Below, piece by piece: positions 1-46,905 of a DNA stretch of 46,905 nucleotides. A program made the translations under genes and the position numbers. The stretch spans positions 1 to 46,905 of the forward strand of contig CADBKG010000009.1 of assembly GCA_902795215.1 (NCBI GenBank), read 5' to 3'. Within the stretch, counting starts at the first letter, position 1. Every line of letters starts with the position of its first letter. A model generated the notes under the pieces. That model saw nothing but the letters and a program-made list of their open reading frames with translations, was not told where the DNA came from and made no database searches. Origin of the DNA: an uncultured Erysipelotrichaceae bacterium (lineage in GTDB: Bacteria; Bacillota_I; Bacilli_A; RF39; UBA660).

Positions 1-39
1 TAGTGAATATGAAGAAAATTTTTGACCTTTTTTTGCCAT
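1..39 (-). CDS. IS3-family transposase OrfA-like, first 13 codons only
   Basis: Only the first 13 codons are inside the window (MAKKGQKFSSYSL). The KKGQKF start followed by a helix-turn-helix region is typical, as I recall it, of OrfA proteins of IS150-like elements, which bind the IS ends. The ATG at 39-37 is preceded by GGAGGTG with about nine bases between. That ribosome site is inside the 3' arm of a perfect hairpin (45-70). Family assignment rests on 13 residues plus the terminal repeat, so it is tentative. Confidence 0.5.
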   Translation of the reverse strand, partial: MAKKGQKFSSYSL

Positions 40-44
40 AGAAA

Positions 45-76
45 AATACACCTCCTTTCGGAGGTGTATTATATCA
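45..76 (-). promoter_or_regulatory. IS promoter -10 overlapping a hairpin that hides the transposase ribosome site
   Basis: On the minus strand an 11-bp perfect stem (70-60 with 55-45) closes on a GAAA tetraloop and is followed by a short T run, so it can act as a terminator. Its 3' arm contains the GGAGGTG site of the transposase. An extended -10 (TGATATAAT, hexamer 73-68) overlaps the 5' arm. A transcript from this promoter should start near 61, after almost the whole 5' arm. Only read-through RNA from upstream would fold the hairpin. No good -35 is seen. Confidence 0.55.
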
Positions 77-139
77 CTTTTATAAAACTGCTTTTTTTTA
101 TGCTGTCTACTCTAAGGGGTGCAGTTCATACATAGCTTT

Positions 140-2152
140 TTAAAATAACTTAAATAAATAATAGAAATAATAGAACTTGGCTGGTGATGATGATTTTAGT
201 GATGCCGTAGCGTCGTAAAACATTCCAAAGAATTCATATAACATTGACATAAATATTAGAACTAAACATGCATTTATAAATATTCTTTTGTATTTTGGTT
301 CTTTAATTGCATTATAAATAGTATATAAAATTATTATTGTTGCAAGAATTAACATCCATGCATAATCCAAATGATATCTTGGAAGTATTCCACTCATCTG
401 TGTATCAACAAGTATTACAATTAAACTTGAGATTATTAAAAATCTTACAATTCTATATAATTTTTGATCCTTAAATAATTTTTTGAATTTATAAAAAACA
501 ATAGTAATTACTGTTATTATATGAGTAAAAATAAAACCACCATACATAGTTTCATATGTTGTATATCCTATGTAATTACTAAATAGTTTCATGCCTTCTA
601 CATAAGGGAAAGTTAGTGTCATATTAAATGGCATGAATAAATAATACATTATACCTATTGGCCATCTTGCAAATACAAATCCTCTATGAGTCATATCATT
701 AGTTGTTAAATTATAATTTGCCCCAAAATCAAATGGTGATCCAAATCTAGCATAATTATAACCCATTGTTATACTTGCTACTATAATATAAGGAATTATA
801 ATTGCTAAGAATTCCTTATATTTACTTTTTTTGAATTCTTTTTTATTTTTAAAGAAATAATCATAATAAAGAGGAATAAAAATTATAGTTGCTATTAAGA
901 ATTGAGGCCTTGATAAAGCCGTTAATGCCATAAGTGTAGATCCAATAGCTAGTTTTGTTTCAGTAAGCTTTTTATTTTCACTAGCATCGATAATTAACGC
1001 AAGACCTAAAGTCACTATAAATATACTCATTATAATTGGAATTGTATATAAATCCGGCCTTTTTGCTGCAAATATTGTTCCACAAGAGAAAAACATTAAG
1101 ATAAACGTAAGCATATACATACCGAGTGACATGTTTTTAAACCATTTTTTACATATTATATATAATAAGTATCCAACAGATATTATAGACATAAGTGCTA
1201 AAATAAATGCTACAACATAATTATCAATATGTGTGCCTGTTATAACATAATATGGTAAGTATATAAGCATTACCGGTAATGCACCAAAGTAAACATAGTA
1301 CTTTCCTTTATAATAAGCATAATCCCATAAATAATCTTCGCTAGTAATAAAATGAGCTTTTTTTCTGGCACCATAATCATATGGATTATCCATAACTTGT
1401 AATGCTTTAGATGGTGTTTCATCAATATAAACTTGTCCCTTATAGAATGCTTCTGTAAGCTTTTGATATTCTAAAGAAGTATCTAATGCTCTAGTTTTAA
1501 ATAAAGGATTAATGTTGACTGCAAATATACATAAAGAAACCATAACTAGCATTAATGCTACCACATAGAAATAACTATCTTCATCGAGTAATTTTCTTTT
1601 ATAAAGACTTGAACTTGGTCTAAACAAATAGAAAAACGCTACTACTCCTAATATAAACATAAACCTTACAAATGAAAACATAAACGGAATTTTTGAATTT
1701 AAAGATATTTTATTGATTTTTAATCTATGCCCATTTAAGCCAGAAAAATATATTTCCATGCTATCTGACTTTCCACTTAAATACAAATTATGATAAGTGC
1801 TCCTTTTTGTTTTAGTATTAATATTAAAAGTAGGCAATTTAAGTTTTTCACTGTTGGCTTCATCAGTTGCATATATAGTTACATCTATGACTTCTTCTTT
1901 TTTTGTAGAATCTTCAACATCGACATTTATTGTATTAATCTTTTCGTTTAAATTATCAAAGTATATACATGCTTTTGATGAATTAGAAATAGTATAACTA
2001 CCATCATTATTAATATCTAACCCTTCACAAATTTTATAATGTGTTTCAACTGGCCTTAATAAACGGGTTTTAAAAAAATTAAAATTAAATATAAAAGTTT
2101 CTATGAGTATAGTGATAATAATAATTTTTAATAATGATTTATATTCTTTCAT
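140..2152 (-). CDS. GT-C fold membrane glycosyltransferase-like protein
   Basis: The 670-residue polytopic protein has one N-terminal membrane segment (about 8-28), an extracytoplasmic beta-rich domain (about 35-150), then about ten further membrane spans to the C-terminus. Around residue 470 it has a YNYARFGSPFDFG stretch, a pattern common in PMT/ArnT-like GT-C enzymes that use a lipid-linked sugar donor on the outer face. Donor and acceptor cannot be told. Start: ATG at 2152 with AGGGTGA seven bases upstream, which overlaps the stop of the SEL1 gene 11 bases away, so the two genes are co-transcribed. There is no terminator of its own before the IS end at 128. Confidence 0.6.
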   Translation of the reverse strand: MKEYKSLLKIIIITILIETFIFNFNFFKTRLLRPVETHYKICEGLDINNDGSYTISNSSKACIYFDNLNEKINTINVDVEDSTKKEEVIDVTIYATDEANSEKLKLPTFNINTKTKRSTYHNLYLSGKSDSMEIYFSGLNGHRLKINKISLNSKIPFMFSFVRFMFILGVVAFFYLFRPSSSLYKRKLLDEDSYFYVVALMLVMVSLCIFAVNINPLFKTRALDTSLEYQKLTEAFYKGQVYIDETPSKALQVMDNPYDYGARKKAHFITSEDYLWDYAYYKGKYYVYFGALPVMLIYLPYYVITGTHIDNYVVAFILALMSIISVGYLLYIICKKWFKNMSLGMYMLTFILMFFSCGTIFAAKRPDLYTIPIIMSIFIVTLGLALIIDASENKKLTETKLAIGSTLMALTALSRPQFLIATIIFIPLYYDYFFKNKKEFKKSKYKEFLAIIIPYIIVASITMGYNYARFGSPFDFGANYNLTTNDMTHRGFVFARWPIGIMYYLFMPFNMTLTFPYVEGMKLFSNYIGYTTYETMYGGFIFTHIITVITIVFYKFKKLFKDQKLYRIVRFLIISSLIVILVDTQMSGILPRYHLDYAWMLILATIIILYTIYNAIKEPKYKRIFINACLVLIFMSMLYEFFGMFYDATASLKSSSPAKFYYFYYLFKLF

Positions 2153-2163
2153 GATTTATCACC

Positions 2164-3681
2164 CTATTTTAGTAAACTTAAATCTATTTCCTTGTGATTT
2201 TTAATTTTTACAATATTATCCTCTATTTTCTTTAAAGTTTTATCATTAGCTTCACTAGAAGTTTCTATTTTTTCTTTATATTCATTTACTTTATCCAAAT
2301 ATACTCCCTTATGTGTAGAAACATATTTTTTTACATAATAATTGAACAAATCTACGTGAGCATTAAAGATATCATGATTTGATGCTATTTCTAAGTAATC
2401 AATCATTTTCCTTTCATCTTTTGCAATTTTTTTATAACCATTCATATAATATCTTGCCAAATTGTAATATGCATAATAACATGTATCTTTTTCATTTGCT
2501 TCTATTGACTTTAGATAATAATCATATGCTGTTTCAGGATCTTTTTTGTTGTTTTTATATATTTCACCAACTTTATTACAAGCCCAGCTTTCACCTAGGG
2601 CAGCACTTATTAAATAGTTCTCTAATGCTTTATCTATATTTCCGCCTTTTTCATAAAGTTTTCCTATATTATTATATGCATACGGATAATCATATCTAGC
2701 AGCTTTTTTAAAATTTGTAATTGCCATTGTTTCATCTTTTTTTAAATATATTCCATCTAAATACATATTTCCTATTAAGTTTATTGCTGCGACATTTCTT
2801 AAATCAGAAGCTTTTTTTAAGTATTCATAGCCTTCTTTTAACTCTTCTTCACTGGAATTACCAACCAGTCCTTTAACAAGCATTCTACCGACTAAATAGC
2901 ATGCATGTGGATGATTTAAAGAGGCAGCCTTAACTAAGTATTTATAAGCTTCGTTATATCTTTTATATCCCTTATATAATCCAAGATATTCGTTTTCTCC
3001 TATTTCAAACGCTGCATATGCGTTGTCTTTGTCCGCTAGATCTTTAAGTTTTTTATCATAATTAATCTTTTCTTTTAGTTTTAAGGATAGATACTCTTCT
3101 AGGGAAGAAGAACTAATACTTGTATCACTTAACACATTGTTGATTACTTCTTTTTTTAGTGATTCTTCATATATAGGTTGTTTTTTCTTAAGTACTATAT
3201 AAACTATTTCATCACAAAGAGCACTATATGTTGCATGCATTTTAACTTTATATTCAAGCGCACTAGAAAATTTTTCATCGACACTTTTATCGTTCTTAGC
3301 GAGGTTGCATAACTTTTCAGATAGAAGTTGGGCATTTTTATTTTCATTTATAAAATCTATTGCATTTGAATTAAAATCATATACGTTTCCATCTATTATA
3401 CTTAAAAATTCTAATAATTGCCTTGCAAAAACTGCAGGATTCTTTCCATAATTATGAACTTTTTCTAAAAAATAATTTCTATATTTTTCTCCAATACTAC
3501 GACATCCAACACAGTAATTATTGACTGTAGTATCATTAACCTCATCTTCTTCAAACAAGATGCAGAACAAATCTTTTTGCTGTGCTGAAGATTTTGATTT
3601 AGACATTTCTTTAACGATTCTAAAGAAATTACCTAAACTTAGATTGTTGTCATTATTGTTCATTCTTATATATTTTTTCAT
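2164..3681 (-). CDS. SEL1/TPR-like repeat protein with an unassigned N-terminal domain
   Basis: A 505-residue soluble protein. From about residue 220 to 440 it carries consecutive SEL1-type helical repeats (A-x-x-x-G-x-x-Y-x-x-G pattern, for example YKYLVKAASLNHPHACYLVG), a scaffold for protein-protein contacts. The first ~200 residues are helical and not recognised; they hold a CVGC pair near residue 55. I start at the ATG at 3681 because AGGGTGATAATT precedes it. A longer frame back to a GTG at 3699 would begin inside that ribosome site. It is upstream of, and probably co-transcribed with, the GT-C gene. No signal peptide is visible. Its partner is unknown. Confidence 0.7.
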   Translation of the reverse strand: MKKYIRMNNNDNNLSLGNFFRIVKEMSKSKSSAQQKDLFCILFEEDEVNDTTVNNYCVGCRSIGEKYRNYFLEKVHNYGKNPAVFARQLLEFLSIIDGNVYDFNSNAIDFINENKNAQLLSEKLCNLAKNDKSVDEKFSSALEYKVKMHATYSALCDEIVYIVLKKKQPIYEESLKKEVINNVLSDTSISSSSLEEYLSLKLKEKINYDKKLKDLADKDNAYAAFEIGENEYLGLYKGYKRYNEAYKYLVKAASLNHPHACYLVGRMLVKGLVGNSSEEELKEGYEYLKKASDLRNVAAINLIGNMYLDGIYLKKDETMAITNFKKAARYDYPYAYNNIGKLYEKGGNIDKALENYLISAALGESWACNKVGEIYKNNKKDPETAYDYYLKSIEANEKDTCYYAYYNLARYYMNGYKKIAKDERKMIDYLEIASNHDIFNAHVDLFNYYVKKYVSTHKGVYLDKVNEYKEKIETSSEANDKTLKKIEDNIVKIKNHKEIDLSLLK

Positions 3682-3751
3682 AATTATCACCCTACACACA
3701 TAATAACATATTTGTGGTTTTTTTACAACCTTTCTTTAATTTGTGTGGGAA

Positions 3752-3775
3752 AATAAAAACTGGAATTTATCCAGT
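3752..3775 (-). terminator. Intrinsic terminator after cysS
   Basis: ACTGGA / TCCAGT stem (3770-3775 with 3759-3764), five-base loop, then TTTTTATTTT on the minus strand, directly after the cysS stop codon. Confidence 0.8.
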
Positions 3776-5170
3776 TTATTTAATTTTATATATAGTTCCT
3801 TCTCTTGTGTCGATAAGTTCAATTCCCTTTTCAGCAAGTTCATTACGAATACCATCTGCTTCTTGGAACATATGATTTTTCTTATATTCAGCTCTTTGCT
3901 CGATAAGTTTTTTTATTTCCTCATCTTGTGGATGAATTACATCATGTTTTTCAGTAACCAGATCTAAACTTAATACTTTATCAAAACTTCTAAGTAATTC
4001 AGTCTTAGTTTTACCATTTAAACTATCATCTTTTAATACGTCATAAACAACTGTTATTGCATTTGCAGTATTAATGTCATCTTTAAGAGAGTTCATAAAT
4101 TTTTCTTTATAATCATTAAATGCTGCTTCCATTAGTTCTCCATCCTCTGGAATCATTTTAACTCTATTTATTAATTTATCATATGCTTTCTCGTTTTGAT
4201 CAAGAGCTTCATAAGTAAATTCCAATATTTTACGGTAATGACTATTAAGCACCATATATCTATATGCAAGAGGATTATATCCTTTTTCTATAAGAGTACT
4301 TATAGTAATAATATCTCCTTTTGATTTACTCATTTTAGAGTCTTTTAAGTTTAAATGTTCTACATGGAACCAATAATTACACCATTTATGACCCAGATAG
4401 CTTTCAGATTGAGCAATTTCATTTGTATGATGTGGGAATATATTATCAACGCCACCACAGTGAATATCAAGATACTCTCCCAAGTATTTAATGCTTATTC
4501 CAGAACATTCAATATGCCATCCTGGATAACCAACACCAAAAGGACTATCCCATTTTAATTCTTGATCTTGAAATTTACTTTTAGTAAACCAAAGTACAAA
4601 GTCACCTTGATTTCTTTTTTCTTTGTCTTCTTCAACCCCTTCTCTAACGCCAACAACCATTTCATCTATTTTATGATTAGTTAATTTATAATAATCATCT
4701 AATTTACTTATATCAAAATATACATTTCCACCAGCTTGATATGCAAAACCATCCTCTAATAGTTTTGTAATTATTTTTATATACATATCTATATTTTCAG
4801 TGGCAGGAGATATTATTGCAGGTTTTTTAATATTTAATTTTTCACAATCATTAAAAAATGCATCTGTATAAAACTTAGCTATATCAAGAACACTTTTGTT
4901 TTCCTTAACAGCACTATCAACCATTTTATCCGTGCCAGAGTCAGAATCGCTTGTTAAGTGACCAACATCGGTTATATTCATTGCTCTTGTAACATAATAA
5001 CCTACATATTTTAAGGTTTTTTCTAAGACATCTTCACATATATATGAACGTAAATTACCAATATGGGCATAATGATATACAGTTGGACCACACGTATACA
5101 TCTTAACCGTTTCAGGTACATTTGTTAAAAACTCTTCTACTCTATGAGTTAAGGTATTATATAATCTCAT
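3776..5170 (-). CDS. cysS: Cysteinyl-tRNA synthetase
   Basis: This class I synthetase charges tRNA-Cys with cysteine using ATP in the cytosol. At 464 residues it has the normal family length. Visible: the Zn-ligand Cys27 in MYTCGPTVY, the HIGN signature at 36-39, the second zinc region (HIECSGIS then HCGGVDNIFPHHTNE), and KMSKSKG near 280. The C-terminal helical bundle (anticodon binding) is present. ATG at 5170 follows GAGGAGTGAGATT. It lies 45 bases downstream of the ClpC-like gene and is probably in the same operon, ending in the terminator at 3752-3775. No editing domain is expected in this family. Confidence 0.97.
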   Translation of the reverse strand: MRLYNTLTHRVEEFLTNVPETVKMYTCGPTVYHYAHIGNLRSYICEDVLEKTLKYVGYYVTRAMNITDVGHLTSDSDSGTDKMVDSAVKENKSVLDIAKFYTDAFFNDCEKLNIKKPAIISPATENIDMYIKIITKLLEDGFAYQAGGNVYFDISKLDDYYKLTNHKIDEMVVGVREGVEEDKEKRNQGDFVLWFTKSKFQDQELKWDSPFGVGYPGWHIECSGISIKYLGEYLDIHCGGVDNIFPHHTNEIAQSESYLGHKWCNYWFHVEHLNLKDSKMSKSKGDIITISTLIEKGYNPLAYRYMVLNSHYRKILEFTYEALDQNEKAYDKLINRVKMIPEDGELMEAAFNDYKEKFMNSLKDDINTANAITVVYDVLKDDSLNGKTKTELLRSFDKVLSLDLVTEKHDVIHPQDEEIKKLIEQRAEYKKNHMFQEADGIRNELAEKGIELIDTREGTIYKIK

Positions 5171-5215
5171 AATCTCACTCCTCTATAGTATTTTAACACG
5201 AATTATCTATTTTTC

Positions 5216-7321
5216 CTATACATTCGCAAGCATTTTTTTTATTTTGTAATGATTAAGTTCTCTTTGCAACCCTTTCATGCCAAGTGTTTCTATAGAGGCT
5301 TTTTTAATAATGCTATCAATTTCATCTTTGGTTAGTTTTAAATTATTACTTTCTCTTTTAATATATTTTTTTGCACTTACTTTATCTATCTTGTTTAAAT
5401 ATATTATATTATCTCCAAATAATGTGCTTTTTGTTTCTTTTATATTAGTTGTTTTAAAACCCACTTTGTTTTTTACCTTTTTACAAGATGTAGCTATAAT
5501 AGTAGTGTTTTCAAAATGTATTGTTTCACCTTTATTAGTTGTTACATATCCCTCCTCTATAATTTTTTCAAATATATCTTTTACCTTATTAGAAGCTTTT
5601 TCTATATCATCAAGAAGTATTATTGAATACGGATAATCTTTTATTTTAGATAAAATACATTCGTCATCATATCCGATATATCCTTGACTAGTTCCAAGAA
5701 GTTTAGATACTGCAAAATCACTTGCAAATTCTTTCATATTTAAATGCAAAAAATGTTTTTCGCCAAACAAAATAGAAGCTATCTCTTTTGTAATAAATGT
5801 TTTTCCACATCCACTAGGTCCAACAAGTGTTATTGATAAAGGATATCTATTATCTATCAAATACTTTTCTTTGAGCAAATCAACTATCTTTTCAACAGCT
5901 TCATTTTGACCATATATTTTCTTTAAAAGTAAATCTTTTAGATTATTTAAATTTTTATTAAAATTATCTAAAACCGGCATATTTGTTTTATATTCTATTA
6001 CTTTAAGAATATCTTCTCTTGTAATTTCTATTTTATCGTTATTTTCTTTTAAAGAATGAATCTTTAACTCTAATTCTAACACTGCATTATATTTTTTTTG
6101 CAAGAGTAATTTTTCTTTTTTCTTTTCTAAAACTGAAAGTGCATTCTTATTATTTGGCCTTGTCATCTTAGCATGTGCACATACTAAATCGAGTATATCT
6201 AATGCTTTATCAGGATTAAACTTATTAAAAATATATTTATCTGAATACATAACAATATCTTCTATGTTTTCACTTGTGATAATTACATTGTGATGTTTTT
6301 CATAATCAGATTTAACACTATTAAGAATATATATTGTATCTTTTAAATCGGGTTCTTCTATATAAAGAGTTTGAAATCTTCTATCTAATGCTTTATCTTT
6401 ATATATAGTATTCTTATATTCTTTATTAGTAGTCGCACCTATTATTTTTATATCTCCCCTAGCTAAGTATGGTTTTAATATATTTGCAGCATCTATTGCA
6501 CCTTCTGCCCCTCCACAATTAACAATGGTGTGAATTTCATCTATAAATAAAATTATATTCTTATTATTAACAGCTTCTTTTATAATTTTGTTTAATCTTT
6601 CTTCAAAATCCCCTCTATATCTTGTGCCTGATATTAATGATCCCGTATCTAAACTTACTATTTTGTATGAACTAAGCATACTAGGTACTTCACCTGAATC
6701 TATTTTTCTTGCAAGCTCTTCTACTATAGCGGTTTTTCCAACTCCAGCTTCGCCTATAAGCAATGGATTATTCTTGTTTTTTCTGAGAAGTATTTCTATT
6801 ATATTATTTATTTCTTTTTCTCGTTTAAATATTTTTTCATCTGGTAGATTGTTATTTAGTATTTTACCTATATTATATAAATATAGATCATTATTATATT
6901 CTTTTAAAGGTTTATTTAAAGATTCATATAAATCATCTAAACTTATATTCATATTTAAAAGAATCCTTATACCTACCCCTTCACCTTCTTCAATCATTTC
7001 TAGTATCAAATATTCAGTTTTAACTTTAGTGTTTCTTTCTTTTGCATCATCAAGGGAATTACTGATAATTCTTTTTAATAGTGGAGTATATAACGCTACT
7101 TCGCTTCTTATTCTCGATTTACCAACAATCTTTATTAAGTTTTCTTTAAAATTGTCATAAAATAACCCATAATTATTTAAAATAGATGTAACATTAGAAT
7201 TAGATTTTAATACAGCAAGAAGCATATGTTCACTACCAACATATGGATGATTAAGCTCTAACATTTCTTTTTCTGCTTGTTTAAGTATTTTTTTTACTTC
7301 CATCTCAAAATCGTTTTTCAC
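5216..7321 (-). CDS. ClpC/ClpA-type AAA+ unfoldase with a degenerate second ATPase module
   Basis: A 701-residue Hsp100 protein, shorter than typical ClpC (about 810). Residues 1-135 are Clp-N repeats. The first AAA+ module is intact: Walker A GEAGVGKT at 190-197, Walker B FIDE at 259-262, arginines 314-315. A short middle domain (about 395-430) follows. The second module has Walker A GPSGCGKT (501-508), but Walker B reads LLDD (D571, D572) instead of LLDE, the usual RPEF-NRID segment is GDNIIYLNKID (636-646) without arginine finger, and sensor 2 is GMKGLQREL instead of GAR-L-R. A VGF loop (620-622), the ClpP contact in this family, remains. The start is GTG at 7321 after GAGGTGAAAAT. Confidence 0.85.
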   Translation of the reverse strand: MKNDFEMEVKKILKQAEKEMLELNHPYVGSEHMLLAVLKSNSNVTSILNNYGLFYDNFKENLIKIVGKSRIRSEVALYTPLLKRIISNSLDDAKERNTKVKTEYLILEMIEEGEGVGIRILLNMNISLDDLYESLNKPLKEYNNDLYLYNIGKILNNNLPDEKIFKREKEINNIIEILLRKNKNNPLLIGEAGVGKTAIVEELARKIDSGEVPSMLSSYKIVSLDTGSLISGTRYRGDFEERLNKIIKEAVNNKNIILFIDEIHTIVNCGGAEGAIDAANILKPYLARGDIKIIGATTNKEYKNTIYKDKALDRRFQTLYIEEPDLKDTIYILNSVKSDYEKHHNVIITSENIEDIVMYSDKYIFNKFNPDKALDILDLVCAHAKMTRPNNKNALSVLEKKKEKLLLQKKYNAVLELELKIHSLKENNDKIEITREDILKVIEYKTNMPVLDNFNKNLNNLKDLLLKKIYGQNEAVEKIVDLLKEKYLIDNRYPLSITLVGPSGCGKTFITKEIASILFGEKHFLHLNMKEFASDFAVSKLLGTSQGYIGYDDECILSKIKDYPYSIILLDDIEKASNKVKDIFEKIIEEGYVTTNKGETIHFENTTIIATSCKKVKNKVGFKTTNIKETKSTLFGDNIIYLNKIDKVSAKKYIKRESNNLKLTKDEIDSIIKKASIETLGMKGLQRELNHYKIKKMLANV

Positions 7322-7413
7322 ATTTTCACCTCATTAATAGTTTATTACTATACTCATAAAAAATTAGTCTTATTTTGGTAATATTTCATAATATTTTATT
7401 AGAGGTGAAATTA

Positions 7414-7767
7414 TTGAACGGTACTTATTATCAAAATCCAACTTTTCCAACTGCTAATAACCCAGTAGTTCCTGAAATGAATAATTACACATCAAATATT
7501 CAAAATCAAACTGATGATGTAATACTCGATATGGAACAAAGTTACATTGAAAATGTATTAAGACAAAATAAAGGAAAGAAAGTTAGAACATATGTTTCTT
7601 TCCCTGATTCATCAGCGTTTAAAGATAAAATATTTGAAGGATATATTAAACAAGCTGCTAGAGATCATTTAGTTATGAAACTACTTGATGAAAAATGGGT
7701 TTTAGTGCCAATGATTTATTTGGATTTTGTTGAATTTGAAGAAGAAATTAATTATAATTTCAAATAA
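7414..7767 (+). CDS. gerQ: Spore coat protein GerQ
   Basis: This 117-residue protein matches the GerQ (YwdL) family. In Bacillus subtilis GerQ is a mother-cell coat protein cross-linked by transglutaminase and needed for CwlJ localisation and Ca-DPA-triggered germination. The conserved core is visible: MEQSYIENVLRQNKGK, then AARDHLVMKLLDEKWVLVP and MIYLDFVEFEEEINY. The N-terminal 40 residues are Asn/Pro/Thr-rich. The likely start is a TTG at 7414, since AGAGGTG lies six bases upstream; the frame also opens further upstream but with no ribosome site. It is transcribed divergently from the ClpC-like gene. A CATAATATT at 7387-7395 resembles a sporulation -10 only weakly. Confidence 0.88.
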   Translation: MNGTYYQNPTFPTANNPVVPEMNNYTSNIQNQTDDVILDMEQSYIENVLRQNKGKKVRTYVSFPDSSAFKDKIFEGYIKQAARDHLVMKLLDEKWVLVPMIYLDFVEFEEEINYNFK

Positions 7768-7794
7768 AAAAACTGAATAATTCAGCTTTTTTTA
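7766..7794. terminator. Bidirectional terminator between gerQ and the DUF5684-like gene
   Basis: CTGAA / TTCAG stem (7773-7777 with 7781-7785) flanked by an A run on one side and a T run on the other, between convergent genes. Confidence 0.65.
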
Positions 7795-8661
7795 TTGTTT
7801 ATTTTCTTCATTTGGTACGTTAACTACATCTGAATTTACTTCAGAAAGTCCAATTGGTGAAGTTGTAGCAGTTGGTGCTGATTGAACATCTTCAACTGGT
7901 GCCACTGGCTCTGGTGTTTCTTGTGTAACTGGAGCAAGATCACTTGCGGCAGGTCCTGGAGTTACTTCAGGTGCTTCTGGCATTACTGGAGCCTCAGGCG
8001 CAGATGAAGTTTCTGGTACATTTAATTCAGGTGTAGCAGGTGCTTCTGATGCTACTGGAGCCACAACAGGAGCTACAGGCGTATCTGCACTTGGTGTTTG
8101 AGTAGTATCAGGTGCAGGTGTTTGATTACTTGCTGCTGCAGCAGGTGCTTCAGCTTTATCTTTATCAATTAAACCATTTTTAGAAACAGGTGCACTTGCA
8201 TCATATTCTTCTTTCTTTGAATATCCAAGTATTGGATATACGATTCCACCAAATAATACTGCTAGGACAATCCATACAGTTTCTTTATGAAACTTCTTAG
8301 ACATATTATAAGCAACATTAATATTAGCAAATAAACTAGCAATTCCTCCTACGTATGCAAGTGTACTAACAGAATCACCATTAGAACTTACAAATAATGA
8401 TGATGCTATCATTAATAGGAACCACCACCAATTAAGGCCAGCTATATCAACTAGGACATAATTGTTATAAATTGGAACAATTGCTTCCCATCCACCTTTT
8501 CCACATTTTTTGTATAGTTTTACCATACCGATTAGATAAAATATTGCCCATGCAACGACAATAACACCAATTATTGCTAAAAATATTCCTAGCCCTGCAA
8601 GAACAGCGCCACTTCCTTCAGCAAATCCTTCTGGTAAAACAGTAGATTCATAATAATCCAT
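7792..8661 (-). CDS. DUF5684-like membrane protein with a Pro/Ala/Glu-rich tail
   Basis: The 289-residue protein has a long first membrane segment (about 18-45), a conserved cytosolic motif KLYKKCGKGGWEAIVPIYNNYVL (split here as KLYKKCGKGGWEAIVPIY), two or three more spans to about 150, then a ~135-residue tail rich in Pro, Ala, Glu, Thr and Val. The GKGGWEA-VPIYN motif before WWW-containing spans is the mark of DUF5684; function unknown, sometimes found near signal peptidase genes. The tail is notably richer in GC than its neighbours and looks like a flexible linker. It has its own promoter (8681-8709) and ribosome site GGAAGGAG. Confidence 0.7.
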   Translation of the reverse strand: MDYYESTVLPEGFAEGSGAVLAGLGIFLAIIGVIVVAWAIFYLIGMVKLYKKCGKGGWEAIVPIYNNYVLVDIAGLNWWWFLLMIASSLFVSSNGDSVSTLAYVGGIASLFANINVAYNMSKKFHKETVWIVLAVLFGGIVYPILGYSKKEEYDASAPVSKNGLIDKDKAEAPAAAASNQTPAPDTTQTPSADTPVAPVVAPVASEAPATPELNVPETSSAPEAPVMPEAPEVTPGPAASDLAPVTQETPEPVAPVEDVQSAPTATTSPIGLSEVNSDVVNVPNEENKQ

Positions 8662-8680
8662 AAAACTTATACTCCTTCCT

Positions 8681-8709
8681 ATTATAATATACTAAAATAA
8701 GTATACCAA
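8681..8709 (-). promoter_or_regulatory. Sigma-A promoter of the DUF5684-like gene
   Basis: TTGGTA (8709-8704), 17-base spacer, TATAAT (8686-8681) on the minus strand, about 20 bases before the start codon. Confidence 0.7.
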
Positions 8710-8727
8710 AATGAATATAATCTGACA

Positions 8728-8750
8728 AGAAAAAAAGCGCATTAAGCGCT
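8728..8750 (-). terminator. Terminator of the str operon, after tuf
   Basis: AGCGC / GCGCT stem (8750-8746 with 8740-8736), loop of five, then a run of seven T on the minus strand. Confidence 0.85.
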
Positions 8751-8754
8751 AATT

Positions 8755-9936
8755 TTATTCAACGATTTCAGATACTGAACCAGCACCTACAGTTCTACCA
8801 CCTTCACGGATTGAGAACTTAGTACCTTTTTCAAGAGCTACTGGGCTGATTAGTTCTACAGACATTTCAACGTTGTCACCAGGCATAACCATTTCAACAC
8901 CTTCAGGTAATTCAATTACACCAGTAACGTCAGTTGTTCTGAAATAGAATTGTGGTCTGTATTTTGAGAAGAATGGAGTATGTCTTCCACCTTCTTCTTT
9001 AGTTAGTACGTATACTGAAGCTTTGAATTTATGATGAGGAGTAACTGATCCTGGTTTAGCAAGAACTTGTCCTCTTTCAACTTCATCTCTAGCAACACCA
9101 CGTAGTAATACTCCGGCATTGTCTCCAGCTTCTGCATAGTCTAAGCTTTTTCTAAACATTTCGATACCAGTTGCAACTGTTTTCTTAGTTTCTTTAAGAC
9201 CAACGATTTCAACTTCATCATTAAGATTTAATTGTCCTCTTTCAACACGTCCTGTAACAACAGTACCACGTCCTGAAATTGTAAATACGTCTTCAATACT
9301 CATTAAGAATGGTTTATCAACGTCACGAACTGGATCAGGAATATATTCATCAACTGCGTCCATTAAGTCATGAATAGATTTTTCTGCATCAGCATCTCCT
9401 TCAAGAGCTTTAAGTGCAGAACCTCTAATGATAGGACATTCAGTATCAAATCCATATTCTCCAAGTAATTCTCTAGTTTCCATTTCTACTAGATCAATTA
9501 GCTCTGGGTCGTCTACTAAATCACATTTGTTTAAGTAAACAACGATTTTAGGAACACCAACTTGACGAGCAAGTAAGATATGTTCTCTAGTTTGGGCCAT
9601 AGGTCCATCTGTAGCAGCAATAACTAAGATTGCTCCATCCATTTGTGCTGCACCAGTGATCATGTTTTTAACGTAGTCAGCATGTCCTGGACAGTCTACG
9701 TGAGCATAATGTCTTTTATCAGTTTCATACTCAACGTGAGCGGTATTGATAGTAATACCACGTTCTCTTTCCTCAGGTGCACTATCGATTTGAGAATAAT
9801 CTTCAAATTTAGCTTTACCTTCTTTTGAAAGTACCTTAGTAATAGCAGCTGTTAAAGTTGTTTTACCATGGTCTACGTGTCCAATAGTACCTATATTAAC
9901 ATGAGGTTTAGAACGATCAAATTTTTCTCTTGCCAT
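8755..9936 (-). CDS. tuf: Elongation factor Tu
   Basis: EF-Tu delivers aminoacyl-tRNA to the ribosomal A site as a GTP complex. At 393 residues it is full length. GTPase motifs: GHVDHGKT (19-26), DCPGHADY near 80, NKCD near 135. Domains 2 and 3 follow with the usual [12 protein letters not shown] and [14 protein letters not shown] segments. It is the last gene of rpsL-rpsG-fusA-tuf, 64 bases after fusA, with its own AAAGGAAAGAA ribosome site and the terminator at 8728-8750. Codon use is the most biased in the window, as expected for a highly expressed gene. Confidence 0.99.
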
Positions 9937-10000
9937 AATATTCTTCCTTTCCTTTTTTCTACTATATTATTTTATCTAATACTTGAATAAATATCAAGTA

Positions 10001-12079
10001 CTATTTTTCTTGAGCGCCGTTTTTCTTTATGATTTCATCGGCGATATTTTTTGGAACTTGTTCATAATGATCAAGTAATGCTGTAAATGTTGCACGTCCT
10101 TGTGAACAACTACGAAGTGATGTTGCAAGTCCGAACATTTCTGATAGTGGCATCATTACAGTAATTTGTAAAGCATTACCACGAGATTCTTGTCCCATTG
10201 GTTTACCTCTACGACTTGTAAGTTCTCCCATTACAGCTCCCATATATTCTTCTGGTGTTACTGTATCAACCTTCATGATTGGTTCAAGAAGTACTGGACT
10301 ACATTTTTTAGCGGCATCTTTAAGTGCTAAACTAGCAGCAACTTTAAATGCAGCTTCAGATGAGTCTACTTCGTGGTATGATCCATCATAAAGTGTTGCT
10401 TTAACATCTACAACTGGATAACCGGCAATCATACCACCAGCCATAGCTTCTTGTAATCCTTTGTCTGTAACTGGAATGTATTCACGAGGAACTACACCAC
10501 CAACTACTTCATCAACAAATTCATAACCCTTATCTGGGTTAGGTGCAAAACGTATTCTAACATGTCCGTATTGTCCACGTCCACCAGATTGTTTAATGTA
10601 TTTACCTTCACATTCAGCTTCTGCAGTAATAGTTTCACGATAAGCAACTTGTGGCTTACCAACATTACATTCAACGCCGAATTCTCTTTTCATTCTTTCA
10701 ACTTCAACTTCTAAGTGAAGTTCACCCATACCACTAATAACTGTTTGACCAGTTTCAGCATCAGTCTTATATCTAAATGTTGGGTCTTCTTCAGCAAGTT
10801 TTTGAAGAGCTACTGCAAATTTATCTTGATCATCTTTTTTCTTTGGTTCAATAGCTTCATCAATAACTGGATCAGGGAATTCCATACCATTCATAATAAC
10901 AAAATGCTTTTCATCACAAAGTGTATCAGCAGTTGTAGTATTTTTAAGTCCTACTGCAGCAGCTATTTCTCCACAGTATACTTCACTTATTTCTTTTCTT
11001 GAATTAGCATGCATCTGTAAGATACGTCCAATTCTTTCTTTAGTGTTTTTAGTACTATTTAGTACATAAGAACCACTTGATAATTTACCAGAGTAAACTC
11101 TAAAGAATGCAAGTCTACCAACAAATGGGTCAGTCATTATTTTAAACGCCATTGCCATAAAAGGTTCATTATCACTTGGTTTACGTTTAACTAAGTTACC
11201 ATCTTTGTCAGTACATTCAATTGATTCAACATCAGTAGGTGCTGGTAAGTAATCTATAACAGCATCTAATGCAAGTTTTACACCAATGTTGAAATGAGCT
11301 GTACCACATAATACTGGGAAGAACTTAGCAGCAAGTACACCTTTACGGATAGCGCTTTTAATTTCTTCAACAGTAAGCTCTTCTCCTTCAAGATATTTTT
11401 CCATAAGTTCATCATCGAACTCAACAGCTTTTTCAATAAGTTCTAATCTCTTAGTTTCAACAATATCTTTTAAATCATCAGGAATTTCAATTTCAGTCAT
11501 ATTTTCATGTTGTTCTTTATCAAAATGATAGGCTTTTTTACTAACTAAATCAATAATTCCATCAAAATTTCCTTCTGCTCCTATTGGCCATTCAATTGGT
11601 GCAAAATTAACTCCCAATCTTTCATCAATAGTTTTTAAAGTATATTCGAAATCTGCACCAATCTTATCCATTTTATTTGCAAATATTAATCTTGGTACAT
11701 TATATTCAGTAGCTTGCCTCCAAACAGTTTCTGATTGTGGTTCAACACCAGCTTGCGCATCAAGAACCATAATAGAACCATCTAGAACTTTAAGACTTCT
11801 TTGAACCTCAACAGTAAAGTCTACGTGTCCTGGGGTATCTATGATATTTAATCTATATCCCTTCCAATGACAAGTAGTGGCAGCACTGGTAATAGTGATA
11901 CCTCTTTCCTTTTCTTGGTCCATCCAGTCCATTTGTGATTCACCATCATGTGTTTCACCAATTTTGTGTGTTATTCCTGTATGAAATAATACTCTTTCAG
12001 TAAAAGTAGTTTTACCAGCATCGATATGTGCCATAATACCGATATTTCTTAATTTATCAATTGATACATCTCTTGCCAT
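10001..12079 (-). CDS. fusA: Elongation factor G
   Basis: This translocation GTPase moves tRNA-mRNA on the ribosome and helps recycling. It has 692 residues, the usual length. Motifs: AHIDAGKTT (17-25), DTPGHVDFT near 85, NKMDK near 138; the domain IV segment [10 protein letters not shown] is present. The start codon is 10 bases after the rpsG stop, and the ribosome site GGTAGGTGA overlaps that stop, so translation is probably coupled. No fusidic-acid-type oddity can be judged by eye. Confidence 0.99.
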
Positions 12080-12089
12080 CTACTTTCAC

Positions 12090-12557
12090 CTACCATCTAA
12101 AGTGTGCAAATGCCTTATTAGCTTCTGCCATCTTATGAGTATCTTCTCTCTTTTTAACGGCTCCACCAACTCCATTTGCAGCATCCATTATTTCCCCTGC
12201 TAATTTATTAGCCATTCCTCTTCCAGATCTTAATCTAGAATAATTTACAAGCCAACGAAGTGCTAATGTTTGAGCACGTGAATCACTAACTTCAAGCGGA
12301 ACTTGAACGTTAGATCCACCAACTCTACGAGATTTAACTTCTAAAGCTGGTTTAATGTTTTCCATTGCTTTAGTAAATACTTCCATTGGATCTTGTTTTG
12401 TTTTTTCTTTAATTTGATCAAATGCACCATATAAAATCTTTTCAGCAGTACCTCTTTTACCATCTTTCATAATTTGATTGATAAGTTTAGTAACTAACTT
12501 AGAATTATATATAGGATCTGATAAAACTTCACGCTTTTCAGCACGTCTTTTACGCAT
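12090..12557 (-). CDS. rpsG: 30S ribosomal protein S7
   Basis: The 155-residue small-subunit protein nucleates assembly of the 16S 3' domain. The family pattern is clear: [51 protein letters not shown], and ending AHFRW. It is 17 bases downstream of rpsL and 10 upstream of fusA. In enterobacteria S7 regulates this operon by binding the rpsL-rpsG gap; here that gap is only 17 bases, too short for that structure. Confidence 0.99.
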
Positions 12558-12574
12558 ATTTATCCTCCTTTATC

Positions 12575-12988
12575 TTAATTTTTTGGTTTTTTAGTTCCGT
12601 ATTTACTACGTCCTTGTTTACGATCATTAACTCCTTGAGTATCTAGTGTTCCTCTAACAATGTGATAACGTACACCGATAAGGTCTTTAACACGTCCTCC
12701 ACGAATTAGTACTACACTATGTTCTTGTAAGTTATGTCCTTCACCTGGAATATAAGCATCTACTTCTCTTCCGTTTGATAATCTAACACGAGCATATTTT
12801 CTTAAAGCTGAGTTAGGTTTCTTTGGAGTTTTAGTACCAACACGAGTACAAACTCCTCTCATTTGTGGATGATTTGTTTCTGTAGGTTTTCTTTTAAGGC
12901 TGTTTAATCCATTGTTTAATGCTGGACTTTTTCCTTTTCTAACCTTTTTGCTTCTTCCTTTTTTTACAAGTTGTGAAATTGTAGGCAT
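12575..12988 (-). CDS. rpsL: 30S ribosomal protein S12
   Basis: S12 sits at the decoding centre and controls accuracy. The 137-residue sequence contains [12 protein letters not shown], with the lysine whose replacement causes streptomycin resistance still present, and [11 protein letters not shown], where the methylthiolated Asp of proteobacteria would be but is not (an N-L-Q context). First gene of the str operon, with ribosome site AAAGGAAG and a ~90-base leader carrying two hairpins. A promoter lies at 13084-13112. Confidence 0.99.
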
Positions 12989-13005
12989 ATTAACTTCCTT
13001 TCTAT

Positions 13006-13065
13006 ATACACCACTCCTGGTGTATCAAACTTCTCATAAATCAAGGTTCTACCTGAGGTAGAACC
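13006..13065 (-). promoter_or_regulatory. Two hairpins in the rpsL leader
   Basis: Reading the minus strand, a 9-bp perfect stem (GGTTCTACC, 13065-13057 with 13053-13045) with a three-base loop is followed by a 7-bp stem (ATACACC / GGTGTAT, 13025-13006). The loop of the second shows AGGAGT, a ribosome-site look-alike. The true ribosome site follows 12 bases later. Neither stem is followed by a T run, so they are not terminators as they stand. They could be an autoregulatory site or mRNA stabilisers; this is inference. Confidence 0.6.
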
Positions 13066-13083
13066 AAAATTAATTGCAAAAAT

Positions 13084-13112
13084 AATATATCATAATAATA
13101 TATGCTAGTCAA
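13084..13112 (-). promoter_or_regulatory. Sigma-A promoter of the str operon
   Basis: TTGACT (13112-13107), 17-base spacer, TATATT (13089-13084) on the minus strand. The predicted transcript would start near 13077, leaving about 90 bases of leader before rpsL. Confidence 0.8.
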
Positions 13113-13124
13113 GATGTTTTTTGA

Positions 13125-13478
13125 CTATTTTTCTAATTTTTTTTCATCAAATCCTTCACTTGTATAATTTTTGCATTTTAAATAAGCTTTATATTTACTT
13201 ACACCTGTTTTATTTGTAATTACAACGTATCCATCACAATCACCAATTTCAGGAGTATAACCATTATTTTTAAGCTCGTTAACTGTCATAACTTTACTTT
13301 TTCCCACTTTAGGAAGTAAACCAGGATACTGTCCATAATATTTTTCGGCTTGTTCAACAGTTAAATTTTCAAGTATGTTATTAGCATTATGTGATTTTAA
13401 ATAAAGGCATATAGCAGTAATTCCTCCTACTAATGCTAACATTATAATCCCCCAACCAATAAGCAACTTATTATTCAT
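13125..13478 (-). CDS. Small membrane-anchored protein of unknown function
   Basis: A 117-residue protein with one N-terminal membrane helix (about 6-27) and an exposed domain of ~90 residues. A Cys pair (GDCDGYVVIT and AYLKCKNYT) may form a disulfide outside the cell. The DGYV-x-Y-x-AYLKC arrangement recalls the pilin-like or secreted domains I associate with related uncultured Bacilli, but I cannot name the family. The gene starts 8 bases inside the end of lysS, so it is translationally coupled to it. The start is ATG at 13478. Function unknown. Confidence 0.6.
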   Translation of the reverse strand: MNNKLLIGWGIIMLALVGGITAICLYLKSHNANNILENLTVEQAEKYYGQYPGLLPKVGKSKVMTVNELKNNGYTPEIGDCDGYVVITNKTGVSKYKAYLKCKNYTSEGFDEKKLEK

Positions 13479-14976
13479 CTTTCTTTTTACCTTCCTCTGG
13501 TCTCATAGTTGGGAACAAAATAACTTCTTGAATAGATTCTTGTTCTGTTAAAAGCATAACAAATCTATCAATTCCGTATCCGATTCCTCCTGCAGGCGGC
13601 ATACCATATTCAAGAGCTTCTACAAAGTCCATATCGATATCATTAGCTTCTTCGTTACCTAAATCTCTTTCTTTAATTTGAGCTTCAAATCTTTCTAACT
13701 GATCAATTGGATCATTTAATTCTGTATAAGCATTTGCAAACTCTTTACCACCGATAAATAATTCAAATCTTTGAGTAAATCTAGGATCATCTTTATCCTT
13801 TTTAGTAAGAGGACTAATCTCGATTGGATGACCATATAAGAATGTTGGTTCTATTAAAGTATCTTCAACATATTCTTCAAAGAATTTATTTATTATATGT
13901 CCATATTGTTTTTCATGATCTAATAATTCTATATGATGCTCTTCTGCAAGCTTAATACATTCATTAACATCAGTAATTGCTTTAAAATCTATACCTGTTT
14001 TTTCTTTAATTGCGTCTGTCATAGATATTTTTTTAAATGGTTTAGATAAATCTATTTCATTTCCATACCAATTAAACTTAGTTTTACCAACCGCTTCTTT
14101 AGCAACATATCTATACATACGTTCAGTTTGATCCATCATACCATCTAAATTAGAATATGCTTTATATGCTTCCATTATAGTAAATTCAGGATTATGTCTA
14201 GGATCCATTCCTTCATTTCTAAATGCTCTTCCTATTTCATAAACTGATTCCATACCACCAACAAGTAGTCTTTTTAGTGGTAACTCTAGTGCAATACGCA
14301 AATACATATCTAAATCAAGAGTATTATGATGAGTAATAAATGGTCTAGCACTAGCACCAGTAAGCAATGTGCTAAGTATTGGTGTTTCTACCTCCACATA
14401 ACCTTCTTGTTCCATAAATTCTTGAATTTTACGAATAATTTTAGGTCTTAAGAATGCAATTCTTTTTGACTCTTCATTCATTATTAAATCTACATATCTT
14501 CTTCTAAATCTTTCTTCAATATCGGTTAACCCATGGAATTTTTCTGGTAATGGTTTTAATGCCTTAACTAGATGAGTATACTCTAAACATTTAATAGTTA
14601 CTTCATCAGTTCTAGTTTTCATTACTTTACCCTTAACTCCAATAATATCTCCTATATCAGCCGTTTTAAATAAAGCATATGTATCTTCACCAACATCATT
14701 AATTGAAATATATATTTGAATTTTACCAGTTTTATCTTGAATAGATATAAATGATGCTTTACCCATTTTTCTAATAAACATTATTCTTCCTGCTACGGTT
14801 ACAATATCTTCTCTTGATTCAAAATCATCATGAGGGATATCTTTAAATTTATCTTTTATTTCAGCAGCAAAAGAATCTCTTTTAAAAGCATCTCCAAAAG
14901 GATCCATATTTAGTTCTTTAAATTTTTCTAATTTTCCTCTTCTAACTAATTCTTGTTCTGTAAATTTTCTTTCCAT
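13471..14976 (-). CDS. lysS: Lysyl-tRNA synthetase, class II
   Basis: It attaches lysine to tRNA-Lys. At 501 residues it has an N-terminal OB fold (about 55-150, anticodon binding) and a class II catalytic core with motif 2 (GRAFRNEGMDPRHNPEFT) and motif 3 (GIGYGIDRFVMLL) near the C-terminus. It is the class II, not the class I, enzyme. The promoter at 15000-15028 overlaps the terminator of the upstream M23 gene. The stop overlaps the start of the small membrane protein gene at 13478. Confidence 0.98.
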   Translation of the reverse strand: MERKFTEQELVRRGKLEKFKELNMDPFGDAFKRDSFAAEIKDKFKDIPHDDFESREDIVTVAGRIMFIRKMGKASFISIQDKTGKIQIYISINDVGEDTYALFKTADIGDIIGVKGKVMKTRTDEVTIKCLEYTHLVKALKPLPEKFHGLTDIEERFRRRYVDLIMNEESKRIAFLRPKIIRKIQEFMEQEGYVEVETPILSTLLTGASARPFITHHNTLDLDMYLRIALELPLKRLLVGGMESVYEIGRAFRNEGMDPRHNPEFTIMEAYKAYSNLDGMMDQTERMYRYVAKEAVGKTKFNWYGNEIDLSKPFKKISMTDAIKEKTGIDFKAITDVNECIKLAEEHHIELLDHEKQYGHIINKFFEEYVEDTLIEPTFLYGHPIEISPLTKKDKDDPRFTQRFELFIGGKEFANAYTELNDPIDQLERFEAQIKERDLGNEEANDIDMDFVEALEYGMPPAGGIGYGIDRFVMLLTEQESIQEVILFPTMRPEEGKKKDE

Positions 14977-14999
14977 CTTTCTTCCCTCATTTCTCGTTT

Positions 15000-15028
15000 A
15001 TTATATGATAAGAACAAAAAAAAAGCAA
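15000..15028 (-). promoter_or_regulatory. Sigma-A promoter of lysS, embedded in the preceding terminator
   Basis: TTGCTT (15028-15023), 17-base spacer, TATAAT (15005-15000) on the minus strand. The -35 is formed by the 3' arm of the terminator hairpin of the M23 gene. Confidence 0.6.
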
Positions 15029-15038
15029 TATTGCTTTT
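15014..15038 (-). terminator. Terminator of the M23 peptidase gene
   Basis: AAAGCAATATTGCTTT palindrome followed by nine T on the minus strand, immediately after the stop codon. Confidence 0.8.
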
Positions 15039-15956
15039 TTAATTAAAGTTAATAAGGCTTAACCCATCAACTTTATTTCCGTTTGATTTAACCTCAAAAT
15101 GTAAATGTGATCCTGTTGAACTACCTGTAGAACCAACATAACCAATTATTGTTCCTTTTATTGCATTAGCTCCTTGGCTAATGTTTAATTTGCTTAAATG
15201 GGCATATCTTATTTCGTAAGTTGCACCATTATTTAAGCAAGTCTGTATTATTTCATTACCATAACCACCATTATAACCATATGAGGCTTCATTTATAGTA
15301 CCATCACATACAGCATAAATTGGAGTTCCAGTTGGTGCAGCTATATCCCAAGCAGCATGTTTTTCATAACTTCTTTGTTCCATAAATACACTTGTAAATG
15401 TTGATGATCCCATTGGAAGTGGATACATAAATGGTTTTGATTGATTTAAATCAACTTGGTCTGAACCATCTACATATTCCTGGGCACATACATATAAATT
15501 TTTATATTTATCTTTTTTACATACATTACTGATTAATTCCTCTTTATTTGTTTGAGGATTTAAATTATCATCATAAATTTCATTAAAAGATAAAGCGTTA
15601 TTAGCATTATAAAAATACATTATTCTACTAAGAGATACATAACCTTGTCCATTTTTTAATTTATTATTTAACACACTTAAATATGTTTTTGATATATATC
15701 TACTTGTTAATACGTAATTATCTATAACATTATATTCTGTTTTATCTTGCTCTATTGATTCATCTACTATAGATTCCTCTATTTTTTGTTCATTATTTGC
15801 ATTCTTTTTAGCATTATTAACGGTTTTAACACTTGTTAAATATGCTTCACTACTTTGTCCAACAAGAGATTTTAATCTACTAGTTTGAACGCAGACAACT
15901 AATATTAAAAGGACTATTAAAACACCGGCAGAAAGTACATATCTTTCCTTTTCCAT
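15039..15956 (-). CDS. Membrane-anchored M23 (LytM-type) metallopeptidase
   Basis: A 305-residue protein with an N-terminal membrane anchor (about 6-24), a linker, and a C-terminal M23 domain (about 180-290). The zinc ligands are in place: HAAWD (H-x3-D) and GSHLHFE (H-x-H), plus the conserved RYAHLS. The family cuts peptide bridges of peptidoglycan, or acts as a SpoIIQ-like scaffold when ligands are lost; here they are intact, so it is probably an active cell-wall hydrolase. Start: ATG at 15956 after AGGGGGGAT. A slightly longer frame has no ribosome site. It has its own promoter and terminator. Confidence 0.85.
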   Translation of the reverse strand: MEKERYVLSAGVLIVLLILVVCVQTSRLKSLVGQSSEAYLTSVKTVNNAKKNANNEQKIEESIVDESIEQDKTEYNVIDNYVLTSRYISKTYLSVLNNKLKNGQGYVSLSRIMYFYNANNALSFNEIYDDNLNPQTNKEELISNVCKKDKYKNLYVCAQEYVDGSDQVDLNQSKPFMYPLPMGSSTFTSVFMEQRSYEKHAAWDIAAPTGTPIYAVCDGTINEASYGYNGGYGNEIIQTCLNNGATYEIRYAHLSKLNISQGANAIKGTIIGYVGSTGSSTGSHLHFEVKSNGNKVDGLSLINFN

Positions 15957-15983
15957 GGCATATCCCCCCTTCAAATGCCGCAT

Positions 15984-16012
15984 ATCATACCATATTTAGC
16001 TAAAAAATGCAA
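15984..16012 (-). promoter_or_regulatory. Sigma-A promoter of the M23 peptidase gene
   Basis: TTGCAT (16012-16007), 17-base spacer, TATGAT (15989-15984) with extended TGG on the minus strand, about 30 bases before the start codon. Confidence 0.7.
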
Positions 16013-16032
16013 ATTTTGACTCAAAATCAATG

Positions 16033-16057
16033 AAAAAAAGCACTCATTTTGAATGCT
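16033..16057 (-). terminator. Terminator of typA
   Basis: AGCATTC / GAGTGCT stem with one G-U pair on the minus strand, then seven T. The G-U becomes a C-A mismatch on the other strand, so it is strand-specific. Confidence 0.7.
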
Positions 16058-17859
16058 TATCTATTCGCTCTAAATCTAGCTTGAGGATCAAGTATTTTCT
16101 TTCTCATTCTAATGCTATCCGGTGTTATTTCTACGTATTCATCTTCTTCTATAAATTCAAGAGCTTCTTCTAAGCTGAAAGTTCTTGGATTAACTAGAGC
16201 AATTGCATCATCAGCACTCTTACTTCTAGTATTAGTCATTTCTTTATTTTTACATGGATTAACATTTAGATCATTATCTCTACTATGTAATCCTATAATC
16301 ATACCTACATAAACATCAGTTTGAGGTCCTACAAATAAAGTTCCCCTATCCTGTAAATTATATAGTGAAAAACCAAGAGTTTTGCCATTTTCCATACTTA
16401 CAAGTACTCCATTTTTTCTAGTTTGAAGCATACCGGCATAAGGTTTATATTCATCAAAACTTCTTATCATAGTTCCTTCACCCTTAGTATTAGTTATAAA
16501 GTTACTTCTATAACCTATTAAACCTCTAGTTGGTGCAGAAAATTCTAAATGAGTAAAACTTTCAGAATCACTATTCATCATAAGAAGTAATCCTTTTCTT
16601 TCTTGTAAATCACTTATTACAGTACTAGCATACTCATCAGGACAAGTAATAATTACTTTTTCAAACGGTTCACATTTTTCTCCATTTATTTCTTCTATTA
16701 ATACTTCTGGTTTACTTACGCATAATTCATAACCTTCTCTACGCATGTTTTCAAGCAGTATTGATAAATGTAATTCTCCTCTACCACTTACTTTAAACCC
16801 ATCAGATCCTGGAAGTTCTTCTACTTCAAGTCCTACATTTGTTTCAAGTTCTCTTTCAAGTCTATCTTTTATATGTCTGCTTGTTAAGAACTTACCAGAC
16901 CTTCCTGCGAATGGTCCGCTGTTAACTAAGAAGTTCATTGAAAGAGTTGGTTTTTCTATTTCTATTGGAGGAAGTGGGTTATTAACTCCTTTTTCACAAA
17001 CAGTATCTCCTATAGATATATGAGAACATCCTGCTATTGTAACTATATCTCCAAAAAAAGCTTCTTTTTTTTCTACTCTTTTTATTCCTTCTTCAACATA
17101 TAATTTTGTTACTTTAAAATCCGTTACTTCTCCGTCATTTTTTACAAGAGTTACATTATCTCCAAGCTTAATAGAACCTTTGTTAATTCTACCAATACCT
17201 AGTCTACCTATATAATCATCATAATCTAGGTTTGATATTTGAAGTTGAAGGGAATCATCTTTATTTCCTTCAAAAGGCTTACATTTTTCTATTATAGTTT
17301 CAAGTAATGGTTCTATAGAATTAGATTCTTCATCTAAACTCCTTTTAGCAATCCCTTCTCTTGCTGTTCCATATATTATTGGAAATTCTAATTGTTCATC
17401 AGTAGCATTTAACTCACAGAATAAATCAAAAGTCATATCAACAACTGCTTCAGGTCTTGCATCTTTTTTATCAATCTTATTAATAAACAAAATTGGCTTT
17501 AGATTTTGCTCTAATGCTTTTTTTAATACAAATCTTGTTTGAGGCATTGGTCCTTCAGCGGCATCCACTATTAAAACCGCTGTGTCAACAGTTCTTATAA
17601 CACGTTCAACTTCAGAAGAAAAGTCTGCATGCCCTGGAGTATCTACTATATTTATTTTATAATCTTTATATTTTATAGAACAATTTTTAGAATAAATTGT
17701 AATTCCTCTTTCTCTTTCAAGATCGTTTGAATCCATTACTTGGCTTTCAACTTCTTCGTTATCTCTAAAAACACCGTTTTGTGATAATAGTGCGTCTACA
17801 AGAGTTGATTTACCAGCATCTACGTGTGCGATTACTGCTATATTTATTATTTTGTCCAT
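16057..17859 (-). CDS. typA: Translational GTPase TypA/BipA
   Basis: A ribosome-associated GTPase of the EF-G superfamily involved in 50S assembly and growth at low temperature or under stress. The 600 residues carry AHVDAGKST (11-19), DTPGHADF near 72, NKIDK near 128, and the TypA-specific C-terminal domain ending in [11 protein letters not shown] start at ATG 17859 (MDKIINIAV); an upstream in-frame GTG overlaps the ribosome site AGAAGTGA. The promoter lies at 17885-17913. Confidence 0.97.
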
Positions 17860-17884
17860 TAGTTTCACTTCTTTCGCTGTTAAG

Positions 17885-17913
17885 ATAATAATACATATAA
17901 ATTAAAAATGCAA
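17885..17913 (-). promoter_or_regulatory. Sigma-A promoter of typA
   Basis: TTGCAT (17913-17908), 17-base spacer, TATTAT (17890-17885) on the minus strand. It overlaps the last codons of the upstream membrane protein gene. Confidence 0.6.
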
Positions 17914-18597
17914 GGAAAAATTATTATTTTTCTTTTTTATAAATATTGTTATTGTAAAAAGAATTAAACCAACAAGCATATATATAATATCCATCTTAAA
18001 AATATTTGATGGAATATTTACCTTTTGTAAAATTAAATCTATTAAATAATTCTTATTAATACTCATCAAATATACACTACCAATGAGTATTATTAAAGAG
18101 GAGATGATTATACTTATGCTAAACAAATAAAAACTTTTATTAAATTCAAAATATCTAATAGCACTAACTAAAACCAAAACAACAATCCCAACATTTATCA
18201 AAAAATACACAGAATTATTATGTATAAAATTATTAATTCCACGCACTTTAATGACATTTTCGTATTTTAAGTCTATTTTGTTTTTTAAGTTATTATATAC
18301 TCTTTTTTCTGCTTTTGGCATTAAACTATATGAAACAGTTGGATAGCTTCTTTTGTAAAAAATATAGTTTTTATAATCTTCTAAATAATTAAGCATATCT
18401 TCTTTATACTCAATTTCATCACTTATTAAATATTCATATATATCACTAGTACTAACCATATTAGAAACATTAATATTATTAACTTTTATAAACGTTAAAA
18501 CAAAATGAATAGATATAAACATAATAAACATGAAAAATAAAAAGGAAGTAATAATACTTCCTAATATCTTTTTAATTGTTATCAAAGTAACCACCAT
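17902..18597 (-). CDS. Membrane protein of unknown function, four predicted spans
   Basis: Up to 231 residues with one membrane helix near the N-terminus (about 12-35), an exposed segment of ~100 residues (about 40-140) rich in Tyr, Asp and Lys, and three more spans (about 130-225). The layout recalls the DUF1461/TIGR01906 integral membrane proteins, but I cannot see their motifs, so no name is given. The start is unsure: ATG at 18597 has no clear ribosome site, whereas GGTGG lies just upstream of an in-frame TTG four codons later. Strongly AT-rich, with poor codon bias. Confidence 0.55.
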   Translation of the reverse strand: MVVTLITIKKILGSIITSFLFFMFIMFISIHFVLTFIKVNNINVSNMVSTSDIYEYLISDEIEYKEDMLNYLEDYKNYIFYKRSYPTVSYSLMPKAEKRVYNNLKNKIDLKYENVIKVRGINNFIHNNSVYFLINVGIVVLVLVSAIRYFEFNKSFYLFSISIIISSLIILIGSVYLMSINKNYLIDLILQKVNIPSNIFKMDIIYMLVGLILFTITIFIKKKNNNFSLHF

Positions 18598-18619
18598 TTT
18601 TATTATTGGTATAAAACAA

Positions 18620-19423
18620 TTATTTATTCCTTATTTTTTTAATAGCATCTTCGCCATAAATATAGTCTATTACATAAGTTAATATAAATATTAATATAAA
18701 ATCTATACCTAAAGTCATAATATAATTAAGAACTATATTATTGGTTATGATTAGTGGTTTATATCTTTTAATAAATAAAAGCATAAATAAATCTATGATT
18801 GGTACGATGATTGCAAAGGCAAGAGCATCTTTTTTATACATTGTTTTTCTCTTTTGTTTGTCTTCAACTGGTAAATCTAATCCAAGAATAGTTTTACATT
18901 CTTTATCGCTAGTACTTTTCTCTTCTACTTTTGTTTCTTTAGCTGGTAAGATTATTTCATCTTTTTCAATTGTAGGTTCATCTTCTGGTATTTCGATTTT
19001 ATCTACCATTTCTTCTATAGTTTCTACTTTTACTGATTCGACAAGCTTTTCTTCCATGGTTTCTTCTTCAGGAAAAACAGCTTCAGTTTTAATATCTTTT
19101 ACTTCTTTTACTTTTGGAGTAGTTTTTTTAGTTGTACCACTCTTTGCAGTTGCCCCATTCTTAGTAGATGTAGTTTTCTTAGTAGATGTAGTTTTCTTAG
19201 TAGAACTTTTCTTAGCTGTTGTTGTTTTTTTCGCAGAAGTACTTTTTTTAGTAGTGCTTGCGCTTTTTTTAGTTTGTGACTTACCGCTTGCATTTGATGA
19301 AGCTTTCTTTGCTGTTGTTTTTTTAGTAGTGCTACTCTTTGTTGCAGTAGAACTTTTTTTAGCTTGCGTTTTTTTCTTTCCACTCGTCGTATTTGTTTTC
19401 TTTTTTACTTCTTCGTTTGCCAT
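18620..19423 (-). CDS. Protein with histone H1-like Lys/Thr/Ser-rich N-terminus and two C-terminal membrane spans
   Basis: The first ~105 of 267 residues are almost only Lys, Thr, Ser and Ala, with repeats of KKTTSTKK type. An acidic stretch follows (about 108-175), then two membrane helices (about 200-220 and 230-255). The basic part should be cytosolic and could touch nucleic acid or anionic lipid; this is inference. GGTGATAGAAT precedes ATG 19423, and an extended -10 (TGTTATAAT, hexamer 19446-19441) lies just upstream. The other frames through the low-complexity part stay open by composition only. Family not recognised. Confidence 0.55.
   Translation of the reverse strand: MANEEVKKKTNTTSGKKKTQAKKSSTATKSSTTKKTTAKKASSNASGKSQTKKSASTTKKSTSAKKTTTAKKSSTKKTTSTKKTTSTKNGATAKSGTTKKTTPKVKEVKDIKTEAVFPEEETMEEKLVESVKVETIEEMVDKIEIPEDEPTIEKDEIILPAKETKVEEKSTSDKECKTILGLDLPVEDKQKRKTMYKKDALAFAIIVPIIDLFMLLFIKRYKPLIITNNIVLNYIMTLGIDFILIFILTYVIDYIYGEDAIKKIRNK
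19158..19193. repeat. Two tandem 18-bp repeats inside the Lys-rich coding region
   Basis: TTCTTAGTAGATGTAGTT occurs twice head to tail, with a partial third copy after 19194. It encodes the repeated KTTSTK unit and may vary in copy number by slippage without breaking the frame. Confidence 0.8.
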
Positions 19424-19477
19424 ATTCTATCACCAAACTAATTATAACACGGGTAAGATTTTATGTAAAACATATTT

Positions 19478-21793
19478 TTATAAAACAAACTGGGAATTGT
19501 AAAGGTCAGCATAAAAACCTTTTTTCTTCATAAGCTCATCATGAGTACCTTGTTCAATAATATTACCATCGTTCATAACAAGAATTAAATCAGCATTTTT
19601 TATTGTCGATAATCTATGGGCAATTATAAATGATGTCCTATCCTCCATAAGTTTATCCATTGCACTTTGAACTAACTCTTCTGTTCTAGTATCTACATTA
19701 CTAGTCGCTTCATCAAGTATTAAAAATGGTGTATATTTAGCCATTCCTCTAGCAATAGTTAGAAGTTGTTTTTCTCCTGATGAAACACTTTCACTTTCAG
19801 TTAATTTTGAATCATAACTATTAGATAATGTTTTTATAAAGTGATCTATACCTACTACTTTGCATATTTCTTTTATGTCTTTATCACTTATATCTTTGTT
19901 ATTGTATTTAATGTTTTCCTTTACTGTTCCATCAAATAACCATGTATCTTGTAAAACCATAGTAAATAACTTATGGATATTATCTCTTTTTAATTCCTTT
20001 ATAGATATTCCATCTATTATAATATCTCCTTTATCTATATCATAGAATTTCATAAGAAGATTAACCATCGTAGTTTTTCCGGCACCTGTTGGACCAACTA
20101 TAGCTATTTTTTGGCCAGCTTTTACTTTTGCATTAAAGTTTTTAATCGTATATTTTTCATTTCCATCATATTTAAATGATACGTTTCTAAATTCAATGTT
20201 TCCTTTAGCATCTTTAACATCCAATTTTTTAGTTAATTCATCTTCATTTGGCATTTCTTCTTCGTCTAAAAATTCAAATACTCTTTCACTTGCCGCAGCG
20301 GTTGATTGCATCGTATTTAGCCCTTGTGCGATTTGTGACAACGGAGATGTAAACATTCTTACATAAGTTATAAATGCTACAATAACACCAAAACTAATTT
20401 TATTATCCATTGTTAAAAGTGCTCCAACAATACATACTGCCACATATCCAAAATTTCCAATAAATCCCATCATAGGAGGCATAAGTCCTGATAAAAATTG
20501 ACTCTTTCTATTCGCTTCATAAACACTTTTATTATATTTATCGAACTTTTCATCAGATTGTTTTTTACCATTATATACTTTAACAACATTTAATCCTGAA
20601 TATACTTCTTCTATGTGACTATTTAGTTTACCGAGTTCTCTTTGCCTATCTTCAAAATACTTTTGAGATTTACCAAGTATGATAAACATAAAGACAAAAC
20701 CAATTAAACTAGAACCTATAGCAGTGAATGCTAAAATATAATTTGTATAAAACATCATTATAATAGTTCCAATAAATAAAGTAAGCGCACTGACAAGTGA
20801 TGCTAGAGATTGATTCATAGATTGCGCTACTGTATCTATATCATTTGTTACTCTAGATAAAATATCACCGGTTTGATTTTTATCAAAATATTTAAGTGGT
20901 AATCGATTAATTTTGTTTGTTATTTTATTTCTTAAATCTTTTGCAAAATTATTTGATACAACTGCCATAATAAGTTGTTCAAAATAAGTAAATAATGCAC
21001 TTAGTATATATAAAGATGCAAGAAACATAGCAATTCTTTTTATGTTTTTCATATTCATAGTTGGTCTTATAACAGTTTGAATACTAAGTGGTGCTTCATC
21101 TATTTTTTTATACATTTCTTCATAAGAAGATTTATTATCCATATTACTCATTAATTTAATAAACTTAGCTTGATCACTTGCACTTATAGTTGTTTTACCA
21201 ATTTTAAATGATTCAAAAACTATTTCTTCATTGTTCTCATTTAAATCAATATCTAAAAATTTTTGTGATTGTAATTTAGAAATAAAATCTATCAAGTTAA
21301 TTTTATCGATTGTATTAATTGATTTACCGTTATATTTTGTCGTTGGTAATATTATACTTTGTATACTTGCAGGCAAATCAAGTGTTCTTTTTAGGATTGT
21401 TTTTTTATCTCCATTTAAATATCTATTAAAAGCTTCTTTTTCTTCATCAGATATTTTATCTGAATACATGATTTTTGCAATTGTTTCATTAGTTAAATCT
21501 ATTTTTATTACATTATTAATAATATTTGTTACTTTTTCTTCGTTTAAAGAGCTTTGTATATTTTGACTAATAATCTCAATATTTTCGGTTTTAACTATTA
21601 ATCCTTTTTGTATTTCATCAGTTAAATCTGATAATTTATTAGGCGCAAAAATTGATAAAATAGATCCAAACATTGCAAGTATCAAGGAAACAATAATTAA
21701 TACTTTAAAGCCTTTTAATTCCTTAAATAATCTTTTAATTGCTTCAGTAAAATTTTTAGCTCTTTCATTTTCTCTTCTAGGTCCGTTATGCAT
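19478..21793 (-). CDS. ABC exporter half-transporter, catalytic NBD partner, with large external insert
   Basis: This 771-residue half-transporter has six membrane spans then an ATPase domain. About 180 residues are inserted between span 1 and span 2 (roughly 60-250), predicted outside the cell. ATPase motifs: Walker A GPTGAGKTT, signature VSSGEKQ, Walker B FLILDEATS with the catalytic Glu, and the switch His in IIAHRLST. It pairs with the next gene, whose own site is degenerate, as in TM287/288-type heterodimers. I take ATG 21793, overlapping the partner's stop by 8 bases; a TTG two codons earlier is possible. The substrate is unknown; drugs or lipids are usual for the family. Confidence 0.85.
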   Translation of the reverse strand: MHNGPRRENERAKNFTEAIKRLFKELKGFKVLIIVSLILAMFGSILSIFAPNKLSDLTDEIQKGLIVKTENIEIISQNIQSSLNEEKVTNIINNVIKIDLTNETIAKIMYSDKISDEEKEAFNRYLNGDKKTILKRTLDLPASIQSIILPTTKYNGKSINTIDKINLIDFISKLQSQKFLDIDLNENNEEIVFESFKIGKTTISASDQAKFIKLMSNMDNKSSYEEMYKKIDEAPLSIQTVIRPTMNMKNIKRIAMFLASLYILSALFTYFEQLIMAVVSNNFAKDLRNKITNKINRLPLKYFDKNQTGDILSRVTNDIDTVAQSMNQSLASLVSALTLFIGTIIMMFYTNYILAFTAIGSSLIGFVFMFIILGKSQKYFEDRQRELGKLNSHIEEVYSGLNVVKVYNGKKQSDEKFDKYNKSVYEANRKSQFLSGLMPPMMGFIGNFGYVAVCIVGALLTMDNKISFGVIVAFITYVRMFTSPLSQIAQGLNTMQSTAAASERVFEFLDEEEMPNEDELTKKLDVKDAKGNIEFRNVSFKYDGNEKYTIKNFNAKVKAGQKIAIVGPTGAGKTTMVNLLMKFYDIDKGDIIIDGISIKELKRDNIHKLFTMVLQDTWLFDGTVKENIKYNNKDISDKDIKEICKVVGIDHFIKTLSNSYDSKLTESESVSSGEKQLLTIARGMAKYTPFLILDEATSNVDTRTEELVQSAMDKLMEDRTSFIIAHRLSTIKNADLILVMNDGNIIEQGTHDELMKKKGFYADLYNSQFVL

Positions 21794-23540
21794 TTTCAAG
21801 TTCCCCTTTCGATAGTTGTGATAGAGCTATTTCTTGATAGACCTCACATGATTTAAGCAGTTCTTTATGAGTTCCAATACCAACACATTTACCTTTATCT
21901 AATACTACTATTTTATCAGCATTCATTATTGTTCCAATTCTTTGAGCAACTATTAAAAAGATGGAATCTTTAGCATATTTTTTTAAATTCTTTCTTAATT
22001 TTGCATCTGTTTTATAATCTAATGCTGAGAATGTATCATCAAAAATATATATTTCTGGGTTTCTAGCTATCGCTCTTGCAATAGATATTCTTTGTTTTTG
22101 TCCACCTGAAATATTTGTTCCACTAGCTGCTATTAAAGAATCATATCCATCATCCATTTTTTCAACAAATTCTTTAGCTTCTGCAACTTTGATTGCTTCT
22201 TTTATTTTTTTATCATCTATTATTTCTTTTGATTCTCCATATGAAACATTTTCTTTAATAGTTCCATTAAATATTACTGCTTTTTGAGGAACGTATCCAA
22301 GTTTGTTATTTAAGGTTTTAAAATCGTATTCTTTAACATTTATGCCATCAACTAGAACTTCCCCTTTTGTAGCATCATAAAATCTCGGTATTAAATTTAC
22401 AAGAGTTGATTTTCCTGAACCAGTCGATCCTATAAAAGCAACTGTTTCTCCTTTTTTAGCAGTAAAACTTATATCTCTTAATATGTATTCTTCTGCATCA
22501 GGATATTTAAAGGAAACATTTTTAAATTCAACTGTTCCTTCTTCTTTTAATTTAGTTATATTTCCTTTTTTAATCTTTATATCAGTATCTAATACATCAT
22601 TAATTCTTGATGCAGAAACCTTTGCTCTTGGTAATATCATAAAAATCATCGCAAGCATCAAGAAGGACATAATTATTTGCATTGCATATGAAGAGAATAC
22701 TATCATATCTCCAAATATTTTTATTTTTTCAGAAAGCATTGCACCTTCTATTATCTTTGCCCCTATAAAATATATAGATAATGTTAAAAAGTACATTACT
22801 AAATACATTATAGGTGAAAATAATGCAAATCTTTTTTGAACAAAAAGTTGCGTACCAGTTAAATCATCATTAACTGATGAAAATTTTTCCTCTTGAAATT
22901 TTTCTGCATTAAAAGCCCTAACAACTCTTATTCCATTTAATTGTTCTCTAGTTATTCCGTTAACTCTATCTGTTAGTTTTTGTAATTTTTTAAACTTTGG
23001 CACTACCATAAGCATAGTAATAATTACCATACTAAGAAGTATTACTACCGCTACAGCAGTGATTAAACTCCATTCAAATGATTTGTTAGATATTTTAGTA
23101 ATAGCCCATACTGCAGTAACCGGTGATTTAATAAGCATCTGCATTCCAAATGCTAAAAACATCATTATTTGAGTTATATCATTAGTAGTTCTTGTTATTA
23201 AACTGCTTGTATTAAAACTTTTAATATCATCTATACTTAGTTTTTCTATTTTATTAAATAATTTCTTTCTAGTATGTAATGAAAATGATGCTGACACATT
23301 TGCAACTAAATATCCGACTACTACTGCAGACAAAAATGATCCAAAAGCACATAAAATCATGTAGCCACCATTTTTTAGGATTTCACTCATTTTACTGCCT
23401 TCAGTTTGAACAAGTATAGTAATTTCTGACATATAATCTGGCATTTTTAGTTCTAACCATACTTGAACTATAATAAATATTCCTGCAATAAATGCAAAAA
23501 TATAATCTCTCTTTTTTAAATTTTTAAATAGTTTAAACAT
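21786..23540 (-). CDS. ABC exporter half-transporter, degenerate-site NBD partner
   Basis: A 584-residue half-transporter with six spans (to about 320) and an ATPase domain. Walker A is GSTGSGKST and the signature is ISGGQKQ, but Walker B ends FDDTFSALD (Asp in place of the catalytic Glu) and the switch motif is IVAQRIGT (Gln in place of His). These two changes mark the non-hydrolysing site of heterodimeric exporters. First gene of the pair, with ribosome site AAAGGAG, promoter and 14-bp palindrome at 23607-23635, and a leader hairpin at 23560-23578. Confident as to family, not as to substrate. Confidence 0.88.
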   Translation of the reverse strand: MFKLFKNLKKRDYIFAFIAGIFIIVQVWLELKMPDYMSEITILVQTEGSKMSEILKNGGYMILCAFGSFLSAVVVGYLVANVSASFSLHTRKKLFNKIEKLSIDDIKSFNTSSLITRTTNDITQIMMFLAFGMQMLIKSPVTAVWAITKISNKSFEWSLITAVAVVILLSMVIITMLMVVPKFKKLQKLTDRVNGITREQLNGIRVVRAFNAEKFQEEKFSSVNDDLTGTQLFVQKRFALFSPIMYLVMYFLTLSIYFIGAKIIEGAMLSEKIKIFGDMIVFSSYAMQIIMSFLMLAMIFMILPRAKVSASRINDVLDTDIKIKKGNITKLKEEGTVEFKNVSFKYPDAEEYILRDISFTAKKGETVAFIGSTGSGKSTLVNLIPRFYDATKGEVLVDGINVKEYDFKTLNNKLGYVPQKAVIFNGTIKENVSYGESKEIIDDKKIKEAIKVAEAKEFVEKMDDGYDSLIAASGTNISGGQKQRISIARAIARNPEIYIFDDTFSALDYKTDAKLRKNLKKYAKDSIFLIVAQRIGTIMNADKIVVLDKGKCVGIGTHKELLKSCEVYQEIALSQLSKGELENA

Positions 23541-23559
23541 TTATTCTCCTTTCTTTTTG

Positions 23560-23578
23560 CAAAAAATATATTTTTGCA
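23560..23578 (-). promoter_or_regulatory. Hairpin in the leader of the ABC exporter operon
   Basis: GCAAAAA / TTTTTGC stem of seven pairs with a five-base loop, transcribed just ahead of the AAAGGAG ribosome site. It is short and AT-rich, so its role is doubtful. Confidence 0.35.
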
Positions 23579-23606
23579 GTCTCTATATTTTATTTGATGC
23601 ATAGAT

Positions 23607-23635
23607 ATATTATAACTTTATAAAGTTTTTGTCAA
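23607..23635 (-). promoter_or_regulatory. Promoter of the ABC exporter operon with a palindromic operator in the spacer
   Basis: On the minus strand TTGACA (23635-23630), then either TAATAT at a 17-base spacing or TATAAT at 15. The spacer holds the perfect 14-bp palindrome AACTTTATAAAGTT (23614-23627). A two-fold site between -35 and -10 is a usual place for MarR-, TetR- or PadR-type repressors. No such regulator gene is in the window. Confidence 0.6.
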
Positions 23636-23639
23636 ATTA

Positions 23640-23662
23640 AAAAAGGCTTTATTTTAAGCCTT
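23640..23662 (-). terminator. Terminator after the thioredoxin-like gene
   Basis: AAGGCTT / AAGCCTT stem on the minus strand, followed by six T. Confidence 0.75.
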
Positions 23663-23666
23663 CTTC

Positions 23667-24455
23667 TTATTTTTTTGATTTGCTACTTTTTTTAGTATTA
23701 TTACTTTTCTTTGATGATGATTTTTTAGTAGTCTTTTTCTTGTTATTTGCGCTTGCTGCTTTTTTAGGTTCTTCTTTTACTTCTTTTTTAACTTCCTTTT
23801 TTACTTCTTTAACTGCAGCTTCTTTTTTTACTGGTTCTTCTTTTACTTCTGGACTATCAGTTTTTGTTAAGAAGATATAAACAAGGAATACTAGAATAGG
23901 AATAATTACCCATAATGCATCATTTTTCTTTGATGGTTCATCTTGTAATTTCATTACATCGAATCTTTCGCTTACTTTTTGTTTGTACATTTTGTCAATT
24001 GTATCAGTGATTGTTTTCTTATCACTTTCTTGGAATCCAACGATAGTTGTATCACCAATTATAACAAATGGTACAGAACCTTGTTCTACTTCTGCGCCTA
24101 GTTTTTCTGCAACTTTAACTTGTAAGCTTCCATTATCAGAATTGTTCCAAACTTCATAAGAACGCATTTTAAATTTAGAACCATATTCCTTTACTATAGA
24201 GTTAATATATTCTAAAAACTCTAAGCAGTGTGAACATCCTTGTCCTCTAAACATGTAGATAACAACTTGATCATCAGTTTCTTTGTAATTAGCATCTGCT
24301 ATTTTAATTTCTTCTGCAGCAAGTGTATCTTTAAGATTAGCTGATGTACCCATACTACTTAGGTCTTCTGCTTTATTTGATCCACGGAATGATACAAATA
24401 GTAATAACCCCACAAGAACCGCTACTATTAAACCAACTATTACATTTTTTTTCAT
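23667..24455 (-). CDS. Membrane-anchored thioredoxin-like protein with a Lys-rich tail
   Basis: The 262-residue protein has an N-terminal anchor (about 4-23), a thioredoxin-like domain (about 60-165) with active-site CSHC (C74, C77) and a cis-Pro in GSVPFVII, a second membrane span (about 180-198), and a C-terminal tail of ~60 residues rich in Lys, Glu and Ser (KKTTKKSSSKKS). The redox domain would face outward and the basic tail inward. A role as thiol-disulfide reductase or oxidase is inferred. Start: ATG 24455 after AAAGGAAAGAC; a longer frame lacks a site. It lies upstream of the ABC pair but is separated by a terminator. Confidence 0.7.
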   Translation of the reverse strand: MKKNVIVGLIVAVLVGLLLFVSFRGSNKAEDLSSMGTSANLKDTLAAEEIKIADANYKETDDQVVIYMFRGQGCSHCLEFLEYINSIVKEYGSKFKMRSYEVWNNSDNGSLQVKVAEKLGAEVEQGSVPFVIIGDTTIVGFQESDKKTITDTIDKMYKQKVSERFDVMKLQDEPSKKNDALWVIIPILVFLVYIFLTKTDSPEVKEEPVKKEAAVKEVKKEVKKEVKEEPKKAASANNKKKTTKKSSSKKSNNTKKSSKSKK

Positions 24456-24509
24456 TTTGTCTTTCCTTTCCAATACTATTGTATCACAAAAACATACATA
24501 AATACAAAC

Positions 24510-24533
24510 AAAAAAGCCCAAAATATGGGCTTT
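24510..24533 (-). terminator. Terminator of tRNA-Ala
   Basis: AAAGCCCA / TGGGCTTT stem then six T on the minus strand, 10 bases beyond the tRNA 3' end. Confidence 0.8.
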
Positions 24534-24542
24534 ATATTCTAA

Positions 24543-24620
24543 TGGTGGAGGATGTGGGACTCGAACCCGCGACCCCCTGCGTGCAGGGCAGGTGCTCTAA
24601 GCCAACTGAGCTAATCCCCC
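24543..24620 (-). tRNA. tRNA-Ala (anticodon UGC)
   Basis: A cloverleaf can be drawn on the minus strand: acceptor GGGGGAT / ATCCTCC, D-arm AGCTC...GAGC, anticodon stem CCTGC / GCAGG with loop CCTGCAC (anticodon TGC), T-arm with GGTTCGAGTCC, and an encoded CCA end. It is a single gene with its own promoter and terminator. Confidence 0.95.
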
Positions 24621-24633
24621 AGGAACAATGATT

Positions 24634-24662
24634 ATTCTACCATAACAAATAGAGATAATCAA
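24634..24662 (-). promoter_or_regulatory. Promoter of tRNA-Ala
   Basis: TTGATT (24662-24657), 17-base spacer, TAGAAT (24639-24634) preceded by TGG on the minus strand. The start site would fall a few bases before the tRNA 5' end. Confidence 0.75.
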
Positions 24663-24669
24663 GTTTTTT

Positions 24670-24882
24670 TTACTTTTCTTCGTAATTATTTTTAGTTTTG
24701 ATTAAACCTTTTTCTAGTTCTTCCATTGCTTTACCTATATCCTTTTTGCTTTTATAGTCTTCCATAGGTAGCTGATAATTTTTGTAATCATGCATTTCTT
24801 TACTTCTAGTAGAAATAACATGAACAAGTTCATATTTAGAAGTAACTATATTTAATAGTTTATCAATTGACGGAAAAATCAT
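24670..24882 (-). CDS. rpoZ: RNA polymerase omega subunit
   Basis: The 70-residue protein helps assemble and stabilise RNA polymerase through the beta' subunit. The family pattern is readable: PSIDKLLNIVTSKYELVHVISTRSKE, then YKSKKDIGKAMEELEKG. Ribosome site AGGGTGAT lies before ATG 24882. In many Bacilli rpoZ follows gmk; here it stands alone, between the tRNA and a coat protein gene. Confidence 0.88.
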   Translation of the reverse strand: MIFPSIDKLLNIVTSKYELVHVISTRSKEMHDYKNYQLPMEDYKSKKDIGKAMEELEKGLIKTKNNYEEK

Positions 24883-24978
24883 TTATATCACCCTCTACAA
24901 TATAATCTTAACAAATAAACAAAAGATTAATCAAGAAAATCGATATTAGTTGACACAAAATTATACATTTTCAAATTA

Positions 24979-25000
24979 AAAAGTAGTAAAAACTACTTTT
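24979..25000 (-). terminator. Terminator of the CotD-like gene
   Basis: AAAAGTAGT / ACTACTTTT stem with a four-base loop on the minus strand, ending in TTTT and then AA. Confidence 0.65.
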
Positions 25001-25289
25001 AGAAATTTTGACATCCACATTCATACTCATTTGTACAAACATTTTCTTCACACTCAGTATAGCATGGAGTATAGAAATGTTTATAAACATGATGATTAAT
25101 AATCTTTGTATTAATAGGTATGATATGTGGTACTCTATAACAGAATTCTCTATTAACTACTCTTTCTTGTGGACATTCATATACAGGATCCATCATACAA
25201 CAGCAGTTATTACTTGCAAAAGAATTGTTTGGCATTCCACTTGCAGGCATCGTTCCCATTTTATCAAAACATCTTTTTGTTTTATACAT
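24999..25289 (-). CDS. CotD-like spore coat protein
   Basis: The 96-residue protein is Cys-rich (10 or more Cys, including CCCM and CGC), His- and Tyr-rich, with the segment VPHIIPINTKIINHHVYKHF. This resembles the CotD family pattern (IVPHIHPxHT-x-NH-x-Y-x-H). CotD is an inner coat protein made in the mother cell. I start at ATG 25289 after AAAGGAAAG; an in-frame GTG three codons earlier overlaps that site. A sigma-K-like -10 (CATAAAATA) lies upstream. The Cys content fits disulfide or metal cross-linking in the coat. Confidence 0.7.
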   Translation of the reverse strand: MYKTKRCFDKMGTMPASGMPNNSFASNNCCCMMDPVYECPQERVVNREFCYRVPHIIPINTKIINHHVYKHFYTPCYTECEENVCTNEYECGCQNF

Positions 25290-25312
25290 AAATCGCACTT
25301 TCCTTTCTAGTG

Positions 25313-25338
25313 TATTTTATGTATCTTTTAAAAGATGT
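25313..25338 (-). promoter_or_regulatory. Sigma-K-like promoter of the CotD-like gene, next to a 14-bp palindrome
   Basis: On the minus strand CATAAAATA (25321-25313) fits the sigma-K -10 CATANNNTA, with AC 15 bases upstream (25338-25337). Between them is the perfect palindrome ATCTTTTAAAAGAT (25336-25323), a possible site for a mother-cell regulator. No sigma-A element competes. Confidence 0.5.
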
Positions 25339-25353
25339 TATAGGTGTTTTACC

Positions 25354-26664
25354 TTAAAATGGTAATTTCATATTACCGTTAGACATTTGTTTCATCATAG
25401 TTTTCATTTGTTCAAATTGTTTTAATAATCTATTTATTTCTTCTACACTTCTACCAGAACCTGAAGCTATTCTTTTTTTTCTAGAAAATTTAAGTATTTC
25501 AGGATGTCTTCTTTCATATGGAGTCATAGAAAGTATTATTGCTTCTAGATGTGCCATATCTTTTGGATCAACAGTTATATCACCTAGTCCCATTTTTCTA
25601 GCCCCTGGAATAAGTTTCATTAAATTCTCAAGTGGACCCATCTTTTTTATTTGTTTTAAATTAGTAAGAAAATCTTCCAAGTCGTACTTGCCTTTTTTCA
25701 TTTTTCTAGCTAGGGTTTCAGCTTCGTCGATATCAATTGATTCCTCTACTTTTTCAGCGATAGATAAAATGTCACCCATATCTAAAATTCTATCAGCCAT
25801 TCTTTTTGGATCAAATGAAGATAATCCATCCATCTTTTCAGAATCACCAACAAATTTAATTGGAACATTTGTTAAGTGTCTAACCGATAAAGCGACACCA
25901 CCTTTTGTATTACCATCAAGCTTTGTTAGTATTGCGCCTGTAAGGTTAAGCTTTTCATTAAATCCTCTTATTACATTTATAGCATCTTGACCAATCATAG
26001 CATCTATTACAAGTAAAGTTTCATGAGGATTAAATTCATCACTTATAGATTTTAACTCATCCATTAGTTTTTCATCTATTTGTATTCTACCTGCAGTATC
26101 TATAATTATAAAGTCATTTTTATTTTCTTTAGCATATTCTAATGCTTCTTTTATAATATCATTAACTTTTGCATCTGTACCCTTATCAAATACTGGAACA
26201 TTTAAACTCTTTCCTATTGATTTTAACTGATCTATAGCTGCAGGTCTATAAATATCACATGCGACTAATAAAGGGTTTTTATTTTCTTTTTTTCTTACAT
26301 AATTTGCAAGTTTTCCAGCTGTTGTAGTTTTACCACTACCTTGAAGCCCACAAAGCATAATTATTGTAGGATTCTTTTTAGTTTCAAGTGGAGCACTTTC
26401 CCCACCGAGCAATTCGATTAATTTATCCCTTACTATTTTAATAAATAATTCATCTGGCTTAATACTTTTAGATACTTCTGCACCTAATGCTTCTTCTTTA
26501 ACACTTTTTACAAATTCTTTTACTACCTCATAGTTAACATCTGCTTCAAGCAAGGCCATTCTTATTTCTCTTACAGCTTCATCAATGTTTTCTTCTGTAA
26601 TTTTTCCCATGCCCTTAATATTCTTTATTGCATTATTAATTCTATCTCCTAAATATTCAAACAT
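25354..26664 (-). CDS. ffh: Signal recognition particle protein Ffh
   Basis: The SRP GTPase binds signal peptides and 4.5S/6S RNA and delivers ribosomes to FtsY. The 436 residues cover the N domain (1-90), G domain with GLQGSGKTTT near 107-116, DTAGR near 190 and TKLDG near 245, and the methionine-rich M domain with the RNA-binding motif SGSGRSVEEIN. Start at ATG 26664 with GGTGATAAAT upstream; the frame continues into two GTG codons inside that site. No ylxM/ftsY or SRP RNA gene is adjacent. Confidence 0.98.
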   Translation of the reverse strand: MFEYLGDRINNAIKNIKGMGKITEENIDEAVREIRMALLEADVNYEVVKEFVKSVKEEALGAEVSKSIKPDELFIKIVRDKLIELLGGESAPLETKKNPTIIMLCGLQGSGKTTTAGKLANYVRKKENKNPLLVACDIYRPAAIDQLKSIGKSLNVPVFDKGTDAKVNDIIKEALEYAKENKNDFIIIDTAGRIQIDEKLMDELKSISDEFNPHETLLVIDAMIGQDAINVIRGFNEKLNLTGAILTKLDGNTKGGVALSVRHLTNVPIKFVGDSEKMDGLSSFDPKRMADRILDMGDILSIAEKVEESIDIDEAETLARKMKKGKYDLEDFLTNLKQIKKMGPLENLMKLIPGARKMGLGDITVDPKDMAHLEAIILSMTPYERRHPEILKFSRKKRIASGSGRSVEEINRLLKQFEQMKTMMKQMSNGNMKLPF

Positions 26665-26689
26665 ATTTATCACCACTTAATAGTATATA

Positions 26690-26729
26690 AAAAAAATCAA
26701 AATAACGCTAGACTTTTCGTTATTTTGAT
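26690..26729 (-). terminator. Strong terminator of the sulfatase-fold gene
   Basis: A 12-bp perfect stem (26729-26718 with 26707-26696, ATCAAAATAACG) with a ten-base loop, followed by eight T on the minus strand. The last codons of the gene are inside the stem. Confidence 0.9.
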
Positions 26730-28273
26730 TTAAATTCTTTTCCATCAATTATTTTTTGATTATAATACTCACTTTTCTTTTCAAATTCATCATCTACTTT
26801 TTCCTTGCCGTATTTTTCAACAAGAGTTTTCTTACCAGAATATAGATTAGTTCCAAGTGCAAGTCTATCACCATCAATTGTATAACCTAAACTTGCAAGT
26901 GTAGTTGGGAATAAATCCATAGTACTGAATAATCTGTTTTTACTATTTTGATCAGGAATAGCAGAATTTATAAATAAGTTATAAACTGTTCTCTCATAAT
27001 TCTCATCTATATTTTCAAAATAATCATTATTCATATGAAGGTGATCACCAACTATTACAATAGTTGTATTTTCATAAAAATCTTGTTTTTGAATCCAATA
27101 AACAAGTTTTGCAACATCAGAAACGTTACAAGAAATTACATTTGATAATTGATCATCATATTTTATAGGACAATATGATTCTAAATATCCATCGGTTGCA
27201 TGTGTGTCAGTTGTTAAAAGAGAGAAGTTAAAAGGTTTATCTTCTTTTGAAAGTCTTTTTATCTCTTCTTTTGCATACTCAAATAATTTAGAATCTTCGA
27301 ATCCCCACCATACATAATAATCTTCATCTATTTTTCCTTTTTCAATAGCTGTTTCATAATCATATATATCATAATCACCATGCTCTTCTAAGTATTGATC
27401 TCTATTAGCAAACCCTTTATAAGAGCCCATCATAAACATTTGATTATAGCCATCTTCCTTAAGTATTTCTGCAAGAGCATAATCACCTTTTAAAAAGTAA
27501 TTAAAGAAGTTGAAATTTACGGCATATGAACTAATCTTGGTCGGTATACCAGAAGTCTGAGCTACAATACCAGCGACAGTATAACCAAGCTTATCTATTT
27601 GAACAGCTCCACCAAATTTATCAGTATTTGAAAAATTAGTATTTTGTTTCGTTAAAGGAGTTAATCCACTCATATAATTGTAGTCGAATCCTCCGCCTAA
27701 ATTTTTAGAAAAATATGTGCTTTCTAGAGATTCTACGTACAAATATATTAAGTTCCTTTTTTTGGCTGGTGAAGTTATTTCAACAGATTTCGGATCAACA
27801 TAGTTTTCTTCTATAAAAGTAGAAACAAAAATCTGTTCTTTTATATAGTCAAAAACACCAAATCTATTAATAGAATAGTAAATATTAAAAAATAAAACAC
27901 TTATTATTAATATTTTCATACTATAATTTAGTACTAAATATGGTATTCTTAATCTAATATTTCTTTCTCTTAAAGTAAATCCAAATATTAAATCTCTATC
28001 TCTAATGACTTTAAAAAATACTTTTGTAATTATAAAGAATATTACCCCATACGATAATGCAGGTATTAATACTTGATATATAAATCTATCAACAGCTTCC
28101 CCTGCTGTTGTAACTATAGGTGAAAAAAGCTGGAAAATAATCTCTTCAAAGCTTATTTCCCCATAATACCTAACTGCCCATTTCGAAGCAGATATTATAA
28201 AAAATATTAAGAAAAGTCCTAGAAAAAGAAAAATATTTTTAATTATCTTTTTTCTTCTTAACTTTCTTTCCAT
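26720..28273 (-). CDS. Membrane sulfatase-fold enzyme of the OpgB/LtaS type (phosphoglycerol transferase-like)
   Basis: The 517-residue protein has three to four N-terminal membrane spans (to about 145) and an extracytoplasmic sulfatase-fold domain (about 170-480). Likely catalytic parts: the metal-binding Glu in LYVESLES, the nucleophile Thr in YTVAGIVAQTSGIP, TDTHATDG, and GDHLHMNND. The TVAGIVAQ-GIP context is closer to OpgB/MdoB than to LtaS. The family moves phosphoglycerol from phosphatidylglycerol onto glycans or lipoteichoic acid. The gene begins 35 bases inside the small upstream gene, with only a poor ribosome site, so coupling is likely. Confidence 0.78.
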   Translation of the reverse strand: MERKLRRKKIIKNIFLFLGLFLIFFIISASKWAVRYYGEISFEEIIFQLFSPIVTTAGEAVDRFIYQVLIPALSYGVIFFIITKVFFKVIRDRDLIFGFTLRERNIRLRIPYLVLNYSMKILIISVLFFNIYYSINRFGVFDYIKEQIFVSTFIEENYVDPKSVEITSPAKKRNLIYLYVESLESTYFSKNLGGGFDYNYMSGLTPLTKQNTNFSNTDKFGGAVQIDKLGYTVAGIVAQTSGIPTKISSYAVNFNFFNYFLKGDYALAEILKEDGYNQMFMMGSYKGFANRDQYLEEHGDYDIYDYETAIEKGKIDEDYYVWWGFEDSKLFEYAKEEIKRLSKEDKPFNFSLLTTDTHATDGYLESYCPIKYDDQLSNVISCNVSDVAKLVYWIQKQDFYENTTIVIVGDHLHMNNDYFENIDENYERTVYNLFINSAIPDQNSKNRLFSTMDLFPTTLASLGYTIDGDRLALGTNLYSGKKTLVEKYGKEKVDDEFEKKSEYYNQKIIDGKEFKSK

Positions 28274-28577
28274 CTTGTTTTGGTTCCAATCTAATATACA
28301 TTTTTAAGTTATCTTTAATTACCCTTTCAAAAGTTGGTAATACTAAAGATATTATAGTAGCAATTGCAATATATTTCATTGCAAAATGTGCACTATATGG
28401 TTGTTCTATTAAAAAATAATCTTCTCTATGAGTTAATACTAAAAATATCATCATTAAAAAATTAACAACTAACACATATTTTAAGTACTTAACTATTTGA
28501 AATTTTATATCCTTCTTTTTATCATCACCCTGAATTGCAAATAGTTCAGGAAGAAAAAAACATATTATCTTAAACAT
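28239..28577 (-). CDS. Small two-span membrane protein coupled to the phosphoglycerol transferase-like enzyme
   Basis: A 112-residue protein with two membrane helices (about 30-50 and 67-85) and a basic C-terminus (KKVKKKKDN). It has ribosome site GGGCGAGG and ATG 28577. Its last 35 bases overlap the next gene in another frame, a strong sign that the two products work together, perhaps as an assembly partner. I do not recognise the family. Confidence 0.6.
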   Translation of the reverse strand: MFKIICFFLPELFAIQGDDKKKDIKFQIVKYLKYVLVVNFLMMIFLVLTHREDYFLIEQPYSAHFAMKYIAIATIISLVLPTFERVIKDNLKMYIRLEPKQDGKKVKKKKDN

Positions 28578-28597
28578 AATTTACCTCGCCCTAAAAA

Positions 28598-28626
28598 ATT
28601 GTATCATACTTCACATAAAAAAACAA
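28598..28626 (-). promoter_or_regulatory. Promoter of the small membrane protein and sulfatase-fold operon
   Basis: TTGTTT (28626-28621), 17-base spacer, TACAAT (28603-28598) with extended TGA on the minus strand. Confidence 0.55.
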
Positions 28627-28644
28627 ACGAAGTTATTTTTTGAC

Positions 28645-28672
28645 TTGTTATTTTATTTTATTATGTTATACT
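28645..28672 (+). promoter_or_regulatory. Promoter of the rubrerythrin gene
   Basis: TTGTTA (28645-28650), 16-base spacer, TATACT (28667-28672) preceded by TGT, an extended -10. The start codon is 27 bases further on. Confidence 0.6.
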
Positions 28673-28699
28673 AACTATAGAAAATTTATGGAGGTTATT

Positions 28700-29239
28700 A
28701 TGGAATTAAAAGGAAGCAAAACAGAAGCTAACTTAATGGCAGCTTTCGCTGGTGAAAGTCAGGCTAGAAACAAATACACTTACTTTGCTAGCAAAGCTAA
28801 AAAAGAAGGTTATGAACAAATTGCAGCAATATTTGAAGAAACTGCAAATAATGAAAAAGAACATGCTAAAATGTGGTTTAAAGAATTAAATGGTGGTGAT
28901 ATTCCTACTACTACTGATAATTTATTAGCTGCAGCTGAAGGTGAAAACTATGAATGGACTGATATGTATGAAGAGTTTGCAAAAACTGCTGAAGAAGAAG
29001 GTTTCACTGCACTAGCTAAAAAATTCAGAATGGTTGGAGAAATTGAAAAACACCACGAAGAAAGATATCGTAAACTTCTTAAAAATATTGAAGATGAAGT
29101 AGTATTTTCTAAAGAAGGAGATGCAATTTGGATTTGTAGAAATTGTGGACATATCGTTGTTGGAAAGAAAGCTCCTGAAGTTTGTCCAGTATGTGCTCAT
29201 CCAAAAAGCTTCTTTGAAGTTAAAGCTGAAAACTATTAA
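28700..29239 (+). CDS. rbr: Rubrerythrin
   Basis: A 179-residue non-heme iron peroxidase that reduces hydrogen peroxide in anaerobes, using electrons from rubredoxin or NAD(P)H oxidoreductases. Residues 1-135 form a ferritin-like diiron bundle with the E-x-x-H motifs ([18 protein letters not shown]). The C-terminus has a rubredoxin-like iron site (CRNCG and CPVCAHP). GGAGG is five bases before ATG 28700; the frame is open further upstream without a site. Single-gene unit. It implies an anaerobic or microaerobic life. Confidence 0.95.
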
Positions 29240-29240
29240 A

Positions 29241-29264
29241 AAAAAACGAGATATCTCGTTTTTT
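29241..29264. terminator. Bidirectional terminator between rubrerythrin and the convergent gene
   Basis: AAAACGAGATATCTCGTTTT, a perfect 20-base palindrome, with A and T runs on either side. Confidence 0.8.
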
Positions 29265-30133
29265 TATTGCTCTACTTCTGTAGATATCCAATAATAATTT
29301 CCATCTTGCTTTTTAAAAGTGTGTTTAAATGTAGCAAGATTATCTGATCTATCAACTATAGTATCAGCCATGTTTTTCAAAGTACTACTTCCATTTGCAC
29401 CTGGACATATAGTATCTTTTTTACAGTCTGAATCTGTACATTCATCACATTCTACTATAACATCTTCTGAATCAATATATTTCATGCATCCATTGTATAT
29501 ACCATTTCCAGTACAATATGCGGCATTATCATAAATATAAATGTAATCTCCTTCTTGCTCAGCTTTTGTCATTTTAGAACTTATTGATCCAGCATCTTCA
29601 CCATTACATGTTATTGCCCATTTACCATCATAACTTTCAAAAGTATATTTTGGATATAATTTGAATATATTACTATCTGGGTTACTTGAATTATATAAAG
29701 GTAAATCATATTTTATGGTAGTATTGAATTTTTGATTAACATAACTATTAAAATCATCTTTGTTGATATATACACTTGTTTCATCACTTGGCGCACCACA
29801 AATATTATTAGGTAGTTTTACATTATTTTCATTAACATAGCTTAATAATGCAAATCTAATAAATCTTTCATCATCAGTTCTATCTGAAGTAATCTTCTCT
29901 TGATAATAGAGCCCTGTATTATTATCACTAGTTATTAATGAATCATGAAGTGTTTTAGCAATATCTGTTGTTGTAATATCTTCTTTTTCTAGTTTGCTTT
30001 CTATAGATTCAGCTTCTTTTTGTGATGATGTAAATACCTTATCATATAAAATGTAACCTACTAAACCAAGTATTATTATAAGCAATACAATAAATAACCA
30101 AGTGTTCCCTTTCTTTTTTTCTGTCTCTTCCAT
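29264..30133 (-). CDS. Membrane-anchored extracytoplasmic protein, unknown function
   Basis: A 289-residue protein with a short cytosolic N-terminus, one membrane helix (about 11-31) and an outer domain of ~255 residues. The outer part has eight or so cysteines, among them CDECTDSDC, likely disulfides or a metal site. GGAGG five bases before ATG 30133 sets the start; an ATG four codons earlier overlaps it. It lies downstream of dnaE, beyond a terminator. No family recognised. Confidence 0.6.
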   Translation of the reverse strand: MEETEKKKGNTWLFIVLLIIILGLVGYILYDKVFTSSQKEAESIESKLEKEDITTTDIAKTLHDSLITSDNNTGLYYQEKITSDRTDDERFIRFALLSYVNENNVKLPNNICGAPSDETSVYINKDDFNSYVNQKFNTTIKYDLPLYNSSNPDSNIFKLYPKYTFESYDGKWAITCNGEDAGSISSKMTKAEQEGDYIYIYDNAAYCTGNGIYNGCMKYIDSEDVIVECDECTDSDCKKDTICPGANGSSTLKNMADTIVDRSDNLATFKHTFKKQDGNYYWISTEVEQ

Positions 30134-30185
30134 TTTATCCTCCATTCTATATAAATTATAAAATAGAATTTTTATAATATCAACA

Positions 30186-30208
30186 AAAAAACGAGTCCTA
30201 CTCGTTTT
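30186..30208 (-). terminator. Terminator of dnaE
   Basis: AAACGAGT / ACTCGTTT stem with a three-base loop, then a T run on the minus strand. The dnaE stop codon lies in the hairpin. Confidence 0.8.
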
Positions 30209-33080
30209 CTTTTTCACCCTTATATTCTACAACTGAAATATCATTTATAATAGCTTGTTTTTCATCATTTCTTATATTTATGCTAGCTATTACACTTACT
30301 AAATCTTCTTCTTTAAATAATTCAAGTAGATAATTTTTTTTAGGGAATATTACACATTCTATACTAGACGATTCATCACTTATACTTATAAATGCCATTT
30401 TTTCTCCGGTTTTGGTGTTGATAACTTTTAACTTATCAACAAGTCCAACGAATTTAACAGTCTTTCCCACATATTTTCCTGTATCATATATTCTAATCAT
30501 GCCTTCTTCTCTTGCTTTAATAGCAGGGTGTTCACTTATGTAAAAACCAAATAATTCTTTTTCGTTTATTTCTTCATCAAGTCTTGTGCTTTTTACTATT
30601 TCTGGTTTCATAATTAAACTTTCATCTAAGTTTTCACATAATTCTAAATAGGTTATTGCACTATCTATATTTTCAAGCAGTGTATTTCTAGAATATCCAA
30701 AATCATCCATTGCACCAGCATTAATTAAAAGTTCTATATTTATTCTATTAACACCTTTATTGTAATTCTTTTTAAAGAAATCAAAGAAATCTTCATAAGG
30801 CTTATTATTATAAATAGTTTCACATACATTAGTACCAATATTTTTAATAATGCTTAGTGGTAATATTATAGTATCTTTATCTCTAACATATTTTATTTCG
30901 CTTAAGTTTATATTTGGTTTTATTATTTTTAAACCTTTTTCTCTAGATACCTTTATTATATCTTTTATTTTTGTTTCGCTAGATGCATTTAAATTAAGAA
31001 GACTCATATCAAAATATTCTTTATAATTAGCTTTTAAATATGCAATCTTATAACCTAAACTAGCATATGCAACTGAATGTGATTTATTAAAACCATAATT
31101 TGCAAACCTTAAAATCATATCATATACATTTATGGCTTCTTCTTTTTTATATCCTTTACTAATTGCTCTATTTATAAAAGTATCTCTTTCTTTAGTAAGT
31201 ACTTCTTTTTTCTTTTTACTCATGGCTCTTCTAATGTTGTCTGCTTCTGCAAAGGAATAACCACCCATTAAAGAAAGTATTTTCATTATTTGTTCTTGAT
31301 ATACAATTATTCCATAAGTATCTTCTAATATATCTTTTAAATCTTTATTTATATACGTAATTTGTTTTTTACCTTTTTTTCTATCAATGTATTCATCAAT
31401 ATATTTCATAGGCCCTGGTCTAAACAAAGCATTCGCTGCGACTAAATCATCAAATTTAGATGGTTCTAATTTTTTTAAGAAGTTTTTCATACCCATACTT
31501 TCAAATTGGAATATATCATCTGTATTACCACTTCTAAACAACTTGTATGTATTTTCATCATCAAGTGGTATTTTGTTAATACTAAAGTCTTTGTTTTTTT
31601 CACTTATTAGATCAACTATATTATGCATTATAGTTAAATTTCTAAGGGCTAAGAAGTCCATCTTTAAAAGGCCTAAACTTTCTAAATATTCTGCAGTATA
31701 TCCTGCTAGCAAACCATCATTTGTTTTAAATACAGGAATAATCTCTGTTAAGTTTATACTAGATATAATAACTCCAGCGGCATGCATAGTAGTATGTTTT
31801 TTTATACCTTCTAATTTCATAGATACTTTATAAACTGTTTCTAATTTGTTTTCTTCGACATATTTTTTTACTTCTTCATTGTAATTATCTTTTAAACTCT
31901 TTTTAGCATCTATTTTTTTAGTTAATGTGCTTATAATGTTTTCGTCTATATTAAAAATCTTACCTACATCTCTTAATACCTGCTTTGAACCAAGTGTTCC
32001 ATATGCAACTATAAGAGATACTTTTTTTTCACCATATTTTTCACGAACATAATTTATTACATCATTTCTTTTTATATCCTCAAAATCAATGTCGATATCA
32101 GGCATAGTGACTCTTTCAGGGTTTAAGAATCTTTCAAATAATAAATCGTATTTTATAGGATCGATTTCGGTTATTCCAAGAGAATATGAAACCAAACTTC
32201 CTGCGGCACTACCTCTTCCAGGCCCAACATAAATATTAGATTTTTTAGCATATTTAACATAATCATAAACTATCAAAAAATAATCTATAAAACCAAGCTT
32301 TTTTATTACATCCAATTCATACGTTAATCTTTTCTTATAAGTATCCGCTATCTTTCCATCTAATCTTTTATATAATCCCTTTATTGCAAGACTTTGTAGT
32401 AAGTTTTCACTTTCTTTTTCACTACCAGTATAAGAAGGAATATATCTTTGATATTTAGGCATTTCAAAGTTAATATCACTTACAAATTCTTCTATTGTTT
32501 TATTATCATATTGATCTGTCTCTAATATATAATTTGATTCATCTTCATAAGTCTTATCATCTATCTTATATAATACTTTTAATACATTTAAATCACTTTT
32601 TTTAAAGCATCTTATTTCATTAATAAATAATACATTTTTAGTAATTAGTGAAGCGTTTTTTAATTCCTCTTTGCTTTTATATCCTAGGTATACATCAAAA
32701 GATGTTTTTAATCTATTATATAGTTTATAACTTTCATAAGGTAGTACGCATTTCAATCCTTCTCTTAAGTTTATTAATTCGTCTATAGTTAATTTATTTG
32801 AAAGAATCAAAGAATTTATATTAATAATATTTTTATAGCCTTCGTAATTCTTAATATATAAGTATATTTTATTATCACCAATTTTTACAACCATACCTAT
32901 AATAGGTTTTATATCTGTTTTTTTTGCTTTTGTATAAAAATCCATAATAGCATATGGGTTATCATCTAGTATTCCAATATATTTAGCTTTTATGTTTTCA
33001 GCATATTTTATAATATCTTTAGTTTTTAATAAACTAGAAAGAAGAGAATAGTCAGTTTTAAATCCAATTTGTGTATACAT
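30198..33080 (-). CDS. dnaE: DNA polymerase III alpha subunit, DnaE type, with degenerate PHP domain
   Basis: A replicative polymerase of the C family; in Bacilli DnaE extends primers on the lagging strand beside PolC. The 960 residues hold an N-terminal PHP domain, a catalytic core with PDIDIDFED (the two Asp of the active site) and the GPGRGSAAGSL motif, an HhH region, and a C-terminal OB fold (KTVKFVGLVDKLKVI). In the PHP domain the usual H-x-H and TDHGN ligands are replaced (FKTDYSLL and LDDNPYAI), so no metal phosphoesterase activity is expected. Start: ATG 33080 after AAGGAGGG. The promoter is at 33100-33128. Confidence 0.95.
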   Translation of the reverse strand: MYTQIGFKTDYSLLSSLLKTKDIIKYAENIKAKYIGILDDNPYAIMDFYTKAKKTDIKPIIGMVVKIGDNKIYLYIKNYEGYKNIININSLILSNKLTIDELINLREGLKCVLPYESYKLYNRLKTSFDVYLGYKSKEELKNASLITKNVLFINEIRCFKKSDLNVLKVLYKIDDKTYEDESNYILETDQYDNKTIEEFVSDINFEMPKYQRYIPSYTGSEKESENLLQSLAIKGLYKRLDGKIADTYKKRLTYELDVIKKLGFIDYFLIVYDYVKYAKKSNIYVGPGRGSAAGSLVSYSLGITEIDPIKYDLLFERFLNPERVTMPDIDIDFEDIKRNDVINYVREKYGEKKVSLIVAYGTLGSKQVLRDVGKIFNIDENIISTLTKKIDAKKSLKDNYNEEVKKYVEENKLETVYKVSMKLEGIKKHTTMHAAGVIISSINLTEIIPVFKTNDGLLAGYTAEYLESLGLLKMDFLALRNLTIMHNIVDLISEKNKDFSINKIPLDDENTYKLFRSGNTDDIFQFESMGMKNFLKKLEPSKFDDLVAANALFRPGPMKYIDEYIDRKKGKKQITYINKDLKDILEDTYGIIVYQEQIMKILSLMGGYSFAEADNIRRAMSKKKKEVLTKERDTFINRAISKGYKKEEAINVYDMILRFANYGFNKSHSVAYASLGYKIAYLKANYKEYFDMSLLNLNASSETKIKDIIKVSREKGLKIIKPNINLSEIKYVRDKDTIILPLSIIKNIGTNVCETIYNNKPYEDFFDFFKKNYNKGVNRINIELLINAGAMDDFGYSRNTLLENIDSAITYLELCENLDESLIMKPEIVKSTRLDEEINEKELFGFYISEHPAIKAREEGMIRIYDTGKYVGKTVKFVGLVDKLKVINTKTGEKMAFISISDESSSIECVIFPKKNYLLELFKEEDLVSVIASINIRNDEKQAIINDISVVEYKGEKENE

Positions 33081-33099
33081 ATTTCCCTCCTTTGATTTC

Positions 33100-33128
33100 A
33101 TTTTATCACAAGAAAATATATCTAACAA
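33100..33128 (-). promoter_or_regulatory. Promoter of dnaE
   Basis: TTGTTA (33128-33123), 17-base spacer, TAAAAT (33105-33100) with extended TGA on the minus strand. Confidence 0.6.
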
Positions 33129-33148
33129 GATTTAAGGTACAAAAGTAT

Positions 33149-33177
33149 TTGACAGGGCAAGTACAATTTGTTATAAT
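33149..33177 (+). promoter_or_regulatory. Consensus sigma-A promoter of rpmB
   Basis: TTGACA (33149-33154), 17-base spacer, TATAAT (33172-33177): an exact match to the consensus, fitting a ribosomal protein gene. Confidence 0.9.
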
Positions 33178-33209
33178 TTATAAGCGAATTACTTTTAAGG
33201 AGGGAAATT

Positions 33210-33392
33210 ATGGCTACAAAATTATCATTAAAGAAACCAAACTTCGCTAAAAACAAACCTAATTCTCAAAAACGTACACAAAAAATCCAAAACGTTAATT
33301 TACAAACCGTAACTATAAATGGAGAAAAAGTCGTTCTTAGTGCTAGAGAAGCGAGAACTTTAAAAAAGAAAAACACTAAAAAAGCTGCATAA
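33210..33392 (+). CDS. rpmB: 50S ribosomal protein L28
   Basis: A 60-residue basic protein. The pattern NLQ-x-VTINGEKVVLSAREARTLKKK matches bL28 (NLQKVRV-x-VNGK-x-V-x-VSARALRSGK). The N-terminal CVITGK of Bacillus L28 is replaced by KLSLKKPNFAK, and there is no Cys, so this is a zinc-free form. AGGAGGG precedes the ATG. It has its own consensus promoter and a terminator, and is not linked to rpmG. Confidence 0.85.
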   Translation: MATKLSLKKPNFAKNKPNSQKRTQKIQNVNLQTVTINGEKVVLSAREARTLKKKNTKKAA

Positions 33393-33407
33393 CAAGCAGT
33401 TTTTTTA
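33381..33407 (+). terminator. Terminator of rpmB
   Basis: AAAGCTGC / GCAGTTTT hairpin with the stop codon in its loop, then seven T. Confidence 0.65.
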
Positions 33408-33426
33408 TTTTGTAAGTAGGATTAAA

Positions 33427-33534
33427 TTATATTACCGCACCGATTATAATAACTAATAGAATAAATAATACTAAAATAAATGCTGCACCAGTAACGCCAT
33501 TATAGCCACCAGCGTTTCCGCATCCTTGATTCAT
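33427..33534 (-). CDS. YjcZ-like small sporulation protein
   Basis: A 35-codon gene missed by length filters. The product starts MNQGCGNAGGYNG and ends in the hydrophobic helix FILVLFILLVIIIGAVI, the form of the YjcZ/YhcN-type short spore proteins of Bacilli (Gly-rich head, then FALIVVLFILLIIVGA). The ribosome site AGGAGGGG lies five bases before ATG 33534, and a good sigma-K-like promoter precedes it. It is probably membrane-inserted in the mother cell or forespore envelope. The exact role of the family is unknown. It is convergent with rpmB. Confidence 0.8.
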   Translation of the reverse strand: MNQGCGNAGGYNGVTGAAFILVLFILLVIIIGAVI

Positions 33535-33563
33535 AATTACCCCTCCTTTTTGTCTTTTCATAG

Positions 33564-33591
33564 TATTTTATGGTAAATATAGAAATTATGT
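33564..33591 (-). promoter_or_regulatory. Sigma-K-like promoter of the YjcZ-like gene
   Basis: On the minus strand AC (33591-33590), 17 bases, then CATAAAATA (33572-33564), fitting the sigma-K pattern AC-N16/17-CATANNNTA. The -10 is identical to that of the CotD-like gene. Confidence 0.6.
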
Positions 33592-33601
33592 GCTTATTTA
33601 C

Positions 33602-33630
33602 TTGCAAGAAAAGTATCAAAATGGTATTAT
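33602..33630 (+). promoter_or_regulatory. Promoter of prsA
   Basis: TTGCAA (33602-33607), 17-base spacer, TATTAT (33625-33630) with extended TGG, 22 bases before the start codon. Confidence 0.7.
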
Positions 33631-33652
33631 ATTTACTGTTAGGGAGGTTACA

Positions 33653-34678
33653 ATGAAAAAGAAAATAATAGCACTTATGTTTGTAACATGTTTATTATGT
33701 GGATGCAGCAAGACTGTATCAAAATTAGATGATGGAAAGGAAGCTGTCGCAAGTTTCGACAAAAAGAAACTATCTATAAGCGTTGATGATTTATATAAGT
33801 CTTTAAAAGACAAATATGGTACTACAGAATTAATTGATTTAATTGATTCTGCTATATTAAAAGATAAATACAAAGATAAATTAGAAGATGCTGAAAAAGA
33901 TGCTGAATCAAATTTTAAATCTGTTAAAGAAAACTTTAAAGATGAAGATGGTAACTATAGCGAAAAACAACTTCTAGCAGCATTAAAACAATATTATGGA
34001 TATAATTCTATTGATCAGTTTAAAGAGATGCTTAAAATGAGTTATTTAAAAACAGAAGCTACTAAGGAATATGCTAAAGGAAAAATAACTGATAGTGAAA
34101 TCAAAAAGTATTATAAAGATGAAATCGTTGGAGATAGACAAGTTAGTCATATTGAAATTATCCCAAATGTTAAAGATGACATGAGTGATGATGAAAAGAA
34201 AGCCGCTGAAGAAAAAGCTTTAAGCGAAGCAAAAGAAGTAATTGCTAAACTTAAAAAAGGCGAAAAATTTGAAGATCTTGCTAAAAAATATTCTGACGAC
34301 GACGACACAAAAAATAAAGGCGGATCACTAGGATATATTAATAAAGGTGATTATGGTGATGATGCATTTGATACAGAAGTATGGTCACTAGAAATAGGAA
34401 AATATTCTAACACTCCTGTAAAAACAAGCTCTGGATATGAAATAGTATATGTTACAAAAGAAAAAGATAAAAAAGAACTAGATGATGTTAAAGATGAAAT
34501 CATCGATGCATTAGTTGATGAAAAAATAGCATCAAGTTCTACTCTTCAATTAGATGCTTTAAAACAACTTAGAAAAGATTATGGATTAAACATCGAAGAT
34601 GAAGAATTAAAAACAAGCTATAATAAATATTTAGATGAACAATATACAAGTGCTACTCAAACTACAAATCAAAACTAG
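33653..34678 (+). CDS. prsA: Foldase lipoprotein PrsA (parvulin-type peptidyl-prolyl isomerase)
   Basis: A 341-residue lipoprotein that helps secreted proteins fold at the outer membrane face. The signal peptide ends in LLCGC with the lipid-bound Cys18. A SurA-like N-domain (about 30-145) precedes a parvulin domain (about 155-275) with SHIEII, FEDLAKKYSDD, GGSLGYI and TSSGYEIVYV. ATG 33653 follows AGGGAGG. Own promoter and terminator. The acidic, Lys-rich composition is normal for the family. Confidence 0.9.
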   Translation: MKKKIIALMFVTCLLCGCSKTVSKLDDGKEAVASFDKKKLSISVDDLYKSLKDKYGTTELIDLIDSAILKDKYKDKLEDAEKDAESNFKSVKENFKDEDGNYSEKQLLAALKQYYGYNSIDQFKEMLKMSYLKTEATKEYAKGKITDSEIKKYYKDEIVGDRQVSHIEIIPNVKDDMSDDEKKAAEEKALSEAKEVIAKLKKGEKFEDLAKKYSDDDDTKNKGGSLGYINKGDYGDDAFDTEVWSLEIGKYSNTPVKTSSGYEIVYVTKEKDKKELDDVKDEIIDALVDEKIASSSTLQLDALKQLRKDYGLNIEDEELKTSYNKYLDEQYTSATQTTNQN

Positions 34679-34695
34679 ATTTGTAGTTTTTTTTT
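34659..34695 (+). terminator. Terminator of prsA
   Basis: AACTACAAATC / GATTTGTAGTT stem, 11 pairs with a seven-base loop, then nine or more T. Confidence 0.9.
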
Positions 34696-34706
34696 ACTCT
34701 GTTTTG

Positions 34707-34715
34707 TGGTATACT
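34707..34715 (+). promoter_or_regulatory. Extended -10 promoter of the Pro/Gln-rich tail protein
   Basis: TGGTATACT, with no clear -35. The start site would be near 34722, after the first possible ATG (34721), which favours the ATG at 34733. Confidence 0.5.
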
Positions 34716-34732
34716 TTATTATGGGTGAGGCT

Positions 34733-35218
34733 ATGACAACTGAAATGATTCTAGTTTTAATTATAGTAGTTTTAGTAACGTTAATTTTAGTTTTTGGTTC
34801 TTATATACTTATTTCTAATTTTATTAATAAAAAAGCTACAAAAAAAGAAGAAAAAAGATATGATTTTTCTAGCTTAAAAGAAGAGGCTTCATTATCTAAT
34901 GAAATAGCAGAAGCCAATAAAAGAAAGAAAACTCCGCCTAAAGAGGAACCAAACCCAGAACCTATAAATATGCAACCAGAGATGCAAAGTGCACCTCAGC
35001 CGCAACCAATGCCAAGCGCTCCAAATGCAAGTCAAGGAATAACACCACAGCCTATGCCAAATAATCCAAATATGAATCAAGGTGTAGCGCCGCAACCTCA
35101 ACCACAACCTCAACCTCAAAATACATTTATTAATCAAACACCTATGTATGGCCCACCAAATACTCAAAATCAAACAAGTGAGCCAACCATAGACCCATTT
35201 GGAATAAATAAAAACTAA
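34733..35218 (+). CDS. Single-span membrane protein with Pro/Gln/Asn-rich tail
   Basis: A 161-residue protein with an N-terminal membrane helix (about 5-27), a short charged region, then ~110 residues of Pro, Gln, Asn and Met with PQPQP runs. No enzyme motif. The tail is of low complexity, like that of the DUF5684-like gene. The start is ATG 34733 after GGGTGAGG. A role in envelope or protein contacts is possible but cannot be read from the sequence. Confidence 0.55.
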   Translation: MTTEMILVLIIVVLVTLILVFGSYILISNFINKKATKKEEKRYDFSSLKEEASLSNEIAEANKRKKTPPKEEPNPEPINMQPEMQSAPQPQPMPSAPNASQGITPQPMPNNPNMNQGVAPQPQPQPQPQNTFINQTPMYGPPNTQNQTSEPTIDPFGINKN

Positions 35219-35243
35219 TAAAGCAAGTTACTTTATTAGTTTT
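35211..35243. terminator. Bidirectional terminator between the tail protein gene and rluA-like gene
   Basis: AAAAACTAATAAAG / CTTTATTAGTTTTT stem with a seven-base loop, between convergent genes. Confidence 0.85.
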
Positions 35244-36100
35244 TTAAATTCTTTAGGAATTTTAGCTTTAAATACAAGTTCCTTATTTGTTTTAGGATAG
35301 ATAAACGATAATGTACTAGCATGAAGCATTAATCTATTATCTTTATCTATTGGATTATGCAATCCATATTTTTTATCACCAACAATTGGTAAGCCATTTT
35401 CGCTTAAATGAACCCTTATTTGGTTTCTTTTCCCTGTGTAAATTAAAACATTTAATAGTGATAGATTATTTTCATATTTTATAAGAGTATATGTTGTATG
35501 GGCAAAGTTCCCTATCTCTTTATTCTTGGTTGAGTATACTTTTTGAAAATGATTCATAGTTAAATAAGATTTTATATCATCACTATTTTTAGCTTTTCCA
35601 TGTACTATTGCAATATACTCTCGTACTTTTACAATATCATTCCAGTTTTTTTGAAGCATTTCTTTTGTTTTTTCATTTTTAGCAAATAAAAGTACACCAG
35701 ATGTATCTTGATCAAGTCTATGTACAACAAATAATTTGTTATTTTTATTATTCTCCTTTATATAATCACTAACTAATCTAAAAGCCGTTAGTTCTTTTTC
35801 TTTTTGATTAGATATAGATAATAATCCACTAGGTTTATTAATTACTATTAAATCTTCATCTTCAAATATTATATCTATTCCATAAATGTTTTTTGTTTTT
35901 CTTTCAAAATAGAACTTAACTCTATCCCCTGGTTTTAATATAATGTTTGGATTGGTAACTATCTTTTTATTAACTTCACAAGATTTATATTTAATCATAC
36001 TTTTAAACTTTGATTTAGATATTCCATCAATATTTAAGAGTAATAAATCAATTAAACTAATGCTTTTATTTACAATTATTTCTTTATATCTATCTTTCAA
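35228..36100 (-). CDS. RluA-family 23S rRNA or tRNA pseudouridine synthase
   Basis: A 290-residue enzyme with an N-terminal S4-like RNA-binding domain (about 15-75) and a catalytic domain bearing HRLDQDTSGVLLFAK, where the Asp in RLDQDTSG is the nucleophile. The RLxxTSG and RNQIRVHL motifs place it in the RluA/RluC/RluD group; which uridine it changes cannot be told. The start is TTG at 36100, overlapping the TGA of the upstream gene by four bases (TTGA), with GAGG eight bases upstream. Confidence 0.9.
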   Translation of the reverse strand: MKDRYKEIIVNKSISLIDLLLLNIDGISKSKFKSMIKYKSCEVNKKIVTNPNIILKPGDRVKFYFERKTKNIYGIDIIFEDEDLIVINKPSGLLSISNQKEKELTAFRLVSDYIKENNKNNKLFVVHRLDQDTSGVLLFAKNEKTKEMLQKNWNDIVKVREYIAIVHGKAKNSDDIKSYLTMNHFQKVYSTKNKEIGNFAHTTYTLIKYENNLSLLNVLIYTGKRNQIRVHLSENGLPIVGDKKYGLHNPIDKDNRLMLHASTLSFIYPKTNKELVFKAKIPKEFKKLIK

Positions 36101-36954
36101 TTTAATGCCTCAACACTTACAAGTTTTCCACTTTCTTTATCAAATTCATATTCCATAACATTTAGTTTATCTTTATATTTAACTAAACTATCATTTGAAA
36201 ACTTTTTGATTTCTGTTTTATCTACTATATTAAATAATTTCTTTTTATAAACGATACCTTCAATAGTTGTAACATTTATTGTTTCTTCATTTATTTTAAC
36301 ATTGATAATTTCTTTTTTTATATTAGTATCTTTATTTAATTTTCCCTTAACAATAAACATATTCTTATTTTCTAAATATTTAATAGATGTCTCTCCATAT
36401 TTAAAACTTTTTGGAACAAAATCATCCATAAATAAATCCTCATAAACTTCTTTTAAATCTTCTTCATCTATATAGTTTAAATCGTCTTCCATAATTATTT
36501 TATCAGAATCTAAATTACTAAGTGCAAAATACAATTTAACTTCATCACTTAAATCACCAGCATAAAAATATTTAACATATTCACTTATTTCACTTATTTT
36601 AAATGGATTAATATATCTTACATATTCTTCTTTTTCTATTTCCTCTTTAGATTCTATACTTTCACTTTCTATTTCTTTTTTAGATTCAATTACGTTGACA
36701 TTAACAGTCTTTTCTGGTTTTATAAATTTATCAAAATAATTATCTTTATATAAATAATATAAACCAAAACCAATTAATAATAAAAGTACTATTATAACGA
36801 TATTCTTTCTAATAATAACTAGGTTTTTATGTCTTATTAATTTCTTTTCAGCGCCCTTTATAGCATTAGATACCTCTTTATCTATTTCTTCCTTCATATA
36901 TTCTTTTAACTCTTCTTTTACATCTTTTAATTCATCTTGTTTTTTTGTTGCCAT
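36097..36954 (-). CDS. Single-span membrane protein of unknown function, coupled to the pseudouridine synthase
   Basis: A 285-residue protein with a charged coiled-coil-like cytosolic N-terminus (1-45), one membrane helix (about 47-67) and an outer domain of ~215 residues. A Ser/Glu/Lys-rich linker (ESKKEIESESIESKEE) joins the helix to the outer part; a similar linker occurs in the protein at 42260. GGAGGG precedes ATG 36954, and an extended -10 (TGTTATAAT, hexamer 36978-36973) lies 18 bases upstream. No family recognised. Confidence 0.6.
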   Translation of the reverse strand: MATKKQDELKDVKEELKEYMKEEIDKEVSNAIKGAEKKLIRHKNLVIIRKNIVIIVLLLLIGFGLYYLYKDNYFDKFIKPEKTVNVNVIESKKEIESESIESKEEIEKEEYVRYINPFKISEISEYVKYFYAGDLSDEVKLYFALSNLDSDKIIMEDDLNYIDEEDLKEVYEDLFMDDFVPKSFKYGETSIKYLENKNMFIVKGKLNKDTNIKKEIINVKINEETINVTTIEGIVYKKKLFNIVDKTEIKKFSNDSLVKYKDKLNVMEYEFDKESGKLVSVEALN

Positions 36955-37005
36955 AATACCCTCCATAACATGATTATAACATGTTTAAAAAAAATGAGAA
37001 ATAAT

Positions 37006-37737
37006 TTATATATTAATCTTGTTTAGAAGTTTATTAATTAAGTTTTGCTTTTGCCTTCTACAAACAATTGGTAATCTTTTATTATTGTCAAATACTATCT
37101 CATTAAAAACTTTATCAAACTTCTCTATCTTATGAATATTAACTATTATACTTCGATGTGTTTTTATAAATCTATCATCATTTTCAAGTCTTTCCATAAC
37201 CTCATTAATAGTAGAATAAAAAATAAAATCTTCATTTTTAGTATGTAATGTTATGGAATTAGCATTTGAATTCTTTTCAAAATAATATATACTTCTATAT
37301 GGGATTCTATATATTTCATCATAATATTCAAAACAAAAAACACTTTCATTATTTGCTAATTCATAAACCTTTGTTAGAGAATTAGATATATTTATAAAAA
37401 AGTTTTCATCTGTCTTTATTAAATCAAAAATCATATTCTTTTTAATATATTTCATAATATTTATATTATCATCGTAAGTAAGTATTATGGGATTCTTATA
37501 TTTATCTATTTTTCTTATGTAAGTGACTATATTTTCACTTGCACACTTTTGAACATTAGGATTTAATATATAAACATTAAAACCAGATATGCTTCTTACC
37601 TCTGAAAGAGTTTCTTTATTTAAAATATCATACTCATATATCTTATAATGTATTTTATTAGAGTATAAATATTGTTTAATTGCAGTTGTAATTACCCTTC
37701 TAGTTTTTGCATTTTTTTCAAATATGATATAATTCAT
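37006..37737 (-). CDS. LytTR-type transcription regulator with a degenerate receiver domain
   Basis: A 243-residue regulator. Residues ~1-115 have the size and secondary structure of a response-regulator receiver, but the acidic pocket (normally DD near residue 9) reads FEKNA and the phospho-Asp position reads ILNPN. It should not be phosphorylated in the usual way. Residues ~135-240 form a LytTR DNA-binding domain (YYFEKNSNANSITLHT, FIKTHRSIIVNIHKIEKF). Start ATG 37737 with AGTGGTGATTA upstream. No histidine kinase gene is near. Targets unknown; the adjacent membrane protein or the gene itself are candidates. Confidence 0.8.
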   Translation of the reverse strand: MNYIIFEKNAKTRRVITTAIKQYLYSNKIHYKIYEYDILNKETLSEVRSISGFNVYILNPNVQKCASENIVTYIRKIDKYKNPIILTYDDNINIMKYIKKNMIFDLIKTDENFFINISNSLTKVYELANNESVFCFEYYDEIYRIPYRSIYYFEKNSNANSITLHTKNEDFIFYSTINEVMERLENDDRFIKTHRSIIVNIHKIEKFDKVFNEIVFDNNKRLPIVCRRQKQNLINKLLNKINI

Positions 37738-37830
37738 TTTAATCACCACTTGCAACAAATTACCATATATTTTATCTCATAAAAAGACAAAAATAACTTT
37801 TTTGTTGAGAACGGTTGTACCTCCAAAAGC

Positions 37831-38193
37831 CTAAATACCTGGTGAACCTACAAAGGAAGATTGATTTTTTTGAAAGTAAATTAGACATATAGAACCAACT
37901 AAAATAAATGTACTTCCAAATAATTTAACCAAATATAACTCTTTTTTACTATTTTCTACTTTCTTATATGCATCATAATTTCTAATTAAAAAATAAATAT
38001 ATATAAAAAGTGTAATTGTTAATACCATATCAAATATCTTATCAGCATTATATTTATAAAACTTATTATTAGAATTAATATATTTTATTTCATTTTCATT
38101 ACCTAATATATTTCCAATACAAAGAATGATAAATACTACCCATATAATATCTTCAAATCTAAGTCTTTTAGTATCATCTTCAAATATATTCAT
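37831..38193 (-). CDS. Small three-span membrane protein
   Basis: A 120-residue protein with helices at about 15-32, 55-72 and 88-107 and an odd end QSSFVGSPGI. It lies 94 bases upstream of the LytTR gene, in the same direction. Three-span proteins next to LytTR regulators act as sensors or inhibitors in some Firmicutes, such as LytTR regulatory systems of Streptococcus; sequence likeness cannot be judged here. No clear ribosome site before ATG 38193. Confidence 0.5.
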   Translation of the reverse strand: MNIFEDDTKRLRFEDIIWVVFIILCIGNILGNENEIKYINSNNKFYKYNADKIFDMVLTITLFIYIYFLIRNYDAYKKVENSKKELYLVKLFGSTFILVGSICLIYFQKNQSSFVGSPGI

Positions 38194-38217
38194 ACTAAAT
38201 TATATTTAATTGCAAAC

Positions 38218-38239
38218 AAAAAGAACCATTAAAGGTTCT
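38218..38239 (-). terminator. Terminator after the small amphipathic peptide gene
   Basis: AGAACC / GGTTCT stem (38239-38234 with 38227-38222), six-base loop, then five T on the minus strand. The peptide stop codon is in the stem. Confidence 0.75.
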
Positions 38240-38339
38240 ATATAAAATTCTTTAGTAATTGTATAACTCCTTTAACTAAAGCTTTTATTACTTGTCTAAT
38301 ACTTCTTTCTTTAATCTGTTCCTTCTCTTTATTAGTCAT
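38238..38339 (-). CDS. 33-residue amphipathic peptide gene, last in the CBS operon
   Basis: A small gene below the usual length cut. The ATG at 38339 overlaps the TGA of the preceding gene (ATGA) and has GGAGG six bases upstream. The peptide starts MTNKEKEQIKERS, strongly charged, and continues as IRQVIKALVKGVIQLLKNFI, where Ile/Val/Leu occur every three to four positions with Lys between: an amphipathic helix. There is no signal peptide. It could be a membrane-binding regulator, a leaderless bacteriocin or a toxin; the sequence does not decide. A terminator follows at once. Confidence 0.65.
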   Translation of the reverse strand: MTNKEKEQIKERSIRQVIKALVKGVIQLLKNFI

Positions 38340-38605
38340 CTAATTCCTCCATTACTATTTTCAGCGATATAATCATTAATCTTTTTAATAAACTCTTTAT
38401 CTTCTAATATCGCGTTATTTCCAAGTGCAGCGGCAGAATAAGAAGCTGTAGTTAAACAACCTATTGTTTTATCTTCTAAATCAACTGCAAATGGAAATGG
38501 AGAATCGATTATAAAATCCTTTTCAAATACAGATTTAAATCCATATTTTATTAATTTATCATATATTTCTATTCTTTCTTTTTTTGTTAATCTTGCATAT
38601 ATCAT
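38336..38605 (-). CDS. Small protein of unknown function in the CBS operon
   Basis: An 89-residue soluble protein without recognised motifs; a small hydrophobic patch (TTASYSAAALGNNA) sits in the middle. It starts two bases after the CBS gene stop, with AGGTAGGTAA as ribosome site, and its stop overlaps the start of the peptide gene. Its tight coupling on both sides is the only clue to function. Confidence 0.6.
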   Translation of the reverse strand: MIYARLTKKERIEIYDKLIKYGFKSVFEKDFIIDSPFPFAVDLEDKTIGCLTTASYSAAALGNNAILEDKEFIKKINDYIAENSNGGIR

Positions 38606-38607
38606 AT

Positions 38608-39303
38608 TTACCTACCTATAATATCCCATGATGTTAAAATTCCTATTACTTTTTCTGTTTTTGATCCACTGTGCGTAACCATTACACATGATAGTTTTTT
38701 ACCAGCTTTAAACTCTTTAACAAAATCATTAACAACATCATCATATAATTTATCTCTTTTAACAAATTTAACTATCTCTTTTGAATTATCAAATGCTATA
38801 CACTCTTTAATATCACTAAACTTTTTATCTTCATCAACTTCTATGATTTTATCTTTTAATAAATACTGAAAAATAGAGTTTTCACTAAATATTCCAACAA
38901 GTTCTTTTTTTGAATTATCTAAATATATTGGTATATGTGTATAGTTGTTTTCGTTCATTTTTTTCATAACATCTAAAACATTATCATCTAGACAAGCTGA
39001 GAAAACATTTTTAGTAGCTTTATTTTCTACTTTGAAAGGATGCTTAACTTCTTCAACAATTTTTTCGAGTTTTTCAATAGTATTATCGGTTATTAAATAG
39101 TAGTCATCATTTACGTTATGAAAATTCATATTTCTAAGTCTTCTACAAAAATCAATAAAACTATCTTCTCTAACATAAGGATTATATCCTTTTTCTTTTA
39201 GTTTGTTTGTACACTCTTCTAAAGTTAAATTTTTATCGACTCTCTTTTTTGTTTCTTCTTCAAATTCTAAAAATAATTTTGTGAATATCTCATGATTGTT
39301 CAT
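38608..39303 (-). CDS. CBS-domain protein with N-terminal helical domain
   Basis: The 231-residue protein has an N-terminal helical domain (about 1-90) and a CBS pair (about 105-230: SACLDDNVLDVMKKMNENNYTHIPIY, then LSCVMVTH-x-VIGILTSWDIIGR). CBS pairs bind adenine nucleotides such as ATP, AMP, SAM or c-di-AMP; no effector domain is attached, so it may sense a nucleotide and act on its operon partners. Start ATG 39303 after AGAGGTGA. The promoter at 39323-39350 shares its -35 with the divergent methyltransferase promoter. Confidence 0.75.
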   Translation of the reverse strand: MNNHEIFTKLFLEFEEETKKRVDKNLTLEECTNKLKEKGYNPYVREDSFIDFCRRLRNMNFHNVNDDYYLITDNTIEKLEKIVEEVKHPFKVENKATKNVFSACLDDNVLDVMKKMNENNYTHIPIYLDNSKKELVGIFSENSIFQYLLKDKIIEVDEDKKFSDIKECIAFDNSKEIVKFVKRDKLYDDVVNDFVKEFKAGKKLSCVMVTHSGSKTEKVIGILTSWDIIGR

Positions 39304-39322
39304 AGCACTCACCTCTAGGGTT

Positions 39323-39350
39323 ATTATATCATAACGGGGTTAATTGACAA
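39323..39350 (-). promoter_or_regulatory. Promoter of the CBS operon, overlapping the divergent promoter
   Basis: On the minus strand TTGTCA (39350-39345), 16-base spacer, TATAAT (39328-39323) preceded by TGA. Five of the six -35 positions are also the -35 of the plus-strand promoter. Confidence 0.7.
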
Positions 39351-39372
39351 AACCCTCTTTTTTTGTTATATT
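39344..39372 (+). promoter_or_regulatory. Promoter of the methyltransferase leader
   Basis: TTGACA (39344-39349), 17-base spacer, TATATT (39367-39372) with TGT upstream. It would start transcription near 39379, about 190 bases before the methyltransferase gene. Confidence 0.85.
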
Positions 39373-39376
39373 ATTT

Positions 39377-39440
39377 GCGTAATAAATCAATTAGTTATTC
39401 GCGTTTTATTACCGTGACACTCTTTGTGAGTGGGGTTAAT
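39377..39440 (+). promoter_or_regulatory. Two 5' hairpins of the methyltransferase leader
   Basis: First hairpin: GCG-T-AATAA (39377-39385) with TTATT-CGC (39395-39402). Second: CACTC / GAGTG (39418-39422 with 39428-39432), extendable by ACC / GGT outside. The second ends just before the GGGG ribosome site of the leader ORF and partly covers it. Confidence 0.5.
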
Positions 39441-39441
39441 A

Positions 39442-39474
39442 ATGATAAGAACCTTAGAATCTCATCATGAATGA
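39442..39474 (+). CDS. Leader peptide ORF, 10 codons
   Basis: ATG 39442 to TGA 39474 encodes MIRTLESHHE. GTGGGG lies six bases upstream. Codons 3-5 lie in the 5' arm of the terminator hairpin and the last codons in its second stem, so a ribosome stalled here would block the hairpin. This is the design of macrolide, phenicol and other antibiotic-resistance leaders, but the sequence matches none I know. Confidence 0.55.
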   Translation: MIRTLESHHE

Positions 39475-39536
39475 CAAATATATCACAGGAAAATTATGTG
39501 GTAGGTTTTGCTGTTCATGAAAGGAGGTTCTTTTTT
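39447..39536 (+). terminator. Long leader terminator (attenuator) before the methyltransferase gene
   Basis: AAGAACCT (39447-39454) pairs with AGGTTCTT (39525-39532), followed by a T run (39531-39536). Inside, TCATGAA (39465-39471) pairs with TTCATGA (39514-39520), and TATCACA (39481-39487) with TGTGGTA (39497-39503). It lies between the promoter and the gene, so transcription should stop unless the 5' arm is occupied. Confidence 0.7.
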
Positions 39537-39568
39537 AATACCACACAATAAAGAAAGAAGGTAAAATT

Positions 39569-40339
39569 ATGAAAGAAGAAAACGAATTAACGTATTATGA
39601 AAAAGTAAAAGATTGGAATTTTGATTCATTTGAAATCGAGTCTGATTATCTAACAAATTGGAATTTATATGAACTATTAAACAAACTTGCAACTAAAGAT
39701 TCAAAAATATTAGACTTAGGAACTGGTGGAGGAGAAAAAGTGTTAAAAAGTTTTCCTGAATGCAAGGAAATACTTGCAACTGATTATTCACAAGAAATGA
39801 TAAACACTGCGAATGAAAACTTGAAAAAAAGTGGAAGAAAAAACATTACTTTTAAAGTAATGGACAATTTAAAAATGAATGTACCTGATGATTATTTTGA
39901 CTTCGTAGTAGCAAGAAACACTCCAACTGACCCAAAACAAATATACAAATGTTTAAAAGATGGAGGTTACTTATTCATACATGGTGTTGATAAGTTTGAC
40001 TGCTATGCATTAAAACTAATATTTAAAAGAGGGCAAGGAACTGATTCACTAAAACCTATAAGCATTGTTGACTATGAAAACGTTTTAGAAGCAGGATTTA
40101 AAAATGTAGAATTAATTCCTCTTCACGTAAGAGAATATTTCAAAAATCGAGAATCTTTTAAAGCATTTTTACAAAAGGTTCCTATAATAAACGATTTTGG
40201 TGATGACAAAGACAAGTTTGGTTACCCAATAGAAGATGATTTGTTAGATCAATACATTGAAGAAAACACTTATAATGGCAAAATTCGTTTACTTAGAAGA
40301 TATTACGGAATTGTCGCTCAAAAACAAAAAAAGATTTAG
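39569..40339 (+). CDS. Class I SAM-dependent methyltransferase under attenuation control
   Basis: A 256-residue methyltransferase with the Rossmann motifs LDLGTGGGE (motif I, about 49-57), TDYSQEM (motif II) and DYFDFVVARN (motif IV); the substrate-binding C-terminal part (about 150-256) holds ELIPLHVREYFKNRE and ends RRYYGIVAQKQKKI. I recall close relatives in Clostridia labelled only as methyltransferases. The substrate could be rRNA, a small molecule or an antibiotic; the attenuated leader favours a resistance role, by inference. AGAAGG precedes ATG 39569. A strong terminator follows. Confidence 0.75.
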   Translation: MKEENELTYYEKVKDWNFDSFEIESDYLTNWNLYELLNKLATKDSKILDLGTGGGEKVLKSFPECKEILATDYSQEMINTANENLKKSGRKNITFKVMDNLKMNVPDDYFDFVVARNTPTDPKQIYKCLKDGGYLFIHGVDKFDCYALKLIFKRGQGTDSLKPISIVDYENVLEAGFKNVELIPLHVREYFKNRESFKAFLQKVPIINDFGDDKDKFGYPIEDDLLDQYIEENTYNGKIRLLRRYYGIVAQKQKKI

Positions 40340-40357
40340 TTTTTACTAAATCTTTTT
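40328..40357. terminator. Bidirectional terminator after the methyltransferase gene
   Basis: AAAAAGATTTAGT / ACTAAATCTTTTT, a perfect 13-bp stem with a TTTT loop, serving both convergent genes. Confidence 0.9.
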
Positions 40358-41053
40358 GTTTTCGTTTTTATCTTTTTCATTTTGGTTTTTTAAATAAGTA
40401 ATATATTCATCATATGCATCGCATAATTCATCACCCGATACTTTAATGCCACTTTTTTGAACTTGTAAATTAAATAGATATCTAATAAAATTTTGAACAT
40501 ATGGTTTATCATAAAAATTATAGTTAGAAACAGCATATTCTGTAGATTCAATTCCTACTTCATTTAGTAAAAAACCAAATGTAATTGTTTCTGCATACTT
40601 GTTATAGTCATGATCCTGGTAGTTATAGGTACCAAAAGAACTTTTAATATCTACCTTGCCTTTAGAAATAATTTTTCTTTCTTTTATTAATAATCCAAAT
40701 GCTTGCTTTTTTTCGAATAATTCAGAAATATCCATTTTGTTTTCGCGTATGAACTTAAATAGGTATTTATCTTCCGCAATGCCAACACTTACTTCTTCTA
40801 TAGTATCGTAATTGCCTTGATTAGCTTCATGAATAATGTTTTTGTATATGTATGGATTATAGCGTTTGTCTTCAACCACTCTAAGTAATGCACTAATATA
40901 ATATATAATTGATTCATTAAATGTAGCACACTGAACTGCAAAATCAACTAATTCCTCATCTGCTTTGATACTATTCTTTGTTTGTTCTTCTATCTTTGCT
41001 TTTGTTTCTTTAAGTTTTTTTATTCCGTTTTGTATTTCCTTATAACCTTCCAT
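40346..41053 (-). CDS. Unknown soluble protein, paralogue of the next gene
   Basis: A 235-residue protein with an N-terminal coiled-coil-like helix (about 5-45) and a mixed domain. It aligns along its length with the protein at 41066: ATFNESIIYYI / ATFDEYIIELI, then YNPYIYK / YKPFLYK, FIRENKMDISELFEKKQ / FIRDENSSLIDFFDNKQ, ITFGFLL / ITFRFLL and YVQNFIRYLFNLQ / YVQDFITYLFELQ. No membrane span, no signal. Second gene of the pair, 12 bases after the first. Function unknown. Confidence 0.65.
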   Translation of the reverse strand: MEGYKEIQNGIKKLKETKAKIEEQTKNSIKADEELVDFAVQCATFNESIIYYISALLRVVEDKRYNPYIYKNIIHEANQGNYDTIEEVSVGIAEDKYLFKFIRENKMDISELFEKKQAFGLLIKERKIISKGKVDIKSSFGTYNYQDHDYNKYAETITFGFLLNEVGIESTEYAVSNYNFYDKPYVQNFIRYLFNLQVQKSGIKVSGDELCDAYDEYITYLKNQNEKDKNENKKI

Positions 41054-41065
41054 ATTTGTTTCTCC

Positions 41066-41749
41066 TTAATTTATAATTTTATCTTTTTTTTGAGATAAGC
41101 TTATATAATTATTAAATGCATAATTCATTTCGTCATATGTAAGCTTTTTCCCGTTATTCATATATTGTAATTCAAATAAATATGTAATAAAATCCTGTAC
41201 ATAATCAAAGTCTTCAAAATCATAAACTGATGTCATACATGTATCCAATTTGCTAATATTGAATTTTTTTAATAAAAATCTAAAAGTAATTGTTTTATTA
41301 TTTAATCTATCTTTATCATAGTTATAATAATCTACTATTTTGCTTTCATTATTACCATCAATTTGTAGAATATCTGTTTTTTTATAAAGTATTTCATAAC
41401 CTTGTTTATTATCAAAAAAATCAATTAAACTACTGTTTTCATCTCTTATAAAATTAACCAAGTTCCAGTCTGAAGAAATCCCTATATAATAATCTTCAGC
41501 TTTTGTGTTTCGATTATATTTTATTGTGTGACTTTCTTTATATAAAAAAGGTTTATATATTTCTTTTTCTTTTAATGTAATAAGCTTTGTAATTAACTCT
41601 ATTATATATTCATCAAAAGTTGCACTCTTATTTATTAATTCATTTATTCCTTGTTTTTTTTGCTTAACATATTTTAATTGACTATTTAATTGTTTTTCAA
41701 AATCTTTAAATACACTTAATTGATCTTGTATATTTTCACTAATACTCAT
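41066..41749 (-). CDS. Unknown soluble protein, first of a tandem paralogous pair
   Basis: A 227-residue protein, about 30 % identical by eye to the product of the gene at 40346, with the same order: N-terminal helix, an ATFDEYII block, and a C-terminal YVQDFITYLFELQ block. The ribosome site GGAGGG lies seven bases before ATG 41749. An extended -10 (TGTTATAAT, hexamer 41781-41776) drives the pair. Tandem duplication then divergence is likely. Function unknown. Confidence 0.65.
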   Translation of the reverse strand: MSISENIQDQLSVFKDFEKQLNSQLKYVKQKKQGINELINKSATFDEYIIELITKLITLKEKEIYKPFLYKESHTIKYNRNTKAEDYYIGISSDWNLVNFIRDENSSLIDFFDNKQGYEILYKKTDILQIDGNNESKIVDYYNYDKDRLNNKTITFRFLLKKFNISKLDTCMTSVYDFEDFDYVQDFITYLFELQYMNNGKKLTYDEMNYAFNNYISLSQKKDKIIN

Positions 41750-41775
41750 AAAGAATCCCTCCGTGTTGGTTTTAT

Positions 41776-41784
41776 ATTATAACA
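41776..41784 (-). promoter_or_regulatory. Extended -10 promoter of the paralogous pair
   Basis: TGTTATAAT on the minus strand, about 27 bases before the start codon. No clear -35. Confidence 0.55.
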
Positions 41785-41799
41785 CAATTTAAATAAATG

Positions 41800-41808
41800 T
41801 GATATACT
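41800..41808 (+). promoter_or_regulatory. Extended -10 promoter of the gene at 41825
   Basis: TGATATACT, 16 bases before the start codon and back to back with the divergent promoter at 41776-41784. Confidence 0.5.
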
Positions 41809-41824
41809 TTAATTGGTGATAGCG

Positions 41825-42238
41825 ATGAATAAATATACAGACAAAGAAAAAAGAATTTTAATGCAACTTAGCGATGGCCCATTTTATACAGTTGTTACAG
41901 AGCTTTCAAACAAGGAATTTGATAATTTTGTTAATAAATTAATAAACGATGATAAAAGGGATGCTTTATTATTTTTAGTAACGACATATTGGGATTATAA
42001 GCGAAATAAAATATTGGATTATTTTATAAGTAAGAGGGATTTTGAAAACTTGATTAACTTCCTAAATTGCTGTGATGACTTTCGAACTAAAAATAGCGAA
42101 TTAAGTGAAACTTATATAATTAATAGAATACTTGAAACTAAAGATAAAGATTTTGTGAAAAAAATTCTTGAAAGTGATAGTTTATATTTCTTAAGAGATC
42201 ATAACGAAAAAGAAAGATTAATAAAATTTGTTTCATAA
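41825..42238 (+). CDS. Small helical protein of unknown function
   Basis: A 137-residue soluble protein, all helical by pattern, rich in Lys, Asp and Asn, with repeated units like FVNKLINDDKRDALLFLV and FENLINFLNCCDDF, which could form a TPR- or ARM-like stack. Start ATG 41825 after GGTGATAGCG; the frame also opens at a TTG inside that site. It is followed 22 bases later by a secreted protein gene. Unknown. Confidence 0.55.
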   Translation: MNKYTDKEKRILMQLSDGPFYTVVTELSNKEFDNFVNKLINDDKRDALLFLVTTYWDYKRNKILDYFISKRDFENLINFLNCCDDFRTKNSELSETYIINRILETKDKDFVKKILESDSLYFLRDHNEKERLIKFVS

Positions 42239-42259
42239 AATTATGAAAGGAGTAGGAAG

Positions 42260-42712
42260 ATGAAGAAAGTAATAATTGTAATTTTATGTTTACTAATTAT
42301 AGGTGGAGGTATTTTTGCTTTTAAAAATTATTCTAAAACAGAAACTAATGAAGAAAGTCAAAGTGTAGAATCAAAAGTGGAAAGCAAAGAGATTGAATCT
42401 GAAGCAGAGTCAAAAGAAAGCACAAAACAAAAAGGATATGATATAACCCTTTCAAAAAAAGAACTCACAATTAAAAAAGGTTCAAAAGAATCTTTTGATA
42501 TTACATTTACTAACCCAGATGAAATGTCAATTAGAGAATATATTCACAGTGATGATCAAGATGATTTAATAAGTTTTCAATATACTCCACTTGAAGATAA
42601 AAAAATTCATGTTGAAGTAGATGGATTAAAAGTGGGTTCTACAACAATAATCGTTAGTGATTATGAATATCCAGACTATAAAATAGAAGTTAAAGTTAAT
42701 GTAGTTGATTAA
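42260..42712 (+). CDS. Membrane-anchored protein with a Big-like beta domain
   Basis: A 150-residue protein with an N-terminal anchor (about 3-21), a Ser/Glu/Lys-rich linker (SVESKVESKEIESEAESKES) and a C-terminal ~95-residue beta-sheet domain (LSKKELTIKKGSKESFDITF...VGSTTIIVSDY). The TIKKGS-x-G-x-T-x-I pattern is that of bacterial Ig-like (Big_2) surface domains. Ribosome site GAAAGGAG. Probably surface-exposed. Confidence 0.65.
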   Translation: MKKVIIVILCLLIIGGGIFAFKNYSKTETNEESQSVESKVESKEIESEAESKESTKQKGYDITLSKKELTIKKGSKESFDITFTNPDEMSIREYIHSDDQDDLISFQYTPLEDKKIHVEVDGLKVGSTTIIVSDYEYPDYKIEVKVNVVD

Positions 42713-42840
42713 AAGAAAAAGGCCAAGTAATTCAACTTTTTTTACTAATATGAAATATTAAAGATAGAGTTTTATATTTATTCATGATATACTTAATAAT
42801 GAAAAAAGAATAGAAACTGGAATGAATGGAGTTTGACAAA

Positions 42841-43911
42841 ATGCAAGAAGTAAAACATAAAAGAAATTACAACTATGATATCATACGAGTTATAGCAATA
42901 TCACTTGTAGTAATATGTCATTCAGTTGAAATGGTCTATTTTGAAAATAGTAATGTATCTGTTCAATATAACCTTTTTTATATTCTTTGTCATTCTATAT
43001 CAAGATTGGGGGTTCCTCTTTTCTTATATTTAACAGGAACTTTATTATTGAATAAAAAGTTTGAAACAAACAATGATATCAAAAAGTTTTATAAACATAA
43101 TTTTTTAACCTTAATAATTGTCTGTGAAATATGGTATATGTGTTACTACCTATTAGATATGTTTGTTTTTGAAAAAACACTTTATTTTAAAGAGTTTATT
43201 CAAATAGTCATGTTTTTAAAACCTTATCCATTGTCACATGCATGGTATTTACCAATGATTATAGGAATATATTTAACAATACCATTTATTAGTATTCTTG
43301 TTAACAAATATTCAAAAGCAATTAAGTATATTATGTATATTAATATTTTTTATGTGTTTATAGTTCCATTTATTAATATAGTTTTGGAATTACTAAAGGT
43401 TGATTATCAATTAATAAATGCATTTAATATGCCATTTGGTGGTGGATGTTATGGTATATATTTATTAATAGGGTATTATATATCACAAAGATATAATAAT
43501 GAAAAAGGAAGTAAAAAATGGAACAATTATTTACTTATATTAATATTTGCCTTAACATTTGCTTTCAATATCTTTGTCAGATATAAATTAAACTGTGATT
43601 CTTGGTATAATTCTTTAACAGTATTAGTATGTTCTTATTGTATATATGTTTTATCTTTAAAAATTAAAATAAATAGTACAATAGTTAAGAAATGGTTAGA
43701 AAAGTTATCTGTATGTTCTTTTGGTGTTTATTTAATCCATAAACCTATAATAAATTTGTTAAATAAATTAAATCTTATAAATAATACTAGCTATGTATTG
43801 CCTGTAAAGGTCTTATTATACTTTTTATTAAGTTTAATAATAAGTTACATATTAGCAATAATTATTTCTAAATTCAAACCATTAAAAAAATATGTCCTTT
43901 TTATAAAGTAG
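42841..43911 (+). CDS. Acyltransferase-3 family membrane protein
   Basis: A ~356-residue protein with about ten membrane spans. The N-terminal YNYDIIRVIAISLVVICHS carries the catalytic His of the family (R-x9-CH), and GVPLFLYLTGTLLL follows. Such enzymes O-acetylate or O-acylate sugars of peptidoglycan, polysaccharide or teichoic acids. GGAG sits upstream of ATG 42841; an in-frame ATG five codons earlier is possible. An extended -10 (TGATATACT) lies at 42785-42793. Acceptor unknown. Confidence 0.85.
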   Translation: MQEVKHKRNYNYDIIRVIAISLVVICHSVEMVYFENSNVSVQYNLFYILCHSISRLGVPLFLYLTGTLLLNKKFETNNDIKKFYKHNFLTLIIVCEIWYMCYYLLDMFVFEKTLYFKEFIQIVMFLKPYPLSHAWYLPMIIGIYLTIPFISILVNKYSKAIKYIMYINIFYVFIVPFINIVLELLKVDYQLINAFNMPFGGGCYGIYLLIGYYISQRYNNEKGSKKWNNYLLILIFALTFAFNIFVRYKLNCDSWYNSLTVLVCSYCIYVLSLKIKINSTIVKKWLEKLSVCSFGVYLIHKPIINLLNKLNLINNTSYVLPVKVLLYFLLSLIISYILAIIISKFKPLKKYVLFIK

Positions 43912-43929
43912 ATCAATTCTACTTTTTTT
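43905..43929 (+). terminator. Terminator of the acyltransferase gene
   Basis: AAAGTAGA / TCTACTTT stem with a five-base loop, then eight T. Confidence 0.75.
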
Positions 43930-43994
43930 TACTTGTGATACAATATTACTAAGTGATTCAATTGATAGATGTAATAATTATATTAACCAAATAA

Positions 43995-44021
43995 AAAACA
44001 CTAACAATTAGTTAGTGTTTT
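43995..44021 (-). terminator. Terminator of the second SEL1 gene
   Basis: AAAACACTAAC / GTTAGTGTTTT stem on the minus strand with a five-base loop, then a short T run. Confidence 0.8.
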
Positions 44022-44610
44022 ATTTTCTTTTGTTCTTTTGCTTTTTTTCGTTCATTAAGTAGCATTTAAATTGAGCTGAATTCATTATATCAAGATCTCC
44101 TGTATTCATAGCAATATGATAGTATTTTTCAAAACCTTCGTAATAACCTTTTTCTAAATATGCTCTCATTACTATATCTAATGCATACCCCACACCATTT
44201 TCAGCGGCCATTTTATAATACTTAAATGCTTTTCTTCTATTTTGAGGATATTTAAGAATCCATTTTTCTGTAGAATAATCATATTCATGGTACTCATGAT
44301 CATACAGCTCTGCTAGTTTAAATTGAGCTTCAGCATCTCCGCTATCTGCAGCCATTTTATAATACTTAATTGCTTCTCCATAATTTTGCTCTAAAACATC
44401 ATAAACCCCTTTTGAATACAAATCTCCCATTAATCTTTGAGCTTCTATAATACCGTTGTCAGCAGCCATCTTAGAATATTTAACGGCTTCATATGAATCA
44501 CCATAATCTCTTTTAGTATACATAATCCATAATACATATTGAGCTTCAGCATCCCCGTTATCAGCTAATAATTTAAATTTATCAATTACTCTTGTTACTT
44601 TTTCTTTCAT
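44020..44610 (-). CDS. SEL1-repeat protein
   Basis: A 196-residue protein made of about five SEL1 repeats (A-x-YVLWIMYTKRDYGDS, AVKYSKMAADNG, A-x-KYYKMAADSGDAEAQFKLAELY, AFKYYKMAAENGVGYALD). It is smaller than the one at 2164 and lacks its N-terminal domain. No signal peptide or membrane span. I start at ATG 44610, since a promoter -10 (44640-44635) lies within the longer open frame. A scaffold role is usual for the family; the partner is unknown. Confidence 0.75.
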   Translation of the reverse strand: MKEKVTRVIDKFKLLADNGDAEAQYVLWIMYTKRDYGDSYEAVKYSKMAADNGIIEAQRLMGDLYSKGVYDVLEQNYGEAIKYYKMAADSGDAEAQFKLAELYDHEYHEYDYSTEKWILKYPQNRRKAFKYYKMAAENGVGYALDIVMRAYLEKGYYEGFEKYYHIAMNTGDLDIMNSAQFKCYLMNEKKQKNKRK

Positions 44611-44634
44611 TTTTATTATCTTCTGTAGAAAGAT

Positions 44635-44663
44635 ATTATAATGCAAATTATATATTTATACAA
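44635..44663 (-). promoter_or_regulatory. Sigma-A promoter of the second SEL1 gene
   Basis: TTGTAT (44663-44658), 17-base spacer, TATAAT (44640-44635) on the minus strand, 24 bases before the start codon. Confidence 0.7.
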
Positions 44664-44691
44664 CAAAAAAATAATATATATTTCTTAAACA

Positions 44692-44700
44692 TGGTATAAT
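44692..44700 (+). promoter_or_regulatory. Extended -10 promoter of the condensation-fold acyltransferase gene
   Basis: TGGTATAAT, with no clear -35; the untranslated leader would be about 12 bases. Confidence 0.55.
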
Positions 44701-44718
44701 TATAAGTGAGTGATTATT

Positions 44719-46224
44719 ATGAAAAAAAAGAGAAAAGAATTAATTTATACTCCGTTTGAAAAGTATTATAATAATTTATCTAATAATGATAAAAAGAAAA
44801 TAGATAAGTTCTTTTTATCTTTTGATAGACATTGTTTAATAAGTAAACCAGTTAAAAAAGAGTTAAAAAATGATTTTGAAAATGCTATTTTATACTACTC
44901 AAATAACAATGTTAAACTAGATGATGCTTTAAACTATATAGATTCTAAAAACTTAGGTGGTTTTTATACTAGACCTGCAGTTCTTTGGTTTCCATTAGAT
45001 GATGCCGCTAAGATATATCCAGTTTCTATGGAAAAAGATAGAATGGCTATATTTAGATTATCGGTTTATTTAAAAAATAATGTGATTCCAGAAATATTAC
45101 AAATGGCTTTAAATTTTACAATTAAAAGATTTCCTTCGTTTGCTACTACTTTAAAAAAAGGTATATTTTGGCATTATTTAGATATAACAAAAAGAAGATT
45201 TGATGTAATGCCTGAAAATGATATACCAACACAACCTATAAAGGTAAGTAGAAGTGGATCACAATCATTTAGAGTTAAATATTATAAAAATCGTATAAGT
45301 GTAGAATTTTTCCATGTACTAACTGATGGATATGGTGGTATGGAATTCTTAAAAGTATTAGTTACTGAGTATTTTAGATTACTTGGTATTAAAACAAACA
45401 AAAATAATTTGGTTTTAGATATAAATGAAGATCCTATAAATGAAGAATTTGAGAGTGCTTTTAAAAAAGTACCTAAAGCAAAAACAGCTTCTGGCTTTGT
45501 AGACAAAGTTGCTGTTCAGATGGATGGTAAACTATCTAAAACAAAACCATGTAAGATTATTCATTTTAAGATGGATACAGATAAACTAAAGTCAGTTGCA
45601 AAAAAATATAATGCAACTATTACATCTTACTTTTTAGCGCTTATGTTTCTAGCAAGTAAAAGTGCAACTGAAGAAATAAATGGAGATATTAGCATTCAAG
45701 TCCCTGTTAATATGAGAAAGTTTTATCCATCAAAAACATTAAGAAACTTTTCTATGTATTGTGGTATAAGATTACCTATATCTAAGATTAATAGTTTTGA
45801 AGATATAATAGATGAAATAACTAACCAATTAAATGTTAAAGCTTCTAAAGATGAAATGACAAAAATGATAACTGCAACTAAAAAGATGACTGGCACATTT
45901 AAATTTGTTCCATTACTTATAAAACAACCCGTAACTAAAATAATATATGGTTTTTTAGGAGATAAAATATTTTCAAATACTTTATCTAATTTAGGTGTTA
46001 TTTCTTTACCTGACGAGATATCCAAACAAATAGATAGTATGGATTTTATTCTTGGTTCAAGCATTACTAATAGAGCAGGTTGTGCAGTTGTTACTGTTAA
46101 TGGGGTTACAACATTCTCAATAAATAAAATGACTGTAGATCCAACTTTTGAAGAAAAGATGTATGAACTATTAACTAAAGATGGAATTAAAGTGCAAGTG
46201 GAAGGAAGTGAATGCTATGAATAA
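44719..46224 (+). CDS. Condensation-fold (alcohol acetyltransferase-like) acyltransferase
   Basis: A 501-residue protein of the BAHD/condensation CoA-dependent acyltransferase fold. The active-site motif reads FFHVLTDGYGG (His199, Asp203, Gly204), matching HHxxxDG with the first, non-essential His lost. A second conserved segment, SIQVPVNMRKFYPS then NFSMYCGIRL, fits the family. The first ~80 residues are a separate helical extension. Relatives in Clostridia are labelled alcohol acetyltransferase and may acylate lipids, sugars or alcohols; the substrate is unknown. GTGAGTGAT precedes ATG 44719. Its stop overlaps the next gene by 8 bases. Confidence 0.75.
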   Translation: MKKKRKELIYTPFEKYYNNLSNNDKKKIDKFFLSFDRHCLISKPVKKELKNDFENAILYYSNNNVKLDDALNYIDSKNLGGFYTRPAVLWFPLDDAAKIYPVSMEKDRMAIFRLSVYLKNNVIPEILQMALNFTIKRFPSFATTLKKGIFWHYLDITKRRFDVMPENDIPTQPIKVSRSGSQSFRVKYYKNRISVEFFHVLTDGYGGMEFLKVLVTEYFRLLGIKTNKNNLVLDINEDPINEEFESAFKKVPKAKTASGFVDKVAVQMDGKLSKTKPCKIIHFKMDTDKLKSVAKKYNATITSYFLALMFLASKSATEEINGDISIQVPVNMRKFYPSKTLRNFSMYCGIRLPISKINSFEDIIDEITNQLNVKASKDEMTKMITATKKMTGTFKFVPLLIKQPVTKIIYGFLGDKIFSNTLSNLGVISLPDEISKQIDSMDFILGSSITNRAGCAVVTVNGVTTFSINKMTVDPTFEEKMYELLTKDGIKVQVEGSECYE

Positions 46225-46792
46225 TAAAATCACATATCCACAAGTATCAAAGAAAAAACAAACTATAAGAAAAATAATCAATATTTTAAAGATACTATCT
46301 ATAATTGCAGTGATAGCATGTCCAATAGTTAATATTGCAACAGGTGGAAAAGCCTGGAGTTTAGTTGTAATAATGTCTATTTATATATTATGGACTATGT
46401 TATTATCCCCTGATTTAGTTGAGTATAATAGAATTAGCCAATTTGTTAAACTAATTACACTAACAAGTATATTACTAGTTATAATAGATGTCTTTCTTGC
46501 ATCAGGATGGGTAATAAAAGTAGATGGTATATTAAGATTTAGTGGATTGATTATTGCAGGTGTTTTATTCTTTACCGATCTAGATAGACAAAAACACAAT
46601 ATGCTGCCACTACTATTTTTAATATTCCTAGCAATAGTAACATCTATATTAGAATTATGTTTATATCATGGGAATGGTAAGTGGATTGCTATTGTAATGG
46701 GTAGTGTTGCATTAGCGCTTCTAATAGCAATTATAATAGTATTAGGTAATTACCTAATAAAAGAAATAAAGAAAAGATTTCATACAATATAA
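46217..46792 (+). CDS. Membrane protein coupled to the acyltransferase (DUF6320-like)
   Basis: A 191-residue protein with six likely membrane helices (from about 20 to 180) and a short basic end. Its position directly after a condensation-fold acyltransferase, with an 8-base overlap, and its YPQVSKKK...GGKAWSLVVI pattern recall DUF6320 proteins, which accompany such enzymes in Clostridia. The zinc ribbon that begins many of them is absent here. ATG 46217 follows GGAAGTGA. Probably the membrane partner of the enzyme, by inference. Confidence 0.55.
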   Translation: MNNKITYPQVSKKKQTIRKIINILKILSIIAVIACPIVNIATGGKAWSLVVIMSIYILWTMLLSPDLVEYNRISQFVKLITLTSILLVIIDVFLASGWVIKVDGILRFSGLIIAGVLFFTDLDRQKHNMLPLLFLIFLAIVTSILELCLYHGNGKWIAIVMGSVALALLIAIIIVLGNYLIKEIKKRFHTI

Positions 46793-46851
46793 TATTTAAA
46801 AAACACTGGTTCTTTGTCAAATAGTGTTGGTAAAGAATAAAAATACAATGT

Positions 46852-46877
46852 AGAGGGATGATGGAAATCATCCTTTT
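46852..46877 (+). terminator. Hairpin just ahead of the partial right-edge ORF
   Basis: GGATGAT / ATCATCC stem (46856-46862 with 46867-46873), GGAA tetraloop, extended by weaker AGAG / TTTT pairs, ending in TTTT three bases before an ATG. It would stop read-through into the element. Confidence 0.55.
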
Positions 46878-46880
46878 ATA

Positions 46881-46905
46881 ATGCCATTAATTAAAAATAT
46901 TCTGG
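46881..46905 (+). CDS. Start of a possible transposase, 8 codons
   Basis: Eight codons (MPLIKNIL) and one base are present before the edge. A start like this is common, as I recall, in ISL3 transposases, but eight residues cannot prove it. There is no clear ribosome site; an SD-like GAGGG is inside the hairpin at 46852-46877. Confidence 0.3.

Follow-up and report, generated by a model that had tools for sequence, protein, structure and literature searches.

How can the transposase gene of a mobile element that lies directly behind a host gene stay silent when RNA from that gene runs into it? The question is raised by the first 128 nt of the window, by which we mean the whole stretch of 46,905 nt analyzed here, taken from the draft genome (1.34 Mb, 37 contigs) of an uncultured Erysipelotrichaceae bacterium. 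The window represents the end of contig C9, and an insertion sequence (IS) is present there only as these 128 nt. A second copy in the same genome (C22:1-127) was 99% identical and had the same left end. On the minus strand, an ORF for a membrane protein stops 11 nt before the IS tip (Table 1). The first-pass annotation had described it as an adjacent glycosyltransferase gene reading in the direction of the element; the common direction was confirmed, but the assignment as glycosyltransferase was not, as the ORF had no Pfam or NCBIfam match. In an Rfam search of the window, a tRNA was the sole match.

The same annotation had proposed an 11-bp perfect stem with a GAAA loop, the Shine-Dalgarno (SD) site in its 3' arm and an extended -10 overlapping its 5' arm. 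All of this could be read exactly from the minus strand: positions 70-60 and 55-45 formed 11 of 11 pairs, and the extended -10 (76-68), composed of TG (76-75) and the hexamer TATAAT (73-68), overlapped the 5' arm by 3 nt. An A-run was located between the left inverted repeat and the extended -10. The minimum free energy of 72-37 was -17.6 kcal/mol versus -3.7 ± 1.9 kcal/mol for shuffles (z = -7.2, 0 of 200 as stable). The IS tip TGAACTGC (121-128, minus strand) recurred inverted at 84-91 as GCAGTTTTA, in relatives as GCAGTTCA. In predicted read-through RNA this inner repeat pairs with the tip, perhaps as a second hairpin; a site for the transposase is another possibility.

Table 1. Features at the left end of the insertion sequence in the window and in its upstream flank.
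Feature	Position	Strand	Remark
Left terminal inverted repeat of IS3-family element, TGAACTGCACCCCTTAGAGTAGACA	104..128	-	tip = 128
Predicted resident promoter, extended -10 TGATATAAT	68..76	-	read from sequence
Hairpin 5' arm (anti-Shine-Dalgarno), AATACACCTCC	60..70	-	nearly all upstream of predicted +1
GAAA hairpin loop	56..59	-	read from sequence
Predicted transcription start	61	-	inferred from -10, 6-nt discriminator; plausible range 62-58
Hairpin 3' arm, GGAGGTGTATT	45..55	-	contains Shine-Dalgarno GGAGG(TG) 55-49, GGAGG = 55-51
Terminator-like U-run past hairpin core, five U	42..46	-	sequence
OrfA codons 1-13 (MAKKGQKFSSYSL)	1..39	-	ATG 39-37; truncated at contig end
Probable left half of split host terminator (AAAAAGCTATGTA)	129..141	-	analogy to 33 loci with both flanks and to the C12/C22 site
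Co-directional upstream membrane-protein ORF, 670 aa	140..2152	-	TAA = 142-140; transcript would enter IS

Because the window retains only 13 codons of the element, the family was taken from relatives sharing the same end, by which it is assigned to the IS3 family (IS150-like). These relatives were 1.2-1.5 kb long and contained two ORFs, OrfA followed by OrfB, in different frames. OrfB of one relative (L012) matched the IS3-family model NCBIfam NF033516 with 184 bits (cut-off 160) and contained the Pfam domains rve and HTH_21. OrfA was a short helix-turn-helix protein whose two ends (MAxKGQKF... and KERYEILKKYQAFLKAQRERK) were strongly conserved, whereas its middle was very variable (alignment A1), which perhaps reflects target or end specificity. 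OrfA of the close clade had no match in plasmids and only a weak local match in phages. The inverted repeats of the relatives read TGAAxTGCACCCC.../...GGGGTTCACATCA, and the right end GGGGTTCACATCA was also present at C12 of the window's own genome. In most intact copies of the relatives a target duplication of 3-4 bp was observed.

In a DNA search of 147 relatives, 25 genomes were matched, of which the best ~16 had the full end, and an OrfA-led protein search added 80 further loci; the carriers were Bacilli-type draft genomes from gut and rumen. Disappearance of the stem from the majority of copies, named by the first-pass annotation as one refuting outcome, was not observed: an SD-burying hairpin (median 13 bp, a 4-nt loop in most) with compensatory changes was found in 80 of 82 non-redundant related left ends, although the copies are related to one another, and neither this count nor the pair counts below represent independent events. 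L119 lacked the hairpin and L111 was recombined; both are decayed copies, as is L015. The loop was GAAA in 57 of 59 fixed-register relatives. Two geometries were distinguished. In type I ends (65), the -10 adjoins the 5' arm or overlaps it; type II ends (~15; e.g. L099, L107, L109, L113, L118) have it within the hairpin loop as TATAAT, TACAAT, TAAAAT or TAGAAT.

The SD core was constant, and its flanking pairs changed on both sides, from ACAC/GTGT to ACTA/TAGT, AGTA/TACT or AGCA/TGCT. Where a G-C pair within the SD was replaced by A-U (GGAGA), the partner had changed too. Two to four Watson-Crick types were found, for example, at offsets 3, 5, 6 and 7 of type I and at offsets -6 to -3 of type II, and single-sided changes were mostly C to U facing G. 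Pairs were counted from per-sequence stems; the MAFFT alignment A2 was left out, as it misregisters longer loops. At the fourth pair from the loop, fixed-register type I ends had U-G in 45 cases and C-G in 13, and a slightly weakened stem seems to be preferred.

With +1 set 7 nt past the -10 (6-nt discriminator), the predicted start of the window copy was position 61, in line with the earlier proposal of a start near 61 that omits almost the whole 5' arm. For 76 of 80 related ends, the predicted +1 was located between the arms, leaving the self-made RNA with 0-3 of ~13 stem pairs. The predicted median cost of opening the SD was 11.5 kcal/mol in read-through RNA versus 2.4 kcal/mol in self-made RNA and 2.2 kcal/mol in controls (100 genes from the same loci); for the window, the values were 16.5 and 4.6 kcal/mol. 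These predictions agree with the earlier claim that the SD is hidden in read-through and free in self-made RNA, even though accessibility is not uniformly high, as weak folding elsewhere is predicted for some self-made RNAs. The TGnTAnAAT box was retained in relatives despite variation in the facing arm and was, therefore, probably kept as a promoter; the -10 was damaged or shifted in L015, L062, L076 and L103, and no good -35 was found for the resident promoter. In this comparison, a lock function is best supported by the fact that the predicted +1 keeps its place between the arms although the geometry changes.

In cultured Bacillaceae, relatives (L128, L129, L131, L134; Cytobacillus, Mesobacillus, B. 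subtilis, Niallia plasmids) had ATCCCCT... in the inverted repeat against GGAGGGGAT. Here, the SD seems to be buried by the inverted repeat itself, in what looks like a third solution. The same four also had a further inner hairpin. Two distant IS3 elements (L132, L133; Bacillus badius and Enterococcus faecalis plasmids) had GTGTCC by the start codon, complementary to an upstream GGACA(C), possibly another version of the lock.

The flanks of the elements followed a common layout, with an A-run and a half-stem left of the tip and the complementary half-stem and a T-run right of the element. When the flanks were joined, 22 of 33 loci gave a hairpin, with a minimum of 6 uninterrupted Watson-Crick pairs and 2 G-C among them, compared with 12 of 1056 mismatched flank pairs (~1%); the A-run was present in 32 and the T-run in 31 of the 33. 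Copies in terminator loops were L049, L050, L053, L064, L069, L073, L079, L082, L084, L089, L107-L109 and L117. Such a site was also found in the window's own genome (C12:~34180 and C22:128), where the left flank at C22 fits the right flank at C12, giving AAAAAAGCTAGTA-TAT-TACTAGCC with TAT as duplication; the C12 gene has its stop codon directly before this site. From this fit we infer that C12 and C22 border the same copy. The right half of the split terminator for the window copy is absent from the assembly. For a natural empty site, the genus of G028 was searched; it offered a single homologous gene end, whose divergence was too great for a reading. Both ends of the family (e.g. L064) also contained an inner A- or T-tract beside GCAGTT/AACTGC, resembling the A-tract and half-stem of the targeted terminators.

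A gene end at most 100 nt away and reading into the left end was found in 50 of 67 loci. An apparent orientation bias (53 toward, 9 away) was rejected after both flanks had been read: the 28 loci with two flanks comprised 13 with convergent genes, 8 with a gene end on the left only, 6 on the right only and 1 with neither, so that at least one gene ended at the IS in 27 of 28. Judged from these flanks, the target is the 3' end of genes, often a bidirectional terminator, without clear orientation bias, and the elements occupy the loops of intrinsic terminators, mostly splitting them. As they sit in terminator loops just after genes, incoming outside RNA is likely their normal situation.

We consider it likely that the left end acts as a start-site-dependent lock on transposase translation that matters at terminator insertions, and that the hairpin may also terminate. 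RNA begun outside the element would carry both arms, which would bury the ribosome site and in many cases the start codon too, and little transposase would be made. RNA from the weak extended -10 of the element would begin between the arms, lack the anti-SD arm and be translatable. Since insertion into the loop of an intrinsic terminator splits the latter, outside RNA would probably enter by default, and the lock would matter because the elements insert in terminator loops after genes. Terminator insertion, which the first-pass annotation did not mention, thus supplies a possible reason for the switch.

That annotation had expected incoming transcripts to be silenced or stopped. Silencing is supported by the accessibility predictions, whereas stopping is no more than plausible, the U-run being somewhat poorer than in host terminators. 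The hairpin fits the rule for intrinsic terminators, having a GC-containing stem followed by a U-run of 5-6, and may additionally stop incoming RNA. Possibly, although we doubt it, the left-end hairpin serves mainly as an intrinsic terminator at which incoming RNA ends ahead of the transposase gene, with burial of the ribosome site as a by-product of the shared 3' arm. Its terminator-like form, with a U-rich tail in nearly all ends, would suit this role, and for an insertion that breaks a terminator, bringing one would be host-neutral. However, the T content in the 8 nt after the hairpin (median 6) was below that of split host terminators (median 7), several copies had tails like ATTATAATG or TTTACTATG, and in many copies the stem reached across the U-run and the start codon, which fits burial better. 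The U-run is also the normal A/T-rich spacer ahead of an ATG. By sequence, termination by hairpin and U-run is plausible, if weaker than at the split host terminators, and the two may form a replacement terminator.

It is unlikely that the hairpin works in the element's own mRNA, as a thermosensor or as a general brake, in RNA begun further upstream, e.g. at a promoter formed at the IRR-IRL junction of a circle. IS3 elements generally form circles with a junction promoter, and the IRR contains a -35-like TTCACA. In a consensus search, however, no circle-junction promoter was seen: the IRL had no -10-like hexamer at the proper spacing, and the best junctions scored 6-8 (possible: 12 hexamer matches plus one for TG). 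Moreover, such a start would give no reason for a conserved extended -10 in or against the 5' arm, or in the loop of type II ends.

Even less probable is that the inverted repeat is a DNA operator for a dimeric repressor such as OrfA, serving autoregulation. OrfA does contain a helix-turn-helix, the repeat overlaps the -10, and a dyad operator would likewise show two-sided changes. However, symmetric scoring of G-U and A-C mispairs gave 101 G-U versus 8 A-C (44 versus 7 on distinct stems), a strong excess on the sense strand. This strand asymmetry is unexpected for a DNA dyad; therefore, the sense RNA, not the dyad, is judged to be what is selected. In agreement, loop length and arm position varied from 3 to 18 nt among non-redundant ends, and the arm sequence followed the SD rather than a protein site. 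Chance pairing beside a strong SD, for which only the shortness of the motif speaks, is virtually refuted by the shuffles, the control genes, the covariation and an exact pattern scan of the class (395 genomes), in which 7 genomes matched and two non-IS chance matches (L035, L036) occurred.

Beyond the start-site-dependent lock, we tentatively suggest that this IS3 clade may be specialized in intrinsic terminators, and that one sequence of 26-40 nt could re-terminate the host gene, block transposase synthesis from host RNA and start the element's own RNA, with the 3' arm serving as ribosome site and the 5' arm or the loop as promoter. If true, the left end would be a portable replacement terminator brought in by the insertion. 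The lock itself would show, in compact form, how mobile DNA can persist amid its neighbours' transcription without being switched on, with promoter, ribosome site and hairpin in one short sequence that comes in two geometries in one clade and apparently a third in cultured Bacillaceae. By inserting into terminators, the elements would occupy places harmless to the host yet exposed to read-through, and the switch could serve as a small genetic part reporting the origin of an RNA.

In the open literature, where subscription papers are poorly covered, no account was found of a ribosome-binding-site (RBS) lock or of terminator-loop targeting in IS3 elements. The logic is already known from IS10 and IS50; an RBS lock with an embedded promoter in the IS3 family appears undescribed there. 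IS200 differs in its HUH transposase and in having two separate structures, with the RBS stem in the element's own mRNA, whereas here a single structure would be absent from self-made RNA. Shared with the present elements are, at the IS200 5' end, a terminator acting on impinging RNA and a stem that occludes the RBS (as cited in PMC3196728). In ISPpu9, which inserts in palindromic REP sequences, the RBS is likewise hidden by a 5' structure (PMC8450116), but that hairpin is part of the normal tnp mRNA and is opened by an antisense sRNA (PMC8450116). IS1397 and ISKpn1 of the IS3 family also have palindromic targets, which are REP sequences and not intrinsic terminators, and no RBS lock is seen for them in the accessible text of PMC1525189. 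TnSha1 and IS1272 (IS1182 family) insert in terminator hairpins (PMC4923244). There, the stem is cut with partial deletion and without duplication, whereas the elements described here insert at the loop or close to it and duplicate 3-4 bp.

E. coli IS150 has similar inverted repeats (TGTACTGCACCC...) and the IS3 organization, but its 47-nt leader contains neither an SD-burying hairpin nor an embedded -10; therefore, the hairpin is not general in the IS150 group. In IS10 (Tn10) and IS50 (Tn5), a hairpin in outside RNA buries the ribosome site of the transposase, and one of its arms is missing when RNA begins at the inner promoter. The logic of protection from outside transcription would thus be the same, whereas those elements have an IS4-family transposase and a pairing arm near the tip, and in the elements described here the promoter is embedded in the arm or the loop of a tight hairpin that adjoins the start codon.

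Follow-up and report, generated by a model that had tools for sequence, protein, structure and literature searches.

The vmlR leader of Bacillus subtilis responds to ribosomes stalled at the start codon of a three-codon open reading frame (ORF) that tolerates changes in its sequence, and the toeprint of the stalled ribosome lies 16 nt downstream of the A of the AUG (PMC9226507). A comparable architecture is found in the rli80/hflXr leader of Listeria. Both leaders are around 190-220 nt long, contain a minimal, variable ORF whose start is buried in structure, and have an intrinsic terminator upstream of the resistance gene that follows (PMC9226507, PMC6310831). Ribosome-mediated transcription attenuation is also reported for bmrCD, which encodes a multidrug ABC exporter of B. 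subtilis made up of the two subunits BmrC and BmrD (PMC4191407). Direct sensing of antibiotics by riboswitches, on the other hand, is contested, and the aminoglycoside case in integron cassettes is reported to have been rejected (PMC9410878).

The leader described here occupies positions 39379-39545 of a 46,905-nucleotide contig from an uncultured Erysipelotrichaceae bacterium, the whole of which is referred to as the window. It is one member of a structured, strongly conserved leader RNA with a transcription terminator. With the vmlR and rli80/hflXr leaders it shares its length, the minimal and variable ORF with a buried start, and the terminator ahead of a resistance-type gene, a likeness drawn without sequence alignment, no Rfam relation to either having been found. 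It differs from them in having an invariant 5' hairpin (P1), a putative ribosome site that pairs with codons 3 and 4 of the ORF it serves, and a helix (HC) that reaches across the U-tract, whereas in the vmlR leader an anti-antiterminator is defined and a hairpin covers the ribosome site of the gene itself. Behind the present leader stands a gene for a methyltransferase of small-molecule type or for an ABC exporter instead of one for an ABC-F protein or HflX. A control like that of bmrCD is proposed, although the exporter in this case is one half-transporter (~561 aa) and the short ORF is of variable length. A further parallel is offered by orphan riboswitch candidates, with a 5' hairpin bearing a near-invariant loop, covarying stems, a terminator as expression platform and linkage to transport and modification genes; unlike these, the present leader was found only in a few uncultured lineages and has the start of an ORF inside the element. 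It is very probably an attenuator RNA, most likely a cis-acting, default-off transcription attenuator of resistance-type genes. It probably switches on detoxification genes.

Promoter, helices and terminator

A sigma-70-type promoter, TTGACA-17-TATATT (39344-39372, plus strand), agrees with the consensus at 11/12 positions and sets the predicted +1 at ~39379, which gives a leader of ~190 nt before the gene start at 39569. The initial annotation, made from the letters alone, had reported a near-consensus promoter, a 190-base leader, a ten-codon ORF and a hairpin ending in six T, and all four are present, the ORF (MIRTLESHHE-stop) at 39442-39474 and the T-run at 39531-39536. When the 192-nt leader was folded, as had been proposed, it reached -43.2 kcal/mol (z -2.94), a value that 0/200 shuffles equalled. 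A promoter-like sequence stands at the same distance from P1 in homologous leaders. At the curated gathering score, no Rfam 15 family, whether T-box, known riboswitch or known leader, matched the leader, either in the window itself or at eight loci homologous to it, and a lax search with the leader returned only implausible sub-threshold matches. On its other side, the promoter faces the upstream end of a divergent gene for a CBS-domain protein (38608-39312, minus strand), beside which a second promoter-like match is found on the minus strand (39350-39323).

About 55 full-length copies of the leader were found, making the observation larger than had first been stated. Covariation was counted over 52 aligned leaders for P1, P2 and the terminator and over 56 for helix HA; the shuffle controls ignore the relatedness of the leaders, so that the resulting numbers are not probabilities. 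In the structure composed of terminator, P1 and P2, 97.1% of cells are paired and 10 pairs have changed on both sides, a score reached by 0/500 shuffles, while slid controls gave 38-53%. Most of this covariation is carried by P1 and P2, the terminator being nearly invariant.

P1 (39379-39412, plus strand; stem 39379-39386/39405-39412) forms the predicted 5' end of the RNA and carries the loop TCAATTAGTTATTCGCG; 96.4% of its cells are paired, with five pairs changed on both sides. The loop is nearly invariant and is the most conserved part of the leader, an invariance forced in part by the search pattern in the genome_contigs loci; leaders not selected by pattern are L025, L027, L109 and L110. 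In L109 and L110 the loop AATTNG..ATTCGCG is kept on stems that are altered in the former and largely rewritten in the latter. Together with the covariation of the stem, this is the behaviour looked for in a riboswitch, in which aptamer-like nucleotides are held while helices covary. The second hairpin, P2 (CACTC/GAGTG, 39418-39432, plus strand), is 92.6% paired, and all four of its counted pairs are double-changed; it is evidently dispensable, because it has been deleted in L071.

Helix HA (39434-39453, plus strand) joins GGTT (39434-39437), next to or within the putative Shine-Dalgarno sequence, to AACC (39450-39453) in codons 3-4 of the short ORF. Counted by script, as the aligner had misplaced a one-base gap, 221/224 cells are paired over the 56 leaders, whereas 2000 shuffles gave 139 on average and 172 at most. 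The helix is complete in 54/56 leaders and takes the form GGTT/AACC in subtype 1 and AAGG/CCTT in subtype 2, with TAGG/CCTA and GAGG/TCTC as further variants.

The intrinsic terminator (39456-39536, plus strand) consists of a lower stem, AGAATCTC (39456-39463) with GAGGTTCT (39524-39531), an upper stem (39465-39478/39507-39520) and the adjoining U-tract (39531-39536). It lies between promoter and gene, and its main stems are 97-100% paired over 52 leaders (lower 99.8%, upper 97.6%), with a compensatory change in L082. It forms in the free fold, where P1, P2 and HA coexist with it. The arm originally proposed, AAGAACCT (39447-39454), can indeed pair with AGGTTCTT, but it is not the conserved terminator arm; its place is taken by the neighbouring AGAATCTC, an almost unchanging arm with a compensatory change in L082, and the AACC inside AAGAACCT pairs back with GGTT instead. 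The alternative pairing TTATGTGGTA/TACCACACAA across the U-tract, also put forward there, proved to be real and covarying. It corresponds to HC (39497-39545, plus strand), in which TGTGGTA (39497-39503) in the terminator loop pairs with TACCACA (39539-39545) downstream of the U-tract; HC is 94.1% paired with four double-changed pairs, and the score of P1 plus HC was reached by 0/500 shuffles.

Downstream genes and spread of the leader

The controlled gene in the window (39569-40339, plus strand) encodes a class I SAM-dependent methyltransferase of 256 aa (Pfam Methyltransf_31/25/11). Pfam and NCBIfam returned general class I methyltransferase models only, none above the NCBIfam cut-off, and no Erm/KsgA (rRNA adenine dimethyltransferase) model matched in either. 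Foldseek places an AlphaFold model (pLDDT 88.9) closest to JHAMT, GtmA, OxaG and comparable enzymes acting on small molecules, and VIA-align (Z 19-20) places it closest to YcgJ and TleD, among others; RlmA(I) and tRNA m1A58 enzymes are matched in fold as well. By its model the enzyme resembles small-molecule methyltransferases and not Erm/KsgA; small molecules and RNA are both candidate substrates. The suggestion of an Erm-like resistance rRNA methyltransferase was dropped, as the family models lend it no support and the fold matches are mainly small-molecule enzymes. The protein also matches PADLOC mad2 of the MADS system (residues 26-203, E 6.9e-19), which probably reflects a shared methyltransferase domain only; the mad2/mad3 matches were rejected, as they look like generic methyltransferase and ATPase similarity. 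The ABC protein found behind other copies of the leader is of the MsbA/LmrA type, with only general matches to MsbA and multidrug exporters. The two genes are unrelated, and both are predicted to be of resistance or detoxification type.

Distant homologues of the methyltransferase are found in other settings. One, on plasmid p1 of Streptomyces angustmyceticus (27% identity), is surrounded by queE, a 6-carboxytetrahydropterin synthase (queD-like), folE, a 7-cyano-7-deazaguanine synthase (queC-like) and oxygenases, a run of genes (9887-14338) that looks like a deazapurine natural-product cluster. Another, on pMEGANia of Niallia taxi (29% identity), has a different leader of its own (4763-4910), in which a nine-codon ORF (MSFRHVRSN-stop) with a strong ribosome site is accompanied by a promoter (TTTACA-17-TATAAT) and a terminator-like hairpin, AAAAAGGG/CCCTTTTT. 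The Niallia leader, as read from its sequence, lends mild support to attenuation control of this methyltransferase family. Beyond the window's own genome, no close homologue of the methyltransferase turned up when the proteins of 167 more genomes of the phylum were searched.

A search of the family (291 genomes) with the leader DNA brought up matches, with identities reaching 92%, in front of methyltransferases whose proteins are 45-70% identical; some matches stand before other genes. A scan of genome_contigs with the P1-loop pattern gave 58 loci, 52 of them with the whole element; the other six (L056, L064, L066, L067, L070, L081) lack every other feature and were discarded as chance matches. 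The downstream gene at the 52 loci is a methyltransferase in 27 cases and a half ABC exporter of ~561 aa in 21. Two loci (L076, L088) have a complete leader without either gene, perhaps through gene loss, and at two (L052, L053) the contig ends.

A first covariance model (R1) found the leader in ten genomes among 385 of the order, all from the same family. A second (R2), run on 395 genomes of the class, yielded one from another family; in 392 of the phylum, the window's own genome was the sole match. The leader is missing from all four other members of the genus that were searched, so its presence is patchy. The confirmed carriers among named records are all metagenome-assembled, and the copies come mostly from gut or rumen genomes; none was found in plasmid, phage and viral collections.

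In the pairs compared, P1 is 100% identical and the rest of the leader 90-100%, against 66-84% for the promoter and 70-86% for the gene (DNA). On these sequences, the leader is more conserved than gene or promoter, and its conservation is bounded by the ends of the RNA. Between L063 and L075, leader identity is 96% and methyltransferase protein identity 52%; an ABC leader (L044) is 93% identical to a methyltransferase leader (L091); and each of the two leader subtypes occurs with each of the two genes. A compact RNA of this kind, more conserved than the genes behind it, sometimes joined to a diverged gene and placed before two unrelated detoxification-type genes, amounts to a portable control element in uncultured gut and rumen bacteria. 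In one genome (G152, L003) a methyltransferase with 70% identity has no leader. Leader remnants without P1 are found at L127 (G471, 1599-1683, minus strand) and L112 (G172, 1479-1563); at L127 the leader's 3' half continues into the apparent last codons of a methyltransferase gene, a junction that is likely a deletion scar.

Ribosome or P1 as the possible sensor

Of the short ORF (39442-39474, plus strand) only the AUG is conserved family-wide, being kept in 55/56 leaders. Its peptide reads MIRT-stop in 11 leaders, MIRTLESHHE in four, M(K/M)SL with many different ends in subtype 2, and MN-stop in L110; its length ranges from 2 to 42 codons, and a one-base difference between the subtypes shifts the frame of the common downstream sequence. 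The initial annotation had regarded the ten-codon ORF as the sensed peptide, opening the terminator when a ribosome stalls on it. Its reading of the locus as a terminator-bearing attenuator before a resistance-type gene holds, and the attenuator is conserved, but the sensed peptide is not supported: the alignment of homologous leaders that it had called for brought out compensatory changes in the arms, but no conservation of the ORF beyond the AUG. Peptide-specific stalling on MIRTLESHHE was rejected, since neither sequence nor frame is conserved; the options left are stalling at the start codon, in the manner of vmlR, and the absence of any translation.

The trigger of read-through may well be a ribosome stalled at the first codons, as in vmlR, although this preference is held tentatively. 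Transcription would start at the base of P1, and P1, P2 and HA would fold. By default, the hairpin at 39456-39531 and the U-tract would then end transcription before the methyltransferase gene, with HA, which hides the ribosome site, either keeping initiation low or serving as a pause hairpin. An inhibitor would hold the ribosome at the start or first codons of the minimal ORF (AUG at 39442). With codon 4 in the P site, the ribosome should cover the whole lower 5' arm of the terminator; at the AUG it should remove two to three base pairs next to the U-tract. RNA polymerase could then continue into the gene, whose product would modify or export the toxic compound, and HC could form in the read-through RNA only. 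When a ribosome was masked in silico at codon 4, the mean pairing of the terminator lower stem fell from 0.80 to 0.00 in all 52 leaders; masked at the AUG, only the bottom pairs were lost (0.80 to 0.58). The anatomy therefore allows ribosome-controlled read-through, and on this modelling ribosome-controlled induction is plausible. It is favoured by the resistance type of the downstream genes, by the almost universal AUG and by conservation that is bounded by the RNA ends, within which the terminator, HA, P1, P2 and HC covary or are held. Against it stand the non-conserved peptide, an antiterminator that lacks covariation support, and ribosome sites which, among the examined leaders with an AUG, range from -6.8 to -1.1 kcal/mol and are very weak in L069, L082, L100, L109 and L110. 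Moreover, the divergent leader L027 (G132) has lost both the AUG and HA, yet retains P1, P2, the terminator and HC. The ribosome model also leaves the role of P1, with its invariant loop, unexplained; P1 may be a second input.

It is also possible, though less readily accepted, that the leader is a riboswitch-like or protein-controlled antiterminator, in which P1 with its invariant loop, possibly together with HA and the loop AATAATGA, would bind either a small molecule or a protein. Binding would stabilize an alternative fold, for instance a pseudoknot of HA and S2 that takes the 5' arm of the terminator, leading to read-through, and the AUG would be structural. A loop that stays unchanged while its stem is largely (L110) or partly (L109) replaced would be expected of such a sensor, as would conservation beginning at the RNA 5' end and the survival of P1 and terminator in L027; in the genome-wide scan, every P1 outside the chance matches lies within a full leader. 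The weak point is S2 itself, ATGATAAG (39442-39449) with CTCATCAT (39461-39468; whole stem 39442-39468, plus strand), a weak stem and the sole candidate antiterminator. Its complementarity in nearly all leaders and its compensation in L027 speak for this reading, but it is mostly invariant and has one standing mismatch, L027 giving the only compensation and L044 a G-U pair; no covariation-supported antiterminator was found in the aligned leaders, and their equilibrium fold contains the terminator rather than S2. The AUG and the purine-rich site upstream of it, kept in most members, also speak against this reading, and the loop invariance is free of the search pattern only in the four leaders named above.

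It is unlikely that an undescribed riboswitch-like RNA is at work whose sensing domain, P1, binds the toxic compound directly; a bolder version is that the P1 loop mimics 16S helix 31. The P1 consensus AATTNGNNNATTCGCG and the host helix 31 string AATTCGAAAATACGCG match at 11/12 conserved positions, a likeness noticed post hoc and reached by 6/300 shuffled controls. No 16S was found in the window's own assembly, and relatives were therefore used: window 39389-39403 was compared with the 16S rRNA of a genome of the same genus (G210, L138), and a similar helix 31 string is present in two leader-bearing hosts. The helix 31 positions that contact tetracycline vary in P1. General ungapped alignment of the leader with the 16S locus did no better than shuffles, and other similarities to 16S (AAGAACCTTA, TCATCATG) were discarded, being confined to part of one subtype. 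The resemblance is a lead, not a result; if true, it would mean target mimicry, a 30S-targeting drug being sensed through a P1 loop that copies helix 31 of the host. More generally, the invariant loop would either assist sensing by the ribosome or constitute a new natural aptamer that recognizes a toxic compound; the inducing compound is directly testable in a laboratory reporter.

There is little to recommend the view that nothing is switched, the leader being a fixed partial terminator and mRNA-stabilizing 5' element that sets a low basal level. The free fold does hold all the well-supported helices except HC together, and the terminator has no proven mutually exclusive partner; however, an ORF start in the terminator footprint, an invariant P1 loop and a covarying HC exceed the needs of a fixed terminator, and the position of the leader ahead of two unrelated genes of detoxification type is a sign of regulation. 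Finally, P1 can hardly be a DNA operator for a repressor at +1, as its stem, an inverted repeat at the predicted start site, might suggest: its loop is asymmetric, the helices behind it are plainly RNA, and its closing pair is G-C, G-U or A-U and never A-C, as in RNA.
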